From an uncultured Halieaceae bacterium (GTDB lineage Bacteria > Pseudomonadota > Gammaproteobacteria > Pseudomonadales > Halieaceae), in the NCBI GenBank assembly GCA_913057135.1, contig CAJXNM010000001.1:62001-126000 (forward strand): a DNA stretch of 64,000 nt, read 5' to 3'. Position 1 is the stretch's first letter. The number at the start of each line of letters is the position of its first letter. The notes below the pieces were generated by a model. It made no database searches. It was not told the origin of the DNA and was given only the letters and a program-made list of their open reading frames with translations. Shown here piece by piece: positions 1 through 64,000 of the stretch. Both the position numbers and the translations under genes were made by a program.

Positions 1-1091
1 GGGTTTTTCACCTTGTCACCCACCGCCAGTGGTCGGTCAGCCCATAGCACCAAGCCGAAACTGGCTTTCTCATAAACCGAGAACACCATCAGCACCCCTG
101 CCCTCACATCGGGCAATGTGACTTTGTCACCCTTAACCGGATCAATCACGGTGGCACCGGTTTGATAGATGGCTAGCACATCACCGGTGACCAGACCCTC
201 TCGAGCGCCTCGATTGATGGTGACGATATTCATTTGACCAATCTGCGTAACACCCCCGTCAACCGCGATCATGAAGCCGTTTTCAATCTCGACAGCGGGT
301 GCGCGCGGCTGAAAGTAGGCGTCTACCACACCCTCTTCGGCGGGCAACAGCCTGTCGCCGATTCGGACCTCTTCAGTAATTCGGGTAACTTCAAAGGTTT
401 TAACAGCGCCCGCTTCCAACGTTGGCTTTGAGGGCGTTTGCAGCGATACCGTGCCAATATCAGTCGCTGACTGCCCCAAGAATTCACCGGTAATGGGGTC
501 GACAATGGCGCCGGCTTTACGAATGATACTGTAGGTTTTATCGACGCCGGACACAGGTCCACGGCCATAAACTTGGTCTCCCAAGCCACTGAGTAAGCGG
601 CCGGCGTTGCCAGCAATTAGGTAGGCGAGCTCCTCGTAGGTGCCCGCGGACAACACCCGGTTACGCTTTAAAAACGGATCAATCTGCTCTCGGGGTATTG
701 GCGGTATAGCAGTGTCAACGGGTTCGCTACGCACCTTCGGGGACAGTCGCACATCGCCCTTAGTCGACACCAATTGTGGGCGTCCGTCTTGCCAACGCAA
801 AGTCAGTACGTCCCCCGGGAAAATCAAATGGGGGTTGTCGATGCCTGGGTTGGTATTCCAAAGCTCGGGCCAACGCCAGGGCTCTTCAAGGAAAATGGCA
901 CTGATATCCCACAGGGTATCGCCCTTTTGCACCACGTATGTCAGGGGAATGTCTGAGCGTAACTTCAGGGTGTCCGATTGTGCCTGCGCGGCCCCAAACC
1001 CCATCGACAACCAACAAGCAATAAGCAACAAAGGTCCGATGAAAGAAAAAAGACGGGCTCGGTGCGACTGTGTCTGAGATCGGCGATTCAC
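1..1091 (-). CDS. LysM domain envelope protein (3' end beyond window)
   Basis: The reverse strand is open from a GTG at 1091 to the window edge, so the C-terminus is missing (about 363 residues visible). A GGAG ribosome site lies 7 bases before the GTG. Residues 1-37 form a signal peptide (basic start, hydrophobic core, AQA cleavage site). Residues about 51-96 are a LysM peptidoglycan-binding domain, with [13 protein letters not shown] at its start. The rest is a beta-rich periplasmic region of unknown role. A LysM protein divergent from def-fmt-rsmB-trkA is the usual Pseudomonas arrangement. It presumably binds the cell wall; no enzymatic domain is visible in the part present. Confidence 0.85.
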
Positions 1092-1253
1092 AATAATACT
1101 CCGAATAATTTGACGCGGATGCTGAGCTGGGATCGCAGCAGTCTGTTGGTCACGGCGTTATACTATGAGTCTGACCATGGCTCGGACGGTAGGCAAGCAC
1201 AAATGCTGCCATTCCGCGTCATTCAATGTCCCCCTGAATTATCGGTTAAGTAC

Positions 1254-1760
1254 ATGGCATTACTACCCATACTGGAATTTCCCGATCCGCGTCTTCGAAC
1301 ACGCGCTGAACCCGTGGCGGTTGTCGACGAGCGCATAAGCACACTCATCGATGACATGTTCGAGACCATGTACGACGCGCCCGGTATTGGGCTGGCGGCC
1401 ACTCAGGTCAATGTGCACGAGCGCATTATCGTTATGGATATCTCTGAGGATCGGGACAGCCCTTGGGTTTTCATCAACCCTGAAATCGAGGTGATCGAAC
1501 CCGAACTAGGTGAATATGACGAGGGATGCTTATCTGTGCCAGGGTTCTTTGAAACCGTGCAGCGCCCGAAACGCATAAAGGTGCAGGCGCTCGATAGAAC
1601 CGGTAAGCCCTTCACGGAAGAATTAGGCGGTCTACTCGCCATCTGTCTACAGCACGAAATAGATCACCTCGAAGGTAAATTATTCGTCGACTATCTATCA
1701 CCGCTAAAACGTCAGCGCATCCGGAGCAAGCTCGAAAAAGCACACCGGCGTCAGGGCTAG
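1254..1760 (+). CDS. def: peptide deformylase
   Basis: This enzyme removes the formyl group from the N-terminal methionine of new proteins using a metal ion. All three family motifs are present: GIGLAATQ (residues 44-51), EGCLSVP (90-96, with the metal-binding Cys) and HEIDH (134-138, metal ligands and catalytic Glu). The 168-aa length matches the family. The reading frame is open further upstream, but ATG 1254 begins the conserved [15 protein letters not shown], so it is chosen. fmt follows 7 bp downstream, pairing deformylation with formylation. A TATACT at 1159-1164 is a possible -10 element without a clear -35. Confidence 0.97.
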
Positions 1761-1767
1761 TTAAGCG

Positions 1768-2724
1768 GTGGCCTTACGTATCCTGTTTGCAGGCACGCCG
1801 GTTTTTGCCGAGCGGCATCTAGACGCGCTGCTTAACAGCCCCCACGATGTCGTGGCGGTGCTGACACAACCCGATCGACGGGCCGGTAGGGGCAAAAAAG
1901 AGCAGCCCTCACCCGTGAAAACCCGCGCCCTAAAAGCCGATATCCCGGTGCTTCAACCGGTTTCGCTACGGGACACGACACTGCAAGACGAACTGTTGGC
2001 ATTGCGGGCCGACATTATGGTGGTGGTTGCCTACGGCTTACTACTGCCCCAGTGGGTGCTCGATGTACCCGCAATGGCTTGTCTAAATGTGCATGCGTCC
2101 CTGTTACCCCGATGGCGAGGAGCGGCGCCCATCCAGCGTGCCGTGGCGGCGGGTGATACCACATCCGGTGTGACGATCATGCAGATGGACGCGGGTCTCG
2201 ATACCGGCCCCATGCTACACAAGGTGGAACTGACGCTGGCGAGTGATGAAACCAGTGGCAGCCTGCACGATAAGCTGGCGGCAATCGGTCCACCCGCGCT
2301 GTTAGCCGTGCTGTCAGATCCAAAGACGGCGATCGCCAACGGTGAAAAGCAGGATGATGCACAAGCAACCTACGCCAGCAAGATCAGTAAGGCCGAAGGC
2401 GATATTCCATGGGACCAGTCCGCGGTCGTGCTCGATCAATTGATCAGAGGTCTACACCCGAGCCCCGGTTGCTTCAGCAACATTAATGACCATCGGCTTA
2501 AAATCCACGCCGCCCAATCGGTTTGCCTTCCAGCAACAAACGATGCACCCGGAACCATTTTGCGCGTCGATCGCAACGGTCTACTGGTGCGATGCGCCGA
2601 ACAGGCGTTGCTCATCACCCGGGCACAACTACCGGGAGGAAAACCCCTGGACGTAGCACAACTTATCAATGGCAATCCCGATCTGTTCACCCCGGGCGAT
2701 CGACTGCAAAGCTGTCACCGATGA
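1768..2724 (+). CDS. fmt: methionyl-tRNA formyltransferase
   Basis: It transfers a formyl group from 10-formyl-tetrahydrofolate to Met-tRNAi, making the initiator used in translation. The 318-aa length is typical. The N-terminal formyltransferase domain has the hallmark NVHASLLPRWRGAAPIQRA at residues 107-125, containing the catalytic Asn and His, and MDAGLDTGPML with the catalytic Asp. The C-terminal half is the tRNA-binding OB-type domain. The start is GTG 1768, 7 bp after def. The stop overlaps the rsmB start as ATGA, implying translational coupling in a def-fmt-rsmB unit. Confidence 0.97.
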   Translation: MALRILFAGTPVFAERHLDALLNSPHDVVAVLTQPDRRAGRGKKEQPSPVKTRALKADIPVLQPVSLRDTTLQDELLALRADIMVVVAYGLLLPQWVLDVPAMACLNVHASLLPRWRGAAPIQRAVAAGDTTSGVTIMQMDAGLDTGPMLHKVELTLASDETSGSLHDKLAAIGPPALLAVLSDPKTAIANGEKQDDAQATYASKISKAEGDIPWDQSAVVLDQLIRGLHPSPGCFSNINDHRLKIHAAQSVCLPATNDAPGTILRVDRNGLLVRCAEQALLITRAQLPGGKPLDVAQLINGNPDLFTPGDRLQSCHR

Positions 2725-4037
2725 GTGGCGAGATCTCAGCCCGGGTCGCCGCTGCTCGGGTTCTGGCGGATGTGTTGTCGGGAAAGTCCCTTAATGTGGC
2801 CCTGCCCGCACATTTGGAAAAAACCCGCCCCGATGATCGCTCGCTCACCCAAGAGCTGGTCTACGGCAGTCTGCGACTTTGGCCACGCTTAGAAGCGCTG
2901 GTGAGCGCACAATTACGCAAGCCGCTGCGCAACAAAGACAACGACATTTTTTGCCTGCTTGCACTCGGGATTTACCAGCTCAGTGAGCTACGTATTCCCG
3001 AGCATGCCGCGGTATCTGAGACGGTCGAAAGCGCACGACGCCTGAAGAAGCCTTGGGCAACCGGTTTAATCAACGGCATGCTAAGGCAGTGGATGCGTAA
3101 CGCCGATACATGGCAAAGGGCTTTACCCGAAGCGGCACATCAGGCATTGCCACCGTGGCTTTGGCAAGTATTGCAGCGCCAGTGGCCCGATGAGGCCCAC
3201 CGGATTGCTGATGCATCCCGAAATCGACCACCCATGACGCTGCGGGTGAATCAAAAAAGGGTCTCGGCGGTCGACTATGTAGCGACGCTCAACGAGCATG
3301 GTATTACCGCGTATGTCGATACAAACATCGCTTCTGCAATCACCCTTGAGAGTGCTACCGATGTTGGGAATTTACCGGGCTTCAACGAGGGCTGGGTGAG
3401 TGTGCAAGATGCCTCTGCCCAGCTCGCCGGCACACTACTGGCGCCGCGATCGGGGGAGACCGTACTCGATGCCTGCGCGGCCCCCGGCGGTAAAACTGGG
3501 CACTTATTCGAGCTGACACCCGACATCACCCTAATGGCCGCTGATGCCAACAGTGACCGGCTAGCGCGAATCCGTGAAAATTGCCAACGCTTACAGATAC
3601 CCGCAACTATTTTTCAGATGGATGCCCGTCTCGGGGTGCAACAGCTTGGACGGGAGCAAGTCAACGCTATTTTAGCCGACGTGCCCTGCTCTGCGTCAGG
3701 TGTTATGCGCCGCAACCCTGATGTCAAATTACTGCGAACCGCCGACGATTTGGTGGGTTTTGCAGAGCAGCAGCTTGCCATTCTGACGGGCCTTTGGCCG
3801 GTGCTTAAACCCGGAGGACGTCTGCTGTACGTCACCTGTTCACTATTTTCCGAGGAGAACGACGACGTCATAGGGCGTTTTGTTAATCGCCAAACTGACG
3901 CTTTGATCGAGCCCATTGAAGCACCTGACACACACAAAACCCAATTTGGCCTGCAGCGTTTGCCCAAGGTGACAGGGGGAGATGGCCTGTATTTTTGCCT
4001 ACTGCATAAGATTGGAGTGGATAGACAACGCCAATGA
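2721..4037 (+). CDS. rsmB: 16S rRNA (cytosine-967-C5)-methyltransferase
   Basis: It methylates C967 of 16S rRNA using S-adenosylmethionine. The predicted 438-aa protein has an N-terminal NusB-like RNA-binding domain (about residues 1-140) and a C-terminal Rossmann methyltransferase. The SAM motif AAPGGKT lies near 3480-3500. The two cysteines of the m5C mechanism are in VPCSASG (near 3680) and VTCSLF (near 3835). ATG 2721 overlaps the fmt stop by 4 bp; longer in-frame starts would run through fmt and are rejected. Confidence 0.96.
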   Translation: MSGEISARVAAARVLADVLSGKSLNVALPAHLEKTRPDDRSLTQELVYGSLRLWPRLEALVSAQLRKPLRNKDNDIFCLLALGIYQLSELRIPEHAAVSETVESARRLKKPWATGLINGMLRQWMRNADTWQRALPEAAHQALPPWLWQVLQRQWPDEAHRIADASRNRPPMTLRVNQKRVSAVDYVATLNEHGITAYVDTNIASAITLESATDVGNLPGFNEGWVSVQDASAQLAGTLLAPRSGETVLDACAAPGGKTGHLFELTPDITLMAADANSDRLARIRENCQRLQIPATIFQMDARLGVQQLGREQVNAILADVPCSASGVMRRNPDVKLLRTADDLVGFAEQQLAILTGLWPVLKPGGRLLYVTCSLFSEENDDVIGRFVNRQTDALIEPIEAPDTHKTQFGLQRLPKVTGGDGLYFCLLHKIGVDRQRQ

Positions 4038-4127
4038 ATGCCATGTTTGGGGCTTACCAAGCCCACGCGCATTGATTAAGGTGTGGGCGCGACTTGAGCG
4101 TGCTTTCTGGCAGGGGGTAACTAGTCA

Positions 4128-5504
4128 TTGAAAATCATTATTCTCGGTGCAGGCCAGGTTGGCGGCACGTTAGCAGAGCACCTAGCCGACGAACAAAATG
4201 ACATCACTGTCGTTGACAGTCAGGCAAATACCCTTAGAGCGCTTCAGGAACGGCTCGATATACGCACGGTCCATGGGGATGCAGCGCATCCCAGCACTTT
4301 GCTCAATGCCGGTGCCAAAGATGCCGACATGCTCATTGCGGTCACGAACAGTGATGAAATCAACATGCTGGCGTGTACTGTGGCGTTCACCCTTTATCGC
4401 ACCCCGACCAAAATTTCCCGTATTCGGTCGACTGACTATTTAGCCCAAGCCAAGGCCTTGTTCGACTCAGGGGCAATACCCGTAGACGTCATTATTGGCC
4501 CCGAGCAACTCGTCACCAACAATATCGAGCAGCTCATTGCCAATCCCGGTTCTCTGCAAGTGCTCGATTTTGCCGAGGGAAAAATTCGTCTGGTGGCGGT
4601 GCGAGCTGTTAAAGGTGGGCCGATTGTTGGTCGCCAACTGAAGGAAATTCGTGAGCACATGCCCAGGGTCGATACGCGGGTGGCTGCTATTTTTAGGCGT
4701 CACGAAGCGGCTATCATCCCCGAGGGCGATACGGTGGTGGAAGATGGCGATGAAGTATTTTTCATCGCCGCCAGGGAAAATATCCGTGCAGTGACCTCTG
4801 AACTACGCGCCATTGATGAGCCCTATCGTCGAGTAATGATTGCGGGTGGGGGTAATATTGGTGCCACGCTGGCGCAGCGACTCGAAAAGAAATATCAAGT
4901 AAAGGTCATTGAGTTGTCCTACGACCGCTGTCGCGTGCTGTCGGAAATGCTGGAAGAAACGATTGTCTTGCACGGTAGCGCCAATGAACCCGCGGCCCTG
5001 CTCCAGGAAAATATCGAGAACACGGATGTGTTCTGCGCATTAACCAACAACGATGAATCAAACATCATGATGTCGATGTTGGCAAAACGACTCGGCGCAA
5101 AAAAAGTCATCACGCTTATCACCAATGCCGCCTATGCAGATCTGGTGGGTGAAGAAATCGACATCGCCATTTCACCACAACAAATTACTATTGGCAGTCT
5201 GTTAACCCACGTTCGCCGGGGTGATATCAGCAATGTGCATTCCCTACGCCGTGGTGCCGCTGAAGCCATTGAAGTCACCGCCCACGGCGATGCCCAATCG
5301 TCAAAGGTGGTGGGCCGAAGCCTCGAGGATTTGGCTTTGCCCCCAGGGGTGACGGTGGGTGCCATCCTGCGGGGTGAAACCGTGTTAATCGCCCATCGCG
5401 AGCTCGTCATCGAGTCGGAGGACCACGTCATACTGTTCCTTACTGACCGAAATCGCACCGCCGATGTCGAGCGACTGTTTGCTGTGGGCTTCGGTTTTAT
5501 CTAA
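4128..5504 (+). CDS. trkA: Trk potassium uptake regulatory NAD-binding subunit
   Basis: TrkA is the cytosolic gating ring of the Trk K+ channel. The 458-aa protein has two RCK_N/RCK_C repeats. The first begins with the dinucleotide-binding motif GAGQVGG at residues 7-13, and the second has GGGNIGATL around residue 240. The start is TTG 4128, preceded by a G-rich Shine-Dalgarno stretch (CAGGGGG). The stop overlaps trkH by one base (TAATG), so the regulatory and pore subunits are coupled. The 90-bp gap from rsmB holds a short GGGCTT/AAGCCC inverted repeat (4050-4064) with no T-tract. Confidence 0.96.
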   Translation: MKIIILGAGQVGGTLAEHLADEQNDITVVDSQANTLRALQERLDIRTVHGDAAHPSTLLNAGAKDADMLIAVTNSDEINMLACTVAFTLYRTPTKISRIRSTDYLAQAKALFDSGAIPVDVIIGPEQLVTNNIEQLIANPGSLQVLDFAEGKIRLVAVRAVKGGPIVGRQLKEIREHMPRVDTRVAAIFRRHEAAIIPEGDTVVEDGDEVFFIAARENIRAVTSELRAIDEPYRRVMIAGGGNIGATLAQRLEKKYQVKVIELSYDRCRVLSEMLEETIVLHGSANEPAALLQENIENTDVFCALTNNDESNIMMSMLAKRLGAKKVITLITNAAYADLVGEEIDIAISPQQITIGSLLTHVRRGDISNVHSLRRGAAEAIEVTAHGDAQSSKVVGRSLEDLALPPGVTVGAILRGETVLIAHRELVIESEDHVILFLTDRNRTADVERLFAVGFGFI

Positions 5505-6952
5505 TGAATATTCGTGTTTCCCTGCGGATTATCGGTGTCTTACTGATGATTTTCAGTCTTGCCATGTTGCCACCCATGGCCTTTGGGTTATTCGCACGGG
5601 ATGGCTCCGCAGCGCCCTTTGCCTCGGCCCTTGGACTAAACTTAATCGCCGGCGTACTGCTATGGCTGCCCAACCGGCACATGCGCACAGACCTGAAGAT
5701 CCGCGACGGCTTCCTGGTAACGGCTTTATTTTGGATTGTGCTTGGGGTCTTTGGTGCAACACCCTTTGTGCTCGCAGATGCCCTTCAACTGTCAGTTGTC
5801 GATGCCATCTTCGAGTCAATCTCGGGGCTAACCACCACGGGGGCAACCGTCATTGTTGGGCTTGACACACTTCCTCAATCGATACTGCTTTATCGACAAC
5901 TACTGCAGTGGCTGGGGGGTATCGGCATCGTTGTGCTGGCCGTGGCTATTCTTCCGATGCTTGGCATTGGCGGCATGCAGCTATACCGCGCAGAGAGCGC
6001 AGGCCCATCGAAAGACCGCAAGCTCACGCCGCGAATCACCGAGACCGCCAAGGCCCTGTTCACTATTTATGTTGGACTAACCGCCGTTTGCGCCGCCGCT
6101 TATTGGCTTGCGGGTATGACACCCTTTGACGCGGTATGCCATGCCTTTTCGACCGTAGCCATCGGTGGCTTTTCCACCCATGACGCCAGTATGGGCTACT
6201 TCGAGAGCGACGCTATTTTGTTCATCTGTACGGTTTTTATGGTGATATCGGCGGTTAATTTCAGCCTGCATTTTATTGCCTACCAACGCCGAAGCTTGAT
6301 GATTTACCGACGGGACTCGGAGACAACCTTTTTTGCTTGGGTCATATTGCTGGCAATGATCGCTACCTGCGGCACGCTCATGGTGACCAGAACCCTGAAC
6401 CCCGCTGAAAGCCTCATTCACGGGATGTTTCAGACCGTATCTATCGCAACCACCACTGGATTTGCGACCCGAGACTTCGCCTCTTGGCCAAACTTTTTGC
6501 CCTTTTTGCTATTGATGCTCGCCTTCATGGGCGGTTGTGCCGGTTCTACCGGCGGTGGCATTAAGGCGATGCGACTACTATTGATCTTTCGACAAGGCAT
6601 ACGAGAACTCAAACAGCTGTTGCACCCCAACGCTGTCATTCCCCTAAAACTGGATGCACGCCGGGTAGAACCATCCGTGGTAAGCGCGGTATGGAGTTTC
6701 TTTGCCGTCTACATGTTCTGCTTCGTTACTATCATGCTGTTACTGCTGGCAACCGGCCTGGACTTCACCTCAGCCTTCTCTGCTGTGGCGGCATCACTGA
6801 ATAATCTGGGTCCTGGCTTGGGCGTCGTTGCAGCGAATTTCGCACCGGTCAATGAAGTGGGCAAAATCTTGCTCTGTGTGGCAATGCTGTTAGGTCGACT
6901 CGAAGTCTTCACGCTTCTCGTGCTGTTTACACCCGCTTTTTGGCGACCTTGA
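5504..6952 (+). CDS. trkH: Trk potassium uptake membrane subunit
   Basis: TrkH/TrkG family K+ translocating subunit in the inner membrane, 482 aa. The hydrophobic profile fits about ten membrane spans with four re-entrant pore loops. The glycine filter sequences are visible as TTTGATV, GGFSTHD, TTTGFATRD and LNNLGPGL. It starts on the last base of the trkA stop. The converging djlA gene ends only 3 bp away, leaving no room for a separate terminator. Confidence 0.95.
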   Translation: MNIRVSLRIIGVLLMIFSLAMLPPMAFGLFARDGSAAPFASALGLNLIAGVLLWLPNRHMRTDLKIRDGFLVTALFWIVLGVFGATPFVLADALQLSVVDAIFESISGLTTTGATVIVGLDTLPQSILLYRQLLQWLGGIGIVVLAVAILPMLGIGGMQLYRAESAGPSKDRKLTPRITETAKALFTIYVGLTAVCAAAYWLAGMTPFDAVCHAFSTVAIGGFSTHDASMGYFESDAILFICTVFMVISAVNFSLHFIAYQRRSLMIYRRDSETTFFAWVILLAMIATCGTLMVTRTLNPAESLIHGMFQTVSIATTTGFATRDFASWPNFLPFLLLMLAFMGGCAGSTGGGIKAMRLLLIFRQGIRELKQLLHPNAVIPLKLDARRVEPSVVSAVWSFFAVYMFCFVTIMLLLLATGLDFTSAFSAVAASLNNLGPGLGVVAANFAPVNEVGKILLCVAMLLGRLEVFTLLVLFTPAFWRP

Positions 6953-6955
6953 AGC

Positions 6956-7783
6956 CTACCTCCCGGCACGGGCCTCGCGAATAACATCGTAAGCCGTTGA
7001 TATTTCCTGAGAGCGCTCAGTGGCTAGCTTAACCATTTCGTCGGGCACACCCCGGGCAATGAGCTTATCGGGATGGTTTTCGCTCATTAATTTTCGGTAG
7101 GCTTTTTTCAACTCGGCATCGGTGACAGAGGGATCAACTCCAAGCGCTTGATACGCGTCCTTCAAGCGTTGCTCTGGACTGGGGGAACCTTGATGGCCAT
7201 AGCCCCCTGCTCGATCGTAGGCACCGCCAGTGTGAAAACGTGATTGGGCGGCAATCATGGCAACTAAGCGATCAACCTCGCCCGAGGACACCCCCAATAA
7301 ACCAGCGATTCGATGCAGTGCCGTTCGCTCGGGAGTGGAAACATCGCCATCGGCGAGGGCCATGGATGCTAAAAATAAGAAAAGTGTTTGTTGTAGCTGT
7401 CGACGCTGACCCACTTTGCTCGCAAAGGCCGCCACGGTCGCCTGAGGGTCAAAACCCTCTGCAGAACCTTCCTTAAATCGCAAAATAGCCGATTGGCGTT
7501 GCGTTGGGTTTAAGCGCAACTGCCGAAACAAATTTTCCGCTTGTGCAATCTCGGCCTCGCTCACTCGCCCATCGGCTTTGGCGATGAAGCCAAGCAAGGT
7601 AAACGTGGTATCAAAAAATTGCCGCTGTACGCTGGCGAGGCCCTCGGGACTGGCGGCCTGTAAGGCCTGCCACAAACCTCGGTCGAAAGCATGTCCAATA
7701 GCAAGACCGAATAACAAACCCACTGGACCTAGGGTCACTAAACCGATGAGGCCGGCGATGAGCTTGCCCGCAAATGGTTTCAT
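6956..7783 (-). CDS. djlA: DnaJ-like membrane co-chaperone DjlA
   Basis: Membrane-anchored J-domain protein that recruits DnaK. The 275-aa layout matches DjlA. Residues 1-32 form a glycine-rich membrane anchor, about 50-165 a TerB-like helical domain (with the repeated ADGRVSEAE / ADGDVSTPE acidic motifs), and about 208-275 a C-terminal J-domain with the essential HPD tripeptide in SENHPDK. DjlA is linked in other bacteria to envelope stress and capsule control. Its neighbours here (trkH, an acyltransferase) do not define a pathway. Confidence 0.93.
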   Translation of the reverse strand: MKPFAGKLIAGLIGLVTLGPVGLLFGLAIGHAFDRGLWQALQAASPEGLASVQRQFFDTTFTLLGFIAKADGRVSEAEIAQAENLFRQLRLNPTQRQSAILRFKEGSAEGFDPQATVAAFASKVGQRRQLQQTLFLFLASMALADGDVSTPERTALHRIAGLLGVSSGEVDRLVAMIAAQSRFHTGGAYDRAGGYGHQGSPSPEQRLKDAYQALGVDPSVTDAELKKAYRKLMSENHPDKLIARGVPDEMVKLATERSQEISTAYDVIREARAGR

Positions 7784-7822
7784 GGGTGTGTCTCCGCTGG
7801 TGGTTGATGGAAAAAACGATTT

Positions 7823-8755
7823 CTAGTCTTGGTGATATTGGCGGTCATAAAGATCAATGGCAGCCGGGGGTTGCTGCCGAAAACGCTTATAGAGCCACTG
7901 ATATTGCGCTTCGTAACCGTCAATTAAGGCCTCGACAGCTGAGTTCATGGCGGATAGCGCCGTAGTACTATCGTCGGCATAGATGGCGTCAGGGGCTGCA
8001 CGGTAACAAACCCGAAAGCCATGCGCCACGCGATAAGCCGCGCCCATAAAAGCAATGGCACCTGAGCGTTTAATGAGATTACAACCCAGACTAGCGGTCG
8101 CGCAGTTGACCCCCATGAACGGAACGTTTGCACCGCCGGCGGGATTATCAGGGACTTGATCCGGCAAGATGCCGGAGATCCCCCCCGACTTGACGCTCTT
8201 TGCGAGACCGGCGAGACCTCGGGCCGTCGTCGGTACCAATCGACCGCCGCTGCGTTCTCTAGCCTGTTTGATGAGGGAGCCCAAACTCTCGATCTTGGGC
8301 GGCTCGAACAATGCCACCATATTGCCGAGTGTCGCCAAGTGCAGCCCTAATACCTCCCAGTTGCCCAAGTGGGGACCGAGCACGATAACACCGCGACCCT
8401 GCTGCAAAGCGGCCAACACCAAATCGACCCCTTCAGTCTCAACAATCAATCGTTGCGTGTGCGCCCAAGGGCGAGACCAGACGTGGCCCATTTCAAAGGC
8501 AAGTGCACCCGACTCTTGTAACGTGGCCCGTACCATCCGATCCCGCTGATGTTGATCAAGGTGGGGATAAGCTAGACGAATATTTGTGGTTGCAACATGG
8601 CGTCCCCGCGTGCCTAAGGCGTAATAGCAGTCCCCAAACCAACGGCCAAGTCGTCGAGCTGTGGCAAGGGGTAAGCTACCTGTGACCACTAGCAATAGCC
8701 GTAACAGCAACAACGCTGCTTTGTTACGTAATGCAGTGCGAAAATGCGTCGACAC
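7823..8755 (-). CDS. LpxL/HtrB-family lipid A (or lysophospholipid) acyltransferase
   Basis: Inner-membrane acyltransferase of the LpxL/LpxM family, 310 aa, with an N-terminal membrane helix (residues about 13-32). The catalytic H-X4-E motif is HLGNWE at residues 129-134. The downstream block LPDQVPDNPAGGANVPFMG is also typical. Members transfer a secondary fatty acyl chain to lipid A; which chain and position cannot be read from the sequence. The start is GTG 8755 behind AAGGAAG. It is divergent from glyQ, as in Pseudomonas. Confidence 0.88.
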   Translation of the reverse strand: MSTHFRTALRNKAALLLLRLLLVVTGSLPLATARRLGRWFGDCYYALGTRGRHVATTNIRLAYPHLDQHQRDRMVRATLQESGALAFEMGHVWSRPWAHTQRLIVETEGVDLVLAALQQGRGVIVLGPHLGNWEVLGLHLATLGNMVALFEPPKIESLGSLIKQARERSGGRLVPTTARGLAGLAKSVKSGGISGILPDQVPDNPAGGANVPFMGVNCATASLGCNLIKRSGAIAFMGAAYRVAHGFRVCYRAAPDAIYADDSTTALSAMNSAVEALIDGYEAQYQWLYKRFRQQPPAAIDLYDRQYHQD

Positions 8756-8776
8756 AGAGCTTCCTTCGTTTAGCAG

Positions 8777-8820
8777 GGGACGTCGGTCCCTTATTATGCC
8801 GCCCCGTTGGCAGGTATACT
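8777..8820 (+). promoter_or_regulatory. candidate glyQ promoter region with inverted repeat
   Basis: The 97-bp gap between the divergent acyltransferase and glyQ has a perfect -10 (TATACT, 8815-8820) 32 bp before the glyQ start, but no good -35. A short inverted repeat, GGGAC/GTCCC (8777-8781 and 8786-8790), lies just upstream. The promoter call rests on the -10 and its position. Confidence 0.35.
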
Positions 8821-8852
8821 AACCACTCTTATCGTTAAACCTTGGGTCCCCC

Positions 8853-9776
8853 GTGATTTCCGACACTTTTCAAGATGTGATTCTGCGCTTGCAGAACTTT
8901 TGGGCCAGCCGCGGCTGTGTTGTCCTACAACCACTAGACTTAGAAGTAGGAGCAGGTACCTTTCATCCCGCTACTTTTTTACGGGCAATTGGTCCTGAAA
9001 ATTGGAACGCCGCCTACACACAACCCAGCCGACGCCCCACCGATGGACGTTACGGGGAAAACCCCAATCGATTGCAGCATTACTACCAGTTTCAAGTGGT
9101 CATGAAGCCCAGTCCGGCCAACTTTCAAGAGCTGTACCTCGATAGCTTACGCGCCCTGGGGGTCGATCCACTCCTTCACGACGTGCGTTTCGTTGAAGAC
9201 AACTGGGAGTCGCCCACGTTGGGGGCATGGGGTCTGGGCTGGGAGGTATGGCTCAACGGTATGGAAGTCTCTCAATTTACTTACTTCCAACAGGCCGGCG
9301 GCATCGAGTGCTTCCCCGTCACCGGCGAAATTACCTACGGCCTTGAGCGCATTGCGATGTATCTGCAGCAAGTCGAATCGGTTTATGACTTGGTTTGGGC
9401 AAAAACCCCCGCTGGAGCGGTGACCTACGGTGACGTATTCCACCAAAACGAAGTAGAGCAATCCACTTATAACTTTCAAGAAGCAGATGTCGATCAGCTG
9501 CTCAGCCAATTTGATTTTCACGAACGTGAAGCGATGCGATTAGTGGATAAAACACTCCCCTTGCCCGCTTATGAACATGTCATGAAAGCATCCCATACCT
9601 TCAACATGCTCGATGCCAGGCACGCCATTGGGGTGACAGAGCGTCAGCGCTACATTTTGCGGGTCCGTACCCTGGCAAAAGCGGTTGCGGGAGCGTATTG
9701 GCAGACCCGCGCCAATTTAGGATTTCCTCAGGCTGACCCAGATCTCCGGGAACAAGCGCTGGAGGCATCACGATGA
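8853..9776 (+). CDS. glyQ: glycyl-tRNA synthetase alpha subunit
   Basis: Catalytic subunit of the bacterial alpha2beta2 glycyl-tRNA synthetase, which activates glycine with ATP. The 307-aa protein is strongly conserved across the class II core, including [36 protein letters not shown] and [14 protein letters not shown]. The start is GTG 8853, placing [17 protein letters not shown] at the expected N-terminus. The stop overlaps the glyS ATG (ATGA). Confidence 0.98.
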
Positions 9777-11851
9777 ACACGACAACACTGTTATTTGAGC
9801 TTGGCACTGAAGAGCTCCCCGCAGGAGAGTTAAAGGGAATGGCGCTAGCCCTGCGCGATAACATCGCACTGGGCCTCGAACAGCGCGAGTTGCACTACGG
9901 TGATATTCAATGGTTCGCAACACCACGTCGCCTGGGGGTATTGGTCACCGCATTAGCGACCCAGGCCCCCGACCAAGAGCAACAAGTATTGGGTCCTCCA
10001 GTAGCCGCAGCCAAAGATGTAAACGGTGATTGGACACCCGCAGCCCTGGGCTTTGCCCGTAAGCAAGGGATCGAACCATCGGCGCTACAGGAACTTCCCT
10101 CTGATAAGGGCCCGCGTCTTGGTCTAATCCGTACCTTGGCGGGGGCAGCTGTTAAGCAATGCGCCGGCGACATTATTGCTGCAGCAGTTGCGAATATCCC
10201 GATGTCGAAAAAGATGCGCTGGGGCCGAAGTCGCCACGAGTTCCTACGGCCCGTGCAGTGGCTCGTCGCGTTGCTCGATGGGGATGTTTTAGATCTATCG
10301 CTGTTCGATTGCAGTGCCGACCGATATACCCGTGGACACCGTTTCCACCACCAGGAGCCTATCCGTCTCGAATGCGCGGCGGATTATGAACGTGCCCTAA
10401 TGGACGGATTTGTCATTGCGGATTTTAACGAGCGACGTCAACGCATCGAGCAACAAGTCATGGATGTCGCCGCCGCAGAAGGCCTCAAAGCCGAGATCGA
10501 CAGCGGGCTGCTCGATGAGGTCTGCGGTCTTGTGGAGTGGCCGCAAGCGATAAAAGGGTGTTTCGATGCCGATTTTCTCGAGGTGCCCTCCGAGGCCCTC
10601 ATCTCTTCCATGCGTGAACATCAAAAATACTTTCATCTGGTAGATCAGCAGGGGAATCTGCAACCCGCTTTTATTACCATTGCCAACATCGTCAGCAGCG
10701 ACCCATCCATTGTTGCCCAAGGCAATGAGAAGGTGATTCGGCCCCGATTGGCGGATGCTGCCTTCTTCTTCAATAACGACAAAAAGACAGCGCTGGCGAG
10801 CCGCAGTGAACGGCTACATGGCGTGGTGTTCCAGCAAAAGCTTGGCACCCTAGCCGATAAGCAAGCCCGCCTCATACCCCTAAGCCAGTGGTTAGCAACG
10901 GCCATGGGGGGCGATGGTGAGTTAGCCTCGCGCGCAGCAATGCTGGCGAAATGTGATCTTGTGTCGGAGATGGTTCTTGAATTTCCAGAGCTTCAAGGAA
11001 TAGCGGGCGCTTACTACGCTCAGCATGACGGAGAGCCCAAAACCGTCTGTGAAACCATAGAGCAACACTACTGGCCGCGCTTCGCGGGGGATAAACTGCC
11101 CACAAGCCCCGAAGCCACCGCCGTAGCATTAGCCGATCGCTTAGATACCCTGGTGGGTATTTTTGGCATCGGCCAAACCCCAACCGGCTCAAAAGATCCC
11201 TTTGCCTTGCGGCGCGCATCGGTGGCTATCATTCGAATGCTGATCGCCAGCGACATAGCCCTAGATCTCGATGAGCTCATTGCCCGAGCGGTCAATCAGT
11301 ATCCTGGCGCCGTGCTTGAACACGACCCAAAAAGCGCGGTGAAAGACTACATATTGGAGCGACTCAACGCCTGGTACGACGATCAAGGTATTGGCGTTGA
11401 TGTATTGCGGGCAGTACTCGCCACGGGTATCGCTAATGCGGCTGAAATTGACCGTCGAGTAAACAGCGTACATGAGTTTGCTCAGACCGATGCCGCAAGC
11501 TCGCTGGCTGCCGCCAATAAACGGGTTGCGAATATTCTGGCCAAGGCCACCGAGCAAGCACAGGCCAGTGTTGACACGACCCTCTTCCAAAACCCAGAGG
11601 AGCACAATCTATTCAACGCACTAAGCAAAAGTGATGGCTCACTTACACCACTGCTGGAAAAACGTGACTACAGCGCCGCGTTATCACTGCTAGCCACACT
11701 CCAAGCGCCTGTGGACGCTTTTTTTGAGGCTGTCATGGTCAATGCCGAGGAAGCCAATATCCGTCAAAATCGCTACAACCTACTGTTCATGCTGCGCCAA
11801 CAATTCATTCGAATCGCCGACATAGCCCTATTGGCCAATACCGGTTCGTGA
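9773..11851 (+). CDS. glyS: glycyl-tRNA synthetase beta subunit
   Basis: tRNA-binding and editing-like subunit of the alpha2beta2 enzyme, 692 aa against about 689 in E. coli. It begins with the family signature [15 protein letters not shown]. The central HD-like region and C-terminal anticodon-binding (DALR-type) region are present. Both ends overlap neighbours by 4 bp: glyQ upstream and rmuC downstream, whose GTG start shares bases with this stop. Confidence 0.98.
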
Positions 11852-13236
11852 ATTCAGCAGAGCTCATCCTGGGCTTAACGGCAGGACTGGTCGGCATTGC
11901 CTCAGTAGGCCTAGTCCTGATTTGGCGGCATCATGCCCAGAACAAAGAACATTGGGCACAGGAGTTAGCGCGACTCACTCAAGAAGCAAATAGTGCTCAG
12001 GCACAAAAAGCTCAGCTCGCTGAAGAGGTCGAGCGGCTGCGCATGGACATCAATATACACCAGGATGCGCGCCGGCAACTGAGCAGCGAGCTGAGTGCAA
12101 GCCAGGCCCGGGCTGAAGAACGGGAACGGAGTTTGGCGCAACAGTTACAGCAATTTGAGAAAACCCGAACCCAGATGAAGCTTGAGTTCGACAACTTGAG
12201 CCGAGAGATCTTAACCCAGCGAGACAGGGAGCTTCGGTCCCACAACGAAGCCAGTATCGGCACGCTACTTAAACCTTTATCGGAGAAGATCGACGGATTT
12301 CAGCGCCGTATTAACCAAATTCACGGGGATTGGACACAGGGCTCCGGCGCGTTAAGCGAGCAAATCAAGAGCCTCCAGCAGTTGGGTCTATCTATTGGGG
12401 AAGAGGCTAACAATCTTAGTCGGGCACTCAAGGGCGACAAAAAACTGGTCGGTAACTGGGGCGAGGCTCAGCTTGAACGAACACTGGAGCTCGCAGGACT
12501 CATTCGGGGGGAACACTACGACACTCAAGTGGTGGTGAAAGACGAGGAAGGGGTCCGACAAATCCCTGATCTCATGGTGTACTTACCCGAGGGCAAGCAC
12601 GTCATTATCGACAGTAAAGTATCCCTCATCGATTACGAAGCAGCGGTTGCAGCAGAGGATGATGCGGAACAAGAAGCGGCCCTGCTACGACACGCAAGCG
12701 CGGTAAAGGATCACGTTAACAATCTGGCGAACAAACGCTATGACCAACTGCCCGGTGTTGATAGCCCGGACTTCGTTCTCATGTTTATGCCCATTGAGCC
12801 GGCCTATATCGAGGTAATGAAGCACCATCGCGACTTATTTGCCTACGCCTACCAACGGGGTGTCGTCATGGTATCCCACAGCACCTTAATGCCCATTCTT
12901 CGGACAGTATCGAATTTATGGATGGTCGAACGGAGTAATGCAGAAGCTCGGGAAATCAGCGCCAAAGCCGGGGACATTTTCAATGCAGTCTGCTTGCTGG
13001 CCGAGCGATTGCAGCGCCTTGGAGGCTCATTACAAACCGCGAATAAACGCTACAACGACACGGTGACAGCATTAATGGGCCGACAGGGCTTACATGGCAA
13101 AGTGGAACGCTTTAAACAAGTCAGCCAACGGGCCAGTAAAGATTTCCCCGAAGTCGGTACCCTCACTACAGACACCGACAGCCATCAACTCAGCAAGCTG
13201 ACCGATAGCGAGGAACCAATTTCAAGCGAAGAATAA
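11848..13236 (+). CDS. rmuC: DNA recombination protein RmuC
   Basis: RmuC-family protein, 462 aa, linked in E. coli to limiting recombination at inverted repeats. Residues about 5-24 form an N-terminal membrane helix, about 28-135 a long coiled coil rich in Glu, Gln and Arg, and about 150-430 the conserved RmuC nuclease-like core (for example GNWGEAQLERTLELAGL, HVIIDSKVSLIDYE and FMPIEPAYIEV). The start is GTG 11848, overlapping the glyS stop by 4 bp, so it is probably translated from the glyQS message. Confidence 0.93.
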   Translation: MNSAELILGLTAGLVGIASVGLVLIWRHHAQNKEHWAQELARLTQEANSAQAQKAQLAEEVERLRMDINIHQDARRQLSSELSASQARAEERERSLAQQLQQFEKTRTQMKLEFDNLSREILTQRDRELRSHNEASIGTLLKPLSEKIDGFQRRINQIHGDWTQGSGALSEQIKSLQQLGLSIGEEANNLSRALKGDKKLVGNWGEAQLERTLELAGLIRGEHYDTQVVVKDEEGVRQIPDLMVYLPEGKHVIIDSKVSLIDYEAAVAAEDDAEQEAALLRHASAVKDHVNNLANKRYDQLPGVDSPDFVLMFMPIEPAYIEVMKHHRDLFAYAYQRGVVMVSHSTLMPILRTVSNLWMVERSNAEAREISAKAGDIFNAVCLLAERLQRLGGSLQTANKRYNDTVTALMGRQGLHGKVERFKQVSQRASKDFPEVGTLTTDTDSHQLSKLTDSEEPISSEE

Positions 13237-13321
13237 GCTGCTTAATTAGCTAACAGACCTCCAATAGCAGTCTTATACCATTGAGACTAATGTTTTGTAG
13301 GGGTGATCTACAGCTAACCGA

Positions 13322-15754
<2,433 letters not shown>

Positions 15755-15758
15755 TTAG

Positions 15759-16862
15759 TTACAGGGAGATTCCTGTTGGTTTGGCAGTAATACTGCCCTG
15801 TTCCACGTGGAACAATGCGATTGATTGTAATGGCCAAAGTCGCTCTAAATCACTTTGGTTCGCTGACGTCAAAATAATCTGAGCATGGCTGTTCGACAGT
15901 AGCGCACACACAGCCAGCGAGTGTTCCGCGTCAAGCTCAGCCGCAATATCGTCCACAAGGTAAAGCGGCGCACCCGCCGGTGCTTCGGCCAGTAACTGAC
16001 CTTGACTCAGCTTCAGCGCTGTTACTGCCAGCTTGAGTTGTCCCCTGGATAAAACCTCCGATGCGGGTCGTCCATCCACCAGAATTCTCACATCCGCCCT
16101 ATGGGGGCCTGTTTGAGAAAACCCTTGCTGACGATCTGACCCTAAACGCTCATCGAGCGCTGCTAACAGCGATCCCTGAACATCCCAGCCCGGCCTAAAC
16201 TGTAGCGTCAGACCCTCAAGACTTGTGGACAAGTCCCGTCCGAGAGACTGTGTTTTATTAGCCAACCGTTCGACCCATTCATGTCGGATACCGGTGAGCA
16301 ACTCACCCGCGCGAGCCATCTCTCGACGCCACGCCTCATCGCCGGCAAGTGTACCACGTCGAAGGCCCGCATTACGCTGGCGTAACGCTCGCTGATAGGC
16401 GCGCCAACAACTCAAAAACCCCTGTTCCACGTGGAACAGCGTTCCATCCAAAAATCGCCGACGTCCTTCCGGTGAACCCGTCACCAAATCAACGCTGTTC
16501 GTGTCCAACAGGACAACCGGTAACAGTTCCGCAAGATTCGTTAACGACTGAGCGTTACTACCATCGACCCTGACGTGAGCGGCACCATTACGAAAGCGCT
16601 GTATACCCAAGGCGTGCTGTTGACCCGAGCGAACAACTCGGCCCTGTACCAAACAATAATCGGATCCGTGCTGGATAAGCGATCGCGCACTGGCGGTACG
16701 AAAGGAGCGGCCAAGGGCTAACAGGGAAACCGCTTCAAGTAAGCTGGTTTTGCCACTGCCATTAGCACCCAAAAGAACATTGAGTCCTTGTGACAGCTCG
16801 ACGTTTTGAGGCTTTAAGTTACGAATACCTAAAACATTGAGCTTTTGAAGGTGCACCGACAC
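15759..16862 (-). CDS. recF: DNA replication and repair protein RecF
   Basis: SMC-like ATPase that helps load RecA at single-strand gaps, 367 aa. Walker A is GANGSGKT (residues 32-39), the signature is LSRGQLKL and Walker B is LYLVDDIAAELD near the C-terminus. The start is GTG 16862. Two perfect parS sites are embedded in the coding sequence, and both are read as LFHVEQG in the protein, so the gene carries a segregation signal as well as RecF. Confidence 0.97.
   Translation of the reverse strand: MSVHLQKLNVLGIRNLKPQNVELSQGLNVLLGANGSGKTSLLEAVSLLALGRSFRTASARSLIQHGSDYCLVQGRVVRSGQQHALGIQRFRNGAAHVRVDGSNAQSLTNLAELLPVVLLDTNSVDLVTGSPEGRRRFLDGTLFHVEQGFLSCWRAYQRALRQRNAGLRRGTLAGDEAWRREMARAGELLTGIRHEWVERLANKTQSLGRDLSTSLEGLTLQFRPGWDVQGSLLAALDERLGSDRQQGFSQTGPHRADVRILVDGRPASEVLSRGQLKLAVTALKLSQGQLLAEAPAGAPLYLVDDIAAELDAEHSLAVCALLSNSHAQIILTSANQSDLERLWPLQSIALFHVEQGSITAKPTGISL
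15799..15814. promoter_or_regulatory. parS: parS site 1 (ParB centromere) within the 3' end of recF
   Basis: TGTTCCACGTGGAACA is a perfect 16-bp palindrome and matches the parS consensus known in Pseudomonas. The cognate parAB genes are in this window at 27.5-29.2 kb. It lies about 4 kb from oriC on the dnaA side. ParB would load here and spread. Confidence 0.93.
16423..16438. promoter_or_regulatory. parS: parS site 2 within recF
   Basis: Second perfect copy of TGTTCCACGTGGAACA, 624 bp from the first. As in site 1, the six codons read Leu-Phe-His-Val-Glu-Gln, so the same reading phase is used. No third perfect copy was found in the window. Confidence 0.93.
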
Positions 16863-16909
16863 AACTAATCGACGCAGATCGTATGTAACAATTTATACCA
16901 ACAGCACCA

Positions 16910-18007
16910 TCACAAACGCATCGGCATAACGACATACAAGGAATCACCCGCCTCGGCTTCCTCAAGCAATGCGCTACTGGCACTGTCCGCCAGAGAAATA
17001 CGTACCTGATTGCCATCCAATACCGACAACACGTCAAGCAGGTAACTAACATTGAAGCCCACTTCCAGGTCATCTCCCTGATACTCCACCGAAACGACCT
17101 CTTCCGCTTGCTCTTGCTCGGGATTGTTCGCCGTCATTTCGAGGGTGTCATTACTGAGCCGAAGCCTGACACCGCGATACTTCTCATTGGACAAAATAGC
17201 TGTTCGGGCAAAGGCTTGTTTCAGTACCAAGCGCTCACCAATAACGGACTTGTCGGGTGATTTTGGCAGTACCCTTTCATACTCGGGAAACTTGCCATCC
17301 ACCAATTTCGACGTAAACGTGAATTGCTTGTTAGCTGCACGTATATGGTTGGTACCAATTACCAAGCGCAACGACTCATCCCCCTCGAGCAGGCGTACAA
17401 GCTCCAACACACCCTTCCGAGGAATGATGACCGATGCGTCCCCTGCACTAATGGTCTCCGGCGCCGTGCACAACGCTAAGCGATGGCCATCGGTCGCGAC
17501 CATTCGAAGTCGACCATTCTTCAACTCTAACAGCATGCCATTGAGGTAGTAGCGGACATCTTGCTGGGCCATGGCGAACCCTGTGCGCTCGATTAGACGC
17601 TTGAGCACCGGTTGCGGCAACTCGAGGGCCAACTCCCCGGCGCCCTCTTCCACAGACGGGAACTCCGATGCGGGCAGGGTTACCAACGTAAAACGGCTGC
17701 GACCCGCTTTTACGGTTGCTTTGCCCGCTTCAACAGAAAATTCGATGTCCACCCCGTCGGGCAAGGACTTACAAATATCCACCAGCTTGCGCGCCGGCAC
17801 CGTAATCTCACCCTCTGACATACTTGAGCTAACTTCAACACGACCAATGAGTTCAACTTCAAGGTCTGTGCCAGTCAGTGACAGCTGGTTACCTTCAAGG
17901 CTCAGTAATACATTCGACAAGACAGGGAGAGTTTGTCTTCGCTCCACGACGCCTGCCACTAGATTAAGCGGTTTCAACAGTGCATCGCGGGAAATAATAA
18001 ATTTCAT
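16910..18007 (-). CDS. dnaN: DNA polymerase III beta sliding clamp
   Basis: Ring-shaped processivity clamp that tethers polymerase III to DNA. The 365-aa protein has the three-fold repeated clamp fold. It starts MKFIISRDALLKPLNLVAGVV and ends with VVMPMRL, the conserved C-terminus that forms part of the partner-binding pocket. It follows dnaA by about 52 bp, with a GGAG ribosome site before ATG 18007. It forms an operon with recF and gyrB downstream. Confidence 0.98.
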   Translation of the reverse strand: MKFIISRDALLKPLNLVAGVVERRQTLPVLSNVLLSLEGNQLSLTGTDLEVELIGRVEVSSSMSEGEITVPARKLVDICKSLPDGVDIEFSVEAGKATVKAGRSRFTLVTLPASEFPSVEEGAGELALELPQPVLKRLIERTGFAMAQQDVRYYLNGMLLELKNGRLRMVATDGHRLALCTAPETISAGDASVIIPRKGVLELVRLLEGDESLRLVIGTNHIRAANKQFTFTSKLVDGKFPEYERVLPKSPDKSVIGERLVLKQAFARTAILSNEKYRGVRLRLSNDTLEMTANNPEQEQAEEVVSVEYQGDDLEVGFNVSYLLDVLSVLDGNQVRISLADSASSALLEEAEAGDSLYVVMPMRL

Positions 18008-18059
18008 GGTGCGAACAGCTCCAAAGGGTTAACGGCCAGGGAACTCCCTACGCCTACGA

Positions 18060-19613
18060 CTAGGTTGTAAGTGAGCGCAACAGGTTCTTGTAATCTTCTC
18101 GAATATCAGAGTTGGTTTCGCGCAGCTCCTTAATCTTACGACATGCGTGCAGAACTGTCGTGTGGTCGCGACCGCCAAATGCATCACCAATCTCTGGAAG
18201 GCTGTAATTGGTAAGCTCCTTTGCCAGCGCCATGGCCATCTGTCGTGGACGAGCAATAGAGCGGCTACGACGCTTTGACATCAAGTCGGCAACTTTAATC
18301 TTGTAGTACTCAGCAACCGTTCTTTTGATGTTGTCGAGGCTCACCTGCTTGTCTTGCAACGCCAGCAAGTCTTTCAAGCTATCTTTGATAAGGTCAATGT
18401 CAAAGGGTCTACCGGTGAAATTGGCACTGGCGATAACCCGCTTCAACGCCCCTTCCAGTTCACGCACATTCGATCGTATCCGTTGCGCGATAAAAAACGC
18501 TGCTTCTGCCGACAGCGCGATGTTCGACTGCTCAGCCTTTTTCATCAATATGGCAACCCGGGTCTCGAGCTCTGGCGGCTCCACTGCGACCGTTAGCCCC
18601 CATCCAAAACGCGATTTTAGGCGTTCTTCAAGGCCGTCGATTTCCTTAGGGTAGCGATCACAGGTCAGTATCATTTGCTGACCTCCCTCAAGCAGAGCAT
18701 TGAAGGTGTGAAAAAACTCCTCTTGGGAGCGATCTTTATTGGCAAAAAACTGAATATCGTCGATTAACAAGGCATCAACTGAACGGTAGTAACGCTTGAA
18801 ATCTGATATGGCATTTAATTGCAGCGCTTTCACCATATCAGCAACAAAACGCTCTGAATGCAGGTAAACGATCTTTGCATCGGGCTTGTCTCTGAAAAGC
18901 GCATTGCCCACCGCGTGCATCAAATGGGTTTTACCTAGCCCCACGCCCCCGTAAAGAAAAAGCGGGTTGTAAGAGTCACCGGGGTTTTCTGCTACCTGTT
19001 GTGATGCGGCCAGCGCAAGCTGATTGCTTTTGCCCTCTACGAAGCTTTCGAAGGTATAACCGCGCACTAAGTTATTCTGGTAGGCCGGTGTGACCACCGA
19101 TTTACTGGTCGGGGCTGTTTGTCTGCTGTGTTGGCCCCCTTGCACACGGTTACTGGAAAAGTCAGTGGTAACAGACGGTATTGGAGAATTCGTCGTTAAC
19201 GTATCTACTGACAGACTGCTCTTAGGTCTCAGTGAAGGAAGATCATTAACATCAGCACCATTCCTCTCAGAAACCACATCGTCTGAAGAAGACCCGCTCT
19301 CCAGAGTACTGGCAGCTACAGAAACCATCGATTCAAAGGTCTGACTACTGCGGGTTTGACCGGCTACTTCTAACACAAGATCCAAGGGTGGTGGCGAGAC
19401 CTCGGCCATGAAAGCTTCGATTAACGAACTAAACCGATCGTCGACGAAATCACGAATGAATCGGTTTGGCGCGCGCAAGACGAGGGCGCCAGCAGCATCA
19501 ATTTCAGCTGTCAGAGGTCGTATCCAGGTATTGAACTGTTGTGCTGGAATTTCGCCCCGTAAACGGGTCAAGCAATATTGCCAAGCATCGTGGTTTACGG
19601 CGCTCACGCCCAC
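18060..19613 (-). CDS. dnaA: chromosomal replication initiator DnaA
   Basis: AAA+ protein that binds DnaA boxes and melts the origin. It is 517 aa, longer than the E. coli protein because domain II (about residues 90-180) is an extended Ser/Thr-rich linker. Domain I contains [10 protein letters not shown]. Domain III has Walker [14 protein letters not shown] and Walker [10 protein letters not shown]. Domain IV has the box-recognition helix [18 protein letters not shown] 19613 is chosen because AAGGGGAC precedes it at good spacing. The promoter-side gap holds a palindrome and the putative oriC. Confidence 0.98.
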
Positions 19614-19642
19614 AAAACGTCCCCTTGAAATTTAACTAACGC

Positions 19643-19655
19643 GTTATCTGATAAC
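19643..19655. repeat. palindrome GTTATCTGATAAC upstream of dnaA
   Basis: Perfect 13-bp palindrome around a central T, 30 bp before the dnaA start codon and so inside its leader or promoter. Each arm begins like a DnaA box (TTATC). It could be an autoregulatory or repressor site; no known regulator is matched. Confidence 0.45.
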
Positions 19656-19843
19656 ACCGGCTCTGACAAGCCGTGTTAATCCCCCAAAACCCTTGCAACC
19701 CTTATTATTGTTAGATTGAGGCTCCAATGCTTCTTGTTGATCCTCTTTGTGGCACAGCCAACGGTTCTATTCGATTAGGCCAGCGACAAACCGCCACTGG
19801 CTCGGCTGGACGATGTTTCGCTGCCTGCGTCTGCGGTGGCTCT

Positions 19844-19877
19844 TTCAGTACAACTTCCTGTTCAGTACAACTGCCTG
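19844..19877. repeat. 17-bp tandem repeat in oriC region
   Basis: TTCAGTACAACTTCCTG (19844-19860) is followed directly by TTCAGTACAACTGCCTG (19861-19877), differing at one base. It resembles an iteron pair, but only two copies exist and the unit is not a DnaA-box sequence. Confidence 0.8.
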
Positions 19878-19990
19878 AGTCCACCTACAATTTGAGCACC
19901 TCTACAACCGCAGCCATACAAACAGGGGATCAAAAATGATAGCTCTGAAGCGATGCCGTCGAGCCCCAAGCCTTAGACCCGTTGCCGTCC

Positions 19991-20021
19991 TGTTTAGATA
20001 CAAGTTATCCACATCTAAACA
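19991..20021. repeat. inverted repeat enclosing the perfect DnaA box
   Basis: TGTTTAGAT (19991-19999) and ATCTAAACA (20013-20021) are perfect 9-bp inverted arms with a 13-bp spacer that contains most of the DnaA box. The arms could form a cruciform, or could each be protein half-sites. Confidence 0.8.
20005..20013 (+). promoter_or_regulatory. consensus DnaA box
   Basis: TTATCCACA, identical to the high-affinity DnaA-box consensus. It lies immediately upstream of the AT-rich putative unwinding element at about 20021-20064, which includes a run of seven T followed by ATCATTATTTTT. Confidence 0.85.
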
Positions 20022-20118
20022 ATAACTGCAAATATTTTTTTATCATTATTTTTCAATGCTTTATGGCTACTACATGGGCGTACAAGACTTTCAAGTAAAG
20101 GACAAGTAGGAATCTGCC

Positions 20119-20140
20119 TAAGCTGTTAATAAGCTGTTAA
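20119..20140. repeat. 11-bp tandem repeat TAAGCTGTTAA x2
   Basis: Two exact adjacent copies of TAAGCTGTTAA on the rpmH side of the putative oriC. A 14-bp part (AAGCTGTTAATAAG, 20120-20133) recurs exactly at 24466-24479 in the mnmE-mnmG gap. Confidence 0.8.
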
Positions 20141-20289
20141 TTAAGCGTAAGTTGTTTCGGAAATTAGTGACGTGAAACCGGAGTGCAACTTTACTCAACA
20201 CAGGCAAAATAGGCGTCTGCAGGTGAGCGACCACCGACCAGCTACTTTTTTTGACCAACTCAGGCGAGTGTTTCACCCGCTCGTTCTTG

Positions 20290-20318
20290 TTGATGTTTGC
20301 CATTGTTATCCCTATACT
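20290..20318 (+). promoter_or_regulatory. rpmH promoter
   Basis: TTGATG (20290-20295), a 17-bp spacer and TATACT (20313-20318) give a good sigma-70 promoter, 39 bp before the rpmH ATG. It would drive rpmH-rnpA-yidD-yidC-mnmE. Confidence 0.75.
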
Positions 20319-20356
20319 CCGCGACCCTTTATATTCTCTCTACAGGTGTCAGAGAC

Positions 20357-20491
20357 ATGAAACGCACTTTTCAGCCCAGCGTCCTCAAGCGCAAACGCAC
20401 CCATGGCTTCCGTGCTCGTATGGCCACCAAAGGCGGTCGTCAAGTTATCGCCCGTCGCCGTGCCCGGGGCCGTCGTCGTCTTTCTGCATAA
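20357..20491 (+). CDS. rpmH: 50S ribosomal protein L34
   Basis: Small, very basic protein of the large ribosomal subunit, 44 aa, nearly identical to the family ([18 protein letters not shown], then [17 protein letters not shown]). ATG 20357 fixes the conserved N-terminus; an in-frame upstream extension to 20297 is not supported. It is the first gene rightward from oriC. Confidence 0.98.
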
Positions 20492-20895
20492 TTCGCCCAA
20501 TCGACGCCAATCAAGACAGACCTCAAAGGCTGCCTACCCCTAGACAGTCTTTTAGCCGCGAGCAGCGCCTGTTGTGCGCTGCCGACTTCAAAGCCGTTTT
20601 CGATCAGCCCGATGTTAAAGCTTCCCGTCAACATGGGCTTTTACTCGCCCGCGCTAGCCAGCACAACACATCCCGCCTTGGTCTGATTATTGCCAAAAAG
20701 AACGTTAGAAAAGCCGTTGAACGCAATCGTATAAAACGACTGGTGCGTGAGTATTTTCGACGAGCAACACATGCTCAGGGTAACTTCGACATCATATTTT
20801 TAGCGCGTCGCGGCATCGATAATCTCGACAGTCAGGCCGTGAACGCGCTGTTGACGAAGCTATGGCAGCGACTGGAAGACTCGGCAAACAGATGA
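20491..20895 (+). CDS. rnpA: ribonuclease P protein component (start uncertain)
   Basis: Protein subunit of RNase P, which trims the 5' ends of tRNA precursors. The core is clear: [17 protein letters not shown] at the N-terminus and the RNR-type signature [22 protein letters not shown]. No in-frame ATG, GTG or TTG exists between the rpmH stop and this core. Possible starts are ATT 20491 (overlapping the rpmH TAA, used here), ATC 20500, CTG 20530, or an upstream start that overlaps all of rpmH in another frame (the frame is open back to ATG 20251). The gene is certain; its first codon is not. Confidence 0.88.
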
Positions 20896-21197
20896 CGACC
20901 TCATCGACCCTATTAAAGGTAGCCTCTTGGATGAAACAGATGCCTACCTGTTTAGCACTCGCTCTACTTACCGCTTATCGCTGGTTGCTTAGCCCTTATT
21001 TGGGACCTTCATGCCGTTTCGAGCCCACTTGCTCACACTATGCCACGGAGGCAATCCAGCGATTTGGTGTCCTAAAAGGTACTTGGCTTACAATTCGTCG
21101 ACTCAGCCGGTGTCATCCCTGGTGCGAAGGCGGGTATGATCCCGTCCCAGAGTTTAAATCCAAGCGCGAATGTGGCGATGACAGATCGCGTTGTTAA
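20892..21197 (+). CDS. yidD: membrane protein insertion efficiency factor YidD
   Basis: Small membrane-associated protein that aids YidC-dependent insertion. The conserved block [20 protein letters not shown], with its three cysteines, and [14 protein letters not shown] identify the family. ATG 20892 overlaps the rnpA stop (ATGA), giving 101 aa. The later ATG 20931, behind AAAGG, gives 88 aa, closer to the family length. It sits in the standard rpmH-rnpA-yidD-yidC order. Confidence 0.93.
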
Positions 21198-21235
21198 TCA
21201 CTCTTCATCGCTACAACACATTGAATATAGAGATT

Positions 21236-22945
21236 ATGGATATCCCCCGTTACCTTCTTATCGCAGCCAGTGCTGCTCTGGCTGTCATGTTATTGGGCGA
21301 GTGGACCGCTTTTAAAGAGCAACAACTCAACACAACTGAACGCATCCGACTAGCCGACACGTTGAACATGCCCAGCACCGACACTGGGACCTCAGGTCAG
21401 ACTTTGACCTTAGCCACTGACTCCAATGAAACGACGATGAGTGACACACCCCTGGATGTCCCCGTCATAGAGGTAGAAACTACTAAGGACATCGTCAACA
21501 AACCAGCGCAACAACTCATCACCGTCACTACAGATACACTTGACGTTGTGATTGATCTTACGGGCGGCGATATCGTCGAAGCCGCTTTAAGGGATTTTCC
21601 AGATCAAATTGATCAACCCGATGATCCGTTCATATTGCTGGAGCGCAACGATACACGAACCTATGTTGCCCAAAGTGGACTGGTCGGTCCCAACGGCACC
21701 GACACACCCCAACGTGCCCGCTACACCAGCAGCGCCACCCATTACAGCATGCAAGGCAATAAAGCGCTGCAAATTGATTTACAGCTTGCCACTGACAATG
21801 CTGTCAAAGTCACCAAAAGTTATCGGTTTGAACCGAACAGCAATCTAGTCACACTCACCTTCACCGTCGAAAACACCAGCAACGAGCGCTGGCAAGCCGT
21901 CCCTTTCGTACAATTAAAACGAGACAGCACACCCGCTCCTGATGCGGATACCAGCGGGTTTGGTATGCAGCCTTTTATCGGGGCCGCCACCACAACCCCC
22001 GAAGAACGATTTCAGAAATTTAGCTTTGGCGACATGGCCGATGACCCCTGGCAGGGATCTAACCAAGGTGGCTGGATCGCTATGCTGCAACATTATTTTT
22101 TAAGCGCTTGGATTCCAGCAGCCAATCAAAACCATCAATACTTTGCGCGTCAAAATGCCGCCGGCTTCAACATCGCGGGACTGACGAGTACAGCCATACA
22201 ACTTGATCCGGGAACAGAGGCAAACTGGAGTGCACAACTTTATTTGGGCCCCAAAGACCAGTACCGACTAGCAGAAATCTCTCCACACCTTGACTTAACT
22301 GTGGATTACGGTTGGTTATGGTGGATCGCTCAACCTCTGTTCTGGCTACTGACTCAAATTCAAGCCATCGTGGTGAACTGGGGCGTCGCTATTATCTTGC
22401 TTACCGTCCTAGTCAAGGGGGCTTTCTTTAAGTTGTCTGCTGCCAGCTATCGCTCTATGGCCAAAATGCGGAAAGTTCAGCCAAAAATGCAGAGCATCCG
22501 AGAGCAGTACCCAGACGACAAACAGAAACAATCTCAAGCCATGATGGCGCTCTACAAGAAAGAAAAGATCAACCCAATGGGTGGGTGTTTTCCTATCCTG
22601 ATACAAATGCCGGTTTTCATAGCGCTCTACTGGGTACTGATGGAATCCGTAGAATTGCGCCAGGCTCCCTTCGCGTTATGGATTAACGATCTATCAGTCA
22701 TGGATCCCTACTTTGTGCTGCCAGTGCTTATGGGCGCTTCCATGTACTTTATGCAAAAGCTGAATCCGCCACCGCCGGATCCAATGCAAGCCAAAATCAT
22801 GCAGTACCTACCCATTGTCTTCACATTCTTTTTCTTGTGGTTCCCCGCCGGCTTGGTGTTGTACTGGTTATGCAACAATTTGCTGTCGATGGCTCAACAA
22901 TGGTTTATCACTCGAGCGATTGAGCGCGAAGGCGCGAAAACCTAA
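21236..22945 (+). CDS. yidC: membrane protein insertase YidC
   Basis: Inserts and folds inner-membrane proteins, alone or with SecYEG; subunit c of the ATP synthase encoded downstream is a classic client. The 569-aa protein has an N-terminal membrane helix (residues 5-22), a large periplasmic beta-domain (about 95-340) and the conserved C-terminal membrane core (about 375-560). The core has GWGVAIILLTVLVK, MGGCFPILIQMPVFIALYWVL and FPAGLVLYWLCNN. ATG 21236 is chosen over a frame start at 21191. Confidence 0.97.
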   Translation: MDIPRYLLIAASAALAVMLLGEWTAFKEQQLNTTERIRLADTLNMPSTDTGTSGQTLTLATDSNETTMSDTPLDVPVIEVETTKDIVNKPAQQLITVTTDTLDVVIDLTGGDIVEAALRDFPDQIDQPDDPFILLERNDTRTYVAQSGLVGPNGTDTPQRARYTSSATHYSMQGNKALQIDLQLATDNAVKVTKSYRFEPNSNLVTLTFTVENTSNERWQAVPFVQLKRDSTPAPDADTSGFGMQPFIGAATTTPEERFQKFSFGDMADDPWQGSNQGGWIAMLQHYFLSAWIPAANQNHQYFARQNAAGFNIAGLTSTAIQLDPGTEANWSAQLYLGPKDQYRLAEISPHLDLTVDYGWLWWIAQPLFWLLTQIQAIVVNWGVAIILLTVLVKGAFFKLSAASYRSMAKMRKVQPKMQSIREQYPDDKQKQSQAMMALYKKEKINPMGGCFPILIQMPVFIALYWVLMESVELRQAPFALWINDLSVMDPYFVLPVLMGASMYFMQKLNPPPPDPMQAKIMQYLPIVFTFFFLWFPAGLVLYWLCNNLLSMAQQWFITRAIEREGAKT

Positions 22946-22966
22946 AGCGTCCGCACCTACCACACT

Positions 22967-24346
22967 GTGGCCAATAGACAGTTATACACCAGCGATACCA
23001 TAGCCGCCGTTGCCACAGCATCTGGCTTTGGCGGCATTGGCATCGTTCGTCTGTCAGGCCCTAAGGCCTATACCCTCGCTTTAACGCTGACAGGTAAGTC
23101 AGGTTTGACCCCTCGAACCGCTCACTACACGGCTTTTCGCACCGATGGCGGCGACACTATCGATACCGGCCTGACACTCTATTTCCCTGCCCCCCACTCC
23201 TTTACCGGTGAAGATGTCATTGAACTGCAGGGTCATGGGGGGCCTATCGTTCTCAATAGCTTATTACGCCGATGTTTCGAACTGGGTGCAAGACAAGCTC
23301 GACCGGGGGAATTTTCAGAGCGGGCATTCCTTAATGACAAACTGGATTTAGTGCAGGCAGAGGCTATCGCTGACCTCATCAGTGCACAAACTGAAACCGC
23401 CGCTCGACTGGCGCAATCATCCCTTCGGGGCGACTTCTCGCGGGATGTCCATCAACTGGCAAATCACCTACTAAAACTGCGCGTCTATGTCGAAGCGGCC
23501 ATAGACTTTCCTGAAGAGGAAATTGATTTCCTGTCTGACGGGCACGTAAAAGAGCAACTCAAAGAGGGTCTGACCCTGGGTGAAACGATTCATCAACGGG
23601 CACAACAAGGGCTTATTTATCAGTCGGGTGCCACGGTTGTACTGGCAGGGAAACCCAACGCAGGCAAAAGCAGCCTGCTCAATAACCTGGCGGGCGATGC
23701 CCTAGCTATCGTTACAAACGTGCCAGGTACGACCCGCGATGTGATCAGAGAACACATTAATATTGCTGGCGTGCCCATACATATCCTCGATACCGCGGGT
23801 CTCCGACAGAGTGACGACGTCATTGAGCAAGAGGGTATTCGGCGGGCCCAAAAGGCAATCGCTGATGCTGATCTGGTGCTTCACCTGTGCGATGACAATA
23901 GCCCCCAAAGTGCCGAAGAACCCGAACTCTTGGGCCTTTCCCATGACAATATTATTAAAGTACTCACCAAGATTGATCAGTCAGGCCGACCCGCAACCTC
24001 CACCTCAACAACAGCACCCTCAACAATGACACTTAGCCGCACCGTGTGCATCTCGAACATCACAGGGGATGGCCTACCCGCATTGAAAAAGACGATCTTA
24101 CATTTCTTAGGTGTACAAGAAGCCACTCAAAGCCCCTACAGTGCACGCGAACGACACTTGCTTGCATTGACCAACACGCTCACCCTCCTGCGCGATGCCA
24201 ACGATCAGTTCTTGGCCACCGGAGCGGGCGAACTGCTAGCTGAGGATCTACGCCGTGCCCACGATGAGTTGGGGCAAATCACAGGTGTACTGTCTAGCGA
24301 TGATTTGCTCGGAGAAATATTCAGCTCTTTTTGTATAGGCAAATAA
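22967..24346 (+). CDS. mnmE: tRNA modification GTPase MnmE
   Basis: With MnmG it installs carboxymethylaminomethyl groups on U34 of certain tRNAs. The 459-aa protein has an N-terminal folate-binding domain (TIAAVATASGFGGIGIVRLSG), an inserted G-domain (P-loop GKPNAGKSS, switch DTAGLR) and the C-terminal CIGK motif whose Cys is needed for modification. The start is GTG 22967. Its partner gene mnmG follows after an unusually long 520-bp gap. Confidence 0.97.
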   Translation: MANRQLYTSDTIAAVATASGFGGIGIVRLSGPKAYTLALTLTGKSGLTPRTAHYTAFRTDGGDTIDTGLTLYFPAPHSFTGEDVIELQGHGGPIVLNSLLRRCFELGARQARPGEFSERAFLNDKLDLVQAEAIADLISAQTETAARLAQSSLRGDFSRDVHQLANHLLKLRVYVEAAIDFPEEEIDFLSDGHVKEQLKEGLTLGETIHQRAQQGLIYQSGATVVLAGKPNAGKSSLLNNLAGDALAIVTNVPGTTRDVIREHINIAGVPIHILDTAGLRQSDDVIEQEGIRRAQKAIADADLVLHLCDDNSPQSAEEPELLGLSHDNIIKVLTKIDQSGRPATSTSTTAPSTMTLSRTVCISNITGDGLPALKKTILHFLGVQEATQSPYSARERHLLALTNTLTLLRDANDQFLATGAGELLAEDLRRAHDELGQITGVLSSDDLLGEIFSSFCIGK

Positions 24347-24866
24347 GCGCGGTGCACAGCTTAACGTCACGTTACCCACAGTTCTTACTCAAATTTCGCA
24401 ACGTATACTCACAACAAGCATGCATTAAACGCTGGCGTTAACGTTAGCTGATAACGGTAAGCCCGAAGCTGTTAATAAGGTCTGGGCATCCTTCGTATAA
24501 CAAGACAGACGTTTTTAACGGCCAAACCATCCACAGACCACTCACCCACCATACCGGTTCGAAACAGAGTCCTTACCCAGTGTTATGCGCCCCTGTGTGA
24601 TGCTTACTTAGTGGACTTGAGCGTGTTATCCACTTACAGCTGCAGCCTCAATAGTAACTACATCAGTATCTCTTACTCACTCAAAGACAAAATAACTACT
24701 TATTGAAACGACGTATAAATTCAACAACCTAGCCTATCCGATACGCCTCTTTTCCAAACACTCACCTCGCCCTATACTCGTGCGCCCAAATGGCGTAATG
24801 ACTGCTGCTAGCTATGGACATCCCTTGGGTGTCCCTGCACAGTGACTCCGGTTTACTTTTCATAGG
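24347..24866. other. 520-bp gene-free region with DnaA-box-like sites
   Basis: No supported gene lies between mnmE and mnmG. It contains TTACCCACA (24372-24380), CCATCCACA (24527-24535) and TTATCCACT (24626-24634), which differ from the DnaA box by one, two and one base. It also holds an exact 14-mer shared with oriC (24466-24479) and a mildly AT-rich part (about 24685-24730). TATACT at 24773-24778 is a likely -10 for mnmG. In E. coli the origin lies next to mnmG, which makes the position suggestive. Function is unproven. Confidence 0.55.
24466..24479 (+). repeat. 14-mer shared with oriC region
   Basis: AAGCTGTTAATAAG occurs exactly here and at 20120-20133 on the same strand, in two gene-free regions 4.3 kb apart. 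Confidence 0.75.
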
Positions 24867-26774
24867 TTGGCGCGGCAAGTGACTTCGTATCCAACACAAT
24901 TTGATGTGATCGTTATCGGTGGTGGCCATGCCGGCACAGAGGCGTGCTTGGCTGCTGCGCGCGCAGGTGCCAAAACCCTGCTATTGAGTCACTCTATCGA
25001 TACCCTGGGCCAGATGTCCTGTAATCCCGCTATTGGCGGCATTGGCAAGAGTCATCTTGTTCGGGAAATCGACGCCCTAGGCGGCGCTATGGCCAGGGCT
25101 ACCGATGCTGCGGGTATCCAATTTCGAGTGCTCAACGCGCGCAAAGGCCCGGCGGTTCGCGCCACGAGAGCGCAAGCAGACAGAGTTCTGTACCGCAATG
25201 CCATTCGATCAATGATTATGAATCAACCGGGGCTTGCTGTTTTTCAAGATTCAGTTGAAGACCTGTTGTTGGAAGGCGATAAAGTGATCGGAGCGATCAC
25301 TCGCACTGGCCTCACCTTTCACGCTCGTAGCATCGTGCTGACTGCCGGTACTTTTTTAAACGGCCGAATTCATGTGGGCCTGCAAAATCATGAAGGGGGT
25401 CGTGCGGGAGACGCCGCCAGTATTGGGTTGGCAGCGCGTCTGCGGGAACTTTGCGTTCGCACCGAGCGATTAAAAACAGGTACACCGCCACGCATTGATG
25501 CGCGAAGCGTTGATTTCAGTGTCATGCAAGAACAGTGGGGTGATCAGCCAGAACCGGTGATGTCGTTCATGGGTTCTATCGATCAACATCCTGAGCAGCG
25601 CTGTTGCTGGATTACCCATACCAATACGCAAACCCACGATATTATTCGGCAATCCCTCGATCGATCGCCGATGTTTAGTGGTGTTATTGAGGGAGCTGGC
25701 CCCCGATACTGCCCCAGTATTGAAGATAAGATTCATCGGTTCGCGGATAAAGATTCACACCAGATTTTTCTCGAGCCCGAGGGCTTAACCTCGACCGAGC
25801 TTTACCCCAACGGCATATCGACAAGCCTACCCTTTGATGTACAGCTTGACTTTGTGCGCTCTATAAAGGGGATGGAAAACGCTCAGATCACCCGCCCCGG
25901 TTACGCCATCGAATATGATTATTTTGACCCGAGGGATCTCAAGCATTCCCTAGAGACCAAAGCCGTTAGTGGTTTGTATTTTGCCGGTCAGATTAATGGC
26001 ACTACCGGGTATGAAGAAGCGGGTGCTCAGGGGCTTTTAGCTGGCTTAAACGCCGCCAGGGCTTGCGCCGATCTACCCGCCTGGGAGCCTCGGCGGGACG
26101 AAGCTTATTTGGGTGTGCTAGTTGATGATCTTGTAACCTTAGGAACCCAAGAACCGTACCGCATGTTCACCTCAAGGGCGGAGTACCGCTTATTGCTGCG
26201 TGAAGATAATGCGGATCTGCGATTGACAGCTTTGGGCCGACAGTTCGGCTTGGTGGGTGATCAGCAGTGGCAATTGTTTGAACGTAAGAAAGCTGACATT
26301 GATACGGAGTTGCATCGCTTGGCAACGACTTATGTGCAGCCAACTTCCCCTCGGGTAGAGACATTAAACGCCAAACTCACTAATCCGTTAACGCGAGAAT
26401 ATTCCCTCGCCGATTTATTACGACGGCCTGAGTTGAACTATGACGACGTCGCTGATTTGCTATCTGAATCCCCCATTGACGACGAACAAACTCGAGAGCA
26501 GGTGCAAATCCAAATCAAATACGCCGGCTACATAGCTCGTCAGCAAGATGAGATTGATCGCTTGCAACAACAAGAGGCGACGCCCATTCCAGTTGATCTT
26601 GACTACAGCCGCGTCGCGGGATTATCCAATGAGATTTGTCAAAAGTTAGCTCACGCTCGGCCAACGTCCATAGCAAGAGCTTCTCGTATCTCTGGTGTAA
26701 CCCCTGCGGCGTTATCTCTGCTGTTAGTGCATCTGAAAAAACGACATCACCGCCCTGCCGTTGCCAATGGATGA
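24867..26774 (+). CDS. mnmG: tRNA U34 modification FAD enzyme MnmG
   Basis: FAD-dependent partner of MnmE in forming cmnm5U34. The 635-aa protein has the FAD-binding GGGHAGTEA near residues 18-26. The signatures [31 protein letters not shown] and [17 protein letters not shown] are strongly conserved. The start is ambiguous: TTG 24867 or GTG 24879; the second fits the E. coli N-terminus better. rsmG overlaps its 3' end by 8 bp, as in many bacteria. Confidence 0.97.
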
Positions 26775-27411
26775 GCCCTTAAGGCGACATCTAGCTGAGG
26801 GTATGGCTCAGCTGCAACTAGCCATTGATTCCCAGCAAATCACAGCACTTATGATGTATCTGCAGCTGATGAGCCGCTGGAACAAGGCGTATAACCTGAC
26901 CGCCGTGAGAGATTTGCCGAGCATGGTAATCCGCCACTTGCTCGATAGTCTCGCGATTTTGCCCCATTTGCCCGAAGGTTCAGTGCTTGATGTGGGCACA
27001 GGTGCTGGGCTACCCGGTGTGCCTATTGCCATTATGCAACCTAATCGCCAAGTGGCTCTGCTCGATAGCAACGGCAAGAAAATCCGTTTTTTATTTCAGG
27101 TGAAAACACAGCTCGGCTTGTCTAACATCAGCCTGCATGAAACCCGTGTAGAGCAGTTTGTCGCCACTGCAGTGCCCGATCTTGTTGTCAGTCGAGCGTT
27201 TGCAAGTTTGAGTGATATGGTGAAGATGTGCGAGCCCTTGCTGCGGCAGGGTACTCGGATATTTGCCATGAAGGGGGCTGACGTCGAAGCTGAACTGCGG
27301 GCATTACAAGATGATTGGCCTAACGTGGTGCCCGTGACACGACAATCCTTAACGGTACCGGGGCTTAATGAAGCGCGCTGGTTGGTAGAACTGAGAGCGG
27401 CTAAACATTAA
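26767..27411 (+). CDS. rsmG: 16S rRNA (guanine-527-N7)-methyltransferase
   Basis: Methylates G527 in the 530 loop of 16S rRNA using S-adenosylmethionine; loss in other bacteria gives low-level streptomycin resistance. The 214-aa protein has [12 protein letters not shown], the SAM motif [14 protein letters not shown] and the SRAFASL motif. ATG 26767 is chosen over TTG 26761. It overlaps mnmG and precedes parA by 53 bp. Confidence 0.96.
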
Positions 27412-27464
27412 TCGTTGGCTATGGGCACGCGGGCTAACAACCGGTTCGTGCTTCTGGAGCAAAC

Positions 27465-28232
27465 ATGAAGACTGTGGCAGTGGCTAATCAAAAGGGTGGT
27501 GTTGGTAAGACAACCACAAGCGTCAATTTGGCCGCTAGTCTTGGAGCCATGGGGAAATCCGTGTTGTTGGTCGACCTCGATCCCCAAGGTAATGCCACGA
27601 TGTCATCAGGAATCGATAAGCATGGTGTTGAACTCACTGCTTATGATTTGCTCATCGATAACACACCGATTGAGCAGGTTGCGGTTCAGGCACAAGACAA
27701 TGGTTATTTTGTCGTGCCTGCGAACCGCGATTTAACAGCCGCAGAAGTCGAGTTGCTCGATGTAGAAAATAGAGAGCGGCGGTTAGCGAATGCACTTACC
27801 CATGCCGTCAAATACGATTTTGTGATTATCGATTGCCCTCCCTCATTGAGCATGCTCACTGTGAATGCACTCGTCGCTGCTCGCAGTGTCATCATTACCA
27901 TGCAATGTGAGTATTTTGCTCTTGAGGGTTTATCGGCTTTGCTGAATACCATTCGCCGCGTGGCTGATACGGTTAACCCCGATCTCGATATTGAGGGTAT
28001 TCTTAGGACCATGTACGACCCTCGCAACGCCCTGACCGGTGAGGTATCGTCCCAGTTGCATAAACATTTCGGCGATCTTGTGTACCGGACCGTCATTCCG
28101 AGAAATGTTCGGCTCGCTGAAGCGCCCAGTCACGGCTTAGCCGCCCTGTATTACGATCGTTTGTCGACGGGTGCCAAGGCTTACGCGGCGTTAGCGGGCG
28201 AGTTTATTAAGCGTCAGGCCCCAGCCCACTGA
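27465..28232 (+). CDS. parA: chromosome partitioning ATPase ParA (Soj)
   Basis: Walker-type ATPase that binds the nucleoid and moves ParB-parS complexes. The 255-aa protein has the deviant Walker A KGGVGKTT (residues 10-17), switch VDLDPQGNA and Walker B FVIIDCPPSL. It lacks the N-terminal helix-turn-helix of plasmid ParA types, as expected for chromosomal Soj-like proteins. ATG 27465 follows a TGGAG ribosome site. parB begins 29 bp after its stop. Confidence 0.97.
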   Translation: MKTVAVANQKGGVGKTTTSVNLAASLGAMGKSVLLVDLDPQGNATMSSGIDKHGVELTAYDLLIDNTPIEQVAVQAQDNGYFVVPANRDLTAAEVELLDVENRERRLANALTHAVKYDFVIIDCPPSLSMLTVNALVAARSVIITMQCEYFALEGLSALLNTIRRVADTVNPDLDIEGILRTMYDPRNALTGEVSSQLHKHFGDLVYRTVIPRNVRLAEAPSHGLAALYYDRLSTGAKAYAALAGEFIKRQAPAH

Positions 28233-28261
28233 GTAACCGGCCCCCGGCTGGAGGAACGTTA

Positions 28262-29161
28262 GTGTCAACACGTAAAAAACGGTTAAGCAAGGACTTAGAT
28301 CTGCTGATTGGGGCGGTGCGATCGACCCGTCCGCAAACAGACACCCAGGCAGCACCCGGTGAGTCCGCAGGTCACGAAAGCGGCGATGGCTTAAGGCAAC
28401 TTCCCCTAGAGCAATTAAAGCGTGGCAAATATCAGCCCCGTCGGGATTTCGATCCATCAGCCCTTGAAGAGCTCGCTAGCAGCATTCGCCATGAGGGTGT
28501 GATGCAACCCATCGTGGTTCGCCCTGTTAGTGGTGATCAGTTTGAAATTATTGCCGGTGAACGCCGTTGGCGCGCTGCCCAGTTGGCGGGTCTGGACCGA
28601 ATTCCGGCGATTGTTCGCGATGTCAGTGATGATTCTGCCATTGCGATGGCGTTGATAGAGAATATTCAACGGGAAAATCTTAACCCTATTGAGGAGGCGC
28701 AGGCCCTGAGACGCTTGCAAGTGGAATTTGAGCTCAGCCAACAGCAGGTCGCCGAACGCGTCGGTAAATCCCGCTCAGCCATCGCCAATCTACTGCGCTT
28801 ATTGTCACTGGAGCAATCGGTCAGAGAACTTGTCGAGACCAATCAACTCGATATGGGTCATGCAAAAGTGTTACTGGCCTTGGAAGGGCCATTGCAGTTA
28901 AAAGCAGCAAAACAAGTCCTTTCCGGTGCACTTTCGGTACGTCAAACCGAGCGTCTGGTGAAACAGTTACTCGGTGCTGGCTCGTCCTCATCGAAATCCG
29001 ATACCACCCTCGATCCCAATATAGCGGCACTGCAGCGCAGTTTGTCGGAGCGACTCGGTGCAGCGGTGGCGATCAACCACGATCCGAAGGGTCGTGGCAA
29101 ATTGGTCATCAGTTACACCAATTTGGATGAGCTGGATGGCATTCTCGGTCGAATACGCTAA
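28262..29161 (+). CDS. parB: chromosome partitioning protein ParB (Spo0J)
   Basis: CTP-dependent clamp that loads at parS, 299 aa. The CTP-binding motifs GERRWRAAQLAG and ENIQRENLNPIEEA are intact, as are the helix-turn-helix QQQVAERVGKSRSAIANLLRLL and a C-terminal dimer domain. The N-terminal ParA-contact stretch reads KKRLSKDLDLLIG, unlike the usual LGRGLxALL. GTG 28262 lies behind GGAGG. Two perfect parS targets are in recF, 11-12 kb away. Confidence 0.96.
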   Translation: MSTRKKRLSKDLDLLIGAVRSTRPQTDTQAAPGESAGHESGDGLRQLPLEQLKRGKYQPRRDFDPSALEELASSIRHEGVMQPIVVRPVSGDQFEIIAGERRWRAAQLAGLDRIPAIVRDVSDDSAIAMALIENIQRENLNPIEEAQALRRLQVEFELSQQQVAERVGKSRSAIANLLRLLSLEQSVRELVETNQLDMGHAKVLLALEGPLQLKAAKQVLSGALSVRQTERLVKQLLGAGSSSSKSDTTLDPNIAALQRSLSERLGAAVAINHDPKGRGKLVISYTNLDELDGILGRIR

Positions 29162-29173
29162 CGATCACGCATG

Positions 29174-29202
29174 TTGAAGCGCGGCCCTAATTCACCTACA
29201 CT
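29174..29202 (+). promoter_or_regulatory. atp operon promoter
   Basis: TTGAAG (29174-29179), a 17-bp spacer and TACACT (29197-29202) form a sigma-70-like promoter just after parB and ahead of atpI. Together with the terminator after atpC it frames the nine-gene operon. Confidence 0.6.
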
Positions 29203-29274
29203 CGCGCCCGCTTGGTTGGGGGACCTTGAGTCATACAAGCCACGTGTGTACTTGTGGCTACCTTCCATAGGTTT

Positions 29275-29649
29275 ATGGTGATTACACCCTGGCGCCAATT
29301 GCGGCGGTCATTGTTGGGTGTGACCCTAGTAGGTGCATGCGCTGCTACCGTGGCGTCTGCAATAGCCAGCGCTACGTTAGGGCTGGCCATTGGCACCGAT
29401 ATATTGGTTGGGGCGTGTGTCGTACTCGTGCCTCAGCTTTGGTTTTACCTTCGCGGTGTAAATCGCGAGGCAGGTCAGCAGTCAGCTTGGCTGGCGCTGG
29501 GTAAATTTGCGCTCTGCGCGGCAGGTTATGGGCTATGGTTTGCGACCGTTCCCCAAGCGACCTTATTGGCCACACTGTTGGGCACGGTTATTGCCATAGT
29601 GACGACCACCGCATCGACGGCCGTATTGGCCGCCAGAGTGAATCGATAG
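29275..29649 (+). CDS. atpI: ATP synthase subunit I
   Basis: Small four-helix membrane protein at the head of the operon, thought to help assemble the c-ring or import ions. ATG 29275 gives 124 aa; GTG 29254 would add seven residues, but it has no ribosome site. Hydrophobic spans lie around residues 14-35, 39-60, 75-92 and 95-115. Sequence is poorly conserved in this family, so position in the operon carries much of the assignment. Confidence 0.85.
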   Translation: MVITPWRQLRRSLLGVTLVGACAATVASAIASATLGLAIGTDILVGACVVLVPQLWFYLRGVNREAGQQSAWLALGKFALCAAGYGLWFATVPQATLLATLLGTVIAIVTTTASTAVLAARVNR

Positions 29650-30837
<1,188 letters not shown>

Positions 30838-30889
30838 TCATCAGACCCTGCGCGGTCTTTAATCCAGCCACCAGACACCGGAGTTACAC

Positions 30890-31360
30890 GTGAACATTAA
30901 CCTGACATTGATCGGCCAGCTGATCGCCTTTGCGGGTTTCGTCTTGTTCTGTATGCGCTATGTATGGCCACCTATTACGGGAGCCATGGCAGAGCGGCAA
31001 CAGAAGATCGCGGAAGGCCTCGCGGCGGCGGATAGAGCCAGCCACGATCTTGAAATTGCGCAAAAGCAGGCCGTAGAACATATGGCTGAAGCTAAGCGAG
31101 AAGCCGCTGGTATTATCGAGGCCGCCAATAAGCGCGCGAGCCAGATGGTAGAAGAGGCAAAAGAGGCCGCTCAGGCGGAGGCAGCGCGGATCAAAGCCGC
31201 CGCCGATGCCGACATTGAGCAAGAGCGTGCCCGGGCACAAGAGCAACTCATGGCGCAGGTTAGTGCACTTGCACTTGCTGGTGCGGAGAAGATCTTGGCC
31301 GCTGAGATTGACGCGTCTAAACACGCTGCGTTACTCAACAGTCTGACGGCGGAGTCTTAA
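30890..31360 (+). CDS. atpF: ATP synthase F0 subunit b
   Basis: Peripheral stalk subunit, 156 aa: one N-terminal membrane helix (residues about 5-24) followed by a long, Ala/Glu/Lys-rich helix that dimerises as a coiled coil to residue about 150. The start is GTG 30890 behind CCGGAG. atpH follows after 3 bp. Confidence 0.97.
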
Positions 31361-31363
31361 TCC

Positions 31364-31900
31364 ATGATCGAGCCGATGACATTGGCGCGCCCCTACGCCC
31401 GAGCTGTATTTGCTGTTGCGCGTGCACAAGGCAACCTTGATGCATGGCATGAGGTGCTTCAAAGCCTCGCTGCAATCAGCCGCGAGCCAAGGGTGTCGGC
31501 AATGCTGCAAGACCCCGCCCGCACCGCTGAGCATCGGGCAGAGTTAGTGGCAGGACTCGTCGACGGTAATGCCCCCGCTGGCCTCAGTAATTTTTTAAGT
31601 GTTATGGCAAGCCATCATCGCCTAGTGTTATTGCCAGAAGTGGCCCTCCAATATGCCGAGCTGAAAGCGCAGCAAGAGGCCACGGTGGAGGTAGAGGTAA
31701 CGTCAGCACGGGATGTCACCGATGACGAAGCTGCGCGCTTGGCCGATGCCATTGCCCGCAAGTTGAGCCGTACCGTAACACTAACTACCCAAACCGATCC
31801 TGCCCTCTTGGGCGGGGCAGTGATTCGTGCCGGCGATCTTGTCATCGACGGCTCAGTTCGCGGGCGGCTCAATAAGCTGTCCGGCGCGCTGACACCTTGA
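31364..31900 (+). CDS. atpH: ATP synthase F1 subunit delta
   Basis: Joins the F1 head to the b-stalk, 178 aa. It begins with TLARPYARAVFAVA, typical of the family, and ends with the conserved GGAVIRAGDLVIDGSVRGRL. ATG 31364 is used; a second ATG four codons later is possible. Confidence 0.97.
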   Translation: MIEPMTLARPYARAVFAVARAQGNLDAWHEVLQSLAAISREPRVSAMLQDPARTAEHRAELVAGLVDGNAPAGLSNFLSVMASHHRLVLLPEVALQYAELKAQQEATVEVEVTSARDVTDDEAARLADAIARKLSRTVTLTTQTDPALLGGAVIRAGDLVIDGSVRGRLNKLSGALTP

Positions 31901-31914
31901 TAGAGGAATAGGTC

Positions 31915-33459
31915 ATGCAGCAACTGAACCCTTCGGAAATCTCCGACATCATTCGCCAGCGCATAGAACAGCTGGATGTGAGTTCGCAGGCTACCAACGA
32001 AGGCACCGTGGTCTCTGTGACCGACGGTATTATCCGAATTCATGGCCTCACCGAAGTCCAGTACGGTGAGATGATTGAGTTTGAAGGCGGTGTTTATGGC
32101 TTGGCACTGAACCTCGAGCGCGACTCGGTTGGTGCGGTGGTGTTGGGCGATTACAAGACCCTCGCGGAAGGCCAGAGCTGCCGCTGTACTGGGCGCATTT
32201 TGGAAGTGCCCGTTGGACCGGCGTTGCAGGGCCGCGTTGTCGATGCCCTCGGTAACCCCATCGACGGTAAAGGCGCCATCGACACCACTGAAACCGATGC
32301 GATTGAAAAAATCGCACCGGGGGTTATTGCCCGTCAGTCGGTTGATCAGCCAGTACAAATCGGGCTTAAGGCGATCGACGCCATGGTGCCGATCGGTCGC
32401 GGCCAGCGTGAGTTGATTATTGGTGACCGACAAATTGGTAAGTCGGCTATCGCCGTCGATGCCATCATCAACCAGAAAGGTACCGGCATTAAGTGTATCT
32501 ATGTGGCGATCGGTCAGAAGGCATCGTCCGTCGCTGCGGTGGTGCGCAAGCTAGAGGAACACGGCGCCATGGACCACACGATTGTGGTTGCTGCGAACGC
32601 CGCCGATCCCGCTGCCATGCAGTTCTTGGCGCCGTTCGCTGGCTGCACCATGGGTGAGTACTACCGGGATCGCGGTGAAGATGCCCTTATCATTTATGAT
32701 GATTTGTCCAAACAGGCAGTCGCTTATCGTCAGATTTCATTGCTTTTACGTCGACCCCCGGGCAGAGAGGCTTATCCAGGCGATGTTTTCTACTTGCACT
32801 CGCGTCTGCTTGAGCGTGCCGCTCGTGTAAATGCCGACTACGTAGAAAAGTTCACCAACGGCGCGGTCACCGGCAAGACCGGCTCGTTGACCGCATTGCC
32901 CGTCATTGAAACCCAGGCCGGTGACGTATCTGCTTTCGTACCGACCAACGTGATTTCGATTACCGACGGCCAGATATTCCTTGAAGCCGATATGTTCAAT
33001 GCGGGTGTTCGCCCCGCTATGAACGCAGGTATCTCCGTATCGCGAGTTGGTGGTGCTGCGCAGACCAAAATCATGAAGAAGCTGTCCGGTGGTATTCGTA
33101 CTGCCCTCGCCCAGTACCGTGAATTAGCCGCATTCTCTCAGTTCGCATCCGATCTGGATGATGCTACCCGTGCTCAGTTAGATCACGGTGAGCGAGTCAC
33201 GGAACTGATGAAGCAGAAGCAGTATTCACCGCAGTCAGTCGCTGAAATGGGCGTCGTGTTATACGCCGCCAATGAAGGTTATCTGAATGATATCGACGTC
33301 AATAAGATTGGCGCGTTTGAGTCGGCATTGTTGTCGTACATGCATGCGGAGCACGGCTCGTTGATGGCTGAAATTGTTGCGGATGGCAACTGGAATGACG
33401 ATCGTGCGGCTGTGTTCAAGAGCGCCATTGAAACCTTCAAGTCCACCCAAACCTGGTAA
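31915..33459 (+). CDS. atpA: ATP synthase F1 subunit alpha
   Basis: Non-catalytic nucleotide-binding subunit of F1, 514 aa. The Walker A motif is [14 protein letters not shown], and the arginine-finger region near the alpha signature ([13 protein letters not shown]) is intact. GAGGAATAG precedes ATG 31915. atpG follows after 6 bp. Confidence 0.98.
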
Positions 33460-33465
33460 TCGCTG

Positions 33466-35783
<2,318 letters not shown>

Positions 35784-35806
35784 GACCCTAGTTCGAGGCG
35801 CATACT

Positions 35807-36235
35807 ATGGCAATGACGATACACTGTGACATCGTGTCGGCTGAAGCCCAGATTTACTCGGGCTTAGTTGAGATGGTGGTCGCTACGGGTGCTGCAGGTG
35901 AGTTGGGTGTCCGATACGGACACGCTCCCATGCTAACCAGTTTGGTCCCAGGCCCAGTTCGTATCATCGAACAAAATGGTGAAGAGCATGTTTACTATGC
36001 TTCCGGGGGCTATCTTGATGTTCAGGGTGGCACGGTGACGGTACTCGCCGATACCGCGATTCGTGCCCACGATGTCGACGAAGCAGCGGCTAAAGAAGCA
36101 CAAAAGGCCGCCGAGGAAGCCCTCGCTAACCAAAGCGGTGAGCTGGACTATGGTCGTGCGTCCGCGCAACTGGCCGAGGCAGCCGCACAGCTTGCAACCT
36201 TGCGAAAGTTAAAAAATCGCAGCGGCCGGGGTTAA
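35807..36235 (+). CDS. atpC: ATP synthase F1 subunit epsilon
   Basis: Rotor and inhibitory subunit, 142 aa. An N-terminal beta-sandwich (about residues 1-85, with the family-like [19 protein letters not shown]) is followed by a two-helix C-terminal regulatory domain. ATG 35807 or the ATG two codons later may be used. A strong terminator follows 17 bp after the stop. Confidence 0.97.
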
Positions 36236-36252
36236 TTAACCCGGGCTGATGT

Positions 36253-36280
36253 AAAACCGCCCTTTGGCGGTTTTTTTGTT
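36253..36280 (+). terminator. rho-independent terminator of the atp operon
   Basis: AAAACCGCC (36253-36261), a 4-base loop, then GGCGGTTTT (36266-36274) form a perfect 9-bp stem continuing into a run of T. It lies directly after atpC. Confidence 0.93.
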
Positions 36281-36374
36281 TTTAATTATTGTTATTTTGT
36301 TCAGCCTTACTTGACCCTAACCCCCGGGTATAAGGCATGCTGCTACGCTGAACTCGGACCTTCAGGAACGCCTT

Positions 36375-37739
36375 ATGTTAGAAGTCGTTGTACTGGCGGC
36401 CGGCCGGGGCACGCGCATGCGATCGCGCTTGCCCAAAGTGCTACACACCCTAGCAGGCCAACCGTTGCTTACCCATGTGCTGAATACTGCACGCCAGCTT
36501 GCACCTGCTCGTTTACACGTGGTGGTGGGACATGGTGCTGATCTGGTTAAGCAAGCAGTCGCCGCCCCCGACGTTTCCTTCCATATTCAGAGCGAGCAGT
36601 TGGGAACAGGCCACGCGGTTTTGCAAGCGCTGCCCAGTTGCGCGCCAGAATCAACGGTGTTGGTGTTGTTCGGCGATGTGCCTTTAATCGATGCAGCCCT
36701 ATTGCAACAGGTGGCGGCATCTGCGAGCCACGGCCCTGTTGTGTTGGCGGCTAAACTCGAGGACCCCACCGGTTACGGGCGTATTTTGCGGAGCGCTACT
36801 GGCAATTTTAAAGCGGTTGTCGAGCAAAAAGACGCCACTGACGAGCAGCTTCGAGTGACTGAAGTGAATACCGGTGTTATTGCAGCGCCGGCGACCCGAT
36901 TGAAGGACCTGTTGCATCGAGTCGGGAACGATAACCAACAGGGGGAATACTACTTACCCGATGTCTTGGCGTTGGCGGTAACCGATGGTGACCCGGTGTC
37001 GGTGGTGACGACCGACGATGCTCTCGCTATTCAAGGTATTAACGATCGTCTGCAGTTGGAACAATTAGAACGTTTATATCAGCGACGTTATGCGGAGCAA
37101 TTAATGCGTGATGGCGTTGCCCTTCGGGATCGTCAACGTATTGATATTCGCGGTACATTGCGTTGCGGTCAGGATGTGGTTATCGACATTAATACGGTTA
37201 TCGAGGGCGAGGTCGTATTAGACGATGGCGTCACTGTCGGCGCCCATTGTGTATTGAGGAACTGTCACATTGCCGCAGGTACGGTGGTCGATGCCTATAG
37301 TTATATCGACGGGGCAATTATCGAGGAAAATTGTCGTATTGGGCCTTTTGCACGTATCAGGCCGGGCACACAGCTGGCGTCTGGCGCTCGAATAGGCAAT
37401 TTTGTTGAAACAAAAAATAGTCGTTTCGGTATCGGCAGCAAAGCCAACCATCTGGCCTACATTGGCGATAGCGACGTGGGCGATGCTTGCAATATTGGCG
37501 CAGGCACCATTACCTGTAATTACGATGGTGTTAATAAACACCGGACACAGTTAGGCGACGGCGTGTTTGTTGGCTCCAACAGCACCTTGGTTGCACCGTT
37601 GCAGCTTGCCGATGGCTGTTTCGTCGGCGCCGGCTCAACCGTCACCGACAACGCCGATGCTGAAACCTTGGTTATTGGTCGAGCCCGACAACGTGCCATC
37701 AGTGGTTGGCAGCGCCCTGTCAGTAAAAAGGATAAATAA
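36375..37739 (+). CDS. glmU: bifunctional UDP-GlcNAc pyrophosphorylase / GlcN-1-P acetyltransferase
   Basis: Makes UDP-GlcNAc from glucosamine-1-phosphate in two steps, feeding peptidoglycan and LPS synthesis. The 454-aa protein has the N-terminal uridylyltransferase domain with LAAGRGTRMRSRLPKVLH (about residues 7-24). The C-terminal left-handed beta-helix acetyltransferase domain begins around residue 250 with hexapeptide repeats. glmS follows after only 2 bp, so two steps of the same pathway are co-expressed. Confidence 0.98.
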   Translation: MLEVVVLAAGRGTRMRSRLPKVLHTLAGQPLLTHVLNTARQLAPARLHVVVGHGADLVKQAVAAPDVSFHIQSEQLGTGHAVLQALPSCAPESTVLVLFGDVPLIDAALLQQVAASASHGPVVLAAKLEDPTGYGRILRSATGNFKAVVEQKDATDEQLRVTEVNTGVIAAPATRLKDLLHRVGNDNQQGEYYLPDVLALAVTDGDPVSVVTTDDALAIQGINDRLQLEQLERLYQRRYAEQLMRDGVALRDRQRIDIRGTLRCGQDVVIDINTVIEGEVVLDDGVTVGAHCVLRNCHIAAGTVVDAYSYIDGAIIEENCRIGPFARIRPGTQLASGARIGNFVETKNSRFGIGSKANHLAYIGDSDVGDACNIGAGTITCNYDGVNKHRTQLGDGVFVGSNSTLVAPLQLADGCFVGAGSTVTDNADAETLVIGRARQRAISGWQRPVSKKDK

Positions 37740-37741
37740 CT

Positions 37742-39562
37742 ATGTGCGGCATTGTCGCTGGTATAGCGAAACGAGAGATATCAGAAATCCTGCTGGAAGG
37801 ACTGCGGCGGCTAGAATACCGGGGCTATGACTCGGCAGGAATGGCGTTAATTGATAACGAGGCGAACCTCCAGCTTCATAAATACAGCGGTAAAGTCGCG
37901 AACTTAGAAAATGCACAGCGTCTTGACCCGATGCAAGGCTGCATTGGTATCGCACATACCCGATGGGCTACCCACGGTGAACCCAGCGCTGTTAATGCTC
38001 ACCCGCACGTTGCCAGTGGTCGCGTGGCATTGGTGCATAACGGCATCATTGAAAACTACCAGCAGCTACGTGGCCAGTTAGAGCAACAGGGGGTCGTGTT
38101 CGTTTCGGCGACCGACACTGAAGTGATCGTACACCTCATCGATCGCGCCTTGACCCCGGGCACACTGCTCATCGACGCGTTGCGACAAGTGTTACCACTG
38201 CTCGAGGGCGCCTATGCCCTGGCGGTTATCCACAAAGATCATCCCAACGAACTGGTTTTTGCACGCAAAGGCAGCCCCCTTGTCATCGGTGTGGGTATCG
38301 GTGAAACCTTTGTAGGCTCCGATACTTTGGCGTTGCGCTCGGTGACCGACACTTTTGTGTATCTAGAAGATGGTGATGTCGGTGTCGCGACCGCCGGTCA
38401 GTACACCCTGTACGATGCGGACGGTCATGGCATTGTGCGAAATCAAGCGCGCCTCGAAGCCCATGAAGATGCCACTGGCCTTGGGGACTATGAGCATTAC
38501 ATGCTCAAGGAGATTCATGAGCAGCCGCATCGACTGCGTGACACTGTGGGTCCAGCACAACTTGATCCGGGTCTTTTCGGTGCGACGGCGGCGGATGTGT
38601 TCGCACGAACCCAGTCGGTGCTCATTCTGGCCTGTGGTACCAGTTACCATGCGGGCTTGGTGGCTCGCCATTGGATTGAATCGATTGCCAAAAAACCCTG
38701 CCAAGTGGAAGTTGCGTCGGAATTTCGCTATAGGGATTCTGTGCGTTTACCGGGCACCTTGGTTGTCTGTATTTCCCAATCGGGGGAAACCGCCGATACC
38801 CTCGCCGCCTTAAACCACGCAAACGATAGTGCTGTCGTGGCGCGGCTAGCGATTTGTAATGTCGATCACAGTGCTATTGTCCGCGCCAGTGATTTGGTCT
38901 TCCTGACCCGCGCTGGGGCTGAAATCGGTGTGGCGTCCACCAAAGCCTTTACCACGCAGCTTGCGGCGTTGATGATGCTTACCGGTTGTCTTGCCCAAGC
39001 GAGTGACGATACGGCAACCGCCAGTGACCAACTTACCGCTGCGTTGCGTGAATTGCCGGTGGCTGTAGCGGCGGTACTGGCTCAGGAAAAAGCCATTAGT
39101 CAGTTGGCAACCGGGTTTATTCAAAAGCACCATTCATTGTTTTTGGGCCGTGGTATTTACCATCCCATTGCCATGGAAGGCGCCCTGAAACTGAAAGAAA
39201 TTTCTTATATACATGCTGAGGCTTACCCCGCAGGGGAGCTTAAACACGGGCCCTTGGCGTTAGTCGATGCGGACATGCCGGTTGTGGCGGTGGCCCCTAA
39301 CGATGAACTGCTCGATAAATTGCGTTCGAACTTGGAAGAGGTGCGCGCCCGTGGCGGTGAGTTATTTGTCTTCGCCGACAAAGCGGCTGGCTTCTCTGAC
39401 GGTGACGGTATTCATGTCTTACCGATGCCCCATTGCAGCGAGCTGGCGGGCCCGGTGGCTTATACCGTGGCCCTACAGATTCTGTCTTACTACGTGGCTG
39501 TCGCGAAGGGCACCGATGTCGATAAACCCCGTAACCTAGCTAAATCGGTGACGGTGGAATAA
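37742..39562 (+). CDS. glmS: glutamine-fructose-6-phosphate aminotransferase
   Basis: Makes glucosamine-6-phosphate from fructose-6-phosphate and glutamine, the first step towards UDP-GlcNAc. The 606-aa protein has the N-terminal glutaminase domain with catalytic Cys2 (MCGIVAGIA) and THGEPS. Two SIS isomerase domains follow (CGTSYHAG, SQSGETADT), and the C-terminus ends KPRNLAKSVTVE as in the family. A DnaA-box sequence at 38226-38234 inside it is probably chance. Confidence 0.98.
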   Translation: MCGIVAGIAKREISEILLEGLRRLEYRGYDSAGMALIDNEANLQLHKYSGKVANLENAQRLDPMQGCIGIAHTRWATHGEPSAVNAHPHVASGRVALVHNGIIENYQQLRGQLEQQGVVFVSATDTEVIVHLIDRALTPGTLLIDALRQVLPLLEGAYALAVIHKDHPNELVFARKGSPLVIGVGIGETFVGSDTLALRSVTDTFVYLEDGDVGVATAGQYTLYDADGHGIVRNQARLEAHEDATGLGDYEHYMLKEIHEQPHRLRDTVGPAQLDPGLFGATAADVFARTQSVLILACGTSYHAGLVARHWIESIAKKPCQVEVASEFRYRDSVRLPGTLVVCISQSGETADTLAALNHANDSAVVARLAICNVDHSAIVRASDLVFLTRAGAEIGVASTKAFTTQLAALMMLTGCLAQASDDTATASDQLTAALRELPVAVAAVLAQEKAISQLATGFIQKHHSLFLGRGIYHPIAMEGALKLKEISYIHAEAYPAGELKHGPLALVDADMPVVAVAPNDELLDKLRSNLEEVRARGGELFVFADKAAGFSDGDGIHVLPMPHCSELAGPVAYTVALQILSYYVAVAKGTDVDKPRNLAKSVTVE

Positions 39563-39603
39563 ACCGGCACCGTGAGCCGAGCTAGAGGTGAAAAGTTGCC
39601 GTC

Positions 39604-39966
39604 TTAATTGGTGTTGGCCGCCTTGTAGGCTTGAATAGCGCTATTAAACTCGGAGGCTAACTTTTCTTCCGCAGCTACCGAGGCGTTGTAGGCATCGGTG
39701 GCCGCTTTAAAGGCAGCTGCAGCTTCCTTGTCGCCCTCTTCTGCCGTTGACTTGATATCTTCTAGCACCGCCTCAAGGCAACCGCGATAACCTTGGGCGT
39801 CAGCTTGAAAGGCTTTTACCGCCTTCTGGCCGCTGATCATAATGTCAAGGGATGCTTCAGCACCGTTGGGTACATCCGGCACGCTGGGCTGTTTGCAGTC
39901 GTTTGCCATAACAGGGCTGCTAAAAATAAAGGCAGCGGCGGCGGTAAGAAGAGCTTTATTGGGCAT
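39604..39966 (-). CDS. small secreted protein of unknown function
   Basis: 120 aa, not assigned to a named family. Residues 1-21 form a signal peptide (hydrophobic Ala-rich core, VMA cleavage site). The mature part has two cysteines (24 and 63) that could form a disulfide, a PSVPDVPNG motif, then an acidic, Ala-rich helical stretch (about 65-117). Its GAGGATTTC ribosome site precedes ATG 39966. It lies 39 bp after the SPOR protein gene on the same strand, so the two are probably co-transcribed. A periplasmic location is inferred; no activity can be named. Confidence 0.75.
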   Translation of the reverse strand: MPNKALLTAAAAFIFSSPVMANDCKQPSVPDVPNGAEASLDIMISGQKAVKAFQADAQGYRGCLEAVLEDIKSTAEEGDKEAAAAFKAATDAYNASVAAEEKLASEFNSAIQAYKAANTN

Positions 39967-40005
39967 GAAATCCTCGATTTATTGATGGCTTTTAATGTGC
40001 ACGAG

Positions 40006-41817
40006 CTAATATTGTCGCAGCTGAAGGTTGGGCATGTCACCCAGCGATGCCAATTCCGCCACAACGGTCTCGCCCTGCATGCGGCTCTTTATGCCCACCA
40101 CCTGCACGCGATAAAACATTTCCCCAGCGCGATACTCGACCGCCACCTTGGCATCGTAGCCAGCTTCGGTGATTTGTTTGGCTCGCTCGTCAGCGGCAGC
40201 TGGCTGCGAGAAGGTATCGACGTAAATAAACCAGCCGCCGTTATCACTGATGGGCCGTAGCTCTAAGGGCTGTTGCGTTGCCGTTTGAGTCTGTGGACTA
40301 GAGCTTAGCTGCGCCGTCTCGACTCTACTGCCCGGTGAGGCTGTGGCGGCAACAGAGGGGGTGGGCGCGGCTTCCTGCGAGGGCTCTTTTTTGCTGACTG
40401 TGGGCACTTCTTCACTCGCTGTGGGCACTTCTTTACTCGTTGTAGGCACTTTGGCGTCGGTGATGTCCTTTGGGGCAGCGGTCATTGAACCAACCCAGAG
40501 GGGCCCAATGCCAAACGCTTGCTCAAGTTGTTTGCGCGCAGCGTCAGCAGCATCTTTAGTGTTGAACCCCAGAACGCGCACTCGAAACAGCGTTCTGCCG
40601 TTCACCTCGGCCTCTTGAATGCGAACACCGTCGTAACGCTCAGCGATGCGATCGCGCCAGGTTGCTGCCAATTCTCTATTCGAGTGGGACGCCACGTTCA
40701 CAAACCAAGTCGTGCCCGCTACCGCAACGCTGTCTGGTCCATTGTTACCGGCAAGAAGCGTTTGGTTGTCGACGGGCTCTTTTGCTTGTGCCTCGTCCGC
40801 TGCCGCCACAGGCTCCGGTGTTGCAGGCGCGGTCGGTTCGGGTGCTGCCGGGGTGTCATTCTCTACCGCTAGGACAGTGGGCGCATCCTCACTGGCCTCG
40901 ACAGAACCCATTAAACGATCCTGCAAAGAACTGATTTCGCTGGCCAGCTGGGCGTACTCATCTCGCAGGGTGGCGAGCTGCGCCTTCATTGATTCATTTT
41001 CTGCCAGCAACGCAGCCTCTTGGGAACCTGTTAAATCCCCATCACTGCGCTTTTGACCTAGCTGTCCTTTCAGTTGGGTGATTTCTTGCTGTAGCTCGTT
41101 GCGTTCTTGTACCGCCCCCCAGCCGCCCACGATGAGTAGGATGGCTGCTGCTGTGACGGTCACAAAAGGCCAAACAGGTAGGCGACGACCTTGAGATTCA
41201 ACCGCTTGATGGTCGGTTAATAAGGACTCCGCTGCCACCGCTTGCGGATCCACTTCACGTCCTTTGGATGCCACCCGTCGAATGCGGATAGCTTCATCGG
41301 CCTGTTCAGCGGCTGATAGCTCCCCTGTTAGTGTTGCGATTGCGTCATCGCTGACTGCCGTATCGTCAGCGTTTGCTAGGGCTTCGTTCACCGTTTCGAT
41401 TGCGTTCTCGGCAGTATCCCCCTCCCAGGGCGCCGGCGCTAGTTCTGACTCGCTGGCGGATTCCGGTGCGTTGTTGCCACTCACCAAAGGTTCAGTTACC
41501 AAGGGTTCAGCTGCAGTGTCTTCAGGATTGCCAAGCCATCCGCTGCCCTGTGTATCGTCATCGGGCAGTGTAAAGACGGCTTTGGTGGATGCGCCTGCAT
41601 CGGTTTCGGTGGTTGTAGGCGCAGGGTCGCTGGCGTCACCGCCGAGCCAATCAACTTCATCGTCGAGGGCCGATGACGGGCTGTCGTCTAGCTCAGCACT
41701 GGGCTCTGGTGGTGTCTCAGCAAGCCAGTCGGTTTCCGTGGACTCGGTATCACCACCCCATTCAGGTGGTGGTGTCATGATGCGGCGCTTTTCGTCGTCT
41801 TTGTTGTGCTCGTCCAT
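40006..41817 (-). CDS. two-SPOR-domain membrane protein with acidic Trp-motif tail
   Basis: 603 aa. Residues 1-210 are an acidic cytoplasmic region with repeated tryptophan motifs (EWGGDTE 19-25, DWLAETP 30-36, DWLGGDA 56-62, GWLGNPE 93-99, PWEGDTA 130-136). Residues 213-233 form a membrane helix and 236-305 a coiled coil. A first SPOR domain lies at about 370-445 and a second at 527-603, separated by a Pro/Ser/Thr linker with three seven-residue repeats (457-477). SPOR domains bind denuded septal peptidoglycan, so a cell-division role is likely. It is divergent from uvrD and probably co-transcribed with the small secreted protein. Confidence 0.85.
   Translation of the reverse strand: MDEHNKDDEKRRIMTPPPEWGGDTESTETDWLAETPPEPSAELDDSPSSALDDEVDWLGGDASDPAPTTTETDAGASTKAVFTLPDDDTQGSGWLGNPEDTAAEPLVTEPLVSGNNAPESASESELAPAPWEGDTAENAIETVNEALANADDTAVSDDAIATLTGELSAAEQADEAIRIRRVASKGREVDPQAVAAESLLTDHQAVESQGRRLPVWPFVTVTAAAILLIVGGWGAVQERNELQQEITQLKGQLGQKRSDGDLTGSQEAALLAENESMKAQLATLRDEYAQLASEISSLQDRLMGSVEASEDAPTVLAVENDTPAAPEPTAPATPEPVAAADEAQAKEPVDNQTLLAGNNGPDSVAVAGTTWFVNVASHSNRELAATWRDRIAERYDGVRIQEAEVNGRTLFRVRVLGFNTKDAADAARKQLEQAFGIGPLWVGSMTAAPKDITDAKVPTTSKEVPTASEEVPTVSKKEPSQEAAPTPSVAATASPGSRVETAQLSSSPQTQTATQQPLELRPISDNGGWFIYVDTFSQPAAADERAKQITEAGYDAKVAVEYRAGEMFYRVQVVGIKSRMQGETVVAELASLGDMPNLQLRQY
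40394..40456. repeat. three 21-bp tandem repeats in the SPOR gene
   Basis: Three head-to-tail units (40394-40414, 40415-40435, 40436-40456) encode seven-residue repeats of the type V-P-T-x-S-K/E-E/K in the linker between the SPOR domains. Units 1 and 2 differ at three positions; unit 3 is more diverged. It may vary in copy number between strains. Confidence 0.8.
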
Positions 41818-41959
41818 GGCCCATGATTCCGTTAATCGTTATTTAAAATCCTAGCAGAAACCCTGCTGAATAAATGTGAAATACATCAATTTATGTGTAT
41901 CTGTGCCTATTGAAACCTATCTAAACAGTACCTTAGCCCTTTAGGGTAAACTGCCTGCT

Positions 41960-44116
41960 ATGAATGTCTCTGATATTTTAAACGGCCTTAATGATGCTCA
42001 GCGTGAAGCTGTGGCCGCCGATACCGGTAATTTGTTGGTGCTTGCGGGTGCAGGCTCGGGAAAAACCCGGGTGCTCGTGCACCGCATGGCCTGGTTAATA
42101 CGCGCCGAGCAATTTTCTCCCCATGCCTTACTTGCGGTTACCTTTACCAACAAGGCGGCCCGGGAAATGCGTGGTCGTATTGAGCACATGTTGCAGATAC
42201 CGACCCATGGCATGTGGATTGGCACGTTTCACGGCTTGGCACATCGTTTGTTAAAAGCCCACTGGCGAGAGGCTCGACTACCCCAAAACTTCCAGATCAT
42301 GGACAGTGACGACCAGTTGCGTCTGGTTAAACGGGTGTGTCGTGACCTCGATCTTGATGACGCCCGTTGGCCCCCCAAACAGGCGCAATGGTATATCAAC
42401 GCCCAAAAAGATGAGGGGCTGCGAGCTCGCCATATCGAGCCGCCCTTTGGGGACTTGTACGCCAAGACCCTGCACAGGGTCTATGGCGCCTACGAAGAGG
42501 CTTGCGAGCGGGGTGGCCTTGTGGATTTTGCCGAGCTGCTCTTGCGCGCCCATGAGCTTTGGCTGCACTCACCAGAGACCCTCAGTCATTATCAGGGCCG
42601 CTTTCGCACCCTATTGGTTGATGAGTTTCAAGATACCAACACCATTCAGTACGCCTGGTTGCGTGTTCTCGCGGGGCGGCGTATCCCCGTGGTTGCGGTG
42701 GGCGATGACGATCAATCCATCTATGGTTGGCGTGGCGCAAAAATCGAAAATATCCAGCGTTTTAGCCAAGACTTTGCGGAAACTTCCGTTATTCGTCTGG
42801 AGCAGAACTATCGATCAACTCAAACGATTCTGAGTGCCGCTAATGCGTTGATTGCCAATAATAGCTGTCGACTTGGCAAAGATTTATGGACCGCGGGCGA
42901 GCAAGGTGAGCTCATTCATTTGTATGCGGGCTTTAACGAGCAAGACGAGGCACGTTTTATCATTGATCGGATCGGTAGTTGGCTCGATGCCGGCCATGAT
43001 CGCGCTTCAGTAGCTATCCTTTATCGTTCAAATGCCCAGTCCCGTGTCTTGGAGGAGGCGCTCATACGGGCGCAAATTCCCTACCGTATATATGGTGGCC
43101 AGCGATTCTATGAGCGCCTCGAAATTCGCAATGCCCTCGGCTACCTGAAGCTTCTGCTAACCCGCAGCGATGACAATGCCCTTGAGCGTGTGATCAATAT
43201 TCCCCCTCGGGGTATAGGTGGTAAAACCCTCGAGCAATTGCGCACTTTGGCGCGGGATCGCGGGGTGGCGTTTTGGGCGGCTATTACTATTGCTCGGGAT
43301 GAGAAACTGTTGCCCCCGAGAGCATTGGGTGCACTGGCGGGTTTTCAGGCATTGGTCGATGAGCTCGACTCCGCCACCCTTGATTTGTCCCTACAGGAAT
43401 TGGTGGAGCACGTGATTCAGTGCAGTGGTTTGCTGGAGTATCACCGTGCCGAGAAGGGCGAGCGGGGTCAAGCGCGGGTGGAAAACTTGGAGGAGCTGGT
43501 ATCGGCGGCTAAGGCGTTCGTGCCAGAGGACGACGATCTGTCTCCACTGCAGCAGTTCCTCGATAATGCTGCCCTCGATGCTGGCGATGCTCAGGCCGAT
43601 GCCCATGAGGACAGCGTTCAGCTGATGACGCTGCACTCGGCTAAAGGACTCGAATTTCCATTGGTGTTTCTTGCGGGGATGGAGGAGAACCTATTCCCCC
43701 ACCGCATGTCCCTTGATGAGCCGGGTCGCCTCGAGGAAGAGCGACGCCTGTGCTACGTGGGTATCACACGTGCGATGGAAAAGCTGGTTATGACCTATGC
43801 TGAAAGTCGGCGGTTGCACGGCCAAGAGTCATACAATACCCCATCGCGATTTGTTCGCGAGATACCCACGGAGCTGATTAACGAAGTTCGATTGGGCAAT
43901 ACCATCACTCGGCCTTTGTCATCGATGACGTCGGTGTCGAATGCGGCCCAGCAGGATGCAGGCGTACAGCTGGGTCAGCGTGTAAACCATAAAATATTCG
44001 GCGAGGGTATCGTGACGAATTTCGAAGGCAGGGGCAGCAACGCACGTGTTGAAGTGAGCTTCGCCGAGGGCACTAAATGGTTGGTATTACAGTACGCCAA
44101 CCTCGAACCCTGTTGA
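41960..44116 (+). CDS. uvrD: DNA helicase II (UvrD)
   Basis: Superfamily 1 3'-5' helicase used in nucleotide-excision and mismatch repair. The 718-aa length matches UvrD rather than the shorter Rep. Motifs seen are Q-motif LNDAQREAV, Walker A GAGSGKT, LLVDEFQDTN (II), VGDDDQSIYGWRGA (III), EQNYRST (IV), LMTLHSAKGLEF (V) and VGITRAME (VI). The C-terminus carries the Tudor-like RNA polymerase-contact region (LGQRVNHKIFGEGIVTNFEG). No clear LexA box was found in the 142-bp upstream gap. Confidence 0.96.
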   Translation: MNVSDILNGLNDAQREAVAADTGNLLVLAGAGSGKTRVLVHRMAWLIRAEQFSPHALLAVTFTNKAAREMRGRIEHMLQIPTHGMWIGTFHGLAHRLLKAHWREARLPQNFQIMDSDDQLRLVKRVCRDLDLDDARWPPKQAQWYINAQKDEGLRARHIEPPFGDLYAKTLHRVYGAYEEACERGGLVDFAELLLRAHELWLHSPETLSHYQGRFRTLLVDEFQDTNTIQYAWLRVLAGRRIPVVAVGDDDQSIYGWRGAKIENIQRFSQDFAETSVIRLEQNYRSTQTILSAANALIANNSCRLGKDLWTAGEQGELIHLYAGFNEQDEARFIIDRIGSWLDAGHDRASVAILYRSNAQSRVLEEALIRAQIPYRIYGGQRFYERLEIRNALGYLKLLLTRSDDNALERVINIPPRGIGGKTLEQLRTLARDRGVAFWAAITIARDEKLLPPRALGALAGFQALVDELDSATLDLSLQELVEHVIQCSGLLEYHRAEKGERGQARVENLEELVSAAKAFVPEDDDLSPLQQFLDNAALDAGDAQADAHEDSVQLMTLHSAKGLEFPLVFLAGMEENLFPHRMSLDEPGRLEEERRLCYVGITRAMEKLVMTYAESRRLHGQESYNTPSRFVREIPTELINEVRLGNTITRPLSSMTSVSNAAQQDAGVQLGQRVNHKIFGEGIVTNFEGRGSNARVEVSFAEGTKWLVLQYANLEPC

Positions 44117-44127
44117 GGAGATATCCG

Positions 44128-45294
44128 TTGGCGCAACGTTTTCTACCGATCGTCGTTTTGGGATTAGTCGCAGGTCTCGTACTCGTCATCGCCCTCTGGT
44201 CGATAGACCATTACCGGTTGACCCGCGGCTCTACGGCCTACAGCGCTCAGCAAGCGACTGGCGAAGGGTTACCGGAAACCACCGCTATAGAGTGGAAATT
44301 GGTGACTACCTGGCCGAAAAACTTACCGGGTCTTGGCAGTGCCCCTGAAAACTTTGCCCGTTACGTCAACGCCATGAGTAACGGTCGTTTGTCGGTGAAG
44401 GTGTTTGGCGCAGGGGAAATTGTGCCCGCTTTTGGTGTGTTCGACGCGGTCAGCCAAGGTGTGGCGCAAGCGGGCCATGGGGCTGCTTATTATTGGAAAG
44501 GCAAAATCCCCGCCGCGGTTTTTTTTACGGCTATACCCTTTGGTATGACGGCTCAAGAGATGAACGGTTGGCTCCACTACGGTGGCGGATTGGAACTTTG
44601 GCGCGAGTTGTATCAGCCCTTCAATGTGATTCCTTTTGCCGGCGGCAGTACTGGCGTCCAGATGGCCGGGTGGTTTAACCGAGAGCTGCGCAGTGCCGAT
44701 GATCTCAAAGGTCTGAAGATGCGCATTCCCGGTCTTGCGGGTGAGGTGTTTGATGCCGCTGGAGGCACGGCGGTGCGTATCGCCGGTGGTGAGGTTTACA
44801 CGTCGATGCAGACCGGCGTGATTGATGCGGTCGAGTGGGTTGGCCCTTACAACGATCGCACCTTGGGCTTAAATGAAGTGGCCGATTACTACTATTATCC
44901 TGGCTGGCATGAACCCGGTGCCATGCTCGAGTTCATCATTAATGATCGTGCTTATAACGCGCTACCCGACGATTTAAAGGCCGTGGTGAGCGCCGCCGCG
45001 AGAGCCGCTAACGCGGCTATGCTTGATGAGTTCACCGCCCGCAATAACGAGTCATTACGCGACCTGCTCGATCAGGGTACGGACTTGCGACGCCTACCTG
45101 ACGATGTGTTTGCTCGACTGCATCAGCGAGCACAAGAGGTCATGGCCGCCTTAGTTGCTTCTGATCCGATGGCCGCAAAGATTCAGCGTTCCTACCAAGG
45201 GTTTTACGACGACGTCCGTGCCTATCATGCTATTTCTGAGCAGGCGTACCTCGATGCGCGGGCTAGGGTACTGCCGCCCACAGGCAACAACTGA
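44128..45294 (+). CDS. TRAP transporter substrate-binding protein (DctP/TakP-like)
   Basis: Periplasmic receptor of a TRAP transporter, 388 aa. The start is TTG 44128 behind GAGGAG, 11 bp after uvrD; the longer frame would overlap uvrD. An N-terminal hydrophobic helix (residues about 5-25) without a lipobox suggests an uncleaved anchor or signal. The mature domain starts around residue 55 (WKLVTTWPKNLPG). The ligand-binding region EWVGPYNDRTLGLNEVADYYYYPGW resembles the TakP (alpha-keto acid) group, so an organic acid is likely. It points towards its membrane subunits from the opposite strand. Confidence 0.9.
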   Translation: MAQRFLPIVVLGLVAGLVLVIALWSIDHYRLTRGSTAYSAQQATGEGLPETTAIEWKLVTTWPKNLPGLGSAPENFARYVNAMSNGRLSVKVFGAGEIVPAFGVFDAVSQGVAQAGHGAAYYWKGKIPAAVFFTAIPFGMTAQEMNGWLHYGGGLELWRELYQPFNVIPFAGGSTGVQMAGWFNRELRSADDLKGLKMRIPGLAGEVFDAAGGTAVRIAGGEVYTSMQTGVIDAVEWVGPYNDRTLGLNEVADYYYYPGWHEPGAMLEFIINDRAYNALPDDLKAVVSAAARAANAAMLDEFTARNNESLRDLLDQGTDLRRLPDDVFARLHQRAQEVMAALVASDPMAAKIQRSYQGFYDDVRAYHAISEQAYLDARARVLPPTGNN

Positions 45295-45326
45295 CTAGCG
45301 GTTTTTACACGGACTAGCGGTTTTTA
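45293..45326. repeat. 15-bp direct repeat across convergent stop codons
   Basis: GACTAGCGGTTTTTA occurs at 45293-45307 and 45312-45326, a 19-bp period. It spans the end of the TRAP receptor gene and the end of the thioesterase gene, so the last codons of the thioesterase (KNR-stop) are duplicated outside it. It looks like a recent slippage duplication. Confidence 0.75.
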
Positions 45327-45718
45327 ATGGGCCGAGTGCGTTTGTCGTTATCGATGGCCACGTAGACAAACGTGCCCTCGGTGACTTTGAGCGGCTCACC
45401 GTCGTGGCGCGAGTTAATCCACACCTCAACCACCACGCGCACGGAACTGCGACCGATCTCTACAACATCTGAGTAGCAACTGACGACGGCACCAACATGC
45501 ACAGGGGTTAGGAAGGACATGCCCTCGACGGCAACGGTTGCAACGCGCCCACCTGCAACATCGCAGGCCGTCACGTAGCCCGCTAAATCCATTTGTGACA
45601 TCAACCAACCACCGAAGATATCCCCATGGGGGTTAGTATCACTGGGCATGGCGACGGTTTGCAGCGATAAATCCCCCTGTGGTGTGGGGTTGGTGTCGAT
45701 GTCATTCATAGTTCGCAT
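45314..45718 (-). CDS. acyl-CoA thioesterase, YciA-like hotdog fold
   Basis: 134 aa. The family pattern PSDTNPHGDIFGGWLMSQMDLAG near residues 25-47 holds the Asn-Pro-x-Gly-Asp signature and the active-site Asp. VAVEGMSFLTPVHVG and the C-terminal TFVYVAID also match YciA. It hydrolyses acyl-CoA, with substrate unknown. The start is ATG 45718 or ATG 45709. It lies 78 bp after dctM on the same strand, between the two halves of a TRAP transporter, so it may share a message with them. Confidence 0.87.
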   Translation of the reverse strand: MRTMNDIDTNPTPQGDLSLQTVAMPSDTNPHGDIFGGWLMSQMDLAGYVTACDVAGGRVATVAVEGMSFLTPVHVGAVVSCYSDVVEIGRSSVRVVVEVWINSRHDGEPLKVTEGTFVYVAIDNDKRTRPIKNR

Positions 45719-45796
45719 TCCATATTGAGGGCGATTCTGCCGCGAGCCCAGCCGTTTACGTTTTCTGAAAGTGGGCAGTTCATGTGGTGCGTGGGG

Positions 45797-47164
45797 TCAC
45801 CGATCAAAATAACCCGGTAGCCAGGTCGCCAGAGTCGGCGTCGTCCACAGAAGCGCCATTACCGCTATTTGGATGAGGATAAACGGAATAACGCCCGTGT
45901 AAATGGCGCCGGTGCGTAATCCCTCTGGAGCAACGCCACGCAGGTAAAATAGAGCAAAACCGAAGGGTGGTGTCAGAAACGAGGTTTGTAAATTTAGAGC
46001 GATCATAATACCGAGCCAAATGGGATCGAATCCCATGGCCAGTAGTATGGGACTGACAATGGGCACCACCACGAAGGTAATTTCAATAAAGTCGAGGATG
46101 AACCCTAGAAGGAACAGAACAACCATCACCACCAAGAGCGCGTGCTCTGGCCCCCCGGACATCGACAGAAAGAAGGATTGAACCCACTCCTCCCCGCCAA
46201 ACCCCCGAAACACCAAGGAAAACACCGCCGCCCCGACGAGTATCATGAACACCATACTGGTGACCATCAGGGTTGAGTGACCAATATCCCGAAGTTGATC
46301 TCTACTGAGTTGACCCTTGATGCGCGCCAACAGTAGAGCACCGATGGCACCGACCCCCGCCGCTTCTGTGGGTGTTGCCGCACCCACTAAAATGGCGCCC
46401 AATACCAACACGATAAGCGCCAGTGGTGGTACTAGCCCGATTAAAAAGGGCCGCCAGTCGAAGCGTTCTGTGATTGCGGGTGGTGCCTTCGATGGGGTGA
46501 TAAGCCCGACAATGAGCACGTAGCCGATATACAGCGCCACCAGCAGAAGGCCGGGCACAAGTGCACCGCTGAATAGGTCGCCCACCGATACGGTACTGGT
46601 ATTGATAACCCCCATGTCGAGTTGTGCTTTGGTGTAGGCACTGGACACAATGTCTCCCAGCAGTACCAGGGCAATAGAGGGGGGAATAATCTGGCCCAAG
46701 GTACCTGTTGCGCAAATAGTGCCGGCGGCGAGGGCTGGGTTGTAGCCGGCCCGCAACATAGAGGGCAGTGATAGTAGGCCCATGGTCACGACAGTGGCAC
46801 CGACAATACCGGTGCTGGCGGCTAGGAGTGCACCCACCACGATGACGGCAATGCCCAAGCCACCGGGTTTGCGTCCAAAAAGCCGAGCCATGCTGGTTAA
46901 TAACTCTTCCGCGATGCGCGCCCGCTCAAGGGTGTTTCCCATCAAAATAAAGAGGGGCACCGCCACCAACGTCTGGTTATTCATGGTGCCGAAGATGCGC
47001 GCCGGCAGTGCTGATAAGTAGCCCGCATCAAAGACATTTAGCAGGGTGCCCAGTGCAGCGAACGCCAGCGCCGTGCCCCCAAGGGTGAGTGCAACGGGAA
47101 AACCCAGCATCAGCAGTGCGCACACGACCCCAAACAGTAACAGTGCAAATTCTCCGTTAACCAT
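45797..47164 (-). CDS. dctM: TRAP transporter large permease (DctM)
   Basis: Twelve-helix ion-coupled permease, 455 aa. It has the family N-terminus (FGVVCALLMLGFPVALTLGG), the central LGQIIPPSIALVLLG and the C-terminal LNLQTSFLTPPFGFALFYLRGVAP. It overlaps dctQ by 8 bp. With dctQ and the receptor at 44128 it would form a sodium- or proton-driven organic-acid uptake system. Confidence 0.95.
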   Translation of the reverse strand: MVNGEFALLLFGVVCALLMLGFPVALTLGGTALAFAALGTLLNVFDAGYLSALPARIFGTMNNQTLVAVPLFILMGNTLERARIAEELLTSMARLFGRKPGGLGIAVIVVGALLAASTGIVGATVVTMGLLSLPSMLRAGYNPALAAGTICATGTLGQIIPPSIALVLLGDIVSSAYTKAQLDMGVINTSTVSVGDLFSGALVPGLLLVALYIGYVLIVGLITPSKAPPAITERFDWRPFLIGLVPPLALIVLVLGAILVGAATPTEAAGVGAIGALLLARIKGQLSRDQLRDIGHSTLMVTSMVFMILVGAAVFSLVFRGFGGEEWVQSFFLSMSGGPEHALLVVMVVLFLLGFILDFIEITFVVVPIVSPILLAMGFDPIWLGIMIALNLQTSFLTPPFGFALFYLRGVAPEGLRTGAIYTGVIPFILIQIAVMALLWTTPTLATWLPGYFDR

Positions 47165-47738
47165 GATTTGCCTCTGTCTTGTGCTGGCGTGGTTGTGCCA
47201 ATGCCAGCAGCTGCTTGGCCGCGCGAATGATCTCTGCCATAGCCTGTAAAGCCAGCAGTACCGCCATGGCGGGAATTAAGGCCTTGAGCAAGAACACCGC
47301 CGGTAAACCCCCGGGCTCTGGCGAGCCCTCAAGGCTGGACCACGCTTCTGTCACATAACCGAGACTGCTAATCCCAATGAGCGCACAGAGGGGTAAGGTA
47401 AATACAATTTGACCAAGAGCGTTGACCCACGCACGGGCCTTTTGACCCCAATGCCGATAAAAAATATCGACCCGTACATGTTCATCAAAGCGCATGGCAC
47501 AGGAAGCGCCCAGCATAAAAAGTGTGCTGTGCAGATAAATGACCCCCTCTTGCCCCGCAATGAAGCCCACCCCAAATAGATAGCGGAGCGCCACCACAAT
47601 CGCGGTTAAAATCGCCATCATCAAGGGTATCCACGCCAGTTTTGACGCCAGCCACTGTGCACCGGCGTCAATAGCCTGACCAATACGGATACCCGCATGA
47701 GGTTCTGTGTCTGATGGTATTGTCGGTCGCAGGGACAC
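47157..47738 (-). CDS. dctQ: TRAP transporter small permease (DctQ)
   Basis: Four-helix small subunit, 193 aa. It has the family motif [15 protein letters not shown] near residues 80-94 and hydrophobic spans around 35-52, 65-82, 105-125 and 145-167. The start is GTG 47738 with AGGAA upstream. It is the first gene of a leftward unit dctQ-dctM-thioesterase and is divergent from yaaA. Confidence 0.92.
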
Positions 47739-47836
47739 AGGTGTTATTCCTGTTTTGTGTCGGACCCCACAAGGTTATCATCTTCCGACCGAAACCAAGC
47801 CCCGCAACCCACCGAAAGTCGAGTAGAGGGATCGTT

Positions 47837-48619
47837 GTGCTAACCGTTTTATCGCCTGCAAAAACCCTAGATTTTGACACACCGCCTGTCACCGAGGCCC
47901 ATACGCAGCCCCAGTTCCTTGAGCGTGCCGGCACCCTTGTTGAGGATGCACGACGATTGACCCCTCAAGAGATCCGCGATCTTATGGGTGTCAGTGAAGC
48001 CATCGCCAACCTTAATCATCAACGGTTCATGGATTGGCAGCCCCCTTTCGATTTCAGCAATGCTAAACAGGCGGTGCTGGCATTTAAGGGCGATGTGTAT
48101 ACCGGGCTACAGGCGGAAGCATTATCTGAAGCTGCCCTGGCATTTGCTCAGGATCATGTGCGTATTCTGTCGGGGCTTTATGGGCTACTGAGACCCTTGG
48201 ACCTGATGCAACCGTATCGGCTAGAGATGGGGCTAAAGTTTCAAAATACTGGCGGTCGTAATCTGTACGAATTCTGGGGCAGTGCTATCACCGACGAACT
48301 CAACCAGAGTATTGCTGACTCCGGCACACCGGTATTGGTAAACCTTGCTTCAAACGAGTATTTCAAGGCGGTTCAGCCCCGAGCCCTCGATGCTGAGGTT
48401 ATCACCCCGGTGTTCAAAGACCTGAAAAACGGCAAGCACAAGATTATTAGTTTTTATGCAAAAAAAGCCCGCGGTGTCATGGCGCGCTATATTTGCAGCG
48501 AAGGGCTCAACGAGCCTGAGTCTTTGAAAGCATTCACGGGCGATGGCTATTACTTCTGCCCTGAACAATCCTCCGCCAGAGAGTGGGTATTTTTGCGGGA
48601 TCATCCTCCCGCGGGATAA
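47837..48619 (+). CDS. yaaA: peroxide stress protein YaaA
   Basis: DUF328/UPF0246 family DNA-binding protein that limits iron-driven damage under peroxide stress in E. coli. 260 aa, with close family motifs at the N-terminus ([12 protein letters not shown]), [32 protein letters not shown] and [15 protein letters not shown] 47837 behind GAGGGATC is chosen; the open frame extends to 47714 without a ribosome site. The next gene ends on the base after its stop. Confidence 0.94.
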
Positions 48620-49750
48620 CTAACCCTGCTTGAAGGGCAGCAGCGTGCGCGCCTCGTCCCGATAATGTTCCACCTGCTGCCGCTCTCGTTCGCAAAAAGC
48701 CGCAATAGCACTTTCAAAACCCTGTTCGGCAATCCAGTGGTGGGAGTGGGTCAGCACGGGTTCAAAGCCCCGTTGGATTTTGTGCTCGCCCTGTGCACCC
48801 GGATCGAACCGCTCAAGGCCCTGCTCAATACAGAACTCAATGCCACGGTAATAGCAGGCTTCAAAGTGTAGGTAGTCGAATTCTTGAAGACAGCCCCAAT
48901 AGCGACCAAATAAGGTGTTGGTACTGCGAAAGTACAAGGCAGCTGCAAGTCGCTGTTGGTCCTTAGAGGCAATGACCATGACCGTATTGGCGGTCAAGCG
49001 TGGGCATACATCGGTGAAAAAAGCGCGCGTCAGGTAGCCGCCGTGGCCACTGCGTTTCGCGTAAGTCATTTGATAGCAGTGATGAAAAAATGTCCAGTCA
49101 GAGGCGCTAATCTGATCACCAACCCGCGTCTCCAGCTGTAAGCCCTGTTCTTTTACTCGTGCACGCTCCCGTCTCAAGTTCTTGCGCTTGCGGCTGGCAA
49201 AGGTCCCCAAGAAATCGTCAAAGCTGGTGTACTGCCGGTTGAACCAGTGGAATTGGGTTGTTTGACGCTGGTGCAGGCCTGCGGTATCGAATGCAGCAAC
49301 ACTCTCGACGTCGTTAAACAAGCTGTGCCAGCCTGAAATACCCTGCTCATGGCACAGCCCTTTAATGGCGGTTAGTAATTGTTCCAGTGCCTTTGGGTAG
49401 GCGGGATTGGTGTAAACCCTCGGCCCTGTTGCGGGCGTAAAGGGCGCCGCGGTGATCAGTTTTGGGTAATAGCTAAGCCCCTGTCGTTGCCATGCATCGG
49501 CCCAGGACCAATCGAAGACGTATTCCCCGTAAGAATGACTTTTAAGAAATCCAGGGGCAGCGGCAACCGTGTCTTGGTCATTACGCAGCACCAAATGACA
49601 GGGCTGCCAGCCGCTGGCGGCGGTTGTGCAGTCGGCCTCTTCCAAACCCCGAAGAAAGTCATGTCGAAGAAACGGATAATCACCACCAAACCACGTGTCC
49701 CAGTCCTTAGCAGACAGGTCATTGATGGTGCTGTGCACATGCAACTGCAT
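48620..49750 (-). CDS. FemAB-like GNAT-fold protein (DUF482 type)
   Basis: 376 aa, resembling the peptidoglycan-biosynthesis/recognition FemAB_like family (PF04339 type). It has the N-terminal motif YPFLRHDFLRGLEEAD, a central RKRKNLRRERARVKEQGL basic helix and the C-terminal FDPGAQGEHKIQRGFEP. FemAB relatives transfer amino acids or acyl groups from charged carriers, but the substrate of this group is unknown. ATG 49750 is used. It is transcribed in the same direction as ubiA, 28 bp downstream of it. Confidence 0.8.
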   Translation of the reverse strand: MQLHVHSTINDLSAKDWDTWFGGDYPFLRHDFLRGLEEADCTTAASGWQPCHLVLRNDQDTVAAAPGFLKSHSYGEYVFDWSWADAWQRQGLSYYPKLITAAPFTPATGPRVYTNPAYPKALEQLLTAIKGLCHEQGISGWHSLFNDVESVAAFDTAGLHQRQTTQFHWFNRQYTSFDDFLGTFASRKRKNLRRERARVKEQGLQLETRVGDQISASDWTFFHHCYQMTYAKRSGHGGYLTRAFFTDVCPRLTANTVMVIASKDQQRLAAALYFRSTNTLFGRYWGCLQEFDYLHFEACYYRGIEFCIEQGLERFDPGAQGEHKIQRGFEPVLTHSHHWIAEQGFESAIAAFCERERQQVEHYRDEARTLLPFKQG

Positions 49751-49778
49751 GGGATTGGTCCTGTTGCTATCGGTGAAC

Positions 49779-50675
49779 TTACCCTGTAATTACGTTGTTC
49801 ACCGTGAACTGTCCCACTAGTCCTAGTAAAACAATGACACCGATCCACTTACTTTGATTAAACGCTTTGAAGCAGGCTTTGGGATCTCGATCTTTGATGA
49901 GCCACTGATGCCAAGCGAATAAACCAGCCACCATCATAATCGACAGGACGTAAACATGACCTAAGTCAAACGCGTAACCGGTGGCCCAGAAACAACCGAG
50001 GCAGCACAGTTGCATCATGCCGATGATCCGGCGATCGAGGTTGCCGAATAGTATAGCGGTTGATTTGATACCGACTTGCAGGTCGTCTTCCCGATCGACC
50101 ATGGCGTATTGGGTGTCGTAGACCACCGTCCACAATAGGTTTGCACCGAACAACCACCAGAGTCCCGGGGTTAGCTCTCCGGTCGTGGCCGCAAATGCCA
50201 TGGGGATTGACCAGGAAAACGCAGCACCCAAGACAAACTGGGGTAAGTAGGTGACCCGCTTCATAAACGGATAGACCAAGGCCAGTGCAGCGCCGATGGG
50301 TGCTAGTTTCACCGTGAGTGGATTGGTCAGCAACACGAGAGCCAGCGCAGCCAGTAACAGCAGCAATAACAGCACGAGTGCTTCGCCTGGTGTTAACGCC
50401 CCGGTTACCAGTGGCCTCGTGCGGGTTCGTTCGACGTGGCCGTCTAGATGACGGTCGGCCAGATCATTGGCGGTGCAGCCCGCTGCCCGCATGACTACAA
50501 CACCGAGCACAAAGATCAAGAGAAGATCTGGGCTCGGTGCCCCGCCTGCAGCAATGACTAGCGCCCATAGGGTGGGTGCGGCGAGCAAATAGGTGCCAAT
50601 GGGCTTATCGAAGCGCATGATTTCGATAAGTCCACGCCATTTCGACGGAGGGGCGATACCGCTACTTGAAGTCAC
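49779..50675 (-). CDS. ubiA: 4-hydroxybenzoate polyprenyltransferase
   Basis: Inner-membrane prenyltransferase that attaches the polyprenyl tail to 4-hydroxybenzoate in ubiquinone synthesis. The 298-aa protein has the first Asp-rich motif NDLADRHLD, the second DTQYAMVDREDD and about eight membrane helices. The usual partner ubiC (chorismate lyase) is not adjacent here and must lie elsewhere or be replaced. Confidence 0.95.
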   Translation of the reverse strand: MTSSSGIAPPSKWRGLIEIMRFDKPIGTYLLAAPTLWALVIAAGGAPSPDLLLIFVLGVVVMRAAGCTANDLADRHLDGHVERTRTRPLVTGALTPGEALVLLLLLLLAALALVLLTNPLTVKLAPIGAALALVYPFMKRVTYLPQFVLGAAFSWSIPMAFAATTGELTPGLWWLFGANLLWTVVYDTQYAMVDREDDLQVGIKSTAILFGNLDRRIIGMMQLCCLGCFWATGYAFDLGHVYVLSIMMVAGLFAWHQWLIKDRDPKACFKAFNQSKWIGVIVLLGLVGQFTVNNVITG

Positions 50676-50748
50676 ATTGCGCCTTAGTGCTCAAATTTGG
50701 CCGCCCATTGTAGCGGGTCCTCGTCAGAAATGGTCTGTATCGACTTGG

Positions 50749-52809
50749 CTAAACCCTTGCAAAGGCTTGTCGATCAGCCGTCCAGCGTTGTACTAATTGG
50801 TTCATTCGATCGCTGCCTTCATTGGCGATGGCTGACGCTATCGCGCAAGCCTCATCAAGGAGGTCATCGTGTTCTGGCAGTTGTGCCACTCGAAAGGTCA
50901 TCATGCCTGTTTGCCGGGTGCCTAATAGTTCGCCGGGACCCCGTAAGCGCAGATCCTCTTCAGCGATGAAAAAGCCATCGTTACTCTCACGCATCACGTT
51001 CAAACGCGCCCGGCTGTTTTGACCTAGGGGTGATTGGTACAACAGCAGACAAAAACTGGCGGTGGCGCCTCGCCCGACTCGGCCACGGAGTTGATGTAAC
51101 TGGGCCAGCCCCAAGCGCTCGGGATTTTCAATAATCATGAGACTGGCGTTGGGTACATCGACCCCGACTTCAATAACCGTGGTGGCCACTAACAGGGCGA
51201 TATCGCCAGATTTAAAGCGCTGCATCACCGCCTCTTTGTCGTTACTGGACAAGCGACCGTGGATGAGTCCCACGCTTACGTCTGGCATCGCTGACTGCAG
51301 TTGTTCGGCGACCACCTGCGCTGCTTGTGCGTCAAGATGCTCGCTTTCGTCTATGAGCGTGCACACCCAGTAGGCTTGTCGTCCCTCTCTGCAGGCGCTT
51401 GCCACCCGCTGAATAACCTCAGGGCGACGATTGCTGTCGATCAGTGATGTTTTGATAGGGGTTCGACCTGGTGGTAACTCGTCTATCACCGAGCAGTCTA
51501 GGTCGGCGTATGCCAGCATCGACAACGTGCGTGGAATGGGCGTGGCTGTGAGCACTAGCTGGTGAGGCATGGCATTGTCGCCGCTCTTTTGGGTGAGCGC
51601 CAAGCGTTGGTGTACGCCAAACCGGTGCTGCTCATCGACAATGACCAGTGCCAACCCCTTAAATTTTACCCCCTCTTGGAACAGCGCATGGGTCCCAATC
51701 ACCAATTGCGCAGTCCCCGACTCAATGGTGCTGAGGGCCTCTACCCGTGCCTTGCCTTTTACCTTGCCGCTAAGCCAGCAGATGTTAACGGACAGCGGCC
51801 CAAACCAGTGATTGAAGTTACGCAAATGCTGCTCTGCTAATAGTTCGGTGGGCGCCATGAGTGCCACTTGATAACCCGCATCGATTGCTCTAAGCGCCGC
51901 GATAGCGGCTACCAGTGTTTTTCCGGAGCCGACATCACCCTGTACCAAGCGCAACATCGGTGACGTTGCCGCCATGTCCTTGGCAATGTCTGTCGAAACC
52001 CGTTGCTGGGCCCCTGTGGGTTCAAAAGGCAGCGTTGCTAAGAATGACGCGACCCGTGAATTGCGATCGTTGATGGCTGGGGCTTTGTAGGATTTTTCCT
52101 CCGCCCGTAGCAGTTGCAGGGACAGCTGGTGCGCGACGAGTTCTTCAAGGGCTAAGCGCAGTTGGGCGGGATGTTGCCACTCGCGAATTTGGGCTACCGG
52201 TGCCGAGGCCGGTGGTCTATGCAGGTAGTACAACGCGTCTACCAAGGTGAACGGATGCTGTAGATCTTTAAGTAAGTCCTCCGGGGGTGACTGGTTCAAA
52301 AGGGCCAGGGCCTGATCGGTTAGTTTGCGCCAAATGCTTTGACCAATGCCCTCAACCGTGGGGTACAGGGGTGTCAGCGCCTCCTCCAGCAGTTGGCTAT
52401 TGTCATCGACTCGGTATTCCGGATGTACCATGTCGGGGCCATTGACCGACCAACGGGCTTGGCCAAAGACATTGATCGGGCGTCCGGGCTTGAGTTGTTG
52501 CACCTGTGCTTGGCGAAAATGAAAAAATCGGACAGTGAGCACGCCTGTCCCGTCGTCGATTTTCAGCACCAGTGCGCGCCGACGCCCGGGCACCACATTG
52601 GCCATGCGAATTTCGCCGCTGACCACCGCATCGAGGCCATCTTGCAGGCCGGCAATGGGTGTTATTCGGGTCCTGTCCTGATAGCGCAGGGGAAAGTGAA
52701 ACAGCATATCTTCAACGGTGTGCAGCCCCATATCCCCAAGTCGCTCAACGAGCTTTGGACCGATTCCTTTTAATGCGCCAAGGCTTTGGGTTAACGGATG
52801 CTGGGTCAA
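50749..52809 (-). CDS. recG: ATP-dependent DNA helicase RecG
   Basis: Branch-migrating helicase that remodels stalled forks, 686 aa from TTG 52809. The N-terminal wedge domain starts LGALKGIGPKLVERL. Helicase motifs include Walker A GDVGSGKT, DEQHRFGV (DEQH box), TATPIPRT, ATTVIEVGVDVPNA and QLRGRVGRG. The frame stays open to 52959, but that would overlap the divergent dehydrogenase gene. The TTG start gives the family length, though its ribosome site is weak. Confidence 0.95.
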   Translation of the reverse strand: MTQHPLTQSLGALKGIGPKLVERLGDMGLHTVEDMLFHFPLRYQDRTRITPIAGLQDGLDAVVSGEIRMANVVPGRRRALVLKIDDGTGVLTVRFFHFRQAQVQQLKPGRPINVFGQARWSVNGPDMVHPEYRVDDNSQLLEEALTPLYPTVEGIGQSIWRKLTDQALALLNQSPPEDLLKDLQHPFTLVDALYYLHRPPASAPVAQIREWQHPAQLRLALEELVAHQLSLQLLRAEEKSYKAPAINDRNSRVASFLATLPFEPTGAQQRVSTDIAKDMAATSPMLRLVQGDVGSGKTLVAAIAALRAIDAGYQVALMAPTELLAEQHLRNFNHWFGPLSVNICWLSGKVKGKARVEALSTIESGTAQLVIGTHALFQEGVKFKGLALVIVDEQHRFGVHQRLALTQKSGDNAMPHQLVLTATPIPRTLSMLAYADLDCSVIDELPPGRTPIKTSLIDSNRRPEVIQRVASACREGRQAYWVCTLIDESEHLDAQAAQVVAEQLQSAMPDVSVGLIHGRLSSNDKEAVMQRFKSGDIALLVATTVIEVGVDVPNASLMIIENPERLGLAQLHQLRGRVGRGATASFCLLLYQSPLGQNSRARLNVMRESNDGFFIAEEDLRLRGPGELLGTRQTGMMTFRVAQLPEHDDLLDEACAIASAIANEGSDRMNQLVQRWTADRQAFARV

Positions 52810-52874
52810 AGCGGGAGCAGTCCTGAAGTTTGGAAGGCATAATAAGCCTAACTTATTCAAAGGAGCTCTGTACG

Positions 52875-53744
52875 GTGTCAGGACCCCATTTAGCCATTGT
52901 CGGTTGCGGCGATATCGGTACCCGTGTCGGCTTGAAGTTGCATGCACAGGGCTGGTCAATTTCCGCTTTGCGCCGCACTGTAACGGCGTTGCCCCCGGAG
53001 TTTCAGGGCTATGCAGTCGATTACACGGACCCTAACGCGCTCGCTTCCCTTGCGTATCTCTGTCCCGATTACCTGTTGTTTACCCCTTTGCCACAGGGGC
53101 GCGACACCTTGGGGTATGAGCGTGGCTTTCGCGACCCCTTGGCGGTGCTGGGCACGATTGGCTGGTTACAGTCGAACGTGGGTGCGGTGATGGTGTCGTC
53201 GACGCGGGTATTTGCTGAGCGCGATGGGGGTTGGGTCACCGAAACATCGCCGCTTACGACCGACGATGCCGCCGCGGTCGCCATACAAGAGGGTGAAGAT
53301 ATTGTCCTTTCAGCTCCTTGCACCAGCACCGTACTAAGGGCCTCCGGACTTTACGGCGAGCTGCCCGGGATGTTGGTTGAGCGGGTGCGCCGAGGTGCCT
53401 TTAGCCAGGATCCCGATCGCATCAGCAACCGCATTCACAGGGTTGACTTGGCCAGTATCGCCGCAACGGTATTACTCAATATGGCCGCGGGTGTGGCGAC
53501 ACCGCCGATCATGATCGCCTCCGATGACGCCCCTTCTCCCATCGGTGAGGTTGAGGGTTGGCTAGCTGAGACCATGGGGCTGGGAGGCGCTGCTGTGCCG
53601 ATTAAAAACCCAGGACCCGCATCGCCCGTGCCCGGGGCAGCCCAGCGCGGCAATCGTCGCTGTGATAATCGCCTGCTTCACGAGCAGGGTTTTCGCTTGC
53701 AATACCCTAGCTACAAAGACGGTTATCAAGCGATGCTGGGCTAA
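52875..53744 (+). CDS. NAD(P)-dependent YeeZ-like epimerase/dehydratase family protein
   Basis: 289-aa Rossmann-fold protein. The nucleotide-binding motif is LAIVGCGDIGTRVG at residues 5-18. The middle (VMVSSTRVFAERDGGWVTETSPL) resembles the short-chain dehydrogenase active-site strand but lacks a clear YxxxK. The C-terminal GNRRCDNRLLHEQGFRLQYPSY matches E. coli YeeZ. Substrate unknown. GTG 52875 lies behind AAAGGAG. Confidence 0.8.
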   Translation: MSGPHLAIVGCGDIGTRVGLKLHAQGWSISALRRTVTALPPEFQGYAVDYTDPNALASLAYLCPDYLLFTPLPQGRDTLGYERGFRDPLAVLGTIGWLQSNVGAVMVSSTRVFAERDGGWVTETSPLTTDDAAAVAIQEGEDIVLSAPCTSTVLRASGLYGELPGMLVERVRRGAFSQDPDRISNRIHRVDLASIAATVLLNMAAGVATPPIMIASDDAPSPIGEVEGWLAETMGLGGAAVPIKNPGPASPVPGAAQRGNRRCDNRLLHEQGFRLQYPSYKDGYQAMLG

Positions 53745-53754
53745 TTGTCCGGCA

Positions 53755-54138
53755 CTAAATAACCAGCACTGCCTCCACTTCGATGCCAACCCCCTTGGGT
53801 AATGCGGCCACTTGCACACAGGCGCGCGCGGGGTACGGTTCATCGAAGAATTGGGTCATGATGTCGTTGACCGCGGCAAAGTGCCCAAGATCCGTCAGTG
53901 AGATATTCAGCTTAACGGTATCATTCAAACTGCCACCGGCCGCGTCAGCGATAGCCGCTAGGTTGTTAAAAACCTGAACCGCTTCCGCCTCAATGCCCCC
54001 AGATACAATGGTCATTGTCGACGGGTCCAGGGGAATCTGGCCCGAAATCCATACGGTATTGCCCACTTTAACCGCTTGTGAGTAGGGTCCGATGGCTTGG
54101 GGTGCGCTGGTTGTTGATATGACGGCTCGATTAGTCAT
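53755..54138 (-). CDS. ridA: reactive intermediate/imine deaminase RidA
   Basis: Hydrolyses reactive enamine/imine intermediates made by PLP enzymes. The 127-aa protein has APQAIGPYSQAVKVG near the N-terminus, the family Arg in PARACVQVAALPKG and the terminal EVEAVLVI. A gene after spoT is its normal place in Pseudomonas relatives (spoT-ridA, 39 bp apart). Confidence 0.96.
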   Translation of the reverse strand: MTNRAVISTTSAPQAIGPYSQAVKVGNTVWISGQIPLDPSTMTIVSGGIEAEAVQVFNNLAAIADAAGGSLNDTVKLNISLTDLGHFAAVNDIMTQFFDEPYPARACVQVAALPKGVGIEVEAVLVI

Positions 54139-54177
54139 ATTGATGTCCTCAGGGGGAAGGTGCTGAGAGGGTCACCG

Positions 54178-56391
54178 CTAGCGACGGGCCGAGCGGTATA
54201 CCCGGCGCACCCCATCGACGGTTCTCAGTCGTTTCATGATACGAGCCAAGTGAATGCGCCCATGCACCTGCAACTCGATGTCGACGTTGGTGAATTGAAT
54301 ATCTTTATCCCGGGTGGCGATGCGCTCGATGTTAATGCCAATGGCGTTGAGCCGTGTTGCCACTACCGCGATTAAGCCTCGCCGATTTTCCGCTTCAACC
54401 CGCAAGCCCACGGGGAAATTGCCATTAACCTCATCGTCCCAACGCAAATTCATGAGGCGCTCGGGTTGATGGCGCATATCTGCGAGATTACGGCAGTTTT
54501 CCCGATGCACAACCAGGCCTTTTTCGGGGCTCAAATAGCCGCCAATGGGATCACCTGGCAATGGGCAACAACATTTGGCGTAGGTTAGTACAAAGCCTTC
54601 GGTGCCCCTGACGGCGACAGCGTCACTGCCTTTTTGAGCCAATGGACTTACCGATAGTCCGGCTAGGTGGCTTGCGGCAATGTGGGGCAGTAGGTTGCCC
54701 AGGGCTACATCCACAAATAAAGCGTTGATGTCTTTGCGGCCCAATTGCTCCAAGGCCGATTGCAATGTGGTCTCAGGAATATCCTCTAGCCGCACATCAT
54801 GGGCCATCAGCGCTTTGGCCAGCAGGTTGTGACCCAACTCTATGGAGTCTTCCCGTCGTTGGTCTTTTAGGAAGTGCCGAATATGGGTTCGCGCCCTTGC
54901 GGTGACCACGTAGTTGAACCATGCGGGACTCGGGCGGCCACTGGGTGATGTCACAATTTCCACAGTTTGGCCGCTTTGTAAGGGCTCAGATAACGGGGCC
55001 AATCTGCCGTTGATGCGACAGGCAACACAGCGATTGCCAATGTCGGTATGGATAGCATAGGCAGCATCGACAGCGGTGGCGCCTTTTGGCAATTCCATGA
55101 TGTCTCCCTTGGGGGTGAACACGTACACCTCGTCGGGGAACAGATCGATCTTGACGCTTTCGATAAATTCAAGGGAATTGCCCGCGCGTTGTTGCATCTC
55201 GAGCAGCCCTTGAACCCACTCTCTTGCTCTGGCGTGGGAGGCGCTGGCGGTGCCGGTATCGGATTTGTACAGCCAGTGGGCGGCTATACCGTTATTAGCC
55301 ATGTCCTCCATCTCACGGGTACGAATCTGGATTTCAATGGGAACACCATGCATTCCTTTTAATACCGTATGCAGTGATTGATAGCCGTTCGCTTTGGGAA
55401 TGGCGATATAGTCTGCGAATTCACCTGGTACCGGTTTATACAAGCTATGCATAACCCCTAGTGTGCGGTAGCAGGTGTCGACTGAATCCACCACGATACG
55501 GAAGGCAAAAATATCCATGATTTCCGAGAAGGACTTACCCTTACTCTTCATTTTTGAATAGATGCTGTAAAGGTGCTTCTCGCGCCCAATGACCTGTGCG
55601 GTTAAGCCTTCCCGCTGCAGAGTCTGTTCGATCTGACCTTTAACTTGATCGACGAGGGCTTTACGGTTGCCCCGAGCCTGTGCAACGGCCGCTTCTATGC
55701 GCCGAGCACGCATCGGGTAAAGGGCCTTGAAACCTAAATCTTCAAACTCCATGCGCGCACTGTTCATACCTAGACGCATGGCAATGGGCGCGTAGATTTC
55801 CAATGTTTCCATGGCAATACGGCGCACCTTATCGCGCTTGAGCACGCCCAAGGTGCGCATATTGTGCAAGCGATCCGCGAGTTTGACCAAGATCACGCGG
55901 ATATCGCGCGCCATGGCGAGGGCCATTTTTTGGAAGTTTTCCGCTTGTTTGAGTTCGACACTGTCAAACTCGATATGGGTCAGCTTTGAAACACCGTCGA
56001 CCAGATCGGCCACTGCCTCACCAAACTGGGCACCGATATCGTCTTTAGTAACCCCGGTATCTTCGATGGTGTCATGGAGCAAGGCCGCCATCAGGCTTTG
56101 ATGGTCCATGTGCATGTCTGCCAAGATGCCGGCGACCGCTAGTGGATGGGTAACATAGGGCTCGCCGCTGCGACGAACTTGTCCGTAGTGGGCTTGCTCG
56201 GCGAAATAGTAGGCGCGTTTTACGTGCTGCGCTTGCTCTTGGGTGAGGTAGGTAGCTAGCGTGTCCTCAAGGCCGGCAAGTGATCCCCGACCCGAGTGAA
56301 CGATGGGACGAAACGTGTCCGATCTGGAGCGAAAGCGTGCGGTAACGTCAGAGAGGGAGCCGCTTAAGGCTGACAGGGTATTGGCAACCAC
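54178..56391 (-). CDS. spoT: bifunctional (p)ppGpp synthetase/hydrolase SpoT
   Basis: Controls the alarmone (p)ppGpp. The 737-aa protein has an HD hydrolase domain (YVTHPLAVAGIL, LLHDTIEDTG, LVKLADRLHNMRT), a synthetase domain (FAFRIVVDS, GYQSLHTVL), a TGS domain (VYVFTPKGDIMELPKGATAVDAAY) and a C-terminal ACT domain. Intact hydrolase motifs separate it from RelA. The start is GTG 56391, 21 bp after rpoZ, with no good ribosome site, suggesting coupling. The N-terminal extension of about 40 residues is longer than in E. coli. Confidence 0.97.
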   Translation of the reverse strand: MVANTLSALSGSLSDVTARFRSRSDTFRPIVHSGRGSLAGLEDTLATYLTQEQAQHVKRAYYFAEQAHYGQVRRSGEPYVTHPLAVAGILADMHMDHQSLMAALLHDTIEDTGVTKDDIGAQFGEAVADLVDGVSKLTHIEFDSVELKQAENFQKMALAMARDIRVILVKLADRLHNMRTLGVLKRDKVRRIAMETLEIYAPIAMRLGMNSARMEFEDLGFKALYPMRARRIEAAVAQARGNRKALVDQVKGQIEQTLQREGLTAQVIGREKHLYSIYSKMKSKGKSFSEIMDIFAFRIVVDSVDTCYRTLGVMHSLYKPVPGEFADYIAIPKANGYQSLHTVLKGMHGVPIEIQIRTREMEDMANNGIAAHWLYKSDTGTASASHARAREWVQGLLEMQQRAGNSLEFIESVKIDLFPDEVYVFTPKGDIMELPKGATAVDAAYAIHTDIGNRCVACRINGRLAPLSEPLQSGQTVEIVTSPSGRPSPAWFNYVVTARARTHIRHFLKDQRREDSIELGHNLLAKALMAHDVRLEDIPETTLQSALEQLGRKDINALFVDVALGNLLPHIAASHLAGLSVSPLAQKGSDAVAVRGTEGFVLTYAKCCCPLPGDPIGGYLSPEKGLVVHRENCRNLADMRHQPERLMNLRWDDEVNGNFPVGLRVEAENRRGLIAVVATRLNAIGINIERIATRDKDIQFTNVDIELQVHGRIHLARIMKRLRTVDGVRRVYRSARR

Positions 56392-56412
56392 GGTGCACGG
56401 CTAACCGCTGTA

Positions 56413-56670
56413 TTAGTACAGCGGTGTTTCGAAGCTCGCTGCAAACTCTTCTTCGGCTTCGATTTCGGTTTCCCGGGCCATAAGCTCGGAGGTGATCATG
56501 CCTTCGGCAATTTCGCGCAAAGCGATAACGGTTGCCTTATCAGACTCCTCTTCAACGAGGGGGTCTTTGCCACCGGTGGCTAGCTGGCGAGCGCGACGTG
56601 ACGCAAGCATCACCAGCTCAAAACGATTATCGACATGCTCAAGGCAATCTTCTACGGTAACGCGTGCCAT
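56413..56670 (-). CDS. rpoZ: RNA polymerase omega subunit
   Basis: Small subunit that aids assembly of RNA polymerase and contributes to a ppGpp binding site. The 85-aa protein starts [20 protein letters not shown] and contains [14 protein letters not shown]. It is encoded directly before spoT, the usual gmk-rpoZ-spoT order. Confidence 0.98.
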
Positions 56671-56765
56671 GATGAAGCTGTGCTCCTATGATTGGATCGG
56701 TCAAATCGGCCGCACAGTATAGCCCAGATAAACCTTAATGGGCGTAGCGATTATTGGCACTAATC

Positions 56766-57404
56766 TCACTGTGCCAGCAAATCATTGAGTACCGGGTGAA
56801 GACACTGTTGCTGACGCGCCGTTCTCAAGCGCTCGCTTCGAATAATGGCTTGTAAGTCCCTTTGGGCGGTTTCGAAATCGTCATTTAAAATGAGGTAATC
56901 CCCGTCGATGCAGTGCTCTAGCTCCCGCCTTGCATCGGCCATGCGGCGCGCGATCGTCGCGTCATCATCTTGCCCTCGACTCCGCAGTCGGGTTTCGAGT
57001 GTGGCTACTGACGGTGGCACGATAAAAATGGTGCAACACTCGGGCATCACTTTTTTAACCTGCTGGGCCCCTTGCCAATCGATCTCAAGAATCACGTCGA
57101 TGCCTTCGGCCAAGGTGCGCTCTACTTCCAATTTAGCTGTGCCGTATAAGTTGCCAAAGACCTCGGCCCATTCAAAGAACGCCCCCTCGTCTCGCGCTTT
57201 CTCGAAGGCTGCTCGGTTGGTGAAGTGATAGTTCTTACCGTCTATTTCCCCTGGCCGCATTGATCGGGTGGTGTGGGAGACCGACACCCGCAGATTATCG
57301 TCTTGCTCTACCACCGCGCGTACGAGGGATGTTTTGCCGGCGCCGCTGGGCGCAGAGACCGTGAGGAGATGACCTTTTGCTATGTTCGTTGTTACCTGCA
57401 CCAT
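56766..57404 (-). CDS. gmk: guanylate kinase
   Basis: Phosphorylates GMP to GDP, linking purine supply to the spoT genes next to it. The 212-aa protein has P-loop SAPSGAGKTSL, the GMP-binding SHTTRSMRPGE and the EWAEVFGNLYGT block. ATG 57404 with AGGT upstream is preferred over TTG 57437, which overlaps yicC. Confidence 0.97.
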   Translation of the reverse strand: MVQVTTNIAKGHLLTVSAPSGAGKTSLVRAVVEQDDNLRVSVSHTTRSMRPGEIDGKNYHFTNRAAFEKARDEGAFFEWAEVFGNLYGTAKLEVERTLAEGIDVILEIDWQGAQQVKKVMPECCTIFIVPPSVATLETRLRSRGQDDDATIARRMADARRELEHCIDGDYLILNDDFETAQRDLQAIIRSERLRTARQQQCLHPVLNDLLAQ

Positions 57405-57429
57405 GGGGTTTACCTGAGAACCTTCGGCT

Positions 57430-58290
57430 CTATTCAATATTTTGGATTTGCTCGCGCATTTGCTCTATGAGTACTTTGAACTCAACGGCGGTGTTGGTGG
57501 TATCGATCGCTGTAGACTTTGAGGACAGGGTATTTGCCTCTCTGTTCAGTTCTTGCATCAGGAAATCTAAACGACGTCCGCAGGGCTCCCGACCCTCAAG
57601 GGCAGCGGTGATCGCCGCCAAATGTGCATCTAGACGGTCCATTTCCTCATCGACATCAGCCCGCTGAGCCACATAGACCAGCTCTTCTTCAAGCCGCAGG
57701 GGGTCTGCCTGTACCGATGCTGAGCTTAGTTTGTCGAGTATGCGTTGCCGTTGTTGCTGCCTGAGTTGGGGGAGTTTTTCCCGCAACAGGCCGAGTCGAC
57801 TCGACATATCCCCTACCCGCTGCAGTACCAGTTGTCTAAGCGCCGAGCCCTCGCTCTGGCGTTGCGCTATGAGCTCAGTGATCGCTGCCGACATCGCCTC
57901 GTTACACGCGCTCTTTAACACTGTGTCGCTTACGGCATCGGTTTTGAGTACTCCGGGCGCCAGCAGCAGCGCCATTTGATCGGGCACAGGGCTATCGGGC
58001 AGGTGGGTCCGAACGCGATCGAGTGCTTGTTTAAGGGTATTCAGCGCCTCTGTATTCACGGTGAGCGCTTGCTCATCGTTGTCGCTGACACGAATCGTGG
58101 CCTCAATTTTTCCTCTGCTAAACGCTTTTGAAATCTGTTGCCGCCAATGGGGTTCCCACTGCCTTACGTTTTCAGGGCAACGGAAATACAAATCAAGGTA
58201 GCGGTTATTCACCGATCGCAGTTCCACAATGACCGAGCATTGGGGTGTTGTTACACTGCCTCTGGCAAAACCAGTCATACTCTGGGTCAA
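57430..58290 (-). CDS. yicC: YicC family endoribonuclease
   Basis: 286 aa. It has SMTGFARG at the N-terminus and the repeated family motif with RSVNNRYLDLYFR. The C-terminal DUF1732 part ends GRRLDFLMQELNREANTLSSK. E. coli YicC promotes RNA decay, including that of a small RNA. The start is TTG 58290 (ATG 58278 possible). It is divergent from rph, another RNA-processing enzyme. Confidence 0.94.
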   Translation of the reverse strand: MTQSMTGFARGSVTTPQCSVIVELRSVNNRYLDLYFRCPENVRQWEPHWRQQISKAFSRGKIEATIRVSDNDEQALTVNTEALNTLKQALDRVRTHLPDSPVPDQMALLLAPGVLKTDAVSDTVLKSACNEAMSAAITELIAQRQSEGSALRQLVLQRVGDMSSRLGLLREKLPQLRQQQRQRILDKLSSASVQADPLRLEEELVYVAQRADVDEEMDRLDAHLAAITAALEGREPCGRRLDFLMQELNREANTLSSKSTAIDTTNTAVEFKVLIEQMREQIQNIE

Positions 58291-58406
58291 AATGGTGGCC
58301 TCGTTAGCGGGTTATCTGCATACCGTTGTTAGTTTACCAGTTGCTCGCCGTACACGAATCACTGCTGTACTCCCTTCTTTCACACTCAACCTGCAAGGAT
58401 TGAAAC

Positions 58407-59141
58407 ATGTCTGATATTCAGCCGCGCCCCAGTGGTCGCACTCCCGATGCCATGCGCGAGCTTCGGTTTACCCGCCATTTCACTTGCCACGCTGAAGGGT
58501 CGGTATTGGTGGAATTTGGCAATACCCGGGTGATTTGCACCGCCTCATTGGTGCCAGGGGTGCCCTCCTTTTTAAGGGGTAAAGGCCAGGGTTGGCTCAC
58601 CGCTGAATACGGTATGTTGCCCCGGTCTACCGGTACACGTATGGATCGAGAGGCCGCCCGCGGCAAGCAGTCGGGTCGAACGGTAGAAATTCAGCGACTT
58701 ATTGGCCGCTCTTTGCGTGCGGCAGTCGATTTAAAAGCACTGGGAGAAAACACCCTAACGGTGGACTGTGACGTTATTCAGGCCGATGGTGGTACTCGCA
58801 CCGCGGCCATCACGGGGGCATGTGTTGCTGTGGTTGATGCCTTCAATCACATGCAGCGCCATCAGCGCCTTACCGCTGACCCATTGCGCCATCTTGTGGC
58901 GGCAATTTCGGTGGGTGTTTGGCGGGGTCAGCCCGTGGTTGACCTCGATTATGCCGAGGACTCCAGTGCCGATAGTGATATGAATGTGATCATGGCTGAA
59001 GGGGGTGGGCTTATCGAAGTCCAGGGCACCGCCGAAGGCGCTGTTTTTAATCCCGAAGAACTCAACGCCATGTTGCAACTTGCTCAAAGCGCGTCGGAGG
59101 GTATTTTTGCCGCCCAGCGAGCGGCCCTAGCCGAGGGCTAA
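58407..59141 (+). CDS. rph: ribonuclease PH
   Basis: Phosphate-dependent 3'-5' exoribonuclease that trims tRNA 3' ends. The 244-aa protein is full length, with [53 protein letters not shown] and [24 protein letters not shown] precedes ATG 58407. It is not broken as in E. coli K-12. Confidence 0.97.
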
Positions 59142-59145
59142 GCGG

Positions 59146-59907
59146 TTACAGCTCGATGTCGTAGTCGATGATGACAGGGGCGTGGCTTGAGAAGGCATCG
59201 GCTGTGTAGATGGCCGCATAATCGATGCGGTTGCACAGGGTTGTCGAGACGATGTGGGTGTCGGTGCGGAGCCCACCCGCATCATCGCCCTCGGGCCACC
59301 AGGTGAATTCATCCGGGTCACTGTTAAAGGCACGAAAAGCATCGCAGTAACCATCTTTATACAAATCCGACAACCAACCACTTTCAATATCTGAAAAACC
59401 GGCTATGTCGACCCGATTGCCGGATTCCTCAGCGTCGATGGGTTTGGCGACCAGCTCCCAGCCACCGCAAAGAATGAATTCCCGGCGTTTATTGCGTACT
59501 TTTTGCAGGTGGCTGCCCAGCTGATCCATGAATTTGAGTTTTGTATTCATAGCGCCATCGCCGCTTATGCCGCTGGGCATGAGCAGTGAGCCAATGCTGT
59601 AGTTGCTGTAATCCGCTTGAATGTAGAGCCCACGAGAATCGAAGTCGGCAAAGCCCAAGCCAGTCATAATGGCTTTTGGCAATTGACGACAGTAAATAGC
59701 CACGCCGTTGACCCGGTGATCATCGAAATTATCGAGAAAATAGGCGTTGTATTCCCGAGGGAAAAAGTCGTCGCTTGTCAGGGAGTACTCGGAGCACTGG
59801 GTATCCTGCAGACAAATAATGTCGGCATCTTGCGCCATAAGCCAATCGAGCAAGCCCTGCTTTGCGGCTCGCTCAAACCCTTCAACCACTAAACTGATGA
59901 CTCTCAT
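59146..59907 (-). CDS. crc: Crc-like catabolite repression protein (inactive exonuclease III fold)
   Basis: 253 aa, an exonuclease III/EEP-fold protein located between rph and pyrE, exactly where Pseudomonas carries crc. Crc works with Hfq to repress translation of catabolic mRNAs and has no nuclease activity. Catalytic positions are lost here too: the metal Glu is Asp35 (CLQDTQ), the Asp/Asn pair of the GDxN motif is CGGWEL (147-152), and the final Asp-His is Ser-Ser-His (240-242). RIDY (227-230) remains. The sequence is diverged from Pseudomonas Crc, so conserved function is inferred from synteny and the shared loss of residues. Confidence 0.85.
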   Translation of the reverse strand: MRVISLVVEGFERAAKQGLLDWLMAQDADIICLQDTQCSEYSLTSDDFFPREYNAYFLDNFDDHRVNGVAIYCRQLPKAIMTGLGFADFDSRGLYIQADYSNYSIGSLLMPSGISGDGAMNTKLKFMDQLGSHLQKVRNKRREFILCGGWELVAKPIDAEESGNRVDIAGFSDIESGWLSDLYKDGYCDAFRAFNSDPDEFTWWPEGDDAGGLRTDTHIVSTTLCNRIDYAAIYTADAFSSHAPVIIDYDIEL

Positions 59908-59943
59908 TGCTAGTCCTATTCTGACAAGCTAGATATGATAAGG

Positions 59944-59980
59944 GAAACTGTGGTTTGCGCTAAAGCGCGAATGCAGTTTC
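59944..59980. repeat. nested inverted repeat between crc and pyrE
   Basis: Outer arms GAAACTG (59944-59950) and CAGTTTC (59974-59980) enclose inner arms GCGCT (59957-59961) and AGCGC (59964-59968). Just downstream GTTTTAACC occurs twice (59987-60004). It could be a leader hairpin affecting pyrE, or an operator between the divergent genes; there is no T-tract for a simple terminator. Confidence 0.5.
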
Positions 59981-60040
59981 TCGGCGGTTTTAACCGTTTT
60001 AACCCTAGAAAACCCGAGTGAGGTGGTCTTGACCGTGAGC

Positions 60041-60691
60041 ATGCCCGTCAGCGAAGCGATCCGTCGCGACTTTATTGAGTTGGCTATTCGCTGTGATGTA
60101 CTCAAATTCGGCGAGTTTGAGCTCAAGTCGGGCCGCATCAGTCCCTATTTCTTCAACGCCGGAGGCTTCGCATCGGGCGCCGCTTTGGCGACTCTAGGGC
60201 GTTGTTATGCCAGCGCCATTGTCGAGGCGGATCTCGGTTTCGACACACTGTTCGGTCCGGCTTATAAAGGCATTCCATTGGTCGCTACAACGGCCGTTGC
60301 CTTAGCGGCTCATTTCAATGTCGACGTGCCTTACACTTTTAACCGCAAGGAAGCAAAAGCCCACGGTGAGGGTGGCACCCTTGTTGGCGCACCCTTGGCA
60401 GGGCGAGTGGTCATTGTTGACGACGTTATAACAGCGGGCACCGCTGTGCGTGAATCAGTGACCTTAATTGAAGCGCAGGGTGCTACCGCCGCTGCGGTGG
60501 TTATCGGGCTAGACCGCTGTGAGCGAGGCAAAGGTGACCGTTCGGCGGTGCAAGAGGCACAAGATGAGCTCGGCTTGAGGGTTCAGAGCGTCATCACTAT
60601 GCACGATATCATCGATTGGCTATCCACCACCGATGAGTACCAAGGGCATTTGGATGCTATGTTGGCGTATCGCGATCGCTATGGTGTTTGA
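60041..60691 (+). CDS. pyrE: orotate phosphoribosyltransferase
   Basis: Converts orotate and PRPP to OMP in pyrimidine synthesis. It has [19 protein letters not shown], the catalytic loop region [11 protein letters not shown] and the PRPP motif [14 protein letters not shown]. Several in-frame starts exist (GTG 60023, TTG 60029, GTG 60035, ATG 60041); ATG 60041 gives a 216-aa protein of family length. In Pseudomonas it also sits beside crc. Confidence 0.96.
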
Positions 60692-60692
60692 T

Positions 60693-61382
60693 ATGCCCAC
60701 CAACCCTCGGCGTTACATCACCGTAGCTGGCCCACTGGTCTGCGTCATCGCGCTGACGCTTACATCAATGAGCCACGCTCGGGAGCTTTATCGTTATCGT
60801 AACGATGAAGGGGTGACCGTTGTCGATTGGCGAGTGCCGGCGGAATATGCCAGCAAGGGCTACGAAGTCCTGAATGAAGAGGGTCTAGTCATTGAAGTTG
60901 TACCTCGGGCACTCACCGATGAGGAGCGCCTCGATGCGGTGGTGGCTGAAAAGGTCACGGCCGAGGCGCAGGCTGAACGTGAGCGCTTGCGAGAGCGGGA
61001 CGAATCACTACTGCGACGCTACAGCAGTGTCGCGGATATCGAAGCGGCTCGGGCCCGCTCATTGCGAGATCTTCAGATACGGGTATCGATTCTCAAAAGC
61101 AACCGCCGAAGTTTGCGTCAGCGGGTTGAAAACTCCCAAGCCAGGGTTGCGGAAGCAGAGCGCGCCGGTAATCCATTACCCGCAAGAGAACTCGAGCAAA
61201 TTGAACGTTTGAAAGCAGAAATCCTCGCCACCGAGCGGGCCATTGACGATCGCCAGACGGAAATCGAAACGGTCACCGCCCACTATCAGGAGGATATTGA
61301 GCGTTTCCAACAGCTACTTGATGTGGTTGAGTTGCGGCGCAACCTGGAAAAGCCACAGGACGCTACAACAGCTCCCCGTTAG
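60693..61382 (+). CDS. DUF4124-like secreted coiled-coil protein
   Basis: 229 aa from ATG 60693 (ATG 60681 overlaps pyrE). Residues about 1-29 form a signal peptide ending SHA. Residues 30-70 resemble the DUF4124 pattern (ELYRYRNDEGVTVVDWRVPAEYASKGYEVLN), a short beta domain common in periplasmic proteins. Residues about 85-218 are charged, helical and coiled-coil-like (many Arg and Glu). A periplasmic or membrane-associated structural role is inferred; no function can be named. Confidence 0.75.
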   Translation: MPTNPRRYITVAGPLVCVIALTLTSMSHARELYRYRNDEGVTVVDWRVPAEYASKGYEVLNEEGLVIEVVPRALTDEERLDAVVAEKVTAEAQAERERLRERDESLLRRYSSVADIEAARARSLRDLQIRVSILKSNRRSLRQRVENSQARVAEAERAGNPLPARELEQIERLKAEILATERAIDDRQTEIETVTAHYQEDIERFQQLLDVVELRRNLEKPQDATTAPR

Positions 61383-61385
61383 GGG

Positions 61386-61997
61386 TTAGCGCGTTTCACC
61401 GGTCGGCACAGGCCGCATCAGATCCGCCACTAATACCTGCCACTGATCTTCCCAGCCAGCGGTGGGTAAGCGCTTAAATTTACTGCGAAGAAATTGACTA
61501 ATGCGGCCCTCGGCACAGGCGAGTAACAGTTGCGCCGCATCGTTCACCAGCAGTCGTGGGCGTTGTTGTTCCTCTAATTCGGCCTGGCGCAACAGTGTTC
61601 GTAACTGGGTTTCCAGACGTTCAAATAATTGCACGACACGCAAATGCAGCCGCTCGTGCTCACCGGCAAGTGCTTCGCCGTGTATCACCCGCGTCAGCCC
61701 CGGATTGCGCTCACAAAATCCCAGCAATAACAGAAGAATTCGGTTGCAGCGTTCCAGGGCCGGCAACTGATCTTCACTGATCAGCTTGATTCGGGTGAAC
61801 AGGGTATCTTCCGCGAATTCGATCAGCGCCTCGAACATTTTGGTTTTGGAGGGGAAGTGGCGGTAGAGCGCCGCCTCGGAGACACCCACTTCTTCAGCCA
61901 AACGCGCGGTGGTGATTTTGACTTGCGCACCCTGCTCTAGCATGCCCGCCAACGCCTGGAGAATTTGGTACTTTCGATCTGAGCGCTGCTGAGGCAT
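61386..61997 (-). CDS. slmA: nucleoid occlusion factor SlmA
   Basis: TetR-fold DNA-binding protein that blocks FtsZ ring assembly over the nucleoid. The 203-aa protein has the N-terminal helix-turn-helix ITTARLAEEVGVSEAALYRHFPSK (residues about 28-51) and the SlmA-type C-terminus with ACAEGRISQFLRSKFKRLPT. Its position between pyrE and argB matches relatives. No SlmA-binding sequence was identified by eye in the window. Confidence 0.93.
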   Translation of the reverse strand: MPQQRSDRKYQILQALAGMLEQGAQVKITTARLAEEVGVSEAALYRHFPSKTKMFEALIEFAEDTLFTRIKLISEDQLPALERCNRILLLLLGFCERNPGLTRVIHGEALAGEHERLHLRVVQLFERLETQLRTLLRQAELEEQQRPRLLVNDAAQLLLACAEGRISQFLRSKFKRLPTAGWEDQWQVLVADLMRPVPTGETR

Positions 61998-62061
61998 TGC
62001 GGACCTTGTTATTGTCGCGGAATTCGATGCTAGGCTATTGGGTAAGGTAGGCGCAACATTT

Positions 62062-63022
<961 letters not shown>

Positions 63023-64000
63023 TTAGAACGGCAAATCTTCAACGCCTATGTCAACCAGGGCTCTACGCAAAACACCGGTGACGCGATTGAGGCTTGTTTC
63101 ATCGTTGCCTTCAAAACGAAATTCTAATGCCGCCTCGTGGTCGCAGGCACGAACCAAGCCCCAGCCATCGGCATAGTCGATTCGGAAACCATCGAGAGTC
63201 GTTACCCGAGCTCCCGAGAACTCTGCACCGTTATTGCTGAGCGTGTTTAGCACCGCCGTGCTGTGGCCCTCGTCCACAGCTAGCCGTAACATCGAGGTGA
63301 TGTTCGATTGAGGCAGGTCTGCGACCAAGTCGGCATAGCTGCTGCTAGCCATAGCCAGTAGCTCAAGTAAGCGGGCACAGCCGTACATGGCGTCGCTAAA
63401 GCCATACCAGCGGTCGTTGATAAACACGTGGCCGTCGAACTCACCCCCAAGCGCCGCGTTCGTTTCCAGTACTTTGCGATAAACGAAGGCATCACCGCTC
63501 TGCACCATAAGAGCTCGTCCGCCCGCTTTGGTGATGTAAGGTGCAAGATGCCGGCTGCTGCTTACGTCATAGACCACATCAGCCCCTGGATTGCGCTCGA
63601 GAATATCTTGCGCCAGAAGCATCATCAGTTGGTCGGTCGCCACCGCTTCGCCGGTATTGGTCACTGTAAACAGTTGGTCCCCATCGGGGCCAAGCAGTAC
63701 GCCCAGGTCCGCGCCCTCGGCTTGGACTCTCTGCCCCAGTTGTTCAAGGGCCACTGATCGCTGCCAGTTCTCAGGCCGTTGCGAGGGGTCTGCAAGATTC
63801 AACTCAATGACCTCGCAGTCCAGAGCACCCAGTAGAGTTTCCGCCAGGCTGTTCACTAGTCCAAAGTTGAAGTCGACGACGACTTTTAATGGCAGTGCCA
63901 GCGACACATCCATGACAATACGATCGATATAGTCGCTTGCAGGGTCTTGGCGTGTGGCGTAGCCGTTACCGGTGACTTGCAGACCTTCCCGTATGCCCAA
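63023..64000 (-). CDS. AlgC-like phosphomannomutase/phosphoglucomutase family protein, degenerate active site (5' part beyond window)
   Basis: About 325 C-terminal residues are visible and the N-terminus lies outside. Fold and position (dut-algC-argB order) point to AlgC: for example GHVFINDRWYGFSDAMYGCARLLELL and TTLDGFRIDYADGWGLVRA align well. Key loops are changed. The metal loop DGDGDR is GPDGDQ (63674-63691), the sugar loop GEMSGH is GEFDGH (63428-63445), the phosphate loop RASNTTP is RACDHEA (63131-63151), and KTGHS is QSGDA. It may be a pseudoenzyme or have a different substrate. The catalytic serine loop is not in view. Confidence 0.85.
   Translation of the reverse strand: MGIREGLQVTGNGYATRQDPASDYIDRIVMDVSLALPLKVVVDFNFGLVNSLAETLLGALDCEVIELNLADPSQRPENWQRSVALEQLGQRVQAEGADLGVLLGPDGDQLFTVTNTGEAVATDQLMMLLAQDILERNPGADVVYDVSSSRHLAPYITKAGGRALMVQSGDAFVYRKVLETNAALGGEFDGHVFINDRWYGFSDAMYGCARLLELLAMASSSYADLVADLPQSNITSMLRLAVDEGHSTAVLNTLSNNGAEFSGARVTTLDGFRIDYADGWGLVRACDHEAALEFRFEGNDETSLNRVTGVLRRALVDIGVEDLPF

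Follow-up and report, generated by a model that had tools for sequence, protein, structure and literature searches.

The closest described relative of the protein analysed here is AlgC, the PMM/PGM of P. aeruginosa, an alpha-D-phosphohexomutase with the same four-domain fold. Four functional loops are recognised in this family, serving phosphoryl transfer, metal, sugar and phosphate (PMC6443537). The known mechanism requires phosphoserine 108, and the S108C variant of PMM/PGM is described as inactivated yet still able to bind G1P, G6P and X1P (PMC5509744). The present protein, hereafter called the pseudomutase, differs from the P. aeruginosa enzyme in having no phosphoserine, no His308 and little of the phosphate loop. 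The crystallised P. aeruginosa enzyme (463 aa), in turn, has no counterpart of the membrane sensor-like part found in the pseudomutase; other long-form relatives with intact loops also carry that part. The algC gene of P. fluorescens (L075) likewise has coaBC and argB nearby.

Three further systems offer partial parallels. PGM5, the inactive phosphoglucomutase of vertebrates, is an inactive member of the superfamily that has been retained as a protein (PMC7761743); however, PGM5 keeps the serine and still binds metal and substrate, and its inactivity has subtler causes, whereas the pseudomutase has lost the serine and several loops and is a bacterial membrane protein. In the GlmM-CdaA complex (PDB 7olh, 7ojs, 9g69), a phosphohexomutase binds the diadenylate cyclase CdaA through the latter's cytoplasmic domain, so a mutase fold is able to bind a cytoplasmic signalling domain. 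GlmM is an active enzyme and forms a separate chain in this complex, whereas in the pseudomutase the dead fold and the membrane part share one chain. Bacterial pseudokinases are dead enzyme domains retained as putative regulators (PMC12599244), albeit of an unrelated fold. No report of a bacterial or sensor-fused pseudo-phosphohexomutase was found in the literature searched, which left out most subscription journals.

Locus, active-site loops and fold

Within the window (the whole stretch of DNA analysed, 64,000 nucleotides), positions 63023..64000 of the minus strand form an open frame that holds codons 494-818, the last 325 of a gene for an 818-aa protein. The gene extends beyond the window end and spans G000:C1:125023-127479 of the query genome in full, its 5' part (C1:126001-127479) lying outside the window. 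Upstream, it overlaps coaBC by 4 nt, and downstream argB (62099..62995, minus strand) follows 27 nt past its stop codon, in the conserved order coaBC-algC-argB. The locus had been called the canonical algC locus in the original prediction, which was made before any homologue was searched for, and this held. In Pseudomonas, dut lies between coaBC and algC; it is absent from this interval in the query genome. The only match to the dUTPase family PF00692 in that genome is sub-threshold and lies elsewhere (G000:C22:36363-36620).

The altered loops and the retained motifs (VTNTG, GHVF, RWYGF, ARLLE and DGWGLVRA) that had been listed in the original prediction are all present. On the minus strand, VVVDFNFG (codons 533-540, 63860..63883) stands in place of VVVDCGNG; the metal loop reads GPDGDQ (codons 597-602, 63674..63691) in place of DGDGDR, with the first Asp and the Arg lost; DVSSSR (codons 638-643, 63551..63568) replaces DVKCTR, with loss of Lys285; and QSGDA (codons 660-664, 63488..63502) replaces KTGHA/S, with loss of His308. 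The sugar-binding loop GEFDGH (codons 679-684, 63428..63445) keeps Glu325 and His329 while Ser327 is changed to Asp, and the phosphate-binding loop RACDHEA (codons 777-783, 63131..63151) keeps Arg421 and has lost the Ser-Asn-Thr of RASNTTP. The reference forms used in the prediction held only in part, as GEFSGH and KTGHA, not GEMSGH and KTGHS, are usual in the family Halieaceae. The change from Met to Phe in the sugar loop and from Ser to Ala in the His loop are thus ordinary in the family, and the real departures in these two loops are S->D, K->Q, T->S and H->D.

The serine loop lies upstream, beyond the window (C1:126073-126090, minus strand), and reads TGGSGP, compared with TGSHNP in intact relatives; Ser108 (P. 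aeruginosa numbering) is replaced by Gly. Since no phosphoserine can form without this residue, the known mutase cycle cannot run. Measured against the features of active PMM/PGM (AlgC), the query protein therefore fails the phosphoserine motif T-x-S-H-N-P; it also fails the requirement for three metal-loop Asp residues, two of which are retained, and the phosphate loop RASNT, which reads RACDH, while of the sugar loop GE-x-S-GH the Glu and His are kept and the Ser is changed. Membership of the fold is met, as Pfam domains I-III (PF02878/79/80) score above their curated cut-offs.

Conservation was assessed at 107 alignment columns with an invariance of at least 97% across 87 intact relatives, 20 of them active-site columns and 87 others; part of the active-site list is general background on the family. 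The query protein is changed at 11/20 active-site columns (Tyr17, Ser108, His109, Asp242, Gly243, Arg247, Lys285, His308, Ser423, Asn424 and Thr425) vs 19/87 other columns (p=0.005), and among the nine active-site columns that it keeps are Arg20, Lys118, Asp244, Asp246, Glu325, His329 and Arg421. When all 18 proteins of the genus (see below) were considered, 12/20 active-site vs 18/87 other columns were kept by fewer than half of them (Fisher p=0.0015).

The phosphohexomutase fold starts at about residue 366 of the query protein, and residues 366-810 match P. aeruginosa PMM/PGM at 7.5e-83. Domain IV (PF00408) was not reported by Pfam at 1e-3 in the query protein, although both the phmmer alignment and the model of an ortholog cover it. 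This ortholog, from the marine isolate HTCC2080, is 47% identical to the query protein. In its AF2 model, the mutase part reaches a pLDDT near 90, and the model aligns in Foldseek to P. aeruginosa PMM/PGM chains at 39% identity with a TM of 0.90-0.95 by target length, i.e., the fold is kept. The NCBIfam equivalog for PgmG (NF046027) gave 281 bits for the query protein, below the curated cut-off of 600; the model is not diagnostic here, as the intact protein of NOR5-3 also falls below the cut-off (451).

Ahead of the mutase part, the N-terminus has two hydrophobic helices that flank a presumably periplasmic part, and a linker follows the second helix, as read from the sequence and the ortholog model without a topology predictor. 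The HTCC2080 N-terminal part was modelled separately (mean pLDDT 73.5), and the best Foldseek matches were chemoreceptor models and Cache-type sensor domains, e.g., KinD, at modest TM values, the highest being 0.68 by target length. In Pfam searches, no Cache family matched the query protein at 1e-3 or the HTCC2080 N-terminus at 1, and dCache_1 matched 6/26 related N-termini (best 1.6e-8). A strongly conserved stretch was observed inside the periplasmic part (12 sequences).

Distribution, selection and a second clade

The genus of the query genome is likely Luminiphilus, a name taken from the best-matching relatives that share the loss: the nine best-matching named records with the same loss are labelled Luminiphilus (7), Halieaceae bacterium (1) and HTCC2080 (1), and one same-genus protein is identical to the HTCC2080 protein. 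In an inspection of 35 of 80 matched loci for loss of the serine, ten had lost it (nine of the Luminiphilus group and L072, see below) and 25 were intact. At E<=1e-40, the gene was found in 18/57 Luminiphilus genomes (10/17 high-quality ones) and not found in the remaining 39 (7/17 high-quality). Both Ser108 and His308 are lost in 18/18 Luminiphilus proteins. None of the 18 contains the motif T[GA]SH anywhere; two carry an unrelated T-x-S-H away from the loop. Elsewhere in the family, the gene is present in 78/83 genomes, and T[GA]SH and the His are kept at 79/79 loci from these 78 genomes, all of which were examined; the Ser is also kept in 9/9 outgroups of the same order. The alignment of homologues thus places the loss of Ser108 and His308 in every gene-carrying Luminiphilus genome found and at none of the 79 other loci of the family. 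Because the loss recurs in 18 genomes, an assembly or sequencing error was ruled out as the source of the substitutions.

The 18 Luminiphilus proteins form one clade (SH-aLRT 100) in a quick tree that included every other one of the intact family rows (39 of 78) and gave long-branch warnings for L043 and L015. Decay of the loops is graded, from the HTCC2080 group, which keeps D-x-DGDR, to L015, L022, L023 and L044-L046, which have almost no loop left; for these six most decayed proteins the loop alignment is unsure. The three metal Asps are kept in 13, 8 and 11 of the 18 proteins, the phosphate loop is variable too, and Glu325->Asp is common to 15/18. Positions at which a new residue has become fixed mostly lie outside the loops. 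A second, short AlgC-like copy in another family genome (L212, G134:C106:1812-3104) has an open frame of 452 aa with an intact Ser loop and the phosphate loop RPSVTEP; it was left out of the conservation and selection sets.

None of the 18 Luminiphilus matches has an internal stop, and 17/18 have full-length frames, L010 running off its contig end. In six pairs drawn from four sequences of the HTCC2080 group, dN/dS of the mutase-like region was 0.029-0.045 (NG86; dS 0.5-1.7), and in the pair L022/L045 it was 0.138 (bootstrap 0.085-0.213); intact pairs (n=83) spanned 0.018-0.18 with a median of 0.079. For the neighbours argB and coaBC, values in the same pairs were 0.02-0.11 where both copies were available. 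For L022/L045, the mutase value exceeds those of both coaBC (0.084) and argB (0.026), which disfavours strong constraint in that sub-group. The mutase part was more constrained than the membrane part in all five Luminiphilus pairs where both could be estimated. These pairs overlap and are not independent, the low values rest on a single four-sequence group with dS up to 1.7, and no usable pair contains the query protein; no YN00 estimate could be obtained for several distant pairs, and saturation left some NG86 values undefined. Within these bounds, the mutase-like domain is under purifying selection in the few measurable pairs and not a simple pseudogene, with the reservation that selection was not measured on the query lineage. 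A neutral pseudogene is correspondingly weakened by dN/dS and not excluded for the most decayed sub-group.

Six of the seven high-quality Luminiphilus genomes without the gene yielded an argB, and in 6/6 of these it lies directly next to coaBC (junctions L128-L133). The neighbour tree requires two losses, so that at least two deletions took place within Luminiphilus, and the function of the gene is consequently dispensable in some species.

The same architecture and locus occur in L072:1447-3954, a gammaproteobacterial MAG record, with TGGHNP and DVDGDA. A search of 55 genomes (that of L072 and its relatives) gave matches in 43, and among the best 30 of these, 15 carry S108G (including L072) and 15 are intact. 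In this second dead clade (clade 2; L072 and the L216-L230 set), S108G, R247A and K285A are fixed in 15/15 and Tyr17/Asp18 are lost, and His308 (15/15), GE-x-x-GH (15/15) and RAS-x-T (12/14; L219 is cut there) are kept. In 11/11 pairs, dN/dS was lower in the mutase part (0.058-0.119) than in the N-terminal part (0.10-0.27). The algC gene lies beside coaBC in 15/15 and has argB as a neighbour in 14/15 of these loci. Position 285 corresponds by numbering to Arg280 of XcPGM, which is a sugar contact (PMC6443537); by this analogy for 285, R247 and K285 are likely to contact the sugar, and sugar binding in clade 2 may thus be reduced.

In the mutase tree, which left out 7/18 Luminiphilus proteins, the two dead clades stand apart and their union was not rejected (AU p=0.075). 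The argB+coaBC tree rejected the union (p=6.5e-17); this was a quick tree with 6/18 Luminiphilus left out and one very long row (L120), and it is silent on transfer of algC alone. A single shared origin of the two dead clades is accordingly rejected by the argB+coaBC tree and not by the mutase tree, and two separate losses of catalysis, in Luminiphilus and in clade 2, are likely without being certain.

Interpretation and rival explanations

The three hallmarks of a pseudoenzyme, namely loss of catalytic residues, retention of the fold and purifying selection, are all seen at the level of sequence, selection not having been measured on the query lineage. The claims of the original prediction that catalytic loops were selectively lost with the fold retained, and that the protein is a pseudoenzyme, are hence well supported, the loss being genus-wide and purifying selection being seen in the measurable pairs; its suggestion of a regulatory or scaffolding role is plausible, helped by the Cache-like membrane sensor part and by the second dead clade, but is inferred without an assay, a ligand or a partner. 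With moderate confidence, and well ahead of its rivals, the reading favoured here is that of a conserved pseudoenzyme derived from a membrane-anchored AlgC, in which a Cache-like sensor and a dead mutase serve as a regulator; the regulation itself is an inference. The Cache-like part, presumably periplasmic and placed between the two hydrophobic helices, would respond to a periplasmic cue, and the linker would join it to the four-domain dead mutase fold, so that sensor and fold make up a transmembrane regulator. The dead mutase domain would be the output: by binding a protein (or a sugar phosphate) it would regulate the synthesis of sugar nucleotides or of the envelope, with ManB doing the chemistry. 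Luminiphilus has lost most of the phosphate loop, so a role in sugar-phosphate binding is less credible in this genus and protein binding is the putative favoured output; in clade 2, those loops that are retained would still permit sugar-phosphate sensing.

A bolder reading is possible, in which long-form AlgC would be both a signalling protein and an enzyme. Its mutase domain would read cytoplasmic hexose-phosphate levels and link them to a signal from the periplasm; in lineages whose CpsG/ManB renders this chemistry redundant, catalysis could be dropped and the receptor role kept, as would have happened at least twice. This is made less probable by the loss of R247 and K285, the probable sugar contacts. 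One fold has apparently lost the same chemistry twice at the same locus with the membrane part kept, which hints at an overlooked non-catalytic role of long-form AlgC. Every genome of the genus in which the gene was found has a dead version, and intact relatives serve as controls; the system thus amounts to a natural experiment.

Among the rival explanations, the one that survives best is that the gene is on its way out, ManB redundancy permitting a slow decay that ends in deletion without any new function. This is supported by the absence of the gene from the same site in two or more lineages, by the graded loss of loops from the HTCC2080 group to L022/L023, by the CpsG-type mutase in most of the family, and by the weaker constraint of L022/L045 relative to the neighbour genes. 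It is nevertheless unlikely, given the full-length frames in 17/18 proteins without a stop inside any of the 18, dN/dS far below 1 (0.029-0.045) at dS of 0.5-1.7 in the HTCC2080 group, the stronger constraint on the mutase part than on the membrane part in 5/5 pairs, and the fixed set of replacements in clade 2.

A changed enzyme, whose cleft would act on a related ligand in a different reaction that needs no phosphoserine, would agree with constraint on the whole mutase domain, with the retention of Arg20, Lys118, two metal Asps, Glu325, His329 and Arg421 in the query protein, and with Glu325->Asp in 15/18 proteins. This too is doubtful, because His308 is lost in 18/18, the metal Asps (13, 8 and 11 of 18) and the phosphate loop vary, unlike one conserved new site, and few newly fixed residues fall in the loops. 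That only the membrane sensor matters, the mutase fold being a passive leftover platform, is very unlikely: the N-terminal part is kept in 18/18 (judged by open frames and match starts) and includes the strongly conserved periplasmic stretch (12 sequences), but the mutase part is the more constrained of the two in 5/5 Luminiphilus and 11/11 clade 2 pairs.

The probable source of phosphomannomutase activity

Which gene supplies phosphomannomutase activity, the question raised by the original prediction, can be answered at the sequence level. Besides the pseudomutase, the query genome encodes two PF02878 proteins, GlmM (on C8) and a second mutase of the CpsG/ManB type (C2, L006:5842-7197), which lies beside galU and manC. 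Its loops are intact (TASHNP, DGDFDR, KTGHA, GEMSAH and MSNTEP), and it is the most likely source of the activity, an inference from sequence alone. An algC gene at the coaBC-argB locus is therefore no proof of phosphomannomutase activity, and the activity in Luminiphilus (marine OM60/NOR5) is likely that of ManB.

Relatives of this CpsG/ManB protein, mostly 72-80% identical, are present in 47/57 genomes of the genus and in 17/17 high-quality ones (that of G065 is broken). They occur in 16/18 carriers of the pseudomutase; the exceptions, G018 and G060, are 75 and 78% complete. A CpsG-type mutase (80-100% identical to L214) is also found in 14/15 genomes of clade 2, three of these being fragments, and was not found in G155. 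Across the family, it is present in 121/140 genomes, in most of them beside an intact AlgC; the raw tally was 125/140, from which G070, G072, G073 and G134 were removed since they matched only through AlgC itself. Because the two mutases stand side by side in most of the family, redundancy probably preceded catalytic loss. That acquisition of ManB caused the loss was rejected as a simple story, as the CpsG type coexists with intact AlgC across the family.

Single genera depart from this pattern in both directions: G075-G077 (genus g16) have a CpsG-type mutase and no AlgC match at 1e-40, and G070, G072 and G073 (g15) have an intact AlgC and no CpsG-type match at 1e-60. One in-frame TAG each was observed in two otherwise conserved CpsG/ManB matches (G044:C59:11031-12377 and G147:C23:76314-77660).
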